Part shown: in pieces, positions 1 through 44,609 of the stretch
Layout of the letters: each line of letters begins with the position of its first letter
Position numbering within the stretch: the stretch's first letter is position 1
Source of the DNA: Burkholderiales bacterium
Lineage (GTDB): Bacteria > Pseudomonadota > Gammaproteobacteria > Burkholderiales > Casimicrobiaceae
Reading direction: 5' to 3'
DNA length: 44,609 nucleotides
Assembly (NCBI GenBank): GCA_025354165.1
Contig: JANXNI010000066.1
Span: 1 to 44,609 of the forward strand
The notes under the pieces: generated by a model
Databases searched by the model: none
What the model was told of the DNA's origin: nothing
The model's input: only the letters and a program-made list of their open reading frames with translations
Made by a program: the position numbers and the translations under genes

Positions 1-166
1 GCAAGTCAAAGATGTCAGCCATCGGTGCCGCGATGCGAAAGCTTGCCCATCTGTGTTTCGGTGTGATCCATTCCCAGAAACCTTATGACCCAAACTTCAA
101 TTCGTTTCCTTTGTAGACTTGACTTTCAAGACGGTATCTACTTGGCTACGCTGGCCGGTCTGGATT

Positions 167-670
167 TCACTCTAATGGAATTACGGAAACCGATACGACT
201 GAAACGTCGTCGTTTACATGGGCGACTTGTAAGCTGTGGAATATTAGATTCATGCGGAAACGGTCTGTGTGGATTTCTACTTCGAACATTGGTTTTCCCA
301 AGCGAATAGTCCACAACGCAGCTTTATCGGACGGCGTGACGGCGCGCATACCAGGCCACGCCCCAGACCAATCAGTTCCCCAAACGTATCCTTCTGGCTC
401 GCCCGCAGACTCCCACCGCTTGAAGTCTATGAAATCCTCCCCCCAAGACTTGCGCCATGTGTCATCTTCGACGCCGGTTGAATAACTCATTTCGACGACA
501 TGCGTAAAGCAGAGGGCGTGGCGACCCCGTACCTTACCCAAGTTGTTTTCCACCAGAATCGAATAGTCGCGTCCGTGCGGCAGGAAGCCGTGCGCCATGA
601 CACCAAAGTCACAGTCTGGAAACCAGTTAAATAATTCATCGAGAGGATGCATAGCGGCCGGTACTTTCAT
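167..670 (-). CDS. small YxiG-like hypothetical protein
   Basis: A 167-residue soluble protein with no signal peptide or membrane segment. The N-terminal part (about residues 8-65) contains an acidic, aromatic stretch with DCDFGVMAHGF and a later RDYSILVE, followed by RHALCFTHVVE. This resembles, from memory, the YxiG-like family, small cytosolic proteins often seen near polymorphic toxins or as isolated genes; no function is established. The start at 670 gives MKVPAAMHPLDEL; an internal Met seven codons in is equally possible because no clear ribosome binding site is present. The gene stands alone at the window edge, so its own operon cannot be judged. The coding call rests on length and on protein-like composition. 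The family assignment is tentative. Confidence 0.6.
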   Translation of the reverse strand: MKVPAAMHPLDELFNWFPDCDFGVMAHGFLPHGRDYSILVENNLGKVRGRHALCFTHVVEMSYSTGVEDDTWRKSWGEDFIDFKRWESAGEPEGYVWGTDWSGAWPGMRAVTPSDKAALWTIRLGKPMFEVEIHTDRFRMNLIFHSLQVAHVNDDVSVVSVSVIPLE

Positions 671-735
671 TTACTGCCCGCAGCCTGAACTATCGGGGGA
701 ATCGCACAATTATCAGCGCTTTCCGAAGGGCACAA

Positions 736-752
736 GGCGGGCATTGCCCGCC
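736..752. repeat. GC-rich hairpin, GGCGGGC-ATT-GCCCGCC
   Basis: A perfect 7-bp stem with a three-base loop, followed at once by the palindrome CCCGACGTCGGG (751-762). It lies in the gap between the divergently arranged hypothetical gene and the FAD oxidoreductase. No T-run follows on the plus strand, so it is not a clear terminator. Confidence 0.6.
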
Positions 753-770
753 CGACGTCGGGCAAGCTGC

Positions 771-887
771 TCCCCCGGTCGCCGGGGGAAGGTTGGGAGG
801 GGGTAAGCCGGTGATTGTCAGAGCAGTCATGGCTGCTATCACCAACGTCTTACCCCACCCCAACCCTCCCCTGCAAGAGGGGAGGGA
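771..887. repeat. intergenic inverted repeat, CCCTCCCC/GGGGAGGG type
   Basis: The left part (about 771-807) reads CCCCCGGTCGCCGGGGG, then GGTTGGGAGGGGGTAAG. The right part (about 850-887) reads back as its near complement, TTACCCCACCCCAACCCTCCC, and then closes on itself as CCCTCCCCTGCAAGAGGGGAGGG. This is the kind of dispersed palindrome common between proteobacterial genes. It continues to just before the oxidoreductase start and argues that codons upstream of 911 are not coding. Confidence 0.65.
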
Positions 888-910
888 GCCGTTGCCGCTA
901 CGATACCAAC

Positions 911-2008
911 ATGGATCAAATCGACAGCGTAGTCATCGGCGCCGGCGTAGTCGGCCTCGCGGTCGCGCGGGCGCTCGCTTTGCGTGGGCGCGAGGTGCTG
1001 GTGCTGGAGGCGGCGGATGCTATCGGCACGGGCACCAGTTCGCGTAACAGCGAGGTGATTCATGCGGGCATTTACTACGCAGCCGGGTCGCTGAAGGCGC
1101 GGTTGTGCGTTGCGGGCAAGGCGCTGCTTTATGCGTATTGCGCGGAGCGCGGCATTGCGCATCGGCGTTGCGGCAAATTGCTGGTTGCGACGAGTGATGA
1201 CCAGTTGCCGCAACTGCAATTGATCATCGACAAAGCGGCCGCCAACGGCGTGAACGACCTCGTGCTGCTCACGCAAGCCGAGGCACAAGCGATGGAGCCG
1301 CAACTGAGCTGCGTCGCCGCCGTGCATTCGCCGAGCACGGGCATCATCGACAGTCATGCGCTGATGCTCTCGCTGCAGGGCGATCTCGAAAACGCGGGCG
1401 GCATGGTGGCGTTCAACACGTCGGCGGCGAGCGCGAAAGTCACGACGGACGGAATAGAACTCACGATGGCGGACGGCACGCAACTTATGTGTAAGCGCCT
1501 GGTGAACGCCGCCGGTTTGCATGCGCAAGCGCTCGCGCATCGCATCGAGGGCCTCGCTGCTGAGCATGTGCCGCCCGCATTTTTTGCGAAGGGCAATTAC
1601 TTCACATTGTCAGGTCGTTCACCGTTCACGCGGCTGATTTATCCCGTACCGCAGGCGGCGGGATTGGGCGTGCACTTGACGATTGATATGGGCGGGCAGG
1701 CGAAGTTCGGGCCGGATGTGGAGTGGGTGAATTCGCCCGAAGAGCTGACCGTCGATCCCGCGCGCGGCGACGCGTTCTACGCCGAGGTGCGCAAGTATTG
1801 GCCGGAGTTGCCCGACGGTGCGCTGCAAGCGGGGTACGCAGGGATTCGTCCGAAGATTCAGAGCCCAACCGAGCCGGCGCGAGATTTTCTGATTCAGGGG
1901 CCGCAGGATCATGGTGTGCCGGGGTTGGTGAATATGTTCGGGATTGAATCGCCGGGGTTGACCAGTTCGTTGGCGTTGGGGGAGTTTGTTGCCGGGAAGT
2001 TTGCTTAA
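911..2008 (+). CDS. FAD-dependent oxidoreductase, L-2-hydroxyglutarate oxidase type
   Basis: A 365-residue DAO-fold flavoprotein. The N-terminal dinucleotide-binding motif is [16 protein letters not shown], followed by an acidic end of strand two (VLEAADAIG) and the signature [13 protein letters not shown], which is typical of the LhgO/L2HGDH branch. The C-terminus has [19 protein letters not shown], also typical of that branch. Such enzymes oxidise 2-hydroxy acids at the C2 carbon and pass electrons to a quinone or oxygen. The exact substrate here is inferred only from family resemblance. The ATG at 911 is chosen because everything upstream in frame is translated intergenic repeat. No strong ribosome binding site is visible. 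No operon partner is apparent. Confidence 0.85.
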
Positions 2009-2030
2009 CGTTTCCTCGTTTCTCCAACCC

Positions 2031-2154
2031 GTTCGTGGTGAGCTCGTCGAACCATGAACGCGACAGAAGCGCTGGGGTTGTTAAGCGAAATAGTGATAGA
2101 GGCATCAAGGTCGCTCTAAATCCACCAGCGTGGTTCGACAAGCTCACCACGAAC
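2031..2154. repeat. 24-bp inverted repeat pair, GTTCGTGGTGAGC type
   Basis: The left arm 2031-2054 reads GTTCGTGGTGAGCTCGTCGA and ends in ACCA. The right arm 2131-2154 is its reverse complement with one mismatch (23 of 24 match). The arms are separated by 76 bases. They fill most of the gap between the oxidoreductase and the methyltransferase. Dispersed elements of this sequence type are common between genes of many beta- and alphaproteobacteria. No function is shown. Confidence 0.75.
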
Positions 2155-2248
2155 CGAGCAAAACCAAGACTCAAAAAATTCTTGGCAGCGAGCTGGATTG
2201 TTTTGCGCCGGAAGCGCTCGCGGAGCACCTTCGTGTAGAGTCAGCCTC

Positions 2249-3139
2249 ATGCAAAAGAAAAAATCAGAACCCGCGACCGCTGCAGCGATGCCAGAAATCC
2301 GCGTTGGTCAATCCATCGAGCTTTTAAAAGCGCTGCACATCCTGACCGTCGACGGCAAGATGAATCAGGATTCGCGTCGCAAGTTAAAGCAGGTCTATCA
2401 CCTCGTGCAATTCATCGAACCTCTGCTCGCGCAAGTGCTCGCCGAGCGCGGTGGCGTGACGCTGGTCGATCACGGCGCGGGCAAGTCGTACCTCGGCTTC
2501 ATCCTTTACGACCTGTTTTTCAAAGCCATCGCTGCGCAATATCCAGCAAACAAGGTGTGGGGCATCGAGACGCGCGCGCCGTTGGTGGCGGGCGCGGTCA
2601 AGCTGGCGGAACAGCTTGGCTTTTCGCAAATGGCGTTCCTCAATGAATCTGTCGCCAACGCAATCAACACAGAAAAACTGCCAGCGCAAATCGATGTCGT
2701 CACGGCATTGCACGCCTGCGACACCGCTACCGATGACGCGCTACGCTTCGGCCTGGAAAAGAAAGCCAAATTCATCGTACTCGTGCCCTGCTGTCAGGCC
2801 GAAGTCGCAGCGCATTTGCGCAACGAAAAAGGTGAAACCACTGCTAACAAGAGCATCAGTCAGCTCTGGCGCCACCCAATTCACACCCGCGAATTCGGCA
2901 GCCAGATTACCAACGTGTTGCGCTGCCTGTTGCTCGAAGCCAACGGCTACAAAGTCACGGTGACCGAGCTGGTCGGCTGGGAGCATTCGATGAAGAATGA
3001 GTTGATCATCGCGCAGTTCAAGAATTTGCCGCGTAAGGCGGCGACCGAGCGGCTGCAACAGGTCCTGGACACATTTGGTCTGCAAGGGATGAGCGAACGC
3101 TTCGGCGTGCCGGGCCTGCCGAGAGCTACCGCCACGTAA
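2249..3139 (+). CDS. class I SAM-dependent methyltransferase (Methyltransf_32-like)
   Basis: A 296-residue cytoplasmic protein. A helical N-terminal region of about 65 residues precedes a Rossmann methyltransferase core: motif I is VDHGAGKSYLGF (about residues 75-86), then LHACDTATDDAL (around residue 160) and VLVPCCQAEVA (around residue 180). The HACDTATD and VPCCQ pair is characteristic of the Methyltransf_32 family, whose substrates are mostly unknown; RNA or a small molecule are both possible. The ATG at 2249 opens a lysine-rich start, MQKKKSEP. Upstream codons in frame fall in the repeat-containing gap, so the later start is preferred. It is followed after 74 bases by a TPR protein on the same strand. 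Confidence 0.8.
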   Translation: MQKKKSEPATAAAMPEIRVGQSIELLKALHILTVDGKMNQDSRRKLKQVYHLVQFIEPLLAQVLAERGGVTLVDHGAGKSYLGFILYDLFFKAIAAQYPANKVWGIETRAPLVAGAVKLAEQLGFSQMAFLNESVANAINTEKLPAQIDVVTALHACDTATDDALRFGLEKKAKFIVLVPCCQAEVAAHLRNEKGETTANKSISQLWRHPIHTREFGSQITNVLRCLLLEANGYKVTVTELVGWEHSMKNELIIAQFKNLPRKAATERLQQVLDTFGLQGMSERFGVPGLPRATAT

Positions 3140-3213
3140 CAACCTGTTACGCCGACGAGTGAAAACTCACGTTTCCGCGCTACAGTTGCTGCCAACAACA
3201 CCGGGGTGATCTC

Positions 3214-4977
3214 ATGAGCGAGCAGAGCGGAAATCTCATTCGAAACGAACTGGATCGACTGCTCGCGAGCGATTGGCTGCGCCGTTCGCCGAGTCACTTG
3301 CGGCTGTTGCGCTATCTGGTTGAGCGCAGCCTCGCCAACGATCCCGGCGCGTTGCGCGAGATGTCGATTGGCATTGAAGTGTTTCACCGCAACCCTTCGA
3401 CGTACGATCCGAAGAATGACCCCATCGTGCGCGTAAATGTGAGCCGTCTGCGCGAACGACTGGTCAAGCATTACGCGATGTTCGAGACGCCGCCGCAGGT
3501 GCGCATTGAGTTGCCGAAAGGACGCTACGCCGCGGAGTTCGTCGAATTGGGTGCACGCATGCTCGCAGCGCCGCGGTTTTTGGTGTTGCCGTTCGTGAGC
3601 GAAGCGCGCGATGATCCGCTGGCGACGCTGCTGTTTGAATCCACCATCGGAGAGTTGCAGTCGGTCCTGCAGGTGCTTGTACTCGGCTCCCGTTCGGCAC
3701 GCGCAGTGGCGGACGATGAGCCGCTAGATTCTGCGAGGCGTGTGAATGCGCAGGCCGTATTGTCGGCGCGGTGGGTTCGCGTGACGGGCGCACGCGACGA
3801 GCAACATGTGCACACCATGCTGCTGTCAGCGCCGTACGGCCACATGATGGCGAGCAAACGTTACGCGCGCGGCGACGACGAAACCGACGCGGCGTTCGTT
3901 GAACGCCTGAGTCGCCAGATTCGTGATGATTGCCTGCATACGCTGGCTGATTTGCTGCCCGGTGAATACATCTTGCCGCCGCCGCGCAAGGGCTTTACAG
4001 GCGTTTCGCGCGAAGCGACCGATGCGTTTGTGCAGGCCCGCCGGGCGAGCGCGTTGGGCACGGCAGAGGGGCACGCTCAGTCGCGTGTTTTGCTGGAATC
4101 TTCAATCGCCGCTGCGCCCGATTTTGCGATGGCATACGCGTCACTTGCCGCCACAATGGGCAATCTTTCAATGTATGAGCAGGTGACGCCCGAGGAGGCG
4201 TGGCGTGTTGGCAGTGCAGCGTCACAGCGTGCGCTGGAGATTGATCCACTGGAGCCGAGTGCTTACCTTAATCTCGCGGGCGACAAGATTTTTTATGAGT
4301 ACGATTTCCCGGCGGCGCAGGCCCTACTTTTGACCGCGCGCAAGCTGGCTCCGCGGCAGCCTGGAGTGCACATGCTGTTTGGCACACTGGCCGCCTATAA
4401 CGGAGCGTTGGATGACGCGCTCGGTCATTTTGATGCTGCGCAAGAGGTCGATCCGCTGTTCCCTGCGATCCGTGCAAATCGCGGTGTGGCGTATTACTTT
4501 GCCGGCCGGTTCGACGATGCCAATCGCGTTTTTCTGGAGTTGCTCACCGAGTATCCGCAGCGAACCGGAACACGGTTGTCACTGGCGAACTCGCTGACGT
4601 TGTGCGGTGCTTTCGAGGCAGCTCGCTCTGAGCTGAATGCGGTGATCGAGCACGACCCCGACGACGCCAGCGCGCGTCTTGCACTGGCCTTCCTGACTGC
4701 ACGCGAGGGCGATAAAAGGCAAGCCAGAAAAATTGTGCACTCGGTGCGCGCGAGTAGCTTGATTGAGAAGACAAATCCTTCCGCTTTGGCTGCGCTGTAC
4801 GCGCAACTAGGCGAGCTGGACGAAGCAATAAAGTGGCTGACGCTCGCGGCCGATTCGCACGAAGGAGGTTTTGCCGAAGCGCAGATCGATCCGCTGCTCG
4901 CACCACTGGTTGCGGTCGACGCTTTCCATCAGTTGCTGGAACGATTTGGGCTGCAATCGAAACAGCGCCCGCGCTAA
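3214..4977 (+). CDS. TPR protein with cyclase/regulator-type N-terminal domain
   Basis: A 587-residue protein. Residues 1-110 contain SPSHLRLLRYLVE, then IGIEVFHRNPSTYDPKNDPIVR and IELPKGRYAAEF. This N-terminal module is found in front of TPR arrays or cyclase domains in many soil and water bacteria and is thought to be regulatory. A middle region (about 120-250) resembles the domain that assembles an alpha/beta fold in adenylate-cyclase-linked TPR proteins. Residues from about 290 to 560 form helical TPR-like repeats, for example ALEIDPLEPSAYLNLAG and AAQEVDPLFPAIRANRGVAYYFAGR. No signal peptide or membrane segment was seen. A GGGGTG ribosome binding site lies just before the ATG. Role inferred: protein-protein interaction scaffold or regulator; no partner is identifiable. 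Confidence 0.75.
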   Translation: MSEQSGNLIRNELDRLLASDWLRRSPSHLRLLRYLVERSLANDPGALREMSIGIEVFHRNPSTYDPKNDPIVRVNVSRLRERLVKHYAMFETPPQVRIELPKGRYAAEFVELGARMLAAPRFLVLPFVSEARDDPLATLLFESTIGELQSVLQVLVLGSRSARAVADDEPLDSARRVNAQAVLSARWVRVTGARDEQHVHTMLLSAPYGHMMASKRYARGDDETDAAFVERLSRQIRDDCLHTLADLLPGEYILPPPRKGFTGVSREATDAFVQARRASALGTAEGHAQSRVLLESSIAAAPDFAMAYASLAATMGNLSMYEQVTPEEAWRVGSAASQRALEIDPLEPSAYLNLAGDKIFYEYDFPAAQALLLTARKLAPRQPGVHMLFGTLAAYNGALDDALGHFDAAQEVDPLFPAIRANRGVAYYFAGRFDDANRVFLELLTEYPQRTGTRLSLANSLTLCGAFEAARSELNAVIEHDPDDASARLALAFLTAREGDKRQARKIVHSVRASSLIEKTNPSALAALYAQLGELDEAIKWLTLAADSHEGGFAEAQIDPLLAPLVAVDAFHQLLERFGLQSKQRPR

Positions 4978-5023
4978 CATCGCCCTTCGTTGCGGACTAA
5001 CTTTCCGCCCAGGGATGAAAAAT

Positions 5024-6667
5024 ATGTTGCGTATCACTGAACTCAAACTGCCTCTCGATCACGCCGAGGCCGATCTGCTAACGGCGCTCGCCACCAAACT
5101 CGGCATTCGTGCGGAGCAGATCACAAAATTCGTGATTTTTCGGCGTGGGTACGACTCGCGGAAGAAAGCGGATATTCAACTCGTCTATACGCTTGATTTC
5201 GAGGTGCCGAATGCGGTTGCAGCGTATTTGCTGAAAAAATTCAAGCGTGACGTCAATCTGTTGCCGACGCCTGATACAAGCTACAAATTTGTTGCTAACG
5301 CAGATGCGTTAGACACCGATCATTTGCGCCCGGTCGTCGTTGGCTTCGGGCCATGCGGCATCATGGCTGCGTTGATTCTTGCGCAGATGGGATTGCGCCC
5401 GATCATTCTGGAGCGCGGCAAAGTGGGCCGCGAGCGCACGCTTGATACTTGGGCATTGTGGCGGAAGAGTGAACTGAACACCGAGTCCAACGTGCAGTTC
5501 GGCGAAGGCGGCGCGGGTACTTTTTCTGACGGAAAATTGTGGACGCAGACGAAGGATCCGAAGCACTACGGGCGAAAGGTGTTGCAAGAGTTTGTTGCGG
5601 CGGGCGCGCCGGAGGAGATTTTGTACGTCAGCAAGCCGCATGTCGGCACCTTTCGACTGGTGAAAATGGTCGAACATATCCGCGCTGCGATCATCGCGTT
5701 AGGTGGTGAATTTCGCTTTCAGCACAAGGTGGTCGATGTTGAATTTGATGATGCAGGTCCGGTCAAAAAAATCTGCGCAATCGTGACCGAAAACGCCGAG
5801 GGACTACGTGAAACGCTGCGCACTGATCATGTCGTTCTCGCCATCGGACACAGCGCGCGCGACACGTTCAAAATGCTGTTTGATCGCGGTGTGCATATCG
5901 AGGCGAAACCGTTCTCCATCGGCTTTCGCATCGAACACCCGCAGGGCCTGATTGATCGCGCGCGCTTCGGCCCGAGCGCAGGCAACGAGATTCTCGGCGC
6001 GGCCGATTACAAGCTCGTGCATCACGCGTCCAACGGTCGCTCGGTCTACAGTTTTTGTATGTGTCCTGGCGGTACGGTGGTCGCCGCGACGTCCGAAGCG
6101 GGCCGCGTGGTGACCAACGGCATGAGCCAGTATTCGCGCAATGAACGCAACGCCAACGCCGGTATTGTTGTCGGCATCACGCCCGACGATTATCCCGGTC
6201 ATCCGCTAGCCGGCATCGCGTTTCAGCAGCAGTGGGAGAGCCGCGCTTACGAGCTGGGTGGCCGCAACTATTACGCTCCGGCGCAGCTCGTGGGCGATTT
6301 TGTGGCGGGCGTTGCCTCGACCGCGTTGGGCGGCGTAGAGCCAAGCTACAAGCCGGGGGTGACCTTGACTGATTTGGAGAGCGCGTTGCCGGACTATGCG
6401 GTGGCTGCTATCCGTGAGGCGATCCCGGCGTTTGAAAAACAGATTCCGGGGTTTTTCATGGCGGACGCCGTGCTGACGGGCGTTGAGACCCGCACCAGCT
6501 CACCGATTCGAATCACGCGGCGTGATGACGATTTACAGAGCCTGAACGTGCGTGGACTGTTTCCGGCGGGCGAGGGCGCAGGCTACGCGGGCGGCATTAT
6601 GTCGGCCGGGATCGACGGGATTCGCGTGGCCGAGGCTGTTGCGCAGAGCATTGTCGGCCGCAAGTAG
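5024..6667 (+). CDS. FAD-dependent protein of the YtfP/COG2509 family
   Basis: A 547-residue flavoprotein. The N-terminal 90 residues form a small domain (LRITELKLPLDHAEADLL) seen in this family. The dinucleotide-binding motif is VVGFGPCGIMAALILAQMG near residue 105, followed by the family signature VQFGEGGAGTFSDGKLWT. A conserved cysteine motif, YSFCMCPGG, occurs near residue 345. The C-terminus has GLFPAGEGAGYAGGIMSAGIDG, the usual final FAD contact. The reaction is unknown for the family. AGGG at 5011-5014 is nine bases from the ATG at 5024, which is preferred over an ATG at 5015. It follows the TPR gene by 46 bases and could be co-transcribed. Confidence 0.85.
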   Translation: MLRITELKLPLDHAEADLLTALATKLGIRAEQITKFVIFRRGYDSRKKADIQLVYTLDFEVPNAVAAYLLKKFKRDVNLLPTPDTSYKFVANADALDTDHLRPVVVGFGPCGIMAALILAQMGLRPIILERGKVGRERTLDTWALWRKSELNTESNVQFGEGGAGTFSDGKLWTQTKDPKHYGRKVLQEFVAAGAPEEILYVSKPHVGTFRLVKMVEHIRAAIIALGGEFRFQHKVVDVEFDDAGPVKKICAIVTENAEGLRETLRTDHVVLAIGHSARDTFKMLFDRGVHIEAKPFSIGFRIEHPQGLIDRARFGPSAGNEILGAADYKLVHHASNGRSVYSFCMCPGGTVVAATSEAGRVVTNGMSQYSRNERNANAGIVVGITPDDYPGHPLAGIAFQQQWESRAYELGGRNYYAPAQLVGDFVAGVASTALGGVEPSYKPGVTLTDLESALPDYAVAAIREAIPAFEKQIPGFFMADAVLTGVETRTSSPIRITRRDDDLQSLNVRGLFPAGEGAGYAGGIMSAGIDGIRVAEAVAQSIVGRK

Positions 6668-6757
6668 CTTCGCAGAGACTGAATCTTCGCTTCCACGTCC
6701 GCGCAAATCACGTCTAAACTCCAGATCAATTGACAGATTTAGTTACAGGTCGTGCAC

Positions 6758-7930
6758 ATGGCTGGTTGGTGTCTCGAGGGGGTGACATTCAAAGATGCGG
6801 ATGCGCTGATTCGCATCTCGCAGTTTCCGTTCCTGATCGGGCGCGATGCAGCGTGCGATCTGCCCATTGCGTCGGCTGAAACGTCGCGTCAGCATGCGGT
6901 GATTGATCTCGACATTGGGGGATGTCTGCGTCTGACCGATCTCAACAGCGCCAATGGCACGTTTGTTAATCGCGCCCAAATTTTCGGCTCGGTTTTGCTC
7001 GCAGATGGCGACGTGGCGCACTTTGGTACGACAGAGTTTAGGGTGCGACACGTTGAACAAAATGTGTTTGACGCACTCGCGGTATCAGATAGCGACCAGA
7101 CGGTGTTAATAAGTCGTGCGCCTGCGCTCAGTGAGCATTTCGTCATGCTCGAGCGGCAGTTCCTCGAAATGCTGCAAGCACGCGCAGTGCACACCGCCCT
7201 GCAGCCTATCGTGCATGCGCGTGACGGCCGGTTGCGGGCATTCGAAGTCCTTGGGCGGGGTCAGATACCAGAGTTGCCGCAGACACCGATTGACATGTTT
7301 GTTATGGCGGGCCGGCTCGGCAAAGAGGTTGAGTTGAGTGAAGCGTTTCGCTGGGCGGGGTTGACGGCTGCTGCGACGTTTGCGCCTAATGCGACGCTAT
7401 TCGTCAATGTGCATCCGCGCGAAATGTTTACCGAGGCCTTGTATCGATCTATCAGTCTGCTGCGCGCGATGGTGCCGACTGCACAGATTGTGATCGAAAT
7501 TCATGAAACTGCGGTGACGCAAATCGCAGACGTGAAAAATATGGCGCGGCGGCTACAAGAAATCAACGTCCAGTTTGCGTACGACGACTTTGGTGCCGGT
7601 CAGGCGCGACTGGTGGAGCTGGTCGATGCGCCACCGCACTACGTGAAATTTGATATGGGCTTGATCCGCGATATTGATCGGGCCAGCCCAAAGAAACAGC
7701 AACTCGTTTCGCAACTGGTGCGAATTGTTCACGATGTCGGTGCCATCGCGCTGGCTGAAGGCGTTGAAACACCTGCCGAAGCGCACATCTGCGCCGTGAT
7801 GAACTTTGATCTGATACAGGGTTATCTCGTCGGCAAACCCGTGCAACCGGAGCGAGGCTGGCCGTATCCTCCGAGCTACGTTGCGACCGCGATTGGCGAG
7901 GTCACGACGACCATCACCTTGCCGCGCTAG
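6758..7930 (+). CDS. FHA domain-EAL domain signalling protein
   Basis: A 390-residue protein joining two signalling modules. The FHA domain (about residues 1-95) shows LIGRDAACDLPI, SRQHAVIDL and LNSANGTFVN, the phosphothreonine-binding loops. The EAL phosphodiesterase-type domain (about 135-370) has FEVLGRG in place of EAL, then VNVHP, IEIHETA, YDDFGAG, VKFDMG, AEGVET and QGYLVGKP. The residues expected to hold metal and c-di-GMP are therefore present, so activity is plausible. No signal peptide or membrane segment. An AGG at 6747-6749 sits eight bases before the ATG at 6758, favouring it over a GTG two codons earlier. The role inferred is cyclic-di-GMP turnover gated by a phosphoprotein. 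It converges with the ABC ATPase gene 14 bases downstream. Confidence 0.85.
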   Translation: MAGWCLEGVTFKDADALIRISQFPFLIGRDAACDLPIASAETSRQHAVIDLDIGGCLRLTDLNSANGTFVNRAQIFGSVLLADGDVAHFGTTEFRVRHVEQNVFDALAVSDSDQTVLISRAPALSEHFVMLERQFLEMLQARAVHTALQPIVHARDGRLRAFEVLGRGQIPELPQTPIDMFVMAGRLGKEVELSEAFRWAGLTAAATFAPNATLFVNVHPREMFTEALYRSISLLRAMVPTAQIVIEIHETAVTQIADVKNMARRLQEINVQFAYDDFGAGQARLVELVDAPPHYVKFDMGLIRDIDRASPKKQQLVSQLVRIVHDVGAIALAEGVETPAEAHICAVMNFDLIQGYLVGKPVQPERGWPYPPSYVATAIGEVTTTITLPR

Positions 7931-7944
7931 GCTCTCTGGGTTGA

Positions 7945-8733
7945 TCAGGCCATTGCGGCTTTTTGGGCGGCGAGCACTTCCACGCGAACCTGCTCGGTCA
8001 ATTCTGCTTTGAGTTCGGCGAATGCGGGCGTGGTCTTAACCGAGTAGTGCCGTGGATGCGGCATCGGCACTTCGAGATTCAATTTAATGCGCCCTGGGCG
8101 CGCGCTCATCACGACCACGCGGCTACCCATGAACACGGCTTCGTCGATATCGTGGGTGACGAAAAGTACGGTCTTTTTCTCGGCTTCCCAGATGCCAAGC
8201 AACAGCTCCTGCATCAGCTCACGCGTCTGATGATCGAGGGCGCCGAACGGCTCATCCATCAGAAGCATGCGCGGATTGTTGGCTAGCGCGCGAGCGAGCG
8301 CAGTGCGTTGTTGCATGCCACCAGAGAGCTGTTTCGGGTAATGACTTTCGAATCCGCGTAGGCCCACTTTCTGGATGAAAGAATGCGCGATTTCGAGCTG
8401 CTGCGCACGCGGTAAATTGCGCTCGCGCAGCCCAAAGCAGACGTTATCAAGGACGGTAAGCCAAGGGAACAATGTGTAGCTCTGAAACACCATGCCGCGA
8501 TCAGCGCCCGGCCCGCTAATGCGCTTTCCGTCGAGCATCGCTTCGCCGGACGTCTGTTTGTCGAGCCCCGCGACGATACGCAGCAGCGTGCTTTTGCCGC
8601 AGCCTGAAGGGCCGAGAATGGTGATGAAATCGTTTTCGGTGACTTCGAGATCGGTGGCTTGAAGGGCGACCGTAGGCGCACGGCCCGCTGATTCGAAACT
8701 GCGTGAGACGCCGTGTACGGAAAGAATGCTCAT
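7945..8733 (-). CDS. ABC transporter ATP-binding protein, NitT/TauT type, in hut locus
   Basis: A 262-residue ATPase. Walker A is GPSGCGKST (about residue 40), the Q-loop follows in VFQSYTLFPW, the signature is LSGGMQQRTALARAL, and Walker B is LLMDEPFGALDHQT, with the switch histidine in FVTHDIDEAV. The pattern matches the SsuB/TauB/NrtD group that energises uptake of small anions or organic acids. It is the last gene of the minus-strand run hutU-hutH-receptor-permease-ATPase and starts 4 bases after the permease stop. Its location suggests import of histidine, urocanate or a related compound, but the substrate is inferred only from context. Confidence 0.9.
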   Translation of the reverse strand: MSILSVHGVSRSFESAGRAPTVALQATDLEVTENDFITILGPSGCGKSTLLRIVAGLDKQTSGEAMLDGKRISGPGADRGMVFQSYTLFPWLTVLDNVCFGLRERNLPRAQQLEIAHSFIQKVGLRGFESHYPKQLSGGMQQRTALARALANNPRMLLMDEPFGALDHQTRELMQELLLGIWEAEKKTVLFVTHDIDEAVFMGSRVVVMSARPGRIKLNLEVPMPHPRHYSVKTTPAFAELKAELTEQVRVEVLAAQKAAMA

Positions 8734-8737
8734 CGCG

Positions 8738-9517
8738 CTATTTCCCTAAAGCTGCCCAAGGGAACAGCTTGCGATTGGCTAGCTTGAACAGCATGTCGCT
8801 GACGAGACCGATCAGGCCGATCACGATGATGCCGAAGATAATTTGATCGGTCGCGAGCAGAGATTGGCTATCAGTGATCATGTGACCGATGCCGCTCGAT
8901 GCGCCAATCAGTTCGGCAACGATCACATACGTCCATGCCCAACCGAGCACCATGCGTAAAATCTCGGCGATCTCGGGTGCTGCGCCCGGTATGAGCACGC
9001 GGCGCACCAGACTTGAGTCGCTGGCACCCAGTGTGTATGCGGCCTCTACGAGATCCCGACGCGTGTTGCCGACCGCAACTGCGATCATGAGCACTAACTG
9101 AAAGAACGAACCGATAAAAATGACTGCAAGCTTTTGCGCCTCGCCGATGCCTGCCCAAAGAATGAGCAAAGGAATGAAGGCAGATGCTGGCAGGTAGCGG
9201 GCGAAAGAAACAAAGGGCTCGAAGAACGCTTCAATCGGTTTGTATGCCCCCATCATCACGCCAAGCGGTAACGCCAGAACTGTTGCAATCAGGAAACCGC
9301 CCAACACGCGACCCACTGTCATACCTATGTCTTTTGCAAAGCCCATTTCAGTGAGCAGCGTATAACCGCTTTTGACCATCGTAATCGGGTCGGCGAGAAA
9401 CGTTTTTGAAACGAAGCCGCCGAGCGTTGCAGCGGCCCAGATCGCGACAAACATCACGAAGAACGATATGCCTAGCGTTACGCGCGTGGCGGGAGCGACG
9501 GGGGTGAGAGGTTTCAT
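8738..9517 (-). CDS. ABC transporter permease, NitT/TauT type, in hut locus
   Basis: A 259-residue inner-membrane protein with about six hydrophobic segments. The first follows the start (VTLGISFFVMFVAIWAA). The cytoplasmic coupling loop reads EAAYTLGASDSSLVRRVLIPGAAPEI, the EAA motif of binding-protein-dependent permeases of the SsuC/TauC group. The start at 9517 (MKPLTPVAPATRV) is chosen because codons further upstream read through a REP repeat doublet at 9529-9612. This repeat separates the permease from the receptor gene, which is unusual inside an operon and may affect mRNA stability. It is paired with the ATPase downstream and the receptor upstream. Confidence 0.9.
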   Translation of the reverse strand: MKPLTPVAPATRVTLGISFFVMFVAIWAAATLGGFVSKTFLADPITMVKSGYTLLTEMGFAKDIGMTVGRVLGGFLIATVLALPLGVMMGAYKPIEAFFEPFVSFARYLPASAFIPLLILWAGIGEAQKLAVIFIGSFFQLVLMIAVAVGNTRRDLVEAAYTLGASDSSLVRRVLIPGAAPEIAEILRMVLGWAWTYVIVAELIGASSGIGHMITDSQSLLATDQIIFGIIVIGLIGLVSDMLFKLANRKLFPWAALGK

Positions 9518-9528
9518 TGATCCGTACT

Positions 9529-9612
9529 TGTAGGAGCGGCTTGCCGCGATAGGTGCCACGACGAACTGCTGTGGATATTCGCTACGATGGGTCGCGGCAA
9601 GCCGCTCCTACA
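9529..9612. repeat. REP doublet (REPIN), GTAGGAGCG type, inside the hut operon
   Basis: The left arm 9529-9549 begins TGTAGGAGCGGCTTGCCGCG and the right arm 9592-9612 is its exact reverse complement over 21 bases. Each arm also carries its own small hairpin, GCGGCTTGCCGC. The GTAG start and the inverted doublet arrangement are those of REP sequences mobilised by RAYT transposases. Two related doublets occur elsewhere in this window. It lies between the receptor and permease genes. Confidence 0.85.
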
Positions 9613-9622
9613 GACTGATTCA

Positions 9623-10570
9623 CTACTTAATGAATCGTGTATCGGCCAATTTTGTGAGATCAGGAATTGCCTTGATCACACCGGCTTCAAGCAATAAATC
9701 TGCGGCCTCTTTGCTGAATTGCGCATGTTCACCCGCGAAGAATTTTTGGTTCGCGGCTTTGTCTTGCCAACGCAGGAATGCTGCACTCTTCTCAAAGGCC
9801 TCACCTGTCTGCTTCACATCTGCGCCCATGATTTCGTAGCTTTTCTTGGGATCGCTTTTGATCATGTCCAGGGCTTCGAAGTATGAGGTTGCCAGCGCCT
9901 GTGCAGCCTTCGGATTTTCGGCGAGAAACTTTGGCGTGCAGCCAAACGTGTCCATCACCATCGGATAGTCCAGCGTGGTGGCGATGATCTTGCCGGCTTC
10001 TGGCTTGGCGCGGACGGCGCTCAGGTAGGGTTCATACGTCATGCCCGCGTCAACGCCGGCGGATCCCGCGATGATGGCGTTTGCAGCGGCCTGCGGCTCA
10101 AGATTGACGATGGAGACGTCTTTGAGGGTCATGCCATTTTTCTTGAGCATCCACGCGAGCGCGAAGTAAGGTGATGTGCCGGGCGCGCTGGCGGCAACCG
10201 TCTTACCTTTCAGATCGGTGATTTTGTTGATGCCTGGCCTGGTGACCATTCCGTCGGCACCGTAGCTCTTGTCGAGCTGGAAAATTTGTGTCGTCGTTAC
10301 CCCAGCGGCGTTCCAGGCAACCCAGGTTTCCACGGTTGTTGCGGCGCACTGAATGTCGCCTGATGCGACGGCAAGGTGACGATCCTTTTGTGGAATTTTC
10401 TTGATGGCAACGTCAAGCCCATTCTTTTTGAACAGACCCGCTTCTTTTGCCAGTGTGAGTGGAGCAAAGCCAGTCCAGCCAGAGATGCCGATGGCAATTT
10501 TGGTTTCTTGAGCGAACGCTGGTGTTGATGCCATAGCGCAAAGCGTTAAGGAGATCAGAGTTTTTTTCAT
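9623..10570 (-). CDS. ABC transporter substrate-binding protein, NitT/TauT (SsuA/THI5-like)
   Basis: A 315-residue periplasmic receptor. A Sec signal peptide is clear: MKKTLISLTLCAMASTPAFA, with cleavage before QETK. The mature part begins IAIGISGWTGFAPLTLAKEAGLF, the usual opening of NMT1/THI5-like and SsuA-like receptors, and contains DLKGKTVAASAPGTSPYF and AGMTYEPYLSAV. These receptors bind small compounds such as sulfonates, nitrate, pyrimidine precursors or aromatic acids. Its place 40 bases after hutH points to histidine or urocanate, which is inference. Start at 10570 is fixed by the signal peptide. Confidence 0.9.
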   Translation of the reverse strand: MKKTLISLTLCAMASTPAFAQETKIAIGISGWTGFAPLTLAKEAGLFKKNGLDVAIKKIPQKDRHLAVASGDIQCAATTVETWVAWNAAGVTTTQIFQLDKSYGADGMVTRPGINKITDLKGKTVAASAPGTSPYFALAWMLKKNGMTLKDVSIVNLEPQAAANAIIAGSAGVDAGMTYEPYLSAVRAKPEAGKIIATTLDYPMVMDTFGCTPKFLAENPKAAQALATSYFEALDMIKSDPKKSYEIMGADVKQTGEAFEKSAAFLRWQDKAANQKFFAGEHAQFSKEAADLLLEAGVIKAIPDLTKLADTRFIK

Positions 10571-10610
10571 GCGGTTCTTTCGGGTGTTGAGTTGATTACT
10601 TAAGTGGAAA

Positions 10611-12167
10611 TCAGGCTGGAATCCAGAGTGTCGGCAGATTATCGGCAGCGGGCAGAGCGCGGAAAACCTTCGACAGCGCACCATTACGAACCAGCAGTGT
10701 CGCACGTTCAATCTCCGGCGCCATGTAGCGGTCCCGTTCGATCGATTTGCACTCGGCACGTAGCAAGCCGTGTGCCTCTTCAAGGGCAACCGAGCTTTTC
10801 ATCGGGCGCAAAAATTCGATGCCTTGCGCGCTCGCGAGCAACTCGATTCCGAGAATGTGCGAGGTGTTGGCGATCATCGCCTGCAGGCGTCGCGCGGCAA
10901 ATGTCGCCATCGAAACGTGATCCTCCTGATTGGCCGATGTAGGCAGGCTGTCGACACTGGCTGGATGCGCGAGCGATTTGTTTTCACTGGCGAGCGCAGC
11001 CGCTGTTACGTGAGCAATCATGAAACCTGAATTGAGCCCCGCATCCGCCGTTAGAAACGGCGGCAAGCGGGAAACGCTACCGTCGATCAGCATGGCGATA
11101 CGGCGTTCAGCGATGGCACCTACCTCGGCAATCGCGACAGCCATCGCGTCGCATGCGAGTGCCACTGGCTCTGCATGGAAATTGCCGCCCGAAATCATCT
11201 CGTCGGTGTCGGCGAACACGAGCGGATTATCAGTCACCGCATTCGCCTCACGCAGCAGCACGAGCGCAGCGTGACGCAGTTGATCAAGGCAGGCCCCAAC
11301 AACCTGCGGCTGACAGCGCAGACAGTACGGATCCTGTACGCGATCATCGTCTTCTTCATGCGAATGGCGAATTTCACTACCCGCGAGCAGAGCGCGGTAG
11401 TACTGCGCCACATCAATCTGGCCCGGTTGTCCACGTACCGTGTGGATACGCGGATCGAACGGCCCATCGCTGCCGCGCGCGGCGTCGACCGTCATGGCCC
11501 CCACCACGAGCGCAGCTTCGAGAACCGGCTCGAATGTGAGTAGCGCATGCAGTGCAAGTGCGGTCGATGTTTGTGTACCGTTGATTAGAGCAAGGCCTTC
11601 TTTGGCCGCGAGCTTTAAGGGAGCGATACCCGCTTTAGCGAGCGCGGCAGCAGCGGAAACACGCTGGCCGTTTTCGAGCATTTCGCCTTCGCCAATCAAA
11701 GCGAGTGTCATGTGCGAAAGTGGTGCGAGATCACCGGACGCACCGACCGAACCCTGACTCGGCACGTAGGGCACCAGTCCCGCGTTGTAGACGGCAAGCA
11801 AGGTGTCAACGACGATCTCGCGAACACCCGAGTAGCCGCGCGACAGGCTCGCCGCCTTAAGTGCCAACATGAGACGGACGACTGCAGGCGCTAGCGGTTC
11901 ACCAACGCCCACCGAATGCGAACGGATGAGATTGACTTGTAGCGTTTCCAGGTCTTCGGCGCTGATGCGTTTGTTTGCAAGCTTGCCGAAGCCTGTGTTG
12001 ACGCCATATACGGCGGCGTCACCCGCAGCGGCTCGTGCCACAACGTTATGGCTAACGCGAATGGTCTCGCGAACCGATTCAGTGATCGTGAGTTTTACGC
12101 CGCCTGCATGGAGCGTATGCAGGTCATTGAGGGCTAGCGTGCCGACGTTTAGAGTGATGGTTTTCAT
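10611..12167 (-). CDS. hutH: histidine ammonia-lyase
   Basis: A 518-residue cytosolic enzyme that removes ammonia from L-histidine to give urocanate, the first step of histidine breakdown. The self-forming MIO cofactor tripeptide Ala-Ser-Gly is present in GSVGASGDLAPLSHM, near residue 145. Other family signatures include YGVNTGFGKLANK (near residue 55), SRGYSGVREIV, and QEDHVSMATFAARR near residue 415. Length fits bacterial HutH (about 510). It starts 11 bases after the end of hutU, indicating a shared transcript, and is followed by the ABC receptor gene. Expected to be repressed by HutC through the upstream hutU promoter. Confidence 0.97.
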   Translation of the reverse strand: MKTITLNVGTLALNDLHTLHAGGVKLTITESVRETIRVSHNVVARAAAGDAAVYGVNTGFGKLANKRISAEDLETLQVNLIRSHSVGVGEPLAPAVVRLMLALKAASLSRGYSGVREIVVDTLLAVYNAGLVPYVPSQGSVGASGDLAPLSHMTLALIGEGEMLENGQRVSAAAALAKAGIAPLKLAAKEGLALINGTQTSTALALHALLTFEPVLEAALVVGAMTVDAARGSDGPFDPRIHTVRGQPGQIDVAQYYRALLAGSEIRHSHEEDDDRVQDPYCLRCQPQVVGACLDQLRHAALVLLREANAVTDNPLVFADTDEMISGGNFHAEPVALACDAMAVAIAEVGAIAERRIAMLIDGSVSRLPPFLTADAGLNSGFMIAHVTAAALASENKSLAHPASVDSLPTSANQEDHVSMATFAARRLQAMIANTSHILGIELLASAQGIEFLRPMKSSVALEEAHGLLRAECKSIERDRYMAPEIERATLLVRNGALSKVFRALPAADNLPTLWIPA

Positions 12168-12178
12168 GGTCGCCTTCG

Positions 12179-13888
12179 CTATACAGTTTTCGGAACCATC
12201 GGGAGGTTCAATCCCCATTCGCGAGAGCATTTACGTGCAATCTCATAGCCCGCATCAGCATGGCGCATCACACCAGTCGCAGGGTCGTTCCAGAGCACGC
12301 GCTCAATGCGCTTCGCCGCAGCGTCAGTGCCGTCGCAGACGATCACCACGCCGGAATGCTGTGAGTACCCCATGCCTACGCCGCCGCCGTGATGCAGCGA
12401 TACCCACGTCGCGCCGCCAGCGGTGTTCAAGAGGGCATTAAGCAGCGGCCAGTCGGATACCGCATCCGAGCCATCCATCATCGATTCTGTTTCGCGATTC
12501 GGCGAAGCGACAGAACCGGAATCCAGATGGTCACGGCCAATCACGATTGGTGCCCTGAGTTCACCCGACTTCACCATTTTGTTGAATGCAAGACCGGCGC
12601 GATGTCGATCGCCAAGACCAATCCAGCAAATGCGCGCTGGCAGCCCCTGAAACGCAATTCGCTGGGCGGCCATGTCGAGCCAGCGATGCAAGTGCGCGTT
12701 TTCCGGGAACAACTCCTTCATCTTGGCATCGGTCTTTGCGATGTCTTCGGGATCGCCCGACAACGCGACCCAGCGGAATGGACCAACGCCCCGGCAGAAC
12801 AGAGGCCGCACATAGGCGGGCACAAAACCTGGAATATCAAACGCGTTTTTCACACCCTGATCGAAGGCGACCTGACGAATGTTGTTACCGTAATCAACCG
12901 TCGGAATACCCATCGCCTGAAAGTCCAGCATCGCCTGAACATGCACGGCGCAGGATTTGGCAGCCGCCTCGCGTAACATTGCAAACTGGCTTTCGTCGGC
13001 GCGGGCCGCCTGCCATTGGTCGAGCATCCATCCCATCGGCAGATAACCGTTCACCAGATCGTGCGCGGACGTTTGATCGGTGACGATGTCCGGCTTTAAA
13101 CCACCCGCGTTGGCGCGGCGTACCAGCTCGGGCAGCAGCTCCGCGGCATTCCCGTGCAGCGCTATGGAAACGGCGCGTTTCTCGGCGGTGTATTTCGCAA
13201 CGCGGGCGAGCGCGTCGTCAAGGTCGCGGGCCTGCTCGTCAACATAGCGCGTTTTCAGGCGGAACTCGATGCTGGATTGCTGGCATTCGATGTTGAGCGA
13301 GCACGCGCCTGCAAAGGTCGCTGCCAACGGTTGCGCGCCACCCATGCCACCGAGGCCAGCTGTGAGAATCCACTTGCCCGCGAGGCTGCCACCGTAATGC
13401 TGGCGACCGGCTTCAACGAACGTTTCGTAGGTGCCCTGCACAATGCCCTGGCTACCAATGTAAATCCACGAGCCTGCGGTCATCTGACCGTACATCATGA
13501 GACCTTTGCGGTCCAGCTCATCAAAGTGCTCCCAAGTCGCCCACTTCGGCACGAGGTTCGAGTTGGCCAGCAGCACGCGCGGCGCATCGACATGGGTGCG
13601 GAACACGCCGACGGGTTTGCCGGACTGGATGAGGAGTGTTTCTTCTTCGCCGAGATCGTGCAGCGCCTTTATGATCGCTTCGAAGCAATCCCAGTTGCGT
13701 GCGGCTTTTCCGATCCCGCCATAAACAACCAGTGCGTCGGGGTTCTCTGCTACCTCGGGGTCAAGATTGTTTTGCAGCATGCGATACGCAGCTTCGATCA
13801 GCCAGTTTTTACAGGTGATCGCGGTGCCGCGCGGCGCGCGAACGGTTCGCGGAAGTGCCGACACGGGCGGATGGTTGGGGTTGGTCAT
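12179..13888 (-). CDS. hutU: urocanate hydratase
   Basis: A 569-residue cytosolic enzyme that hydrates urocanate to imidazolonepropionate using tightly bound NAD+. Signatures seen: [17 protein letters not shown] near residue 55, [24 protein letters not shown] near residue 135, the dinucleotide-binding [13 protein letters not shown] near residue 180, and the catalytic-cysteine stretch [13 protein letters not shown] near residue 415. Length fits the family (about 555-570). It is first in the minus-strand run and is transcribed from a promoter that overlaps a perfect palindrome at 13943-13958, the likely HutC site. It diverges from hutC. Confidence 0.97.
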
Positions 13889-13937
13889 CGGCGTACCTCG
13901 CAGTAAAGTGGTGGGAGTTTTTTCCCGGATTTCGCAA

Positions 13938-13966
13938 AATATACTTGTCTAGACAAGTTTGCGCAA
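13938..13966 (-). promoter_or_regulatory. probable hutU promoter
   Basis: Read on the minus strand, TTGCGC (13966-13961) and TATATT (13943-13938) are spaced 17 bases apart, close to sigma-70 boxes. The operator palindrome fills almost the whole spacer. The first codon of hutU lies about 50 bases further on. Confidence 0.65.
13943..13958. promoter_or_regulatory. likely HutC operator, ACTTGTCTAGACAAGT
   Basis: A perfect 16-bp palindrome in the 106-base gap between the divergent hutU and hutC genes. It has the CTTGT...ACAAG arms expected for HutC sites of the GntR family, although the middle differs from the TATATA centre of Pseudomonas sites. It lies between the -35 and -10 boxes of the hutU promoter, so a bound repressor would block polymerase; urocanate is the usual inducer. 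Confidence 0.8.
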
Positions 13967-13994
13967 GAGGGAAAATTTGCAGTAGCATCGCCCT

Positions 13995-14744
13995 ATGAAA
14001 TCCGAAAGTGCCGAAAGCAAATTGTCCGAGCGTCCGCGTATGCGTGCCGTCCCGCCCTACGAACGGATCAAACTGTATTTGAAAGAGCGACTGGAAAGCG
14101 GCCACTGGACGCCCGGTGCGCTGATGCCGTCGGAAGCGGAGTTGGTCACACAGTTTTCAGTGAGCCGCATGACGGTCAATCGGGCGCTGCGGGAGCTGCA
14201 ACTGGAGGGCCTCGTTGACCGGGCGCAAGGCGTCGGCACGTTTGCCGCGCAGTTGCATCGCGTGTCGTCGTCCTTGACCATTCGCGATATTCACGAAGAA
14301 GTGCTGGAGCGCGGCCACACCCATCACGCCACCGTTCATCTCGCCAAAGCAGAGACGGCAACGGCCACCGTGGCGCAACGGCTTGGCGTTGCCGTAGGTG
14401 CGACGGTTTTTCATACGGTGATCGTGCACCACGAAAACGATGTGGCGCTGCAATGTGAGGATCGTTATGTCAACCCAGAATGCGCGCCAGATTATCTGTC
14501 CGTTGATTTCACCAGAATGACGCCAACACATTACCTGCTTGACGTCGCGCCGTTGTGGGAGGCCCGTTTTGCGGTGGCCGCCGGATTACCGACTCCGCGC
14601 GAAGCGAAATTACTTGGGCTTAAGACTACCGATCCGGTGCTGATCGTTTCGCGCCGCACAGTCAATCGCGGCGTGCCCATTACGCAGGCCCGCCTCGTTC
14701 ACCCGGCGGGGCGTTATCAGATTGACGGAGTATTCAAACCGTGA
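13995..14744 (+). CDS. hutC: histidine utilisation repressor, GntR/HutC family
   Basis: A 249-residue regulator. The N-terminal winged helix-turn-helix (about residues 18-85) shows PPYERIKLYLKERLESGHW, MPSEAELVTQFSVSRMTVNRALRELQLEGL and RAQGVGTFAA. The C-terminal UTRA ligand domain (about 95-245) includes HHENDVALQCEDRYVNPECAPDYLSVDF, which is typical of HutC and senses urocanate. It diverges from hutU over a palindromic operator and overlaps hutD by four bases, so it is probably autoregulated with the rest of the plus-strand hut genes. Start fixed by the position of the DNA-binding domain. Confidence 0.95.
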   Translation: MKSESAESKLSERPRMRAVPPYERIKLYLKERLESGHWTPGALMPSEAELVTQFSVSRMTVNRALRELQLEGLVDRAQGVGTFAAQLHRVSSSLTIRDIHEEVLERGHTHHATVHLAKAETATATVAQRLGVAVGATVFHTVIVHHENDVALQCEDRYVNPECAPDYLSVDFTRMTPTHYLLDVAPLWEARFAVAAGLPTPREAKLLGLKTTDPVLIVSRRTVNRGVPITQARLVHPAGRYQIDGVFKP

Positions 14745-15331
14745 CATTAAATGTTGTGAGCTTGGACGACGTGGCGCCGCAACCGTGGCGCAACGGTGGT
14801 GGCGTGACGCGCGAGTTGCTGACGTGGCCGAATGCCGACGATTGGATATTGCGACTCAGCGTTGCCGACATCGAAAAGGACGGGCCGTTCTCGGCGTTTC
14901 CTGATGTTCAGCGCTGGATCGTAGCGCTGACGGGTGTGGGGATGGAGCTGGGCGAACCGTTTAATGTGCAGCTCGAACCGGGCTTGCCCGTGTATTCATT
15001 CGACGGGCGGTTTGCACCGATGTGTACGTTGACCGCTGGGCCAACCACGGATTTGAATTTGATGATCGCTACGAAACGAGCGTCCGGTTGGCTGCGGCGA
15101 ATGGTGTTGGACGACCCATCGGGAGGAAAGACGCATTGGTTGGCTACGCAAACAGAGCATATTTCGACGCTGTGCGGCGTATTCTCATGGCTCGGAACCA
15201 CCGTTCGAACGCGACGAGAAAGCGTGGTGATTCCACCACGCTCACTGGTCTGGAGCGCGAATGACGTGCGTGATTGGAGCGTTAGTCCGGTGGAGCGCTG
15301 TTGGGGGTTTCAATGCGTGTTGAGCAAATGA
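14741..15331 (+). CDS. hutD: HutD family protein
   Basis: A 196-residue cupin-like protein. The opening LNVVSLDDVAPQPWRNGGGVTRELL and the later LRLSVADIEKDGPFSAFPDVQRWI are strong HutD signatures. HutD is not a known step of the pathway; in Pseudomonas it has been proposed to limit hut expression by binding a pathway intermediate. The GTG start at 14741 overlaps the hutC stop (GTGA), indicating translational coupling. It is followed by a REP doublet and then hutI. Confidence 0.92.
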   Translation: MTLNVVSLDDVAPQPWRNGGGVTRELLTWPNADDWILRLSVADIEKDGPFSAFPDVQRWIVALTGVGMELGEPFNVQLEPGLPVYSFDGRFAPMCTLTAGPTTDLNLMIATKRASGWLRRMVLDDPSGGKTHWLATQTEHISTLCGVFSWLGTTVRTRRESVVIPPRSLVWSANDVRDWSVSPVERCWGFQCVLSK

Positions 15332-15333
15332 GT

Positions 15334-15406
15334 TGTAGGAGCGGTGAAAACCGCGAACAGGCGTTAGCCATTCAACGGTCGTTGGCGGCTTTGGCCGCTC
15401 CTACGC
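15334..15406. repeat. REP doublet (REPIN), GTAGGAGCG type, between hutD and hutI
   Basis: The left unit is TGTAGGAGCGGTGAAAACCG with a short continuation to 15356; the right unit (about 15385-15406) reads on the minus strand CGTAGGAGCGGCCAAAGCCG. The shared GTAGGAGCGG heads face outward, as in the doublet at 9529-9612. Each unit contains its own small stem. The element begins three bases after the hutD stop and ends 13 bases before the hutI start. Confidence 0.8.
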
Positions 15407-15419
15407 GGGCGGTGTGATC

Positions 15420-16667
15420 ATGCAAACCGAATTGTGGAGAAATGCCTGCATCGCGACCTTCCACGACGGAGAACCGTGGGGATGGATTGAACAAGGCGCG
15501 ATGGTAACTGCGGGCGACACTATGGTTTGGGTCGGTGCGTTGAGCGATATGCCTGCTCATATCAAAAGTAATGTGACGCGTGAGCACGACCTTGGCGGCG
15601 CGTGTGTCACGCCCGGTTTAATCGATTGCCACACCCATCTCGTTTATGCCGGAAACCGCGCGCGCGAGTTTGAGCTGCGACTGCAAGGCGCAACCTACGA
15701 AGAGATCGCGCGCGCAGGCGGCGGCATTCGTTCGACGGTTGCGGCCTCGCGCGCTACGAGCGAAGACGAACTGCTGGCACTGGCGGGTACGCGTGCCCGC
15801 GCGTTGATGAGCGAGGGCGTCACCACAATTGAAATCAAATCGGGTTACGGCTTGTCTGAAATGGACGAAGGGCGGTCATTGCGCGTCGCCAGAAAACTCG
15901 CAGACGTTTTGCCGCTCACTATACGGACGACGTTCCTCGGTGCGCACGCAGTGCCTCCGGAGTTTGAAGGGCGGTCGGATGATTATGTAGATGCGGTTTG
16001 CGCCTGGATGTCAAAGTTGCATGCCGATGGACTGATCGACGCGGTGGATGCATTCTGCGAGCGCGTTGGTTTCAGCATTGTGCAAACGCGCAGAGTTTTT
16101 GATGCGGCCACAGCACTGAATTTACCCGTGAAATTGCACGCAGAACAACTGAGCGATCAGGGCGGCGCAGCGCTCGCCGCGTCGTACAACGCACTGAGTT
16201 GTGATCACCTTGAATATCTGAGCGACGCAGGCGTGGACGCGATGGCAGCGTGCGGCACTGTCGCGGTGCTGTTGCCGGGGGCGTACTATTTTCTGCGTGA
16301 AACGCAGCTGCCACCGATCACTGCGCTGCGCGAAAAGGGCGTGCCAATCGCGCTCGCGACGGATCACAATCCGGGCACTTCGCCAACACTTTCGCCCCTG
16401 CTCATGATGAACATGGCGTGTACCTTGTTTCGGCTAACGCCGGAAGAGGCGTGGCGCGGGTTTACCGTGAATGCCGCGCGGGCGCTGAGCCTTCAAGACA
16501 CGCACGGGCGACTGCGGGCGGGTTTTCGCGCTGACTTCGCGGTGTGGGACGCCGAGCATCCACGCGATCTCGTCTATCGTTTTGGTCATCATCCGCTGCG
16601 GCAACTGGTGTCTGCCGGGCGTCTGGTCGACAGCGCGACCTTCGAACATAATCAGGTAAAAAATTAA
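15420..16667 (+). CDS. hutI: imidazolonepropionase
   Basis: A 415-residue amidohydrolase that opens the imidazolone ring of imidazolonepropionate to give N-formimidoyl-L-glutamate. Metal-binding HxH is in [22 protein letters not shown] near residue 70. Further ligands are in KLHAEQLS near residue 240 and the catalytic aspartate in [11 protein letters not shown] near residue 315. IEIKSGYGL is also diagnostic. ATG at 15420 is used; a GTG two codons earlier is an alternative, and neither has a clear ribosome binding site because a REP doublet lies directly upstream. Its stop overlaps the hutG start (TAATG). Confidence 0.96.
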
Positions 16668-17470
16668 TGAACGAAAGCACCTTCTCCCTGCATCCGGGGA
16701 CGACGCCACTGGTACTCAGTTTGCCGCATGTTGGCACCGCAATTCCGCACGAGATCAGGTATCACTACACCGATCGCGCGCTTGAGGTGGAAGACACGGA
16801 CTGGCATCTCGAAACGCTCTACGGCTTTGCGGTGGCCCTCGGGGCCAGCGTCATCGTTCCGAAATTTTCGCGCTACGTGATCGACCTGAATCGTCCGCCA
16901 GATAACACGCCGATGTATCCGGGGGCTGCCAATACTGAATTGTGTCCGACGCGCTTTTTCAATGGCGACGCGCTGTATCGCGACGGCATGGAGCCAACCG
17001 CCGATGATGCCAATCAAAGGCGTGAGATGTACTGGCAGCCCTACCACGCGGCCCTTCGCAGCGAGCTTGATCGCACGCGGGATAAATTTGGTTACGCGCT
17101 GCTGTGGGACGGTCACAGCATTCGTTCGCAAATCCCGTGGCTGTTTGAAGGCAAGTTGCCGGATCTGAATCTTGGCACCGCCAGCCGCGCCAGTTGCGAC
17201 GCCTCGCTGCGGACGCAACTGACGCAGGTGTTGGCCGGAACTCAGCAGTGCTCTTTCGCGGTTGATGGTCGTTTCAAGGGCGGCTACATCACGCGCAACT
17301 ACGGCCGCCCGGACGCGGGTATCCACGCCGTGCAAATGGAAATGTGTCAGTCGCTGTACATGCAGGAAGTGCCACCCTTCGCCTACGACGAAGCCAAGGC
17401 CACGCACATTCAACCGGTGCTGAAACAACTGCTGCAAGTCATGCTCGACTGGAAGCCATCGCATGACTGA
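16667..17470 (+). CDS. hutG: N-formylglutamate deformylase
   Basis: A 267-residue hydrolase that converts N-formylglutamate to glutamate and formate, the last step of the five-step histidine route. Signatures: LVLSLPHVGTAIP near residue 15, VIDLNRPPDNTPMYPG near residue 75, YALLWDGHSIRSQIP near residue 140 and FKGGYITRNYGRP near residue 205. It belongs to the N-formylglutamate amidohydrolase family, not to the arginase-like formiminoglutamase also called HutG. Start overlaps the hutI stop by one base; the end overlaps hutF by eight, so translation is tightly coupled. Confidence 0.95.
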   Translation: MNESTFSLHPGTTPLVLSLPHVGTAIPHEIRYHYTDRALEVEDTDWHLETLYGFAVALGASVIVPKFSRYVIDLNRPPDNTPMYPGAANTELCPTRFFNGDALYRDGMEPTADDANQRREMYWQPYHAALRSELDRTRDKFGYALLWDGHSIRSQIPWLFEGKLPDLNLGTASRASCDASLRTQLTQVLAGTQQCSFAVDGRFKGGYITRNYGRPDAGIHAVQMEMCQSLYMQEVPPFAYDEAKATHIQPVLKQLLQVMLDWKPSHD

Positions 17471-18884
17471 GTCAGTTGAAAAGCGCATTTGGGCGCCGCT
17501 CGCATGGCTCAACAACGGCGCCGGTGGTGCTTGGGCACGGGACGTTCTGCTTGACGTTGATGGCAACGGGCACTGGTCTTCAATTGCGACCGGCGTTTCA
17601 AAAAATCAGGCTGCCTCAGTCGGCGCACAAATTCTGTCCGGGCCGTTGTTGCCCGGTATGGTGAACGCCCACAGCCATGCATTTCAGCGCGCGTTCGCCG
17701 GTCTCTCGGAGCGGCGCGAAAACGAACACGATGATTTCTGGAGTTGGCGCGACCGCATGTATCGCGTTGCGCTTGCCATTACACCGGATCAATTGAAGGC
17801 GGTGGCGTCGCAGCTCTACCTTGAGTTTTTGCGCGGTGGCTACACGCACGTTTGCGAATTTCACTATGTGCAGCATTCACCCGACGGCGCGCCGTACGAC
17901 GACCCGCTCACGATGGCCTGGATGCTCGTCGAAGCGGCGCGAGACGTGGGCATCGGCATCACGCTGCTGCCCGTGCTGTATGAGCGCTCGGGTTTCACGG
18001 CGACCACATTGCGCGAAGATCAGCGCCGCTTTGCCACCGACGCTGCATGGGTGCTGAACGCGCAACGGCGCATTGCTTCGCAGGCCTCGCTTCATTCGAA
18101 CGCGACGATGAACGCGGGCGTTGCCATTCATTCCCTGCGCGCCGCGAGTGCCGAGTCGATTCGCGAACTGATCGAGCAGGCAGGCGGCCCCATTCATGTG
18201 CACGTTGCCGAGCAAACGGGCGAGGTGGACGAGTGCATCACGGTCACCGGGTTGCGACCGGTGCAGTGGCTCGCGACGCATCATGCGCTCGACTCGCGCT
18301 GGCAGCTGGTTCATGCAACGCACGTGACCGCAGACGAGATCGATAGCGTTGCCCGGAGCGGCGCTTGCGCGGTCATTTGCCCGAGCACGGAGGCGAACCT
18401 CGGTGACGGCACGACCGATGTTGCGCGTTGGCTGGACAGCGGCTGCGCGCTCGCGATTGGTTCCGACAGCCACGTCACGCGCGATTGGCGCGAAGAGCTG
18501 CGCTTGCTCGAATACGGTCAGCGCCTGCAGCATCGCGCACGCAATATTGCGGCGTCGCCACGAACGGGGCAGGCGGCGACGGCGGAGCGGTTGTACTCAC
18601 GCGTGTCTACGGGCGCTGCTGCGGCAGCGGGTCAGTCACGGTGGGGAGTGGTCGTCGGTGCACGCGCCGACGCGCTGGTTGTCGACGCCTCGGAGCCCGC
18701 GCTGCTGGGCATTCCGCCGATGCGCACACTAGACGCAATGGTGTTCAGCAGTCCGTCAAATGCGTTCGCCGACGTGATGGTTGCGGGGCGCTGGGTAGTG
18801 ACTGGAGGCGCGCATCCTGCACAGCGATCGACGTCGAATGCGTTTGCGAACGCGATGCGCGAAATATGGGCAGGGACGGATTAG
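17463..18884 (+). CDS. hutF: formimidoylglutamate deiminase
   Basis: A 473-residue amidohydrolase that removes ammonia from N-formimidoyl-L-glutamate to give N-formyl-L-glutamate. Metal ligands are seen in GMVNAHSHAFQRAFAGL near residue 65, HVHVAEQTGEVDEC near residue 245, LVHATHV near residue 280 and AIGSDSHVT near residue 335. Also FWSWRDRMYRVA, typical of HutF. Length fits the family (about 450-470). Together with hutG it shows that the organism uses the formylglutamate branch rather than direct formamide release. It ends the plus-strand hut run; no clear terminator follows. Confidence 0.96.
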   Translation: MTESVEKRIWAPLAWLNNGAGGAWARDVLLDVDGNGHWSSIATGVSKNQAASVGAQILSGPLLPGMVNAHSHAFQRAFAGLSERRENEHDDFWSWRDRMYRVALAITPDQLKAVASQLYLEFLRGGYTHVCEFHYVQHSPDGAPYDDPLTMAWMLVEAARDVGIGITLLPVLYERSGFTATTLREDQRRFATDAAWVLNAQRRIASQASLHSNATMNAGVAIHSLRAASAESIRELIEQAGGPIHVHVAEQTGEVDECITVTGLRPVQWLATHHALDSRWQLVHATHVTADEIDSVARSGACAVICPSTEANLGDGTTDVARWLDSGCALAIGSDSHVTRDWREELRLLEYGQRLQHRARNIAASPRTGQAATAERLYSRVSTGAAAAAGQSRWGVVVGARADALVVDASEPALLGIPPMRTLDAMVFSSPSNAFADVMVAGRWVVTGGAHPAQRSTSNAFANAMREIWAGTD

Positions 18885-19061
18885 ACCGTTACAGCTTTAT
18901 CGTAAATCTACCAGTGAACGAGGGCTAAGGCTGAAATGCGCATAGAGTCGACTTTATGCACAAATCGGCCTATAGCCCCCGCAAAATATAGAGTTCAGAC
19001 TAGAGCTGTTCCCGTAAGGTGGGCAGTACCCGCCTGCGGTTTGAACACCAGAACTGACGAC

Positions 19062-19655
19062 TCAGGCTGAGTAAGTCACCCGATAAAACGTATCCGAGTT
19101 CGCCGACATTACCGCCTGCTTTTGCAGTGACGCGCTCGCAGTTGCTTCCTGAATCATCGTGAGGTGACTCAGCGCTTCCGGAAAAATTTCCACGCGTGCC
19201 GTGCGCCCCGTCGCCGGGTTGCTGATCAGCGCAACGCCGAGCACCGACGCGTACGGCGCGCTGGTTTCGATGCACGCCGCGCCGTCGGCACCGCAGGCCA
19301 ACACCATCGCATGGGCAATGCCCGCCTGCAACGGATCAATCGCTGGGCCCGCGTTGTCCGCGTAGGAGAGTGCGAGCGGCGACGCTTTGTTCCCCGCGTC
19401 GTTGGCATCGCCAATTTCGTCGGCGATTTCAAGCCCAATGCGGGTGCCAAGCGCGTGCAGCAAGTCGGTGTTGGCTGTTGCGGCGCTGATCGTGCCGAGC
19501 GTCGCGGCAGTGTCTGCGAAGGGCGCATAGGACAGGCTCGACGCGAAGGCCATAGGCGCGATCGCAACGCCTGTAGCGACTGCGCCGACTTTGGCGGAAC
19601 CCACAATAAATTCGCGGCGCGACGCTTTGAATACCGTATCTGGAAGGGACGACAT
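19062..19655 (-). CDS. hypothetical protein with Tat-type signal
   Basis: A 197-residue exported protein. The N-terminus contains SRREFIVGSAKVGAVATGVAIAP, a twin-arginine export signal with hydrophobic core, ending near FASS. The mature part is rich in Ala and small residues, with ADGAACIETSAPYAS and ATGRTARVEIFPEALSHLTMIQEATASA; I do not recognise the family. A GAGGAGA ribosome binding site lies directly before the ATG, which supports the start. Tat export suggests folding or cofactor insertion before transport, but no cofactor motif is visible. It lies between hutF and a GNAT gene without an evident operon partner. Confidence 0.7.
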   Translation of the reverse strand: MSSLPDTVFKASRREFIVGSAKVGAVATGVAIAPMAFASSLSYAPFADTAATLGTISAATANTDLLHALGTRIGLEIADEIGDANDAGNKASPLALSYADNAGPAIDPLQAGIAHAMVLACGADGAACIETSAPYASVLGVALISNPATGRTARVEIFPEALSHLTMIQEATASASLQKQAVMSANSDTFYRVTYSA

Positions 19656-19797
19656 CAGATTTCTCCTCTGGTTTTGATGCGCGCTTCGAGAGACATTTCC
19701 GTGAGCGGCGGGGAGGTAACGCCGCGTTGGTCACGCGGGTTGACGGCGAGCAAACTGGGATACCTGTGGCCCTTGTGCTGCCGTGCCTCCGGGTTTT

Positions 19798-20619
19798 TTA
19801 CGCAGAAAGCCAATGCTCCAACCGCATCACTTCACGCAGACCACAACGCTGCGCCAACTCAATCGAAGGCGCGTTGGTCGCGTCCACCACATAGCGCACC
19901 GCGAGGCCGCGCGAAGCCACATCAGCCAGGGCAGCGCGCACCAACGCGTGCGCGTGCCCTGCGCGTCGTGCACGTTCCGCAACATATAGCGAACCGATTT
20001 CATGCAGTGTCGGTGTGTTCGGAAAGGTGAGCGCAATTGCCACGGGCGCATCGCCATCGAAACTCAACAGACAGCGAGCAGAGCCATCGGTAAACATGGT
20101 TTTGAGTTCGCTCACGCTGTAGACGTCATGCGCAGCAAGCAGCGCCGCCGCTTCGGGCGGAATGTAATCGGTCAATCGAATTACGGGCAGTTTGCGACTT
20201 AGTTCAACCAACCCGTCATCGACATTCGCAGCACGCGTAAACGTCAAAAGCGCGCGCTGATAAGTCAGTGCGGGGCACAGCGCACGCAACGCCGCAACAA
20301 GCGCCAGGTCGCAAGACTTCACCACGAACGATTCTGTGCCCGTATTCTCAAGAATCGCGCGTGCGCAAGCATCAATGAGCGCTGCCGAAGGTAACGCCGA
20401 AAGCACCGGATAAATTATGAGCGACGCGGAAGGGTATTTGCTCGTGTCCCACTGACTTGCAGCGCGCGGTGAGAGCATCAGAAACGCATGCTCGCCATCC
20501 AAGGCGATTTGAACGACGCGCATGTGCTCACGGTACAGCCCAAGCATTTTGAGCGGCGTAATGTGGCGAAGTTCGTCCTCGTTTACGAACTTTGTGAGGC
20601 GCTCGAAAATATTATCCAT
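19798..20619 (-). CDS. GNAT family N-acetyltransferase
   Basis: A 273-residue protein. The N-terminal half (residues 1-150) has an unassigned fold beginning MDNIFERLTKFVNEDELRH. The C-terminal half is a FR47-like acetyltransferase: HEIGSLYVAERARRAGHAHALVRAAL gives the acetyl-CoA-binding strand-turn-helix near residue 215, and YVVDATNAPSIELAQRCGLREV gives the final conserved helix. It therefore probably acetylates a small molecule or protein; the substrate is unknown. It diverges from the vapBC-like pair, with only 88 bases between the starts. Confidence 0.8.
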   Translation of the reverse strand: MDNIFERLTKFVNEDELRHITPLKMLGLYREHMRVVQIALDGEHAFLMLSPRAASQWDTSKYPSASLIIYPVLSALPSAALIDACARAILENTGTESFVVKSCDLALVAALRALCPALTYQRALLTFTRAANVDDGLVELSRKLPVIRLTDYIPPEAAALLAAHDVYSVSELKTMFTDGSARCLLSFDGDAPVAIALTFPNTPTLHEIGSLYVAERARRAGHAHALVRAALADVASRGLAVRYVVDATNAPSIELAQRCGLREVMRLEHWLSA

Positions 20620-20649
20620 CGGTCAATTATTTGGCAAAGCAGGACACAG

Positions 20650-20691
20650 TTTACTTAACCTTGTTGGTCAGATAAAATGCAAGTTGACCAA
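20650..20691 (+). promoter_or_regulatory. probable promoter and operator of toxin-antitoxin pair
   Basis: TTTACT (20650-20655) and TAAAAT (20673-20678) are 17 bases apart. The inverted repeat TTGGTCA (20664-20670) and TGACCAA (20685-20691) flanks the -10 box. Antitoxins of this type normally repress their own promoter through such a dyad. Confidence 0.45.
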
Positions 20692-20707
20692 GTCGGAGTA
20701 TGACGCC

Positions 20708-20956
20708 ATGCAACTTAACGTTTACGAAGCAAAATCAGCACTCTCAAACCTGCTTGATCGTGCCATCGCGGGCGAAACGGTGGTGATCGCACGCGCGGGT
20801 CAACCACTGGTTCGCCTGGTGCCTGTTGGAACGGTGAAAAGCAAAAGCGGCGTCACCTTCGGCGGCGCGCTCGCCGGAAAGATCAAGCTTAAGCAAGACT
20901 TTTTCGCACCGCTGACGGATGACGATTTGCTCACTTCAGGCAGATCAGGAAAATAG
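20708..20956 (+). CDS. type II antitoxin, Phd/YefM-like (VapB role)
   Basis: An 82-residue DNA-binding antitoxin. The N-terminus MQLNVYEAKSALSNLLDRAIAGETVVIARAGQPLVRLVPV is the Phd/YefM fold; the C-terminal tail from about residue 50 is the flexible part expected to wrap the toxin. It stops one base into the start of the PIN toxin, so the two are translated together. The ATG at 20708 aligns with the family start. A promoter and dyad lie just upstream and suggest autorepression. Confidence 0.9.
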   Translation: MQLNVYEAKSALSNLLDRAIAGETVVIARAGQPLVRLVPVGTVKSKSGVTFGGALAGKIKLKQDFFAPLTDDDLLTSGRSGK

Positions 20957-21333
20957 TGAAACTGCTGCTCGACACGCATTGCCTGATCTGGCTGTTGAAC
21001 GATGCGCCTGAACTCACGCCAGCAGCGCGTCGCCTGATCCGCAACGCGGAAACAGTCTATTTCTCCTTCTCCTCGATTTGGGAAATTGGCCTCAAATGGC
21101 GCAAAGGAAAAATCAACATCCAGCCTCGCGCGATTGCGGAAGCCGCGCTCGCGTCGGGTTTGCACGAGCGCACCATCGAACTCGAAGCCATCCTGATCTC
21201 GTCAGAACTCAAAACGCAACACGGCGACCCGTTCGACCGTTTGCTCTACGCGCAAGCAAAGCACGGCAAGCTCAAATTGCTGACCGTCGACGAGAAGATT
21301 CCGAAGTTTGGCGCGACAGTGATTCGGGCTTAG
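20956..21333 (+). CDS. vapC: PIN domain toxin, VapC type
   Basis: A 125-residue PIN-fold ribonuclease. Acidic residues expected at the metal site are seen in LLLDTHCLIWLL (residue 6), SSIWEIGLKW (near residue 40), HGDPFDRLLYAQA (near residue 97) and LTVDEKI (near residue 115). This is the PHH subtype usually paired with Phd-like antitoxins. GTG start at 20956 overlaps the antitoxin stop. VapC toxins cleave RNA, often specific tRNAs; the target here is unknown. Confidence 0.92.
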   Translation: MKLLLDTHCLIWLLNDAPELTPAARRLIRNAETVYFSFSSIWEIGLKWRKGKINIQPRAIAEAALASGLHERTIELEAILISSELKTQHGDPFDRLLYAQAKHGKLKLLTVDEKIPKFGATVIRA

Positions 21334-21384
21334 CGATTATTCAATCGCGAGTGGTACTTGCGAGTTCTAGGGAAGAGAAAAAGT

Positions 21385-21672
21385 ATGCCACGCAAATCAG
21401 CTAGTTCGCTCAAACCGATCCCCGCATTCAAAAGCGAGGCCGAAGAACGCGCGTTCTGGAAGACGCATGACGCAACGGACTATCTCGATCTCTCGAAGGC
21501 GCAACGCGTCACGTTACCCAATCTGAAGCCCAGCACGGACAGCATTTCGCTGCGCCTGCCCGCGCACATGCTCGAAGGCATCAAGAACGCCGCCAACAAA
21601 CCCGACGTGCCGTATCAATCGCTGATCAAGGTTTGGTTGCAGGAGAAGCTAGAGAAATTGGAGAAGGCATGA
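21385..21672 (+). CDS. CopG/BrnA-like antitoxin, apparently unpaired
   Basis: A 95-residue basic protein. The middle reads KSEAEERAFWKTHDATDYLDL, as in BrnA and related CopG antitoxins, and the C-terminus SISLRLPAHMLEGIKNAANKPDVPYQSLIKVWLQEKL is a ribbon-helix-helix DNA-binding domain. An AGGGAAGAG ribosome binding site precedes the ATG at 21385. A BrnT-type toxin would normally sit directly upstream, but the gene there is vapC, 51 bases away. It may therefore be an orphan antitoxin or a second regulator of the vapC operon. Confidence 0.85.
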   Translation: MPRKSASSLKPIPAFKSEAEERAFWKTHDATDYLDLSKAQRVTLPNLKPSTDSISLRLPAHMLEGIKNAANKPDVPYQSLIKVWLQEKLEKLEKA

Positions 21673-21810
21673 GACACAGCGGTAGATTTAACTTGCTTCT
21701 TTCGTCTGATAGACACCAGTATCCTATTTACGAACGTTCGCAGCGATATCAACTTTTCGCACAATTGCGCTGAGATTGATGCCACCTCTTTCACCGCCCG
21801 CCAACGATTG

Positions 21811-23101
21811 TTATAAGCTAACTGAACGCTCGTATCTTCTTCCCAAGCCATCTGAGGCAGTTGCGGTGCCCGCCGACAGAAATTCAAAACGTTGCTGCCG
21901 ACGAGATTCGTCCACGTCACCTGCAAGAAGGTAGCCTTCGATCGCAGCCAAAATAGCAGAATGACGACTAGACGAATACTGTGGCAATGCTTCTATCGTT
22001 TCGACGACCTTCTGGCTGCCGATTGCACCGGAAGCGATCTGTTGGAAAAGTAGTCGATCCTGAGACCGAATCGCAAGGAGCAGTGCGACAAGAGCGGGAT
22101 CCAAGTAGTTGTTAGGCCCGGTTTGATTGAGGACAACACAAAGTCTCGCGATGCACCGTTCACGTGCTCGCAACGACAGGTTGTACATGTCTGCTATCGC
22201 CGTAAAGAATTTAACGAAATTGTCGCGATCGCGTGAGATCGAGTACCCTGTTCTGCTAGAGAAAATGTCACCAAGTTCGAATCGATCCAGCAGGGAGTCG
22301 GTAATTCGCTCATCGGCGTTCACCGGAACCCCGAATTCAATGTCGAAAAATTTGCGCAAATACTCTGCTGCATTTATGCGCTCGCCATAGATTGAAGCGA
22401 CGCTCGCCTCTAGTTGTGATTTGTCTACTGCCAAAACAAATATCAAGGTCTCGACATTGAAGAGATGCTTTATACGTTCGAGCGTTTCAATTGCGAATGA
22501 GGGGCGACAGCGATCCAACTCATCAATAACAAGTACGAGGACTTTCTTTTGATCTGTTTCAGAGCTCGCTGCGACTGCCTTTTCGACCGCCTCCTTAAAG
22601 GCCGCAATACTCTGTCTCTCTTGTTGAAAGGCCGAGACGACATCGTCTGCCAATGATCCCGTGGCGTCGGCCGTGACTTTCTCAATATCTTTGTCGAGTT
22701 CTAGCGCTCCGAGCGTAGCTATCCGTGCCGCCGCGACAACACCATGTTTGACAATTGCACGCGTCCATTTTTTGACCGCCTCCAACTGCTCGCGGCTAGC
22801 CCCTGCAGAGATCGCTTCCTGTAGCGCAACCACAAGTGGCACTAATGGGTCACCGCTGAAATCATGCTCCCACAAATCGACGTACACGCAACGAATCGAT
22901 TCCGAACTAATACGTGCCTGAAGCATCTTGACTAAGGTCGTTTTTGCCGTTCCCATAGGGAGCGTCAATGGCAACGACGTACGGAGCATTGACCTTGCAT
23001 ATGTGGTTGGCGAGGAATTCGACTACTTCTCTGCTTTCTAGCTTGTCGTTCTTGAAAATATCGTCTTCAGAAACTTCAATTTCAGAGATTCGATATTTCA
23101 T
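21811..23101 (-). pseudogene. KAP family P-loop NTPase, frameshifted in Walker A
   Basis: The first frame (23101-22907) starts MKYRISEIEVSEDDIF and reaches VVAIDAPYGNGKN; the second frame (up to 21811) continues as KTTLVKMLQARISSESIRCVYVDLWEH. Joined across the A5 run on the minus strand (22941-22945), they restore APYGNGKTTLVKML, a KAP-type Walker A. Walker B VLVIDELDRCRPSF is intact near joined residue 200. KAP NTPases are often membrane-associated and occur in accessory regions, some in defence loci. One extra base explains the break; real decay, assembly error or a +1 recoding event cannot be separated here. A further shift near 21870 may add the tail LAYNNRWRAVKEVASISAQL (to about 21680). 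Confidence 0.75.
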
Positions 23102-23164
23102 AGCGCGATGCCTAATATTGTGAAATGCAGTGAGGAGCTTGGATTCGACGGTGACCTTGGGCAG

Positions 23165-24691
23165 CTATTCCATCTTGCGCAACTGCGGAAACAAAATCAC
23201 ATCCCTAATCGCTGGGGAATTGGTGAACAGCATCACTAGCCGATCAATGCCGATGCCTTCACCCGCAGTAGGTGGCAAACCGTATTCAAGCGCTTTGATG
23301 TAGTCCGCGTCGTAGAACATAGCTTCTTCGTCGCCGGCGTCTTTGGCTTTGGTTTGCGCCTGGAATCGTGCGGCTTGATCTTCGGGGTCGTTTAGTTCGG
23401 AAAATCCATTGCAGATTTCGCGGCCGGTGATGAAGAGTTCGAAGCGGTCGGTGACATCCGGGTTCGCGTCGTTGGCGCGGGCGAGCGGCGACACATCCGT
23501 CGGGTGCGCCATGATGTACGTGGGCTGGATCAGTTTTTCTTCGGTGTTGGCTTCGAAGAGTTTGAGTTGCAGCACGCCGAGGCCGTCGGTGTCGCGCACC
23601 TCTGTGCCCGAGCGCTTGACGGCGTTGCGCAGGAACTCCATGTCGTTCAATTGCGCTTCGGTGTATTGCGGGTTGTACTTCATGATCGCTTGCGCCATGG
23701 TGAGGCGATCAAACGGCTTGCCCAGATCAATTTCGAGTTCGCCGAACTTGATGGTGGTGCTGCCGAGCACGGTTTGCGCGCATTCGCGGAACAGCGTTTC
23801 GGTGAGATCCATCAGGTAGTTGTAGTCCTGATACGCCTCGTAGAACTCGAGCATGGTGAACTCGGGGTTGTGCCGCGTGCTGGTGCCTTCGTTCCTGTAA
23901 TTGCGGTTGATCTCGAACACTTTTTCGAAGCCGCCGACGGTGAGACGCTTCAGATAAAGCTCGGGCGCGATGCGCATGTACATCTGCTGATCGAGCGCGT
24001 TGTAATGCGTGATGAAGGGCTTGGCCGCAGCGCCACCGGGGATCGGGTGCATCATCGGCGTTTCGACTTCGAGGTAGCCGCGCTGCACATAAAAATTGCG
24101 GATGAAGGCGATCATCTTCGAGCGAATTTCGAAGGTGCGACGCGACTCCGGGCTCATGATGAGGTCAACGTAGCGTTGACGATATTTCATTTCAGTGTCG
24201 GTGAGGCCGTGGAATTTCTCTGGCAGCGGACGAAGGGATTTTGTCAGCAGACGCAGCGCTTTTACTTTGATCGAAAGCTCGCCTTTTTGCGTGCGAAACA
24301 TCGTGCCCGTTGCGCCGAGGATGTCGCCCATATCCCAATGCTTGAACGCTTCGTGCGTCTCAGCGCCGACGCCCGCGTCGTTGATGTAGAGCTGGATGCG
24401 GCCCGACATGTCCTGCACCGTTGCGAACGATGCGCCGCCCATCACGCGCTTTAACATCATGCGACCGGCGATGGTTACGGTTGCGCCCGCGCCATCGTTC
24501 AGCGCGTCAAGTTCTTCCTTCGTCTTATCTGCGTACGTTGCGGCGAGATCGCCCGCGAGATGGTCGCGGCGGAAATCGTTCGGGAAGGCCTGGCCTTTTT
24601 CACGCAGCGCGGTGAGCTTGGCGCGACGCTCGGCGATGATGTGGTTTTCGTCTTGGGGCGGGGTTGCGGTGTCGGGTGTGATGGTCGTCAT
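23165..24691 (-). CDS. lysS: lysyl-tRNA synthetase, class II
   Basis: A 508-residue enzyme that charges tRNA-Lys. The N-terminal OB-fold anticodon-binding domain (about 60-170) is followed by the class II catalytic core: motif 1 around [29 protein letters not shown], motif 2 in [29 protein letters not shown], and motif 3 in [26 protein letters not shown]. Length fits bacterial LysRS. The ATG at 24691 lies three bases from the stop of the upstream PIN toxin gene; a TTG two codons earlier would overlap it. This suggests that an essential gene is co-transcribed with a toxin-antitoxin pair. Confidence 0.97.
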
Positions 24692-24693
24692 GC

Positions 24694-25131
24694 TCAATCC
24701 GGCAGGAAAGAAATGGTTTTGAATCCCAACGCGTTCGCCGCGTTGAGCTGTTGTTTGTCTGATGTTACGAAGCCAAGCGCTGTGACGCGCTCGGCGATGG
24801 CGAGGTGAAGCGCGTCTAGTGTCTTCAGTGGTAGCGGGGAGACGCGGTCAATCATGCGCGTGGCGAGTGAGAAATCGCCCGACGCTGCACTAATGACGTC
24901 GAATAGGCCGTCGTTGATGTCCGCCTGAAATGTAGACCAGATTCGCGCGGCAGTCACGGTGTCAAAGCGGCCCTCGCGCTGCCGCCTCGCCACGGTACTA
25001 CGCATTTCGAGAATGGACAGATCGCTGATGGCAACGCGTTCGGTTTGTGCGTGTAAAAATTCATCTACGTCAGCGCTTCGGGCCTCTTCGATGTAGGCCT
25101 TTGCGAGCGAACTGGTATCGAAGTAAATCAA
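24694..25131 (-). CDS. vapC: PIN domain protein, VapC type, upstream of lysS
   Basis: A 145-residue PIN-fold protein. The acidic residues of the ribonuclease site are seen in [16 protein letters not shown] (residue 5), [14 protein letters not shown] (near residue 43), [12 protein letters not shown] (near residue 105) and FVTSDKQQ (near residue 123). It overlaps the antitoxin gene by four bases and stops two bases before the lysS ATG. Toxins of this type are ribonucleases; in other bacteria they cut tRNA or rRNA. The target here is unknown. Confidence 0.9.
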
Positions 25132-25367
25132 AAGTCGCGCTCACGTTCCTCAGCTAAAAGCACTTCACTCCCCACCGTCTGCAACGGCATTGAGGCGCGC
25201 AGCTCAGCGTGCGACGTCCACTTAGGGCGCGGCTTCACCGGCTCAAGCGGCAGCACTCTGGCAAACGGCTTGCCATGATGCGTCAGAATGACTTCGCCCT
25301 CGGCTTCGAGCGTTTCCTTGAGGATTTCGTAGCGTTGGCGTATTTCGCGGATGCCCAGCGTCTGCAT
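25128..25367 (-). CDS. type II antitoxin, Phd/YefM-like
   Basis: A 79-residue antitoxin beginning MQTLGIREIRQRYEILKETLEAEGEVILTHHGKPFARVLPL, the Phd/YefM DNA-binding fold with HGKPFARV as its hallmark. The C-terminal tail from residue 45 is charged and probably binds the PIN partner encoded immediately downstream (ATGA overlap). Two short palindromes upstream at 25383-25391 and 25402-25412 are candidate binding sites for autorepression. Confidence 0.88.
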   Translation of the reverse strand: MQTLGIREIRQRYEILKETLEAEGEVILTHHGKPFARVLPLEPVKPRPKWTSHAELRASMPLQTVGSEVLLAEERERDF

Positions 25368-25382
25368 GCGGATAGGTTCTCA

Positions 25383-25412
25383 TTGTGACAAACTTTTCGA
25401 ATTGTGCCACAA
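25383..25412. promoter_or_regulatory. twin palindromes, candidate antitoxin operator
   Basis: TTGTGACAA (25383-25391) and TTGTGCCACAA (25402-25412) are both palindromic and their centres are 20 bases apart, two helical turns. They lie 16-45 bases upstream of the antitoxin start, where an autorepressor would bind. Confidence 0.55.
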
Positions 25413-25440
25413 AGGTTGTTTGCGCGTCACGGGCTCCAGC

Positions 25441-25554
25441 AGCTTTTCGCTGAAGCTCATTAAGCACAGGGGCTGGAGCTGATAAATGGCAATAGTTGAT
25501 ATTCAGCCGTTTGACTTGTTAGCCCCAGTGCAATAAGGCTTTAACGAAAAAGCT
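25441..25554. repeat. 34-bp inverted repeat pair in the 25368-25612 gap
   Basis: The left unit 25441-25474 begins AGCTTTTCGCTGAAGC and ends GCACAGGGGCT. The right unit 25521-25554, read on the minus strand, begins AGCTTTTTCGTTAAAGC and ends GCACTGGGGCT. They match at most positions if one base is gapped. Additional short stems (CTCCAGC/GCTGGAG; ATTCAGC/GCTGAAT) surround them. The gap holds no credible gene. A related but weaker sequence is at 44097-44131. Confidence 0.6.
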
Positions 25555-25612
25555 GAATACTTTTTTATGCTAGGCAAAAAGCCGAAATTTCATTGGCGGC
25601 TGGTGTGAGTGA

Positions 25613-26587
25613 TCATGCCGTGAGCACACGCGGGAGCGGCTTCCCGTCGAGCCACGCGTTGAGCGCTTCCACGACGTCGCCGTAGAACTTGCGGAACACC
25701 GGCTCGCATACGAAGCCGAGATGCGGCGTGAGTACGACATTCGGCAGCGCGATGAACGGATGCGTGGTCGGCAGCGGCTCTTCACTGAACACATCAAGCG
25801 CCGCCATTGCGGGGCGTCCTGCCTTCAGTGCGGTGACGAGCGCCGCTTCGTCGGCGAGTCCAGCGCGCGAGGTGTTTACAAAAATCGCGTCGGATCGCAT
25901 CGCGCCGAACTGCGCAGCGCCGAACAAATGCTTCGTCGTCGGGCCAAGTACGAGATGTGCCGTGATGAGGTGTGATGTGGCGATCAGCTCATCGAATGTG
26001 ACGGAGGTTGCGCCTTTGGCCGCCGCACGCTCGGGCGTCATGTTGGGCGACCAGGTCACAACCTGCATGCCGAACGCGCGCGCGATGTTGGCAACGCGCC
26101 CGCCGATTTCGCCGAGACCGACGACGCCGATGCGCTGACCGTGCAGCACCGGCAGCATCGAATCGTGCGGTCGCCACTCGCCGCGCAGCATCGCATTGCT
26201 GTGACTCACGAGGCGCTTTTGCGCAGCGAGGATCAGCGCCCACGTCATCTCGTTGGTCGCGTCCTTGTTCGGCCCCCAACCCGTGTGCAGTACCGGTATG
26301 CCGCGCGCGGCGAGGGCCTTGGTGTCGAGTGCGCCATTGCGCGTGCCGGTGAAATGCACGAGTTTCAGGTGCGGCAATTGATCAATGAGGTCGGCCAAGA
26401 GTGGCGTGCGATCGCGCATGAGCACGATGGCACTCGCCGGCTTGAGCGCATCCACGAGTGCTTGTCCGCGCAGCGGTTCTGTGTGTACGCGCACCTCGGC
26501 GCGAGCGTCGATGCCAGACCAGTCTGCGTACTCGCGCGCGACGCGCTCGAAGTCGTCGAGCACGACGATGATGGGTTTGCTACTCAT
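25613..26587 (-). CDS. D-2-hydroxyacid dehydrogenase family protein
   Basis: A 324-residue NAD(P)-dependent oxidoreductase. The cofactor motif GQRIGVVGLGEIGGRVANIARAFGM lies near residue 150. The catalytic triad is visible: Arg in FVNTSRAGLADE near residue 238, Glu in DVFSEEPLP near residue 268, His in LTPHLGFVCEP near residue 291. The enzyme interconverts 2-hydroxy and 2-oxo acids; the substrate is not evident. It starts 12 bases after the end of a Bug-type receptor gene and is the last of the minus-strand run. The two may act on the same organic acid. Confidence 0.9.
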   Translation of the reverse strand: MSSKPIIVVLDDFERVAREYADWSGIDARAEVRVHTEPLRGQALVDALKPASAIVLMRDRTPLLADLIDQLPHLKLVHFTGTRNGALDTKALAARGIPVLHTGWGPNKDATNEMTWALILAAQKRLVSHSNAMLRGEWRPHDSMLPVLHGQRIGVVGLGEIGGRVANIARAFGMQVVTWSPNMTPERAAAKGATSVTFDELIATSHLITAHLVLGPTTKHLFGAAQFGAMRSDAIFVNTSRAGLADEAALVTALKAGRPAMAALDVFSEEPLPTTHPFIALPNVVLTPHLGFVCEPVFRKFYGDVVEALNAWLDGKPLPRVLTA

Positions 26588-26599
26588 GATGAACGCTCA

Positions 26600-27556
26600 T
26601 TAGTCCGCTTTGATGCCGTAATCCTTGACCACTTTGCCCCAGATATCAATTTGTTTCTCGATGAACACGCGTGCGGTTTCAGGTGTGCCGCCGATGATAT
26701 TGATACCTTGCGCCTGAAGTTTTTTCGCGATCTCGGGGTTCTGAATCGCTTTGTTTACTTCTGCGTTCATGCGGGCGATGATTTCTGGCGGCGTCTTTGC
26801 GGGCGCGAGCACGGCCCACCACGCGGGCGCGTCGAATTGTCCGTAACCGAGTTCGGCAAGCGTCGGTACGTTCGGCAGCTCAGGAGTGCGTTTGGCGGTT
26901 GTCACCGCAAGCGCACGCACACGGCCGCTATCGATATGCGGCTTGACGACGAACACGGAGCCCGTGACGAGCGGCACATGACCGCCCACCGCGTCTTGCA
27001 TCATTGGACCGCCGCCTTTGTACGGCACATGTTGCCAGTTCAGGTTGTTGCTTTTGCCGAGCAAGGTCATCGCAAGGTGGGCTAGGCTGCCATTGCCGAT
27101 ACTGCCGTAGCTCACATTTTTGTTCGCTTTCAGCGCGGTCACGACGTCGCCGAACGTTTTGTATTCCGAACTGGCGGGCGTGGCGATCACCATCGCCGCG
27201 GTTCCGATCAACGAGATGGGGGCGAGGTCTTTTTTCGTGTCGTATGGGAGACTGGGAATCAGCGCCGGATTAACCGCGTGCGAATCAAAAACCACCGCGA
27301 AGGTGTAGCCGTCAGCCGGTGCTTGCGCAACGTATGCAGCGCCGATTGAGCCCGAAGCGCCGCCTTTGTTTTCGACGATGACCGTTTGCCCCAACTGCGC
27401 TTGCAACGGTTGCGCCAGGATGCGTGCCACCTGATCGACTGAGCCGCCGGGTGGAAACACCGCCACTAGCTTGATGGGTTGTTTACCAGGCCAGGCCTGC
27501 GCTGAACAAAGCACAGCGGAGAGCGCGACGAGCGCGGCTAAAAGGCGAGTGAACAT
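26600..27556 (-). CDS. Bug family (TctC-like) solute-binding receptor
   Basis: A 318-residue periplasmic protein with a Sec signal (MFTRLLAALVALSAVLCSAQA). The mature protein opens WPGKQPIKLVAVFPPGGSVDQVARILAQPL, and contains VENKGGASGSIGAAYVAQAPADGYTF, both hallmarks of the Bug family that is greatly expanded in Burkholderiales. These receptors bind carboxylates or amides for TctAB-type transporters. No tctA or tctB is nearby, which is common for the family. It is upstream of a D-2-hydroxyacid dehydrogenase gene and downstream of a racemase-like gene. Confidence 0.93.
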   Translation of the reverse strand: MFTRLLAALVALSAVLCSAQAWPGKQPIKLVAVFPPGGSVDQVARILAQPLQAQLGQTVIVENKGGASGSIGAAYVAQAPADGYTFAVVFDSHAVNPALIPSLPYDTKKDLAPISLIGTAAMVIATPASSEYKTFGDVVTALKANKNVSYGSIGNGSLAHLAMTLLGKSNNLNWQHVPYKGGGPMMQDAVGGHVPLVTGSVFVVKPHIDSGRVRALAVTTAKRTPELPNVPTLAELGYGQFDAPAWWAVLAPAKTPPEIIARMNAEVNKAIQNPEIAKKLQAQGINIIGGTPETARVFIEKQIDIWGKVVKDYGIKAD

Positions 27557-27625
27557 GGTGGGACGGCTCCTGAAAAACGACAACTACGGGAGCGGTGAAG
27601 TGTATCGATCGCTACGCGATCTGCA

Positions 27626-28267
27626 TCATGAAAGTTTTGCTTTGAGCAGACGCACTGCGCTGTCGGGTGTCGTAAAGACGGGCAAACCGGTGGCGGTTGC
27701 GACCGCATCGCGAGCCCGTGCCATGCTGAACTGTGCGAGCGCGATCACGCCCGCGCCCTGAGCTTTCAAGCGTAGCGCAGCGTCAACAACCTGTTGGTCG
27801 TGCGATGCCATATCGCCGACGTTGAGCGCGTTCATCGCGTCCGCTACGAGCTCACACAGCGGTTGCGCGTGGGGAGGAAATTCCGGCGGCATTGAGACAA
27901 GCGTCGGCGCGAAGCTTGCGATCAGCCCGATCTGTTGCCCAGACGCGACGGCTTCGGCAATCATGGCTTCGTTAGGCTTAAGCACCGGAATCGCTGCATG
28001 CTGCACGGCGACCCGTTCGATGCACAACCCGAATGCGGAGCAGGTGAAAAGGATGGCCTGCGCGCCGCTGGAAACTGCGTAATCGGCCAACGTTGTAAAC
28101 CGCTTGTGCATTGGCTCGTCGAGAGTTCCACCGTTTGCGGCAAGATCAGCCGAGAGACTGTCGTCAAGCAGATGCTGTCGCGCGGCGTCGGGCCAGAGAC
28201 GTGAAAACGCGCCGTTGATCGGCGCGATCGAATGCGTTAGCGCGTGGATAAGGGCGATGCGAACCAA
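27626..28267 (-). CDS. Asp/Glu racemase family protein with one catalytic cysteine
   Basis: A 213-residue protein of the Asp/Glu/hydantoin racemase superfamily. The first active-site motif is present as AILFTCSAFG near residue 80. At the second site, where two-base racemases have a cysteine, it reads GVIALAQFSMARA near residue 180, with no cysteine. This is the pattern expected for a decarboxylase-like or isomerase-like member, or for a non-racemising branch, so the name racemase should be taken as family only. It lies 70 bases upstream of the Bug receptor gene on the same strand. Confidence 0.8.
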   Translation of the reverse strand: MVRIALIHALTHSIAPINGAFSRLWPDAARQHLLDDSLSADLAANGGTLDEPMHKRFTTLADYAVSSGAQAILFTCSAFGLCIERVAVQHAAIPVLKPNEAMIAEAVASGQQIGLIASFAPTLVSMPPEFPPHAQPLCELVADAMNALNVGDMASHDQQVVDAALRLKAQGAGVIALAQFSMARARDAVATATGLPVFTTPDSAVRLLKAKLS

Positions 28268-28279
28268 GTCAGGTGCCGA

Positions 28280-28765
28280 TCAGACCAAAACCGGACGATC
28301 TGATTGCTCGTTCGGCCCCATGTCGGCTGCGAAATGCTCGCGCTGCAGCTCGCCGATTGCTTTGATGCCTTCGCTCAATCCGGCCTCGAACGCGCCGTTG
28401 CCGAAGTGCTTCTCTAGCGCCCGACAAATCGCGTCCCACTGCGCCTGAGTTACGAATTGATTAAACCCGCGATCGGCGACAATTTCCACGCGACGTTCGG
28501 CAAACAACAAGTACAACAGCACGCCGTTGTTGTGCTCGGTATCCCATACGCGAAGCTGAGAAAACCACTCAATTGCTCGGTGTCTTGGTTGCATGTGCTT
28601 CACATGCATGAGCGGCCAGTGAGCCTCGACGACGAGGCGAATTTGCCCGCTTGACCCACGCTCACCCATGCCAATGGCGTGCTCCAACGCGTCCATCGCC
28701 GAGGTAGGCAGCGCTTTCTTGACAGCGGCGCGAGTCGTCGCTGCGTGTTTAAGTATGCGACTCAT
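28280..28765 (-). CDS. TPM domain protein without signal peptide
   Basis: A 161-residue protein. The TPM domain (about residues 35-130) includes IRLVVEAHWPL, VWDTEHNNGVLLYLLFAERRVEIVADRGFNQFV and AICRALEKHFGNGAFEAGLSEGI, the latter being the usual end of the domain. No signal peptide or membrane span is seen, unlike its neighbour. The start overlaps the stop of the YgcG-like gene by one base (TAATG), so they are translationally coupled. The TPM family is linked to membrane-protein maintenance, but its molecular role is not settled. Confidence 0.88.
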   Translation of the reverse strand: MSRILKHAATTRAAVKKALPTSAMDALEHAIGMGERGSSGQIRLVVEAHWPLMHVKHMQPRHRAIEWFSQLRVWDTEHNNGVLLYLLFAERRVEIVADRGFNQFVTQAQWDAICRALEKHFGNGAFEAGLSEGIKAIGELQREHFAADMGPNEQSDRPVLV

Positions 28766-29724
28766 TAGCTACTCCCGCCGCCGTCGCCCCAACCACCGGA
28801 CGCACCACCACCGCCAAAGCTGCCGCCACCGCCCGAGAATCCGCCACCACCTCCGCTACCACCGCCCCCAAAACCGCCGCCGGATGACCAGCCGCCGCCA
28901 CCGAAACCGCCGCCACCTCGATACACACTGGTGCCTCCCAACGGCGAACGACCAAGCGAGCCGAAAATACCCTTCAAAATCATGGCACCGACGAAGCCGA
29001 CAAAGGCGGCAATACCAGCAGCTGGCAACGCACTGGTGAAGAAAAATGTACCGATGCCAGCGATCACGCCAACCACCAGTGCTGGCAGCACAAACGAGAG
29101 CACCGCGACCACGCCTAGCAATACCGGAGCCATCCCCGCGAGGGATTCGATCATGCTATCCGTCGCAGTCGCGTTGTGGCTTTGCACCCACTGGCCTTTG
29201 TCGTTAACGGTGGTCGCCGCCGCCAGATTTTCTTTAGAAACAGCGAGTTGAATTTTGTCGATGCCCGCCTCGATACCCTGCGCGAACTGGCTCTTCTTGA
29301 AGAACGGTGTGATGGTGTCGCTGATGATGCGTTTGGCCTCCACGTCAGGCAGCGCGCCTTCCCAGCCGTAGCCGACTTCGATGCGAAGTTTTTTCTCCTT
29401 CATCGCAACGATGAGGATGGCTCCCGTGTCCTTGCCTTTTTTTCCGATCTTCCAGGCTTCGCCGACGCGAATGCCGTATTGGTCAATCGTTTCCGGTTCA
29501 GCGGTTTTGACAATAAGTACCGCGAGTTGTCCGCCGGTGGTTTGTTCAAACGCAGTCAGTTTTGCTTCGAGTGACTGTTTGCCATCCGCGCCGAGGATGC
29601 CCGCAGCGTCGGTGACGCGGGAGACGAGCGGCGGAATTGGGGCGTCTTGGGCGAACGCGAACGTGCACATCAGCGCCGCAAGAAATGAGGCGACATACAG
29701 GCAGAAGCGTTGATTGGAAAGCAC
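28765..29724 (-). CDS. TPM domain protein with glycine-rich tail (YgcG-like)
   Basis: A 319-residue envelope protein. Starting at the GTG at 29724, a Sec signal (RFCLYVASFLAALMCTFAFA) is followed by the TPM domain: PPLVSRVTDAAGILG, LAVLIVKTAEPETIDQYGIRVGEAWKIG and RIEVGYGWEGALPDVEAKRII. Two hydrophobic segments follow (about residues 200-265), then a C-terminal tail of about 55 residues that is almost entirely Gly and Ser with a few Phe and Trp. An AAGGG lies ten bases before the GTG. A REP doublet upstream separates it from lemA. Confidence 0.9.
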   Translation of the reverse strand: MLSNQRFCLYVASFLAALMCTFAFAQDAPIPPLVSRVTDAAGILGADGKQSLEAKLTAFEQTTGGQLAVLIVKTAEPETIDQYGIRVGEAWKIGKKGKDTGAILIVAMKEKKLRIEVGYGWEGALPDVEAKRIISDTITPFFKKSQFAQGIEAGIDKIQLAVSKENLAAATTVNDKGQWVQSHNATATDSMIESLAGMAPVLLGVVAVLSFVLPALVVGVIAGIGTFFFTSALPAAGIAAFVGFVGAMILKGIFGSLGRSPLGGTSVYRGGGGFGGGGWSSGGGFGGGGSGGGGGFSGGGGSFGGGGASGGWGDGGGSS

Positions 29725-29756
29725 TATGGGGTGGCCCTTGCGGAGTTGGGCCTGAC

Positions 29757-29837
29757 GGGAGCGGCTATGCCGTGACCCAACGGTGAATAAATTTTCATGC
29801 TCAATCAACGTTGGGGCGCGACGGAGTCGCTCCTACA
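29757..29837. repeat. degenerate REP doublet, between lemA and the TPM gene
   Basis: The right unit, read on the minus strand from about 29837, begins TGTAGGAGCGACTCCGTCGC and continues CGCCCCAACG. The left unit from about 29757 reads GGGAGCGGCTATGCCGTGAC then CCAACGG. Both keep the GGAGCG-stem-CCAACG frame, and they face each other as in the other two GTAG doublets. Confidence 0.7.
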
Positions 29838-29857
29838 GGGTGCAGACGATAGGAAAA

Positions 29858-30472
29858 CTACGGTTTCGCAGGAACGGCAGGTTTATTGAAATCAACCTTC
29901 GGTGCGGTCTTGATTTCGGCTTCATTTTCTACGGTGAACTGTGGCTTTTCCTTGAAGCCGAACACCATGGCCATCAAATTCGTCGGGAACGAAACGACCG
30001 TGTTGTTGTAACCCTGAATCGCTTTGATGTAGCGATTGCGCGCCACGGTGATGCGATTCTCGGTGCCTTCTAGCTGCGCGGTGAGATCGCGGAAGAGTGC
30101 GTCACTTTTGAGGTTCGGATAGTTTTCCGAAACGGCGAGTAATCGGCTCAACGCGCCTTGCAATTGATTTTGTGCAGCGATGAATTTCTGGAACGCTTCA
30201 GGGTTGTTGATGAGTTCAGGCGTGGCTTGAATGCCAGTGGCGCGTGCGCGTGCTTCCACGACCTTGGTCAGCGTGTCCTGCTCTTGCGACGCGTAACCTT
30301 TGACGGTGTTGACCAGATTGGGGATGAGGTCCGAGCGGCGCTGATACTGGTTCAACACTTCCGACCACGCCGCTTTAATCGACTGATCGCCCTGCGCCAT
30401 GTCGTTGTAGCCGCAGCCGGAGAGGCCGAGCGTGGCAGCCAGGGCCGCGAATGCTAGAAGAATTCGTTTCAT
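29858..30472 (-). CDS. lemA: LemA family lipoprotein
   Basis: A 204-residue lipoprotein. The N-terminus MKRILLAFAALAATLGLSGCGYND has a lipobox (LSGC). The LemA core starts at AAWSEVLNQYQRRSDLIPNLVNTVKGYASQEQDTL, which is highly characteristic, and ends with YNTVVSFPTNLM-like residues (seen as YNNTVVSFPTNLMAMVFGF). The C-terminal 25 residues are low-complexity. LemA genes are often next to TPM-domain genes, as here, which suggests a joint role at the envelope. Confidence 0.95.
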   Translation of the reverse strand: MKRILLAFAALAATLGLSGCGYNDMAQGDQSIKAAWSEVLNQYQRRSDLIPNLVNTVKGYASQEQDTLTKVVEARARATGIQATPELINNPEAFQKFIAAQNQLQGALSRLLAVSENYPNLKSDALFRDLTAQLEGTENRITVARNRYIKAIQGYNNTVVSFPTNLMAMVFGFKEKPQFTVENEAEIKTAPKVDFNKPAVPAKP

Positions 30473-30606
30473 TTTTTAAGTCCTCCGCTGGCGCTCACAG
30501 CAGGTGGGGGAGAGCGCAGTTTGTGAAAGTGATCGCAATATGCCCGCACTGGGGCAGTTTTTCAAGGGCTGTATTTTTTCGCGATTATGCGACCAGCGAT
30601 GAAAAG

Positions 30607-31344
30607 TTACGCCACCAGTGCCTTGGCCTTCATCAAGTCATCCCATGCTTTGGCCTTTTCGAGCGGGCTGCGCAGTAGGTAGGACGGGTGATAAGTGACA
30701 ACGATGGGCACGCCGTCGCGTTGACTGCTGGCTGCGGGCAACGCGCGCATCGCGCCGACCGTGTCGTCACGATTCAGCAATGTCTGAGCAGCGAATTTGC
30801 CTGCGGCCAGTAGCAGTTTGGGCTGCGCTAATGCAATCTGACGTTTGAGATACGGGGTGCAGGCAGCGATTTCATCCGGCTCGGGGTTGCGGTTGCCAGG
30901 CGGGCGGCATTTGATGACATTCGCAATGTAGACGCCGTCGGCGCGCTTTTTGCCCACCGCGACAAGCATCGCATCGAGCAATTGACCAGCTTTGCCGACG
31001 AACGGTTCGCCCAGCTTGTCTTCGTTCTCGCCCGGCGCTTCGCCGATCACCATCCACGAGGGCGAACGATCTCCAACGCCAGGCACGGCGTTTGTGCGGG
31101 TGTTGCAGAGTTTGCACGCGGTGCAGGCAGCGATGCTGGCAACTAGCTCGTCCCAGGTTAGACCCGCGATCACTGCTTCCCGGTCCGCTGCGGACTGCTC
31201 CGGTTCGTCAGAGCGTTCCGGAGACACGACCGTCGCGACCATCGGAGCGGGCAATTCGTCGACGGTTGCTTCGGTAACACCCGGGTGGTTAACCCAGATT
31301 GGCGTCAAACCCATTTCGCGCAGGATGACTTCGCGACGGGTCAT
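30607..31344 (-). CDS. uracil-DNA glycosylase, family 4
   Basis: A 245-residue DNA repair enzyme that removes uracil from DNA. The N-terminal 75 residues are variable and low-complexity. The core begins with a cysteine cluster CTACKLC, followed by motif A GEAPGENEDKLGEPFVGKAGQLLD near residue 115, IKCRPPGNRNPEPDEIAAC, and motif B YHPSYLLR near residue 220. The four cysteines for the [4Fe-4S] cluster of family 4 are visible. It overlaps rimI by four bases; the tsaB-rimI-udg order is common in betaproteobacteria. Confidence 0.93.
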   Translation of the reverse strand: MTRREVILREMGLTPIWVNHPGVTEATVDELPAPMVATVVSPERSDEPEQSAADREAVIAGLTWDELVASIAACTACKLCNTRTNAVPGVGDRSPSWMVIGEAPGENEDKLGEPFVGKAGQLLDAMLVAVGKKRADGVYIANVIKCRPPGNRNPEPDEIAACTPYLKRQIALAQPKLLLAAGKFAAQTLLNRDDTVGAMRALPAASSQRDGVPIVVTYHPSYLLRSPLEKAKAWDDLMKAKALVA

Positions 31345-31811
31345 AGCAATACCTGCATTAACACCGCATCTTCGCGCTCGCTGTCACGTGTGCCATTCGG
31401 GTAATACTTGGGCCGAACGCCTGACTGCGCGAAGCCGCGCGTGCGATAAAACGCTTGCGCCGAAAGATTTGATTCGCGAACCTCCAGATGCACGGTTCGC
31501 GCACCGCTCCCCTGCAATCGCTCGGCCAGTTCGATCCAGAGCAAAAGCGCGACGCCTTGCCGCCGCATTGCAGGCGTCACTGCAATCAACAACAGCTCGG
31601 CCTCATCCACCAGCAATCGCGCCACGGCAAACCCGCTCACAGCCCCGTGGTCGCGTGCAATGAGGCAGAGGTAGCCGGAGGCCAGCGCGTCGTGAAAATT
31701 GCGCTCTGTCCACGGATGCGAGTTCGACAGACGCTCGATCTCTACGACCGCCTCGATGTCGGCTGTGCTTAACAATTCAACGGTGGCGGTTGAAAAGCTC
31801 AGGCTGCTCAT
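31341..31811 (-). CDS. rimI: ribosomal protein S18-alanine N-acetyltransferase
   Basis: A 156-residue GNAT enzyme that acetylates the N-terminal alanine of ribosomal protein S18. It shows VVEIERLSNSHPWTERNFHDAL near residue 20, which is typical of RimI, the acetyl-CoA site VTPAMRRQGVALLLW near residue 80, and VRESNLSAQAFYRTRGF near residue 115. The operon position between tsaB and a family 4 uracil-DNA glycosylase, with four-base overlaps on both sides, supports the assignment. Confidence 0.93.
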   Translation of the reverse strand: MSSLSFSTATVELLSTADIEAVVEIERLSNSHPWTERNFHDALASGYLCLIARDHGAVSGFAVARLLVDEAELLLIAVTPAMRRQGVALLLWIELAERLQGSGARTVHLEVRESNLSAQAFYRTRGFAQSGVRPKYYPNGTRDSEREDAVLMQVLL

Positions 31812-32503
31812 GCCACGGCCTCGCGTGCCCGTTGGCGTTCGACCTCGGTGAGGGCGACGTTATTGCGAACGTAGAGGGGTTCGGCATGCATGGGATCAGT
31901 GCTTTCGCCGCGTGCCAGTTTGCGTGCGGCGACCCGAGCTACGCCGTGCGCCCAGTGGGCTTCAGAGTGCGCGCTGGCTGTCGAATTGGAAACGTGCGGT
32001 TCGGGCAATAGATGCGCTCCTGAACCGATCAACACGGCTCCCGGTGCGACGACGACGGCGTCGGGCGCCGAAAGGGTCGTTGCCGCGAGCCGCTGTAAAT
32101 CGCCATCGGCTCGTCGCACAAACGAAGCGCTGAAAACCTCTCGCATGCGGGCGTCGAGAACCACACAAACGGCGGCCGCTGTTGAAGTTTCCGCCAGCGC
32201 TTCCAGTGAATCGACGGTGATGAGCGGGCGCTGCCAGGCGTACGCCAGCGACTGCGCCGTCGCGCAAGCCGTTCGCACGCCCGTGAAGCTGCCCGGCCCC
32301 GCGCCGAACGCGATGGCGTCTATCGCCGACGCCGTCAACCCAGACGCAACGAGCACACGTTCAATCGCAGGCAATACCCAAGCCGAGAGCTTCTGATCAT
32401 CGCGCACAAACTCCGCCGCGAGCACTTCTTCACAACGTTGCCCGCGCAGAATGGCGACGGCACCGATGTGCGCTGAGGTTTCGATGGCGAGGATGCTAGG
32501 CAT
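31808..32503 (-). CDS. tsaB: tRNA threonylcarbamoyladenosine biosynthesis protein TsaB
   Basis: A 231-residue protein of the TsaB/YeaZ family. It opens with ILAIETSAHIGAVAILRG, followed by LPAIERVLVASGLTASAIDAIAFGAGPGSFTGVRTACATAQSLA, with GPGSFTGVR being diagnostic. TsaB works with TsaD and TsaE to place threonylcarbamoyl on A37 of tRNAs that read ANN codons. It is first in the three-gene minus-strand operon and is divergent from rlmD, 87 bases away. Confidence 0.95.
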   Translation of the reverse strand: MPSILAIETSAHIGAVAILRGQRCEEVLAAEFVRDDQKLSAWVLPAIERVLVASGLTASAIDAIAFGAGPGSFTGVRTACATAQSLAYAWQRPLITVDSLEALAETSTAAAVCVVLDARMREVFSASFVRRADGDLQRLAATTLSAPDAVVVAPGAVLIGSGAHLLPEPHVSNSTASAHSEAHWAHGVARVAARKLARGESTDPMHAEPLYVRNNVALTEVERQRAREAVA

Positions 32504-32590
32504 AGGCCACGATTCTAGGCGCGGGCGGCCGCAGCGACACGCCGCCTAGAATTGCGCCTTCGCTGAATCCTGCTAACGCCGCACGCCACC

Positions 32591-33907
32591 ATGTCCATCA
32601 CGCTCGCCATTGAATCCATCGACCACGAAGGCCAGGGCATCGCTCGCAACGATGGCAAAGCGGTATTTGTCGAGGGCGCGCTCGCAGGCGAAATTGTCGA
32701 AGCGCGAATTACGCGTAGCAAACCGACGTTCGAAAAGGCCGTCGTAGAGCGCATCATCAAGCCGAGCGCGATGCGCGTGACGCCGCAGTGCCCGCACTTC
32801 GGCGTGTGCGGCGGATGCAGCATGCAGCACCTCGACGCTCGGGCGCAGCTTGCCGCCAAGCAGCGGGTGCTGGAAGACAACCTGAAGCACATCGGAAACG
32901 TCGAGCCCGAGCAGGTGTATTCGCCGATTGAAGGCCCGCATTGGGGCTATCGTCAGCGCGCGCGGATTTCCGTGAAATACGTCGCGAAAAAGAATACCGT
33001 GTTAGTGGGTTTTCACGAAAAAAAATCGAGCTTTGTCGCGGATATGCGCGAATGTCATGTCTTGCCGCCGCATGTTTCGGCATTGCTGATGCCTCTGCGT
33101 GACTTGATTGGCAGCACGAGTATTCGTGATCGCCTGCCGCAGATTGAGTATGCCGAGGGCGACGGGTTGCCGATGCTGGTGCTGCGGCACATGGAGCCGC
33201 TGGCAGACGCGGATTTCGCGCTGCTGCGGGACTTTGCCGCAGCGCACCACGTGCAGTGGTATTTGCAGCCGAAAGGCCCGGACACTGCGCACCCTCTCCC
33301 CGGAGCGGAGCACACGTTGGGCTACAAGTTGGGCGAGTTCGGCCTGCGCTTCAGCTTTCAGCCGACCGAATTTACTCAGGTCAATCCGCACATTAACGCC
33401 ATGCTGGTGCGTCGCGCGATGCGGTTGCTTGATCTTCAACCGACTGATCATGTGGCCGATTTGTTCTGTGGGCTGGGCAATTTCACGTTGCCGATTGCGC
33501 AGCGTGCGGCGTCGACCTATGGCATCGAAGGCTCGGCAGGGCTGATCGCGCGAGCGCACGAAAACGCTTCTTTGAACGGGCTGACGAACAAAACCGAATT
33601 CGCCGTGGCGAACCTGTTTGAGATCGCGGAGGACTGGTTTGACACCATTTCGACGCCTTCGCGACCGATTAACAAACTGTTGATTGATCCGCCGCGTGAC
33701 GGTGCCGTGCAAGTCGTCAAAGCGCTACCAGAAGCGGCCAGTGGGCGAGTGGAGAGGCTGGTTTATGTCAGTTGCAGCCCGTCAACGCTGGCGCGGGACG
33801 CCGGAATTCTTATTCATGAAAAGGGTTATCGGCTCATGGGCGCAGGTGTGGCGAACATGTTTCCGCACACCGCTCACGTCGAATCTATTGCACTTTTCAC
33901 GGCGTAA
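32591..33907 (+). CDS. rlmD: 23S rRNA (uracil-5-)-methyltransferase RlmD
   Basis: A 438-residue RNA methyltransferase that makes m5U at the 23S position 1939 equivalent. The N-terminal TRAM domain (about 1-58) is followed by the [4Fe-4S] ligands in CPHFGVCGGCSMQHL and a further cysteine in ECHVLPP. The SAM motif is VADLFCGLGNFTLPIA near residue 295. The catalytic region has LLIDPPRDGA and VYVSCSPSTLARD, the nucleophile being the Cys in the latter. No terminator oriented for it is seen immediately downstream; the hairpin at 33963-33981 suits the other strand. Confidence 0.96.
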   Translation: MSITLAIESIDHEGQGIARNDGKAVFVEGALAGEIVEARITRSKPTFEKAVVERIIKPSAMRVTPQCPHFGVCGGCSMQHLDARAQLAAKQRVLEDNLKHIGNVEPEQVYSPIEGPHWGYRQRARISVKYVAKKNTVLVGFHEKKSSFVADMRECHVLPPHVSALLMPLRDLIGSTSIRDRLPQIEYAEGDGLPMLVLRHMEPLADADFALLRDFAAAHHVQWYLQPKGPDTAHPLPGAEHTLGYKLGEFGLRFSFQPTEFTQVNPHINAMLVRRAMRLLDLQPTDHVADLFCGLGNFTLPIAQRAASTYGIEGSAGLIARAHENASLNGLTNKTEFAVANLFEIAEDWFDTISTPSRPINKLLIDPPRDGAVQVVKALPEAASGRVERLVYVSCSPSTLARDAGILIHEKGYRLMGAGVANMFPHTAHVESIALFTA

Positions 33908-33954
33908 ATTCGCGGCTAAGTCGTTGATTTAAAGGCATTTGTGAAAACGCAGGC

Positions 33955-33981
33955 AAAAAAAAGCCGGGGTTTTGCCCCGGC
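33955..33981 (-). terminator. intrinsic terminator, minus strand
   Basis: Read on the minus strand: GCCGGGG-CAAAA-CCCCGGC, a perfect 7-bp stem, followed by eight T (33962-33955). It is correctly oriented for a minus-strand transcript, not for rlmD. Confidence 0.85.
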
Positions 33982-34066
33982 CTCAAATTGCTGTTGATTC
34001 TAACTAAGTCACCCCAGAGACTATACCGAGCGAGGGTCTCTCACACGTCATAACCACTGATTTGAC
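33955..34066 (-). ncRNA. candidate small RNA on the minus strand
   Basis: On the minus strand a TATAAT box (34078-34073) would start transcription near 34066. About 110 bases later an intrinsic terminator follows. In between, AGAGAC and GTCTCT (34041-34036 and 34021-34016) can pair around a 14-base loop. No open reading frame of note lies inside. The -35 region is only T-rich, so the promoter is not fully convincing. It might alternatively be the 3' end of a longer transcript starting nearer nasT. I do not recognise a known RNA family. Confidence 0.5.
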
Positions 34067-34396
34067 CAGACGATTATAGCCATAGGAATTTGAGCAAAAA
34101 AAGCTCGTCGTTAGGCAATTCCCATCAGTTACGTCTATGTTGCAACATCGTCACAACACCGTCGCTGAATTGCGACACAGACAGAGACGTTTCAACAGCT
34201 TTTTCGCATTAACGCCATTCGATTGGGGGAAAGACCATATTTCCCTGTATGTCGACTTGTGTTGAATTGCGCTTCCAGCCCTTCTGAAGTGGAGGATATG
34301 TCAAAAAGCTGCTGCAAAAAGTGCATCGCAAGACTTCATTGCACGAATTTTGCTGTGGCGCAGCATAAATACGTTTGTGCAGCTTGATCGTCCCGA

Positions 34397-35008
34397 TTGA
34401 GTGCAAAAAATGGGTCGTCACGGCGTTTTAAATTGCGAGTTCTACTTCTACACGACACTCAGCATGATTTGCCCGCCGTTGAATCGGTGCTGGCGGCGCA
34501 CGGCTACAACGTGCGAAGTGTTCCGGTCAACGCGCTGACGTTGCAGGACGAAATCGAGCGCTGGAATCCGGAGTTAATCCTGATTGCTTCGGACGACGCG
34601 GCGCGCGACGTGATGGAGCAGGTGTGCGTGGTGTCGCAGTTCCGCGAGCGGCCGATTGTGGTGTTCACCGAAAACGACGATCCGATTGCCATGCGCTTGG
34701 CGATGCAGGCCCGAGTGTCTGCCTATGTCGTAGCAGGACTAAACACGAAACGGCTGCGCTCGGTAATAGCTGTGGCATTAGAGCGCTTTAAATTGGATCA
34801 GCACGAATTTGCACAGCTAGCTGAAGCGCGTCGGCTCGCACAACAAAAAAATACGAATGAGCGCGCTATTGCACGAGCCAAAGCGCTGCTGCGCCGCCGT
34901 GGCATGAGTGAGCCCGATGCGTACGCGCTCCTGCGCTCACAGGCGATGCAGACGCGTTGCTCGATTGCCGAAGCCGCCGAGCGCGTTCTCGCGAACAGTG
35001 GTGCGTAA
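34397..35008 (+). CDS. nasT: ANTAR-domain antiterminator NasT
   Basis: A protein of up to 203 residues. The N-terminal receiver-like domain begins LRVLLLHDTQHDLPAVESVLAAHGY and has LILIASDD where a phospho-acceptor would be expected; it is probably not phosphorylated, as in other NasT. The C-terminal ANTAR domain (about 135-198) shows ERAIARAKALLRRRGMSEPDAYALLRSQAMQTRCSIAEAAERVL. NasT binds paired hairpins in the leader of nitrate operons and prevents termination; such hairpins lie directly downstream (35117-35187). Start is uncertain: TTG at 34397 or TTG at 34433, with no ATG available. No NasS partner gene is present here. Confidence 0.9.
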   Translation: MSAKNGSSRRFKLRVLLLHDTQHDLPAVESVLAAHGYNVRSVPVNALTLQDEIERWNPELILIASDDAARDVMEQVCVVSQFRERPIVVFTENDDPIAMRLAMQARVSAYVVAGLNTKRLRSVIAVALERFKLDQHEFAQLAEARRLAQQKNTNERAIARAKALLRRRGMSEPDAYALLRSQAMQTRCSIAEAAERVLANSGA

Positions 35009-35030
35009 TCCGCGCGTTCCCACGCGGGGA

Positions 35031-35047
35031 CGCACAGACTTGGTGCG
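35031..35047. promoter_or_regulatory. candidate NtrC-binding dyad, GCAC-N7-GTGC
   Basis: CGCACAGACTTGGTGCG has the GCAC-N7-GTGC layout of NtrC sites (consensus TGCACC-N5-GGTGCA). It is centred about 75 bases upstream of the predicted sigma-54 start. A further half site, GGTGCG, overlaps the end of nasT near 35000. Confidence 0.55.
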
Positions 35048-35087
35048 TACTCGCTGAAATGTGGCGGCGTTTGCTCTGAAGTTGTGG

Positions 35088-35103
35088 TGGCACGACTTTC
35101 GCT
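35088..35103 (+). promoter_or_regulatory. probable sigma-54 promoter of the nitrate operon
   Basis: TGGCACGACTTTCGCT matches the sigma-54 consensus TGGCACG-N4-TTGCW at all but one fixed position, keeping the essential GG (35089-35090) and GC (35101-35102) ten bases apart. Transcription would start near 35114, only a few bases before the first ANTAR hairpin. Confidence 0.75.
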
Positions 35104-35116
35104 ATGCAAGGGTGCG

Positions 35117-35187
35117 GCGATCAATGATGATCGCAACAGTCTCTCCAGTCCGAACAACTAGCTTTACTACTTTGAGCACAGGGGCTC
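35117..35187 (+). promoter_or_regulatory. ANTAR (NasT) antiterminator RNA element
   Basis: Hairpin P1 is GCGATC-AATGAT-GATCGC (35117-35134); P2 is GAGC-ACAGGG-GCTC (35174-35187). Both have six-base loops with A at position 1 and G at position 4, the established recognition pattern for ANTAR proteins. The linker is 39 bases, longer than in many known cases. The 3' half of P2 (35181-35187) is also the 5' arm of the following terminator, so P2 and the terminator exclude each other. NasT bound to P1 and P2 would allow read-through. Confidence 0.8.
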
Positions 35188-35221
35188 GTGATCGCAAGGT
35201 CACGCGCCCCCTTTTCTTTTT
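35181..35221 (+). terminator. regulated intrinsic terminator in the nitrate operon leader
   Basis: GGGGC-T-CGTGA (35181-35191) pairs with TCACG-C-GCCCC (35200-35210), loop TCGCAAGG, one mismatch, followed by CTTTTCTTTTT. It ends immediately before the ACGGAG ribosome binding site of the receptor gene, so it must be bypassed for expression. Confidence 0.88.
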
Positions 35222-35235
35222 ACGGAGTTCTTTTT

Positions 35236-36531
35236 ATGAGTCTTGTGCCCGAGTCGTCAGTCCTTGCAGACAAAGCCACGGCGTCGAGTCGTAATGAGCC
35301 GGCGTCAGCCATGCGTCGCAAGCTGGTACAAACCGCAGGCACAGCTAGTTTAATGTCGCTGGTGCCACCGCTCGTACGTCAGGGCGCCTGGGCTCAAGGC
35401 TCCGATGCACCCGAGAAAAGAGAAGTCAAGATTGGCTTCATTCCACTAACGGACTGCGCCAGTGTGGTCATGGCGTCGGTGCTGAAGCTCGACGAAAAAT
35501 ACGGCATCAAAATCATCGCTACCAAAGAGTCAAGCTGGGCGTCGGTACGGGACAAATTGGTGAACGGCGAGCTCGACGCTGCGCACGTTCTCTACGGCCT
35601 GATTTACGGAGTTCACCTTGGCATCGGTGGCCCGAAAAAGGACATGGCCGTGCTCATGACGATCAATAACAACGGTCAGGCGCTTACATTGAGCAATCAG
35701 CTCAAAGATAAAGGCGCGGTGGACGGCTCTTCGCTCGCCGCGCTAATGAAAAAAGAGAAGCGCGAATACACGTTTGCGCAGACCTTTCCCACCGGCACGC
35801 ACGCGATGTGGCTCTACTACTGGCTCGCGGCGAATGGCGTCAATCCGATGACCGAGGCCAAAGTGATTACCGTGCCGCCTCCCCAGATGGTCGCCAATAT
35901 GCGCGTCGGCAATATGGACGGTTTCTCCGTGGGAGAGCCGTGGAACGCGCGCGCCATTTTCGACAAGATCGGATTCACCGTTGCCACGTCCCAGGATATC
36001 TGGACGGATCACCCCGAAAAGGTGCTGGGCACTACCGACGAATTCACCAAAAAGTACCCAAACACGGCGCGCGCGATGGTCGCCGCCATTCTCGAAGCCT
36101 CGCGTTTCATCGACCAGGAAGTCGATAAGAAGAAAACAGCGACGATTCTTGCTGACAAGTCCTACGTTAACGCGCCTGTTGAAGTGATCGAAGACCGTTG
36201 GGAAGGTAAGTACGACAGCGGTAACGGCAAAAAGTGGACGGACGCCAACGCCATGAAATTCCACCGAGATGGTGCGGTCAACTTTCCGTACTTGTCGGAC
36301 GGCATGTGGTTTCTCACGCAGCACAAACGCTGGGGCTTGCTCAAAGAGCATCCCAATTATCTGGGCGTTGCCAGATCGATCAACAAGATCGATATCTACA
36401 AGAAAGCGGCAGCCGCCGCCAAGGTCACGATTCCGAAGAGCGACATGCGCAGTTCGAAATTGATCGATGGCGTTGTGTGGGATGGCAGTAACCCCAAGGC
36501 GTACGCCGATGGCTTCAAGATCAAAGTGTAA
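35236..36531 (+). CDS. nrtA: nitrate ABC transporter substrate-binding protein, CmpA/NrtA family
   Basis: A 431-residue receptor. The N-terminus carries a twin-arginine-like signal after a 26-residue extension (MRRKLVQTAGTASLMSLVPP), with likely cleavage after GAWA. The mature part has VKIGFIPLTDCASVVMA, DAAHVLYGLIYGVHLGIGG and SVGEPWNARAIF, characteristic of NrtA and CmpA receptors for nitrate or bicarbonate. The nitrate role follows from its place with nirBD and nasA. ACGGAG lies eight bases before the ATG. NasS, the sensor paired with NasT elsewhere, belongs to the same family but lacks a signal peptide. Confidence 0.93.
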   Translation: MSLVPESSVLADKATASSRNEPASAMRRKLVQTAGTASLMSLVPPLVRQGAWAQGSDAPEKREVKIGFIPLTDCASVVMASVLKLDEKYGIKIIATKESSWASVRDKLVNGELDAAHVLYGLIYGVHLGIGGPKKDMAVLMTINNNGQALTLSNQLKDKGAVDGSSLAALMKKEKREYTFAQTFPTGTHAMWLYYWLAANGVNPMTEAKVITVPPPQMVANMRVGNMDGFSVGEPWNARAIFDKIGFTVATSQDIWTDHPEKVLGTTDEFTKKYPNTARAMVAAILEASRFIDQEVDKKKTATILADKSYVNAPVEVIEDRWEGKYDSGNGKKWTDANAMKFHRDGAVNFPYLSDGMWFLTQHKRWGLLKEHPNYLGVARSINKIDIYKKAAAAAKVTIPKSDMRSSKLIDGVVWDGSNPKAYADGFKIKV

Positions 36532-36548
36532 ATGTCATGACACCCGTA

Positions 36549-36572
36549 GGGTGCGCATTCTGATGCGTACCC
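36549..36572 (+). repeat. intercistronic hairpin between nrtA and nrtB
   Basis: GGGTGCGCAT (36549-36558) pairs with ATGCGTACCC (36563-36572) over ten positions with one G-T, loop TCTG. No T-run follows, so it is more likely an RNA-stabilising hairpin that favours receptor over permease than a terminator. Confidence 0.7.
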
Positions 36573-36606
36573 TCCGCATAAAACTTCAAGATCATTGAGC
36601 CCAAAT

Positions 36607-37548
36607 ATGACCGCCACATTGACTATTGACGCGATGCTGACGACCCCAGGAGACGCATTCGTAGCTGCTATGCCCGCGCCCGAAGCGGTTGTAGAAATCA
36701 CCGCCTTGACCGCCAAACAAATCGCTGCCGCTGCCGACCGCGAAGCACAAACGCAGCTCGCCGTTCGCCGCCGTCGCGAACGCCTTGCGAGCCTTGTGCA
36801 AAGCATCGTGCCCGGCTTGGTCGGTATTCTGATTTTTCTGCTCTTGTGGCAAGGCCTCACACACGTGGCTACGCAAATCCCCGGCCCTGCAAAAGTGTGG
36901 GACAGTGCGGTGAAATTATTCAGCGATCCGTTCTACCGAAAAGGTCCGAACGATCAGGGCATTGGCTGGAATATTCTGGCCTCGTTGCAACGTGTGGGTT
37001 TGGGTTTCGGTCTGGCGGCTTTAGTTGGGATTCCGGCCGGATTCATGATCGGGCGATTTGAGTATCTGAACCGCATGACCTCGCCGATTATCAGTCTGCT
37101 ACGCCCGGTGTCGCCGCTCGCCTGGTTGCCGATTGGACTCATGGTGTTCAAGGCAGCCAATCCTGCGGCGATCTGGGTGATTTTCATCTGCTCCATCTGG
37201 CCGATGATTATCAACACTGCGACCGGTGTGCAGCGAATTCCGCAGGATTATTTGAACGTTGCGCGCGTGCTGAACTTGTCCGAATGGAAAGTATTTACAA
37301 AGATTTTGTTTCCCGCTGTTTTGCCTTACATGTTGACCGGGGTAAAGCTTTCCATTGGTGTTGCATGGCTGGTGATCGTCGCGGCGGAAATGCTCACAGG
37401 TGGTGTCGGCATTGGCTTCTGGCTGTGGGACGAGTGGAACAATCTGGTCGTCGAGCACATCATCATCGCGATCTTCACGATCGGACTCGTCGGTCTCCTG
37501 CTTGAACAGGCGCTGATCTGGATTGCCAAACGATTCCAATTTGATTGA
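36607..37548 (+). CDS. nrtB: nitrate ABC transporter permease
   Basis: A 313-residue inner-membrane protein. After a hydrophilic N-terminal segment of about 65 residues come about six membrane spans, the first VPGLVGILIFLLLWQGLTHV. The EAA-type loop reads LNVARVLNLSEWKVFTKILFPAVLPYMLTGVKLSIG, as in NrtB. GIGFWLWDEWNNL near the end is also typical of nitrate permeases. It lies between the receptor and ATPase genes, 21 bases ahead of the latter. Confidence 0.93.
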   Translation: MTATLTIDAMLTTPGDAFVAAMPAPEAVVEITALTAKQIAAAADREAQTQLAVRRRRERLASLVQSIVPGLVGILIFLLLWQGLTHVATQIPGPAKVWDSAVKLFSDPFYRKGPNDQGIGWNILASLQRVGLGFGLAALVGIPAGFMIGRFEYLNRMTSPIISLLRPVSPLAWLPIGLMVFKAANPAAIWVIFICSIWPMIINTATGVQRIPQDYLNVARVLNLSEWKVFTKILFPAVLPYMLTGVKLSIGVAWLVIVAAEMLTGGVGIGFWLWDEWNNLVVEHIIIAIFTIGLVGLLLEQALIWIAKRFQFD

Positions 37549-37569
37549 CAAGTCTAAGGGAAGAACAGC

Positions 37570-38364
37570 ATGTCAAACCCGTTTCATCTAGTCGTCGACA
37601 ATGTGGACAAACGCTTCAACACCAAGCAGGGTGAATTCATCGCGATTCGCGACATCAACCTTCGCGTTCAACGCGGCGAATTCACAGCGCTGATCGGTCA
37701 TTCGGGTTGCGGCAAGTCAACACTGCTCAATCTGATTGCCGGTCTCGACGTCGCAACGAACGGCGTACTCGTATGCGCAGGTCGAGAAATTTCGGGGCCG
37801 GGACCGGATCGCGGTGTCGTTTTTCAAAATCATTCACTACTGCCTTGGCTCACCTGTTTTGACAACGTGTACCTGGCTGTTGAACGTGTTTTCTCGTCGA
37901 CGGAAAAGAAGCCCCAACTCGCCGCCCGCACCGAAGCAGCGCTCAAGATGGTCGGCCTCACGCATGCGATGCACAAACATCCGAACGAAATTTCCGGTGG
38001 CATGAAACAGCGCGTCGGCATTGCCAGAGCACTGTCAATTGAGCCCGCCGTACTGTTGCTCGATGAACCCTTCGGCGCGCTCGACGCATTGACGCGTGCC
38101 CATTTGCAGGACGAACTCCTGCGTATCGTCGCCGACACTAAATCAACGGTGGTGATGGTGACGCACGACGTTGATGAGGCCGTATTGCTGTCCGACAAAA
38201 TTGTCATGATGACTAACGGTCCGTCTGCCACGATTGGTGAAATACTGGATGTTCAACTGCCGCGTCCACGAGATCGTCTGGAACTGGCCGAAAACACCGA
38301 CTATCACCACTATCGCAAGGCTGTCGTCGAGTTTTTGTACTCCAAGCAGAAGAAGGCGGCTTAG
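37570..38364 (+). CDS. nrtD: nitrate ABC transporter ATP-binding protein
   Basis: A 264-residue ATPase. Walker A GHSGCGKST near residue 45, Q-loop VFQNHSLLPWLTCFDNVYLAVERVF, signature ISGGMKQRVGIARAL, Walker B LLLDEPFGALDALTRA and the switch His in MVTHDVDEAV. The N-terminal FNTKQGEFIAIRDINLRVQRGEFTALIG matches the NrtD/CmpD group. It lacks the extra receptor-like domain of NrtC, so the transporter is a simple receptor-permease-ATPase set. nirB starts 11 bases after its stop. Confidence 0.93.
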   Translation: MSNPFHLVVDNVDKRFNTKQGEFIAIRDINLRVQRGEFTALIGHSGCGKSTLLNLIAGLDVATNGVLVCAGREISGPGPDRGVVFQNHSLLPWLTCFDNVYLAVERVFSSTEKKPQLAARTEAALKMVGLTHAMHKHPNEISGGMKQRVGIARALSIEPAVLLLDEPFGALDALTRAHLQDELLRIVADTKSTVVMVTHDVDEAVLLSDKIVMMTNGPSATIGEILDVQLPRPRDRLELAENTDYHHYRKAVVEFLYSKQKKAA

Positions 38365-38375
38365 CCGAAATTACC

Positions 38376-40868
38376 ATGAGTAACAAGCAAAAGCTCGCGG
38401 TCATTGGCAATGGTATGGCCGGTATCCGCACCATTGAAGAGTTGCTGAAAATCGCGCCTGACAAATACGAGATCACCGTATTTGGCACGGAGCCCCATCC
38501 CAACTACAACCGCATTTTGTTGTCGCCGGTTTTGGCGGGTGAACAGACGATCAAGGACATCGTCTTGAACGACTGGGATTGGTACACCGACAACGGTATT
38601 AATCTGATCACCGGTAAGACGATCACCGAGATTCATCGCACGCGGCGTGAGCTGACGACGGGTAGCGGCGAGAAGTACCAATATGACCGCCTGGTGATCG
38701 CTACAGGTTCGAATCCGTTCATCCTGCCGATCGAAGGCAAGGGCCTGCCAGGCGTGATTTCGTATCGCGACATTGCCGACACCGAGGCGATGATTGATGC
38801 GGCAAAGATTTACAAAAACGCGGTCGTCATCGGCGGCGGTTTGCTCGGACTTGAGGCGGCGAACGGACTCAAGCTGCGAGGCATGGATGTAACCGTGGTA
38901 CACGTCATGCCTTGGCTCATGGAGCGCCAGCTTGACGAGAAGGCGGGTAAATTGCTGCAAGCCTCACTCGAAGCCAAAGGCATTAGGTTCATGATGCAGG
39001 CGCAGACCGAAGCGCTGATCGCGGGCGAATCGGGTCGCGTCGCGGCGCTGCGCTTCAAGACGGGTGAACAGATTCCTGCGGACATTGTGGTGATGGCTGT
39101 GGGCATTCGACCGAACACTGCGCTCGCTGAAAAATCCGGCTTGCAAGTTAGCCCACGTCCCGGCGGAATCGTCGTGAATGACACGATGCAGACGTTGACC
39201 GACGCACGTATTTACTCGGTTGGCGAGTGCGTCAATCATCGCGGCATGGCGTACGGTCTGGTTGCACCGTTGTTCGAAATGGCCAAAGTCTGCGCGAATC
39301 ATTTGGCCGAATATGGCATTGGTCGCTATGTCGGGTCGGTGACGTCCACCAAGCTCAAGGTTACTGGCGTTGACCTCTTCAGCGCGGGTAACTTTCAAGG
39401 CGCAGCGTCAGGGCGTCCGGAGGACGCGGGCTTAGAAGACATAATTCTTTCGGACCCAATGGGCGGCGTTTACAAGCGCTTGGTCATCAAGGACAACAAG
39501 CTCGTCGGAGCGTGTCTATATGGCGACACGGTCGACGGCTCGTGGTACTTCAAGCTGCTGCGCGAAGGCAAAAACGTTGCCGAAATTCGCGACCAACTTA
39601 TGTTCGGTGAATCGAATATCGGTGACGTGGGCCATGAAGGCAACACCCGCGCAGTGACGATGAAAGATACCGACGAAGTCTGCGGTTGCAATGGCGTGTG
39701 CAAAGGCACGATCACCAAAGCGATCAAAGAAAAAGGTTTGTTTACGCTCGACGAGGTGAGGAAGCACACTAAAGCCTCCTCCTCATGCGGCTCCTGTACG
39801 GGACTCGTCGAGCAACTTCTCATGTTCACCGCGGGCGGTGATTACAGTGCGACACCGAAGATGAAGCCGATGTGCGCCTGCACTGACAGCACGCATCAGA
39901 ACACGCGTGACGCCATTCGCGAACAGAAGTTGTTGTCGGTTCCCGAGGTGATGAAAACGCTCGGCTGGCGCACGACGAACGGTTGTTCGTCATGCCGCCC
40001 CGCGATCAACTATTACCTGCTCTCGACCTGGCCGAAAGAGTACGTCGACGATCCGCAATCGCGCTACATCAACGAACGCGCGCATGCCAACATTCAGAAA
40101 GACGGCACCTTCAGCGTCATCCCGCGTATGTGGGGTGGCGAGACGACGGCAGACGAGTTGCGCCGCATCGCCAATGCAGTAGACAAATACAAAATCCCGA
40201 CTGTGAAAGTGACGGGCGGTCAGCGCATCGATTTGCTCGGTGTGAAGAAGGAAGATTTGCCTGCCGTGTGGAAAGACATCGGCATGCCTTCAGGTCATGC
40301 GTATGCTAAGGCGCTACGGACGGTGAAGACCTGCGTCGGCTCCGAGTGGTGTCGTTTCGGTACACAAGACTCCACGCAAATGGGCAAGGACATGGAGCGT
40401 GCGATGTGGAAGATGTACGCGCCGCACAAAGTGAAATTTGCCGTCAGCGGGTGTCCGCGCAATTGCGCCGAAGCTGGCATAAAAGACGTCGGCGTGATCG
40501 GCGTTGATTCCGGTTGGGAACTCTACGTTGGCGGCAATGGCGGTATCAAAACCGAAGTCGCGCAGTTTTTCGTCAAAGTCAAAACCTCCGAGGAAGTGCT
40601 CGAATACACGGGCGCGTTCATTCAGCTGTACCGCGAAGAGGGCTGGTATCTTGAGCGCACGGTGCACTACCTTGCTCGCGTCGGTCTCGATAACGCCAAA
40701 CAAAAAGTAGTTGAAGATGCGGCGAACCGAAAGGCGCTGTGGGAGCGTTTACAGTTCGCCCTCGATGGCGAACCGGATCCGTGGTTCGAGTTTGAAAAAG
40801 CACGCGTGGACACAAGGCAGTTCATCCCGATCAAACCGATTGCCACCGATACCGTAGCAACCGTTTGA
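38376..40868 (+). CDS. nirB: assimilatory nitrite reductase (NADH), large subunit
   Basis: An 830-residue enzyme that reduces nitrite to ammonia with NADH. The FAD/NAD-binding part (about 1-310) opens LAVIGNGMAGIRTIEELL and includes VVIGGGLLGLEAANGL. Two BFD-type [2Fe-2S] segments follow, one with CGCNGVCKGTITKAI and SSCGSCTGLV (about 430-490) and one with CACTDST and NGCSSCRPAI (about 500-550). The C-terminal siroheme/[4Fe-4S] domain has CVGSEWCRFG near residue 650 and SGCPRNCAEAG near residue 690. Length fits NirB. Together with nirD and nasA it forms the cytoplasmic nitrate-to-ammonia route. Confidence 0.97.
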   Translation: MSNKQKLAVIGNGMAGIRTIEELLKIAPDKYEITVFGTEPHPNYNRILLSPVLAGEQTIKDIVLNDWDWYTDNGINLITGKTITEIHRTRRELTTGSGEKYQYDRLVIATGSNPFILPIEGKGLPGVISYRDIADTEAMIDAAKIYKNAVVIGGGLLGLEAANGLKLRGMDVTVVHVMPWLMERQLDEKAGKLLQASLEAKGIRFMMQAQTEALIAGESGRVAALRFKTGEQIPADIVVMAVGIRPNTALAEKSGLQVSPRPGGIVVNDTMQTLTDARIYSVGECVNHRGMAYGLVAPLFEMAKVCANHLAEYGIGRYVGSVTSTKLKVTGVDLFSAGNFQGAASGRPEDAGLEDIILSDPMGGVYKRLVIKDNKLVGACLYGDTVDGSWYFKLLREGKNVAEIRDQLMFGESNIGDVGHEGNTRAVTMKDTDEVCGCNGVCKGTITKAIKEKGLFTLDEVRKHTKASSSCGSCTGLVEQLLMFTAGGDYSATPKMKPMCACTDSTHQNTRDAIREQKLLSVPEVMKTLGWRTTNGCSSCRPAINYYLLSTWPKEYVDDPQSRYINERAHANIQKDGTFSVIPRMWGGETTADELRRIANAVDKYKIPTVKVTGGQRIDLLGVKKEDLPAVWKDIGMPSGHAYAKALRTVKTCVGSEWCRFGTQDSTQMGKDMERAMWKMYAPHKVKFAVSGCPRNCAEAGIKDVGVIGVDSGWELYVGGNGGIKTEVAQFFVKVKTSEEVLEYTGAFIQLYREEGWYLERTVHYLARVGLDNAKQKVVEDAANRKALWERLQFALDGEPDPWFEFEKARVDTRQFIPIKPIATDTVATV

Positions 40869-40879
40869 CCCGATAAATC

Positions 40880-41218
40880 ATGAGTGCGATAGTGACAGAA
40901 ATGAGTTGGAGATTTGCTTGCAAATTAGACGAGCTGCCAGTACTAGGGGCTCGTGTCCTGGAGCGTAGCGACGCGGACGGCGGCAACGTTGCCGTGTTCC
41001 GCAACAGTGAAGATGTCGTGTTCGCACTGCTGGATAAATGTCCACACAAGGGCGGACCGCTGTCACAGGGCATCGTGTTCGGCGAGCGCGTCGCGTGTCC
41101 GCTACATAACTGGTCGATTGAGTTGAAGAGCGGCGAAGCCGTCGCGCCGGATGTGGGCTGCACAAAGCGATTTCCGGTGAAGGTTGATGGTGGAGAGGTC
41201 TTCGTTGACCTTGGCTGA
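40880..41218 (+). CDS. nirD: nitrite reductase (NADH), small subunit, Rieske type
   Basis: A 112-residue protein of the NirD family. The Rieske ligands are complete: CPHKGGPLSQ and CPLHNWSI, giving CxH and CxxH near residues 52 and 72. In some NirD proteins these ligands are missing, so here a [2Fe-2S] cluster is likely. It starts 11 bases after nirB and is expected to form a complex with it. A GC-rich repeat and then nasA follow. Confidence 0.95.
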   Translation: MSAIVTEMSWRFACKLDELPVLGARVLERSDADGGNVAVFRNSEDVVFALLDKCPHKGGPLSQGIVFGERVACPLHNWSIELKSGEAVAPDVGCTKRFPVKVDGGEVFVDLG

Positions 41219-41260
41219 GCCCGAGTCCGTTTATGCACTTTTGCGAGATGCGGATTCTGT

Positions 41261-41297
41261 CCCCTCTCCCCTTGCGGGAGAGGGTTAGGGTGAGGGG
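41261..41297. repeat. intergenic palindrome, CCCCTCTCCC type, before nasA
   Basis: CCCCTCTCCCCTTGCGGGAG followed by AGGGTTAGGGTGAGGGG pairs with itself around TTGC and is a common dispersed element in betaproteobacteria. It fills most of the nirD-nasA gap and precludes a nasA start upstream of 41298. Confidence 0.8.
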
Positions 41298-41336
41298 TTG
41301 GTGGCATGCCGAGCCCTTGTGGATCGGGGCGCAACA

Positions 41337-44084
41337 TTGCCTGACGTAAAAACCACCTGCCCGTATTGCGGTGTCGGCTGCGGCGTGTTGGCGACGACGG
41401 ATGGGACGAAAATCACCGCCGTGCGCGGCGATCCAGAGCACCCCGCGAACTTCGGTCGTCTCTGCACCAAAGGCAGCACGCTTCATCTGACGACAACGCC
41501 CTACGGCCGCGCGCTACACCCCGAAATGCGAACCTCTCGGGAGGAGCCACGCAAGCGCGTAAGTTGGGATGTTGTGCTCGATACGCTGGTCGACAAGTTC
41601 GCAAAAACTATCGCTGAGCACGGCCCAGATAGCGTCGGTTTCTATATTTCAGGTCAATTGCTGACAGAGGACTACTACGTCTTCAACAAGCTCGCCAAAG
41701 GCTTGATCGGCACCAACAACGTCGACACCAATTCACGACTTTGTATGTCGTCCGCCGTTGCGGGCTACAAGGCGACGCTGGGTGCCGATGCACCTCCGGC
41801 CTGCTACGACGATTTGAACCATGCGGAATTGATCGTTATTGCCGGCAGTAACGCCGCCTGGGCGCATCCGATTTTGTATCGCCGACTTGAGGATGCGAAA
41901 GAAAAAAAACCGGCGCTCAAAGTCGTTTGCATCGATCCGCGTCGTACCGAGACAGCGCGCGCCGCCGACTTGCATTTGCCGATCCTACCCGGAACTGACG
42001 TGGCGCTGTTCAACGCCATCCTGCATTGGCTCATGTGGGAGGACGCGACCGACAACGCCTACATCGCCGAACACACAGAAGGTTTCGCTGAACTTAAAGC
42101 CGCCGTGCGCGAATGCTCGCCCGCGTGGGCGGCGCGCATATGTGGCGTGAACGAATCGCAAATCGTTGCGCTGGCGACGTGGTGGAAGGAATCTAAGGCC
42201 ACGCTCTCACTTTATTGTCAGGGCCTCAATCAGTCATCGAGCGGTACTGACAAAAACGCAGCGCTCATCAACCTGCATCTCGCCACCTCGCAGATCGGAA
42301 AACCGGGCGCGGGACCGTTCTCGTTGACCGGGCAACCAAACGCGATGGGTGGACGCGAAGTCGGAGGGCTCGCTAATTTGCTGCCGGGACATCGCGACGT
42401 CGTGAACCCGGAGCATCGCGCTGAAATCGCGAAACTGTGGGGCGTCGAATCGCTACCGCCTGTTCCAGGCAAAACCGCTGTCGAAATGTTCGACGCCGTG
42501 AAGCGCGGTGAGATCAAACTTTTGTGGATCGCCTGCACGAACCCGGCGCAGTCGATGCCGGATTTGCGGGCCGTCGCCGAGTCGTTTGAGAACGCCGAAT
42601 GCGTGATCGTGCAGGAAGCGTTTCGCACGACTGAATCAGCAAAACTCGCGGACATTTTGCTGCCCGCCAGCACTTGGGGTGAAAAGCACGGTACGGTGAC
42701 CAATTCCGAGCGACGTATCACGCATGTAAACGGTGCGCTGCCGCCGCCCGGCGAGGCGCGTCATGATTGGGACATTGCGGTTGAGTTCGCGCGGCGGCTG
42801 GAGGCGAAATTGCACCCGAACCGGGCCACGCTGTTTCCGTACCAATCGCCGGAAGAAATCTTCAACGAACATCGCGAAAGCACGCGCGGTCGAGACCTAG
42901 ATATCACGGGCATGAGCTACGCGTTGCTCGACACTGATGGTCCGCAGCAATGGCCGCTTCGAGGAGGAGAAACTGTTGGGAGACTTCGTCTCTACGAAGA
43001 CGGAATTTTCCCGACTGCCAGTGGCAAGGCCAAGTTCAAAGTCACGCCGTACAAGGGCGTGGCCGAGCCGGTTGATGCGCGCTACCCGTTGGCACTCACC
43101 ACCGGTCGTCTGCGCGATCAATGGCACGGCATGAGCCGCACTGGTCGCGTGCCGCAGCTTTATGGTCACGAGCCGGAGCCGATGCTGACCATGAACACGA
43201 ACGACGCTGCACGTCGTGGTCTGGTGGCCGGCGAAGTTGTGAAAGTTGCGTCGCGTCGCGGTGAGCTGATGCTGCGCCTTGCGGTGAGTGATGATGTGCG
43301 CTCGGCGCAATGCTATTTGCCGATGCATTGGGGCAAGCTCTCGCTTGCCGCATCGGGCTCGCACGGTATCAACGCGTTGACAATTTCGACGTTCGATCCG
43401 GTGTCGAAGCAGCCCGAACTCAAACACGCTGCGGTGCGCGTGGATCGGGCTGAACTAGCGTGGTCGCTCGTCGCGTTTGCGTATGCGGAACACGGGCGTG
43501 ACCCGGTCGCAGTGTGCGATGAGCTTCGGGAGATCGCGCGCGATTGGTCGGTCGCAGGAGGCGCGACGTTTGCCAGCACCACGCTCATCGGTTCGGAGCG
43601 TCCGGGTGTCGTACTGCGCTTGGCCGCAGAAAAAGCGCCGGAGCGAACCGCACTCGAACAAATTGACCGTGTACTTGGCCTGACCGGACTTGCCACGCTG
43701 GCTTACGATGATGTTCGACGCAATTTGAGCCGCCGCGTTCGCATCGAGGACGGGCGACTGGCCGGCGTTCGCCTCGCGGGCGATCTTGCCGCCGAGCCGT
43801 GGATGCGCGATTTCTTTTTATCCGGAGCCTCGGTTGTCGAGCTACGTCAGCGCTTACTTGCTGGCAGCGCCGCAGCGCCTGAGGGTTTCAAAGCGCGCGG
43901 CAAAGTGGTGTGTAACTGCTTCAGCGTGTCCGAGAGCGAGATTATTGAATTCTGCGCTGCGACGTCGGGCGACGCACCGGGCAAGCTCGTAGCGTTACAA
44001 AGTGCAAAGGAGTGCGGAACCAACTGCGGCTCATGTTTGCCGGAATTGCGTACTTTGGTCGCCGCCAGCGTCATTGCCGCGTAG
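41337..44084 (+). CDS. nasA: assimilatory nitrate reductase, catalytic subunit
   Basis: A 915-residue molybdenum enzyme that reduces nitrate to nitrite in the cytoplasm. The N-terminal [4Fe-4S] ligands are CPYCGVGCGV with a further Cys in RLCTKG. The bis-MGD core spans roughly residues 60-710, with SRLCMSSAVAGYK and GREVGGLANLLPGHRD; the MGD C-terminal domain has ALTTGRLRDQWHGMSRTG. An added C-terminal BFD-type [2Fe-2S] segment has CNCFSVSESEI and CGTNCGSCLPEL. TTG at 41337 gives MPDVKTTCPYC, the usual length before the first cysteines, with GGGG upstream; TTG 41298, GTG 41301 or GTG 41319 are alternatives. No signal peptide, as expected. Confidence 0.95.
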   Translation: MPDVKTTCPYCGVGCGVLATTDGTKITAVRGDPEHPANFGRLCTKGSTLHLTTTPYGRALHPEMRTSREEPRKRVSWDVVLDTLVDKFAKTIAEHGPDSVGFYISGQLLTEDYYVFNKLAKGLIGTNNVDTNSRLCMSSAVAGYKATLGADAPPACYDDLNHAELIVIAGSNAAWAHPILYRRLEDAKEKKPALKVVCIDPRRTETARAADLHLPILPGTDVALFNAILHWLMWEDATDNAYIAEHTEGFAELKAAVRECSPAWAARICGVNESQIVALATWWKESKATLSLYCQGLNQSSSGTDKNAALINLHLATSQIGKPGAGPFSLTGQPNAMGGREVGGLANLLPGHRDVVNPEHRAEIAKLWGVESLPPVPGKTAVEMFDAVKRGEIKLLWIACTNPAQSMPDLRAVAESFENAECVIVQEAFRTTESAKLADILLPASTWGEKHGTVTNSERRITHVNGALPPPGEARHDWDIAVEFARRLEAKLHPNRATLFPYQSPEEIFNEHRESTRGRDLDITGMSYALLDTDGPQQWPLRGGETVGRLRLYEDGIFPTASGKAKFKVTPYKGVAEPVDARYPLALTTGRLRDQWHGMSRTGRVPQLYGHEPEPMLTMNTNDAARRGLVAGEVVKVASRRGELMLRLAVSDDVRSAQCYLPMHWGKLSLAASGSHGINALTISTFDPVSKQPELKHAAVRVDRAELAWSLVAFAYAEHGRDPVAVCDELREIARDWSVAGGATFASTTLIGSERPGVVLRLAAEKAPERTALEQIDRVLGLTGLATLAYDDVRRNLSRRVRIEDGRLAGVRLAGDLAAEPWMRDFFLSGASVVELRQRLLAGSAAAPEGFKARGKVVCNCFSVSESEIIEFCAATSGDAPGKLVALQSAKECGTNCGSCLPELRTLVAASVIAA

Positions 44085-44096
44085 GTGAAGTCTGTA

Positions 44097-44131
44097 TACA
44101 GCTTTTCGCTGTAATGACCGTGGAGCAGGGG
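44097..44131. repeat. hairpin and weak copy of the 25441 repeat
   Basis: TACAGC-TTTTC-GCTGTA (44097-44113) is a perfect six-base stem. The following bases to 44131 resemble the left unit at 25441 (AGCTTTTCGCTG then AGCAGGGG). It lies just after nasA. No T-run follows, so termination is not indicated. Confidence 0.45.
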
Positions 44132-44230
44132 TTAACCGCACATTTCGATTAAAGTCGATCAGTTTTTGAAGACATCAGGCTTTGCAGCCCATTGGCAACA
44201 CAAAAGCAAACAAATCGCCAATTCCCGAGC

Positions 44231-44236
44231 TATAAT
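44231..44236 (+). promoter_or_regulatory. possible -10 box for rpsP
   Basis: TATAAT lies 38 bases upstream of the rpsP start in the gap after nasA. No good -35 box was found at the expected distance, so the promoter is only suggested. Confidence 0.35.
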
Positions 44237-44273
44237 CTAAGGCTAACTTTAATTTTTGACTGCGCATACCGTC

Positions 44274-44543
44274 ATGGTCGTTATTCGTCTTTCTCGTGGT
44301 GGTTCCAAGGGTTCCCCATTCTTCAACATCGTTGTTGCTGATTCGCGTAATCGTCGCGATGGTCGCTACATTGAGCGTCTGGGTTTCTACAACCCGGTCG
44401 GCAAAGAAGGCGCTGAGAACGTGCGCATCGCTCAAGAGCGTTTGACGCACTGGACCAGCAAGGGCGCGCAAATGTCAGACACGGTTTCGCGTCTGGCCAA
44501 GGGTGCGGCTAAAGCTGCTGCGCCTGCTGCTGTCGCTGCTTAA
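44274..44543 (+). CDS. rpsP: 30S ribosomal protein S16
   Basis: An 89-residue ribosomal protein. [41 protein letters not shown] is the S16 signature. The C-terminal tail is rich in Ala and Lys, as in many betaproteobacterial S16. ATG at 44274 matches the family start; the codons upstream (to 44256) are not conserved. It is usually followed by rimM, trmD and rplS, which would lie beyond the window. Confidence 0.97.
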
Positions 44544-44609
44544 GTTCGCTGTTTGCGGTGCGGTGATCCCAGTGATCGCTGGCCGCGATGGTCGGTAGCG
44601 TGACGAAGC

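Follow-up and report, generated by a model that had tools for sequence, protein, structure and literature searches.

A conserved ANTAR attenuator leader with a long linker between its hairpins, located between nasT and nrtA in a Burkholderiales bacterium

What does the short stretch between a nasT-like gene and nrtA do, and how could a NasT protein encoded there learn of nitrate? The window, i.e., the whole stretch of 44,609 nucleotides analysed (contig JANXNI010000066.1, from a bacterium of the Casimicrobiaceae), carries the following genes around this locus.

34397–35008, + strand: nasT-like ANTAR regulator (Pfam ANTAR 41.1 bits, no Response_reg match)
35236–36531, + strand: nrtA, nitrate-binding protein (NMT1_2 335.7 bits; start codon ATG at 35236; twin-arginine type signal MRRKLVQTAG)
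36595–37548, + strand: nrtB-like permease
37570–38364, + strand: nrtC-like ATPase
38376–40868, + strand: nirB-like nitrite reductase
41298–44084, + strand: nasA-like molybdopterin nitrate reductase (putative start codon)

The original prediction, made from the letters of this DNA, described the stretch before nrtA as a sigma-54-driven ANTAR attenuator leader with NasT encoded next door, and an ANTAR protein is indeed encoded directly upstream of the leader. The homologous loci and the genomes of the comparison set are numbered L### and G###, respectively, and G000 is the window genome, which is 95% complete. The assembly also has a second nasT-leader-nrtA copy (L036, on G000:C25), carried by a contig of 3.3 kb; its NasT is 89% identical to that of the window, and the copy may belong to a sister strain in the bin.

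Reading the leader base by base, we found all the elements named in the original prediction, in the order dyad, promoter, two hairpins, terminator, and ribosome binding site, across 35031–35238.

35031–35047, + strand: NtrC-like dyad CGCAC-N7-GTGCG, recognized from the sequence; its right half, TTTGGTGC-like, recurs in relatives
35088–35103, + strand: sigma-54 promoter TGGCACGACTTTCGCT, recognized from the sequence and kept in the genus leaders
35117–35134, + strand: P1 hairpin GCGATC-AATGAT-GATCGC (6 bp, loop A1/G4, C-G closing pair), with covariation
35135–35173, + strand: P1–P2 linker, 39 nt
35137–35157, + strand: linker motif CAGTCTCTCCAGTCCGAACAA, conserved in the near clade
35174–35187, + strand: P2 hairpin GAGC-ACAGGG-GCTC (4 bp, loop A1/G4, C-G closing pair)
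35181–35221, + strand: intrinsic terminator (stem 35181–35210, T tract 35212–35221)
35224–35227, + strand: ribosome binding site GGAG, recognized from the sequence

The sigma-54 site consists of GG at 35089–35090 and GC at 35101–35102 separated by N10, which places the predicted start near 35114, and P1 begins three bases past this position, as had been proposed. P2 and the terminator overlap by GGGGCTC (35181–35187), in agreement with the seven shared bases claimed before. Folding of the leader, which had been suggested as a check, gave −35.7 kcal/mol for the RNA of 35115–35222 (z = −3.65), and none of 200 shuffles was as good. The locus thus shows the dual-hairpin organization that defines ANTAR targets, with stems of at least 3 bp, A1/G4 hexaloops, and a P2 that competes with a terminator. 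In an Rfam scan of the window, none of the families scored at or above its gathering cut-off; a permissive Rfam scan of the leader region returned only SNORD109A, GcvB, and Ref68, near or above E = 2. A simple terminator scan listed two other weak sites at 35051–35069 and left the terminator at 35181–35221 unlisted, which we think is due to a mismatch in its stem. A repeat common to P1 and the terminator loop, TGATCGCAA, was dismissed, being absent as a conserved feature in L011–L013.

The sigma-54 site is the sole exact match to TGGCACGNNNTTNGCW within the window, and the window genome contains one rpoN match and an ntrC above the curated cut-off. A GG-N10-GC element and rpoN are therefore both present, and the sigma-54 promoter claimed originally is upheld. 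The claim of control by NtrC held in part: ntrC, rpoN, and the dyad are present, but the dyad string shows no enrichment (five copies of GCAC-N7-GTGC in the window, with 2.15 expected), its left arm is absent in some relatives, and only the right half recurs widely. In an ntrC mutant of Burkholderia cenocepacia, nasT and the next gene, which encodes a nitrate-binding protein, were decreased (PMC5491218). A TTTGGTGCA-like half site, often followed by TGCAGCA, was seen upstream of the sigma-54 element in the nasT–nrtA intergenic stretches of several families. Another recurrent block, T[TC]GCA[CT]-N5-TTGCTGT, is located at 34339–34360 on the + strand and upstream of nasT in L010–L014 and L036; it is mostly followed by GCAGCA or similar, with a spacing like that of a sigma-54 site and without the GG.

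Conservation of the leader was examined in the genus set, which comprises 17 genomes of Casimicrobiaceae kin. NasT was matched in 14 of them, two of the matches being short, and 14 copies of the leader were obtained from 13 genomes. The P1 loop has A1 and G4 in all 14 leaders; the P2 loop has G4 in all 14 and A1 in 13, with G at position 1 in L017. The P2 hairpin GAGC-N6-GCTC is found in all 13 genus leaders that were folded. For P1, 96.4% of the cells in the 14 leaders are paired, compared with 77.7% after shuffling (0/500 as high), and the covariation score is 0.592 versus 0.212 in the shuffles (0/500 as high). Four of the six P1 pairs changed on both sides, compared with 2.3 in shuffles, 18 of 500 of which reached four. 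Ten non-redundant genus leaders contain 18 A1/G4 hexaloop hairpins, against a shuffle mean of 0.37 and a maximum of 2. Covariation support for the terminator is modest (0.159 versus 0.114 in shuffles, 13/500 as high, in eight leaders with terminators of other shape left out). We conclude that the locus is a real, conserved ANTAR attenuator leader. The leader of L035 looks intact beside a nasT match of about 42 residues and an nrtA match that starts from about residue 284; the assembly that holds it, G008, is 79% complete.

The NasT protein retains the residues expected of a partner for these hairpins. In EutV, the hexaloops are contacted by Tyr164, Arg168, and Met172 (PMC8934654). When these were matched by eye to an alignment of 21 NasT rows, the counterparts R180 and M184 were invariant and Y176 was nearly so, and binding of the hairpins by NasT is predicted from these kept residues. 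We consider it very probable that the locus is the attenuator leader of the nitrate assimilation operon, opened by NasT. From the anatomy, its conservation, the covariation of P1, and the retained NasT residues, we infer activation by NtrC, binding of NasT, and antitermination as follows. RNA polymerase with sigma-54, probably switched on by NtrC when nitrogen is short, would start near 35114. By default, the RNA would fold into the terminator at 35181–35210 and transcription would halt in the T tract. With active NasT, the ANTAR domains would grip the hexaloops of P1 and P2; P2 would then take seven bases of the terminator, and the polymerase would continue into nrtABC and the reductase genes.

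Much of this logic has precedents. Transcription of the NalA leader of the Pseudomonas nirBD operon begins at an NtrC-controlled sigma-54 promoter, and NasT allows readthrough (review PMC12830290); the two layers are the same and come in the same order, so that the two-layer combination of sigma-54/NtrC and NasT antitermination is already known. At the level of anatomy, the window has the same sigma-54 start, ANTAR hairpins, terminator, and downstream nitrate operon; it differs in that its leader lies ahead of nrtABC and that no NasS was found, and its linker is long. The eut leaders recognized by EutV likewise possess two A1/G4 hexaloops and a P2 that overlaps the terminator (PMC3369931, PMC8934654), but EutV is a phosphorylated response regulator, whereas the window NasT has alanine at the corresponding place. 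The NasR/nasF system of Klebsiella shares the nitrate operon, the ANTAR antitermination, the C-G closing pairs, and the A1/G4 loops (PMC7496416); NasR senses nitrate through its own NIT domain (PMC3369931), whereas Pfam finds only ANTAR in the window NasT. In the NasS-NasT system of Paracoccus, an ANTAR NasT also occurs near a nas leader (PMC3795266, PMC5424462); the window differs in having no NasS that we could find and in the position of the leader between nasT and nrtA. The leader is a variant of this known kind in three features: a long linker with a core conserved in the near clade, a NasT that lacks the phospho-aspartate and for which no NasS was found, and a linker in the place where 24 of 72 leaders of other families have a middle hairpin.

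The original prediction had noted that the 39-base linker is longer than expected, and the comparison agrees. The linkers of 13 genus leaders range from 30 to 51 nt, and that of L015 is 85 nt. In the eut leaders of Enterococcus faecalis, by contrast, the linkers are 5–12 nt, and linkers of 3 and 14 nt both cut induction (PMC3369931); antitermination by EutV in vitro was abolished when the linker was extended by 20 nt (PMC8934654). Linkers of a curated set of actinobacterial ANTAR RNAs are 2–25 nt long (PMC8164766), and the original definition used for the search of ANTAR RNAs mentions a "variable linker" only (PMC3369931). The linker of the window lies outside these printed ranges (5–12 and 2–25 nt), and we therefore file the locus as a variant and not as a plain member. 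In the portions of the open-access PMC literature consulted, no long linkers, NasS-less NasT proteins, or three-hairpin leaders were found. The printed spacing rule was tested with a single protein, EutV, and one curated RNA set is limited to 2–25 nt; searches with such limits would overlook this class of leaders, and natural leaders with linkers of 30–51 nt permit a direct test of the rule. Because the linker exceeds the printed spacings, NasT must either span a flexible tether of 39 nt, or something binds or compacts the linker.

The linker contains a conserved core. We defined the near clade as the seven leaders with a NasT that shares at least 65% identity with that of the window (the window, its sister copy, and L010–L014). 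The motif CAGTCTCTCCAGTCCGAACAA is identical at 21 of 21 positions in six of these and at 19 of 21 in L013; the value for L035, outside this group, is likewise 19 of 21. Compared by position only, the 26 nt past the P1 stem show a mean identity of 0.92 (minimum 0.85) among the seven near-clade leaders and 0.62 (minimum 0.15) among all 13 leaders given. Farther leaders retain remnants, namely GGTCTCTCCAGACG in L016 and L017, GATGTCTCTCTA in L018 and L019, and GTACTCTCCAAC in L020, and the linker of L015 is without the motif. Core conservation, as judged from these linkers, is accordingly limited to the near clade, and farther leaders keep CTCTC or lack it. In eight leaders cut out by promoter and motif patterns, for which the high identity of those two segments is partly built in, the identity was 0.79 in P1 and 0.80 in the rest of the terminator, compared with 0.48 in the rest of the linker, 0.26 in the 60 nt upstream of the promoter, 0.37 from the promoter to P1, and 0.46 in the 60 nt past the terminator. 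When up to three mismatches were allowed, CAGTCTCTCCAGTCCGAACAA occurred at leader sites only, in 7 of the 17 genus genomes. CTCTC is found at +28 to +36 in nine of the ten non-redundant genus leaders and is absent from +1 to +84 of 72 leaders outside the genus. GTCTC[CT]C[CT] occurs in two of these 72 leaders (L076 and L131) against 0.06 expected, with a shuffle maximum of 2; as this pattern was chosen post hoc, its occurrence outside the genus is a lead only. L076 and L131, which belong to other families, carry GTCTCCCC at the same place between two distant hairpins. The linkers of L013 and L035 have an extra hairpin (GGGTCGTTTGACCC and GAGTGTTTTCACTC, respectively) inserted past the motif.

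Several functions of this core can be imagined. When the terminated leader is folded at minimum energy, the motif stays single-stranded, and CUCUCC resembles an anti-Shine-Dalgarno seed. Together with the conservation in the near clade, this would fit a terminated leader that also acts in trans as a small RNA, with a 5′ hairpin, a single-stranded conserved seed, and a terminator with a U tail. We regard this as improbable, since the exact 12-mer complement CTGGAGAGACTG occurs in five of the 17 genomes and lies at the leader in all five; further sites off the leader were found only once each in G001 and G006, and the 12-mer complement search of the 17 genomes revealed no conserved target. A built-in switch through base pairing of the linker with P2 (GUCUCU-AGRGGC and GCUU-GAGC) is about equally doubtful: by eye, the first helix forms in 8 of 13 genus minimum-energy folds cut at the end of P2, but shuffled linkers form duplexes of comparable energy (fraction as good 0.10–0.89 for the first helix and 0.14–0.95 for the second), and the changes observed are one-sided. 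The motif can hardly be part of a short upstream reading frame. Such a frame is open in the window from ATG 35124 through the linker, but no ribosome site was seen ahead of this ATG, L011 and L013 are without the ATG, and an in-frame stop interrupts the motif in L013 and L035; not being kept in relatives, the frame was discarded.

To place the long linker, the leader was compared with those of other families. From the loci we collected 89 distinct nasT–nrtA leaders with a sigma-54-like site, reduced to 82 (10 genus and 72 others) by thinning at 85% identity, in a sample biased by the requirement for that site and by the origin of 80 loci as the best matches to one peptide pattern. The promoter-anchored extraction skipped 50 loci, of which 18 had no gap before the NrtA-like gene, 8 had no sigma-54 site, and 24 had no nrtA match in the stretch examined. 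The 72 non-genus leaders contain 146 A1/G4 hexaloop hairpins against 4.7 in shuffled sequences, and any other loop identity gives at most 11. The first hairpin begins at +1 to +9 from the predicted start in 56 of the 76 non-redundant leaders that have a hairpin, most commonly at +4 (22 leaders), and the closing pair is C-G in 163 of 175 hairpins, a feature not demanded by the selection.

The leaders of the other families resemble that of the window in the sigma-54 site (which was required), in a first hairpin often near +4, and in a P2 further on, but 24 of the 72 differ from the genus in possessing a third, middle A1/G4 hairpin where the genus has its linker. Counting non-overlapping A1/G4 hairpins, we found three in 24 leaders, two in 37, one in 6, and none in 5; in 100 shuffles of each of the leaders, none had three. 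The hairpins of the 24 three-hairpin leaders start at about +1 to +6, +24 to +41, and +51 to +71, and they come from Duganella, Collimonas, Glaciimonas, Undibacterium, Comamonadaceae, Sulfuricellaceae, and others (L023, L025, L054, L065, L088, L090, L098, L102, L103, L108, L109, L113, L116, L117, L120, L123, L132, L134, L137, L143, L155, L156, L158, and L159). Leaders of this type raise the possibility that a single transcript is loaded with more than one NasT dimer. In the genus leaders, the first hairpin starts between about +1 and +7 and P2 between about +55 and +71, with no middle A1/G4 hairpin; L015, with P2 near +110, is the exception. A middle A1/G4 hairpin with stems of 3 bp hidden in the linker was also sought and was found in none of the 13 genus leaders. 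Two-hairpin leaders with long linkers occur elsewhere (L042, 39 nt; L136, 38 nt; L131, 37 nt; L076, 28 nt; L121, 27 nt; L157, 26 nt), so that a long linker by itself does not set the genus apart. On a NasT tree of 85 rows, the genus is recovered as a single clade (100/100) with a long branch (1.22) leading to it, and the distribution of the three-hairpin rows needs eight changes, a pattern that fits a loss of the middle hairpin in the genus as well as its never having been gained.

The other difference concerns the input. The receiver of the window NasT is degenerate, reading ILIASDDAARD with alanine at the phospho-aspartate place. In the alignment of 21 rows, all 12 genus NasT rows have alanine where all 9 other rows have aspartate; we read this column as the phospho-acceptor site from the receiver fold. 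In Paracoccus, nitrate is sensed by NasS, which resembles NrtA, and loss of NasS renders nas activity constitutive (PMC3795266). We searched for NasS with a single query, a NasS-like protein adjoining nasT in L030 (PF13379, 222.9 bits). Matches were obtained in 13 of the 17 genus genomes, namely the NrtA beside nasT and weaker ones in G004, G007, G008, and G016. All four weaker matches have a twin-arginine type signal by eye, and a permease gene adjoins three of them, while the contig of the fourth ends there; none of the four therefore looks like NasS. Within the window genome, no NasS was found either: leaving aside NrtA and its copy, PF13379 (NMT1_2) has matches of 44, 35, and 27 bits, and the two higher-scoring proteins carry Sec-type signals as judged by eye. 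An ANTAR NasT is thus present in this 95% complete genome, and a cytoplasmic NasS was not detected with the one query, so that the locus is not filed as a NasS-NasT system. A relay of nitrate by NasT, part of the original prediction, stays hypothetical, with NasS not found in the genome or the genus and NasT lacking the phospho-aspartate. A search of plasmids gave distant NasT matches.

One answer is that NasT is always active in the genus, NasS being gone, and that the leader does not measure nitrate, control being exerted by NtrC and the amount of NasT. The missing NasS candidate in G000 and the 17 genus genomes, the alanine of the receiver, and the Paracoccus phenotype speak for this answer, which we hold to be a serious possibility at rather less than an even chance. 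Against it, conservation of the attenuator would be puzzling for an element without any use, and a divergent or unrelated sensor could exist. Tentatively, the switch may have been re-wired, so that an orphan NasT, without NasS or a phospho-site, reads the hexaloops across 30–51 nt, and a single-stranded linker element replaces the middle hairpin found in other betaproteobacteria and binds a further partner or NasT itself. Such an arrangement, which we judge possible and somewhat unlikely, would run against the spacing rule of EutV.

The layout with NasS undetected is common. Among 150 genomes of the order, a NasS/NrtA-like gene lies less than 200 nt from the ANTAR end in 5 rows and 200–1500 nt past it in 40 rows (39 genomes), and 33 of these 40 are in genomes with a single such match, at a threshold of E ≤ 1e-30 that a divergent NasS could escape. 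These counts use 66 of 100 ANTAR rows; the remaining 34 contribute no further row within 1.5 kb of a match. How NasT learns of nitrate is thus a question raised by the nasT-leader-nrtA layout in general. NrtA itself might replace NasS: exported folded by the Tat pathway and briefly cytoplasmic, its nitrate-free precursor would hold NasT and its nitrate-bound form would free it. The resemblance of NasS to NrtA, the 33 single-match rows, and the twin-arginine motif, which precedes NrtA in 18 of 19 rows (12 of them genus; 21 loci given), are consistent with this idea. We consider it unlikely, as it is pure inference and the twin-arginine signal is just as common in other families and hence non-discriminating.

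Other inputs can be named by analogy or from neighboring genes. In Pseudomonas, the interaction of NasT with NalA is reported to be weakened when c-di-GMP binds to NasT (review PMC12830290), and by this analogy c-di-GMP is a possible further input to the NasT of the genus. In L178 (G007) and L179 (G004), a second NrtA-like protein and a permease adjoin a response regulator gene, in L178 also a histidine kinase gene; the regulator, NarL-like by eye, is possibly part of a separate nitrate sensor.
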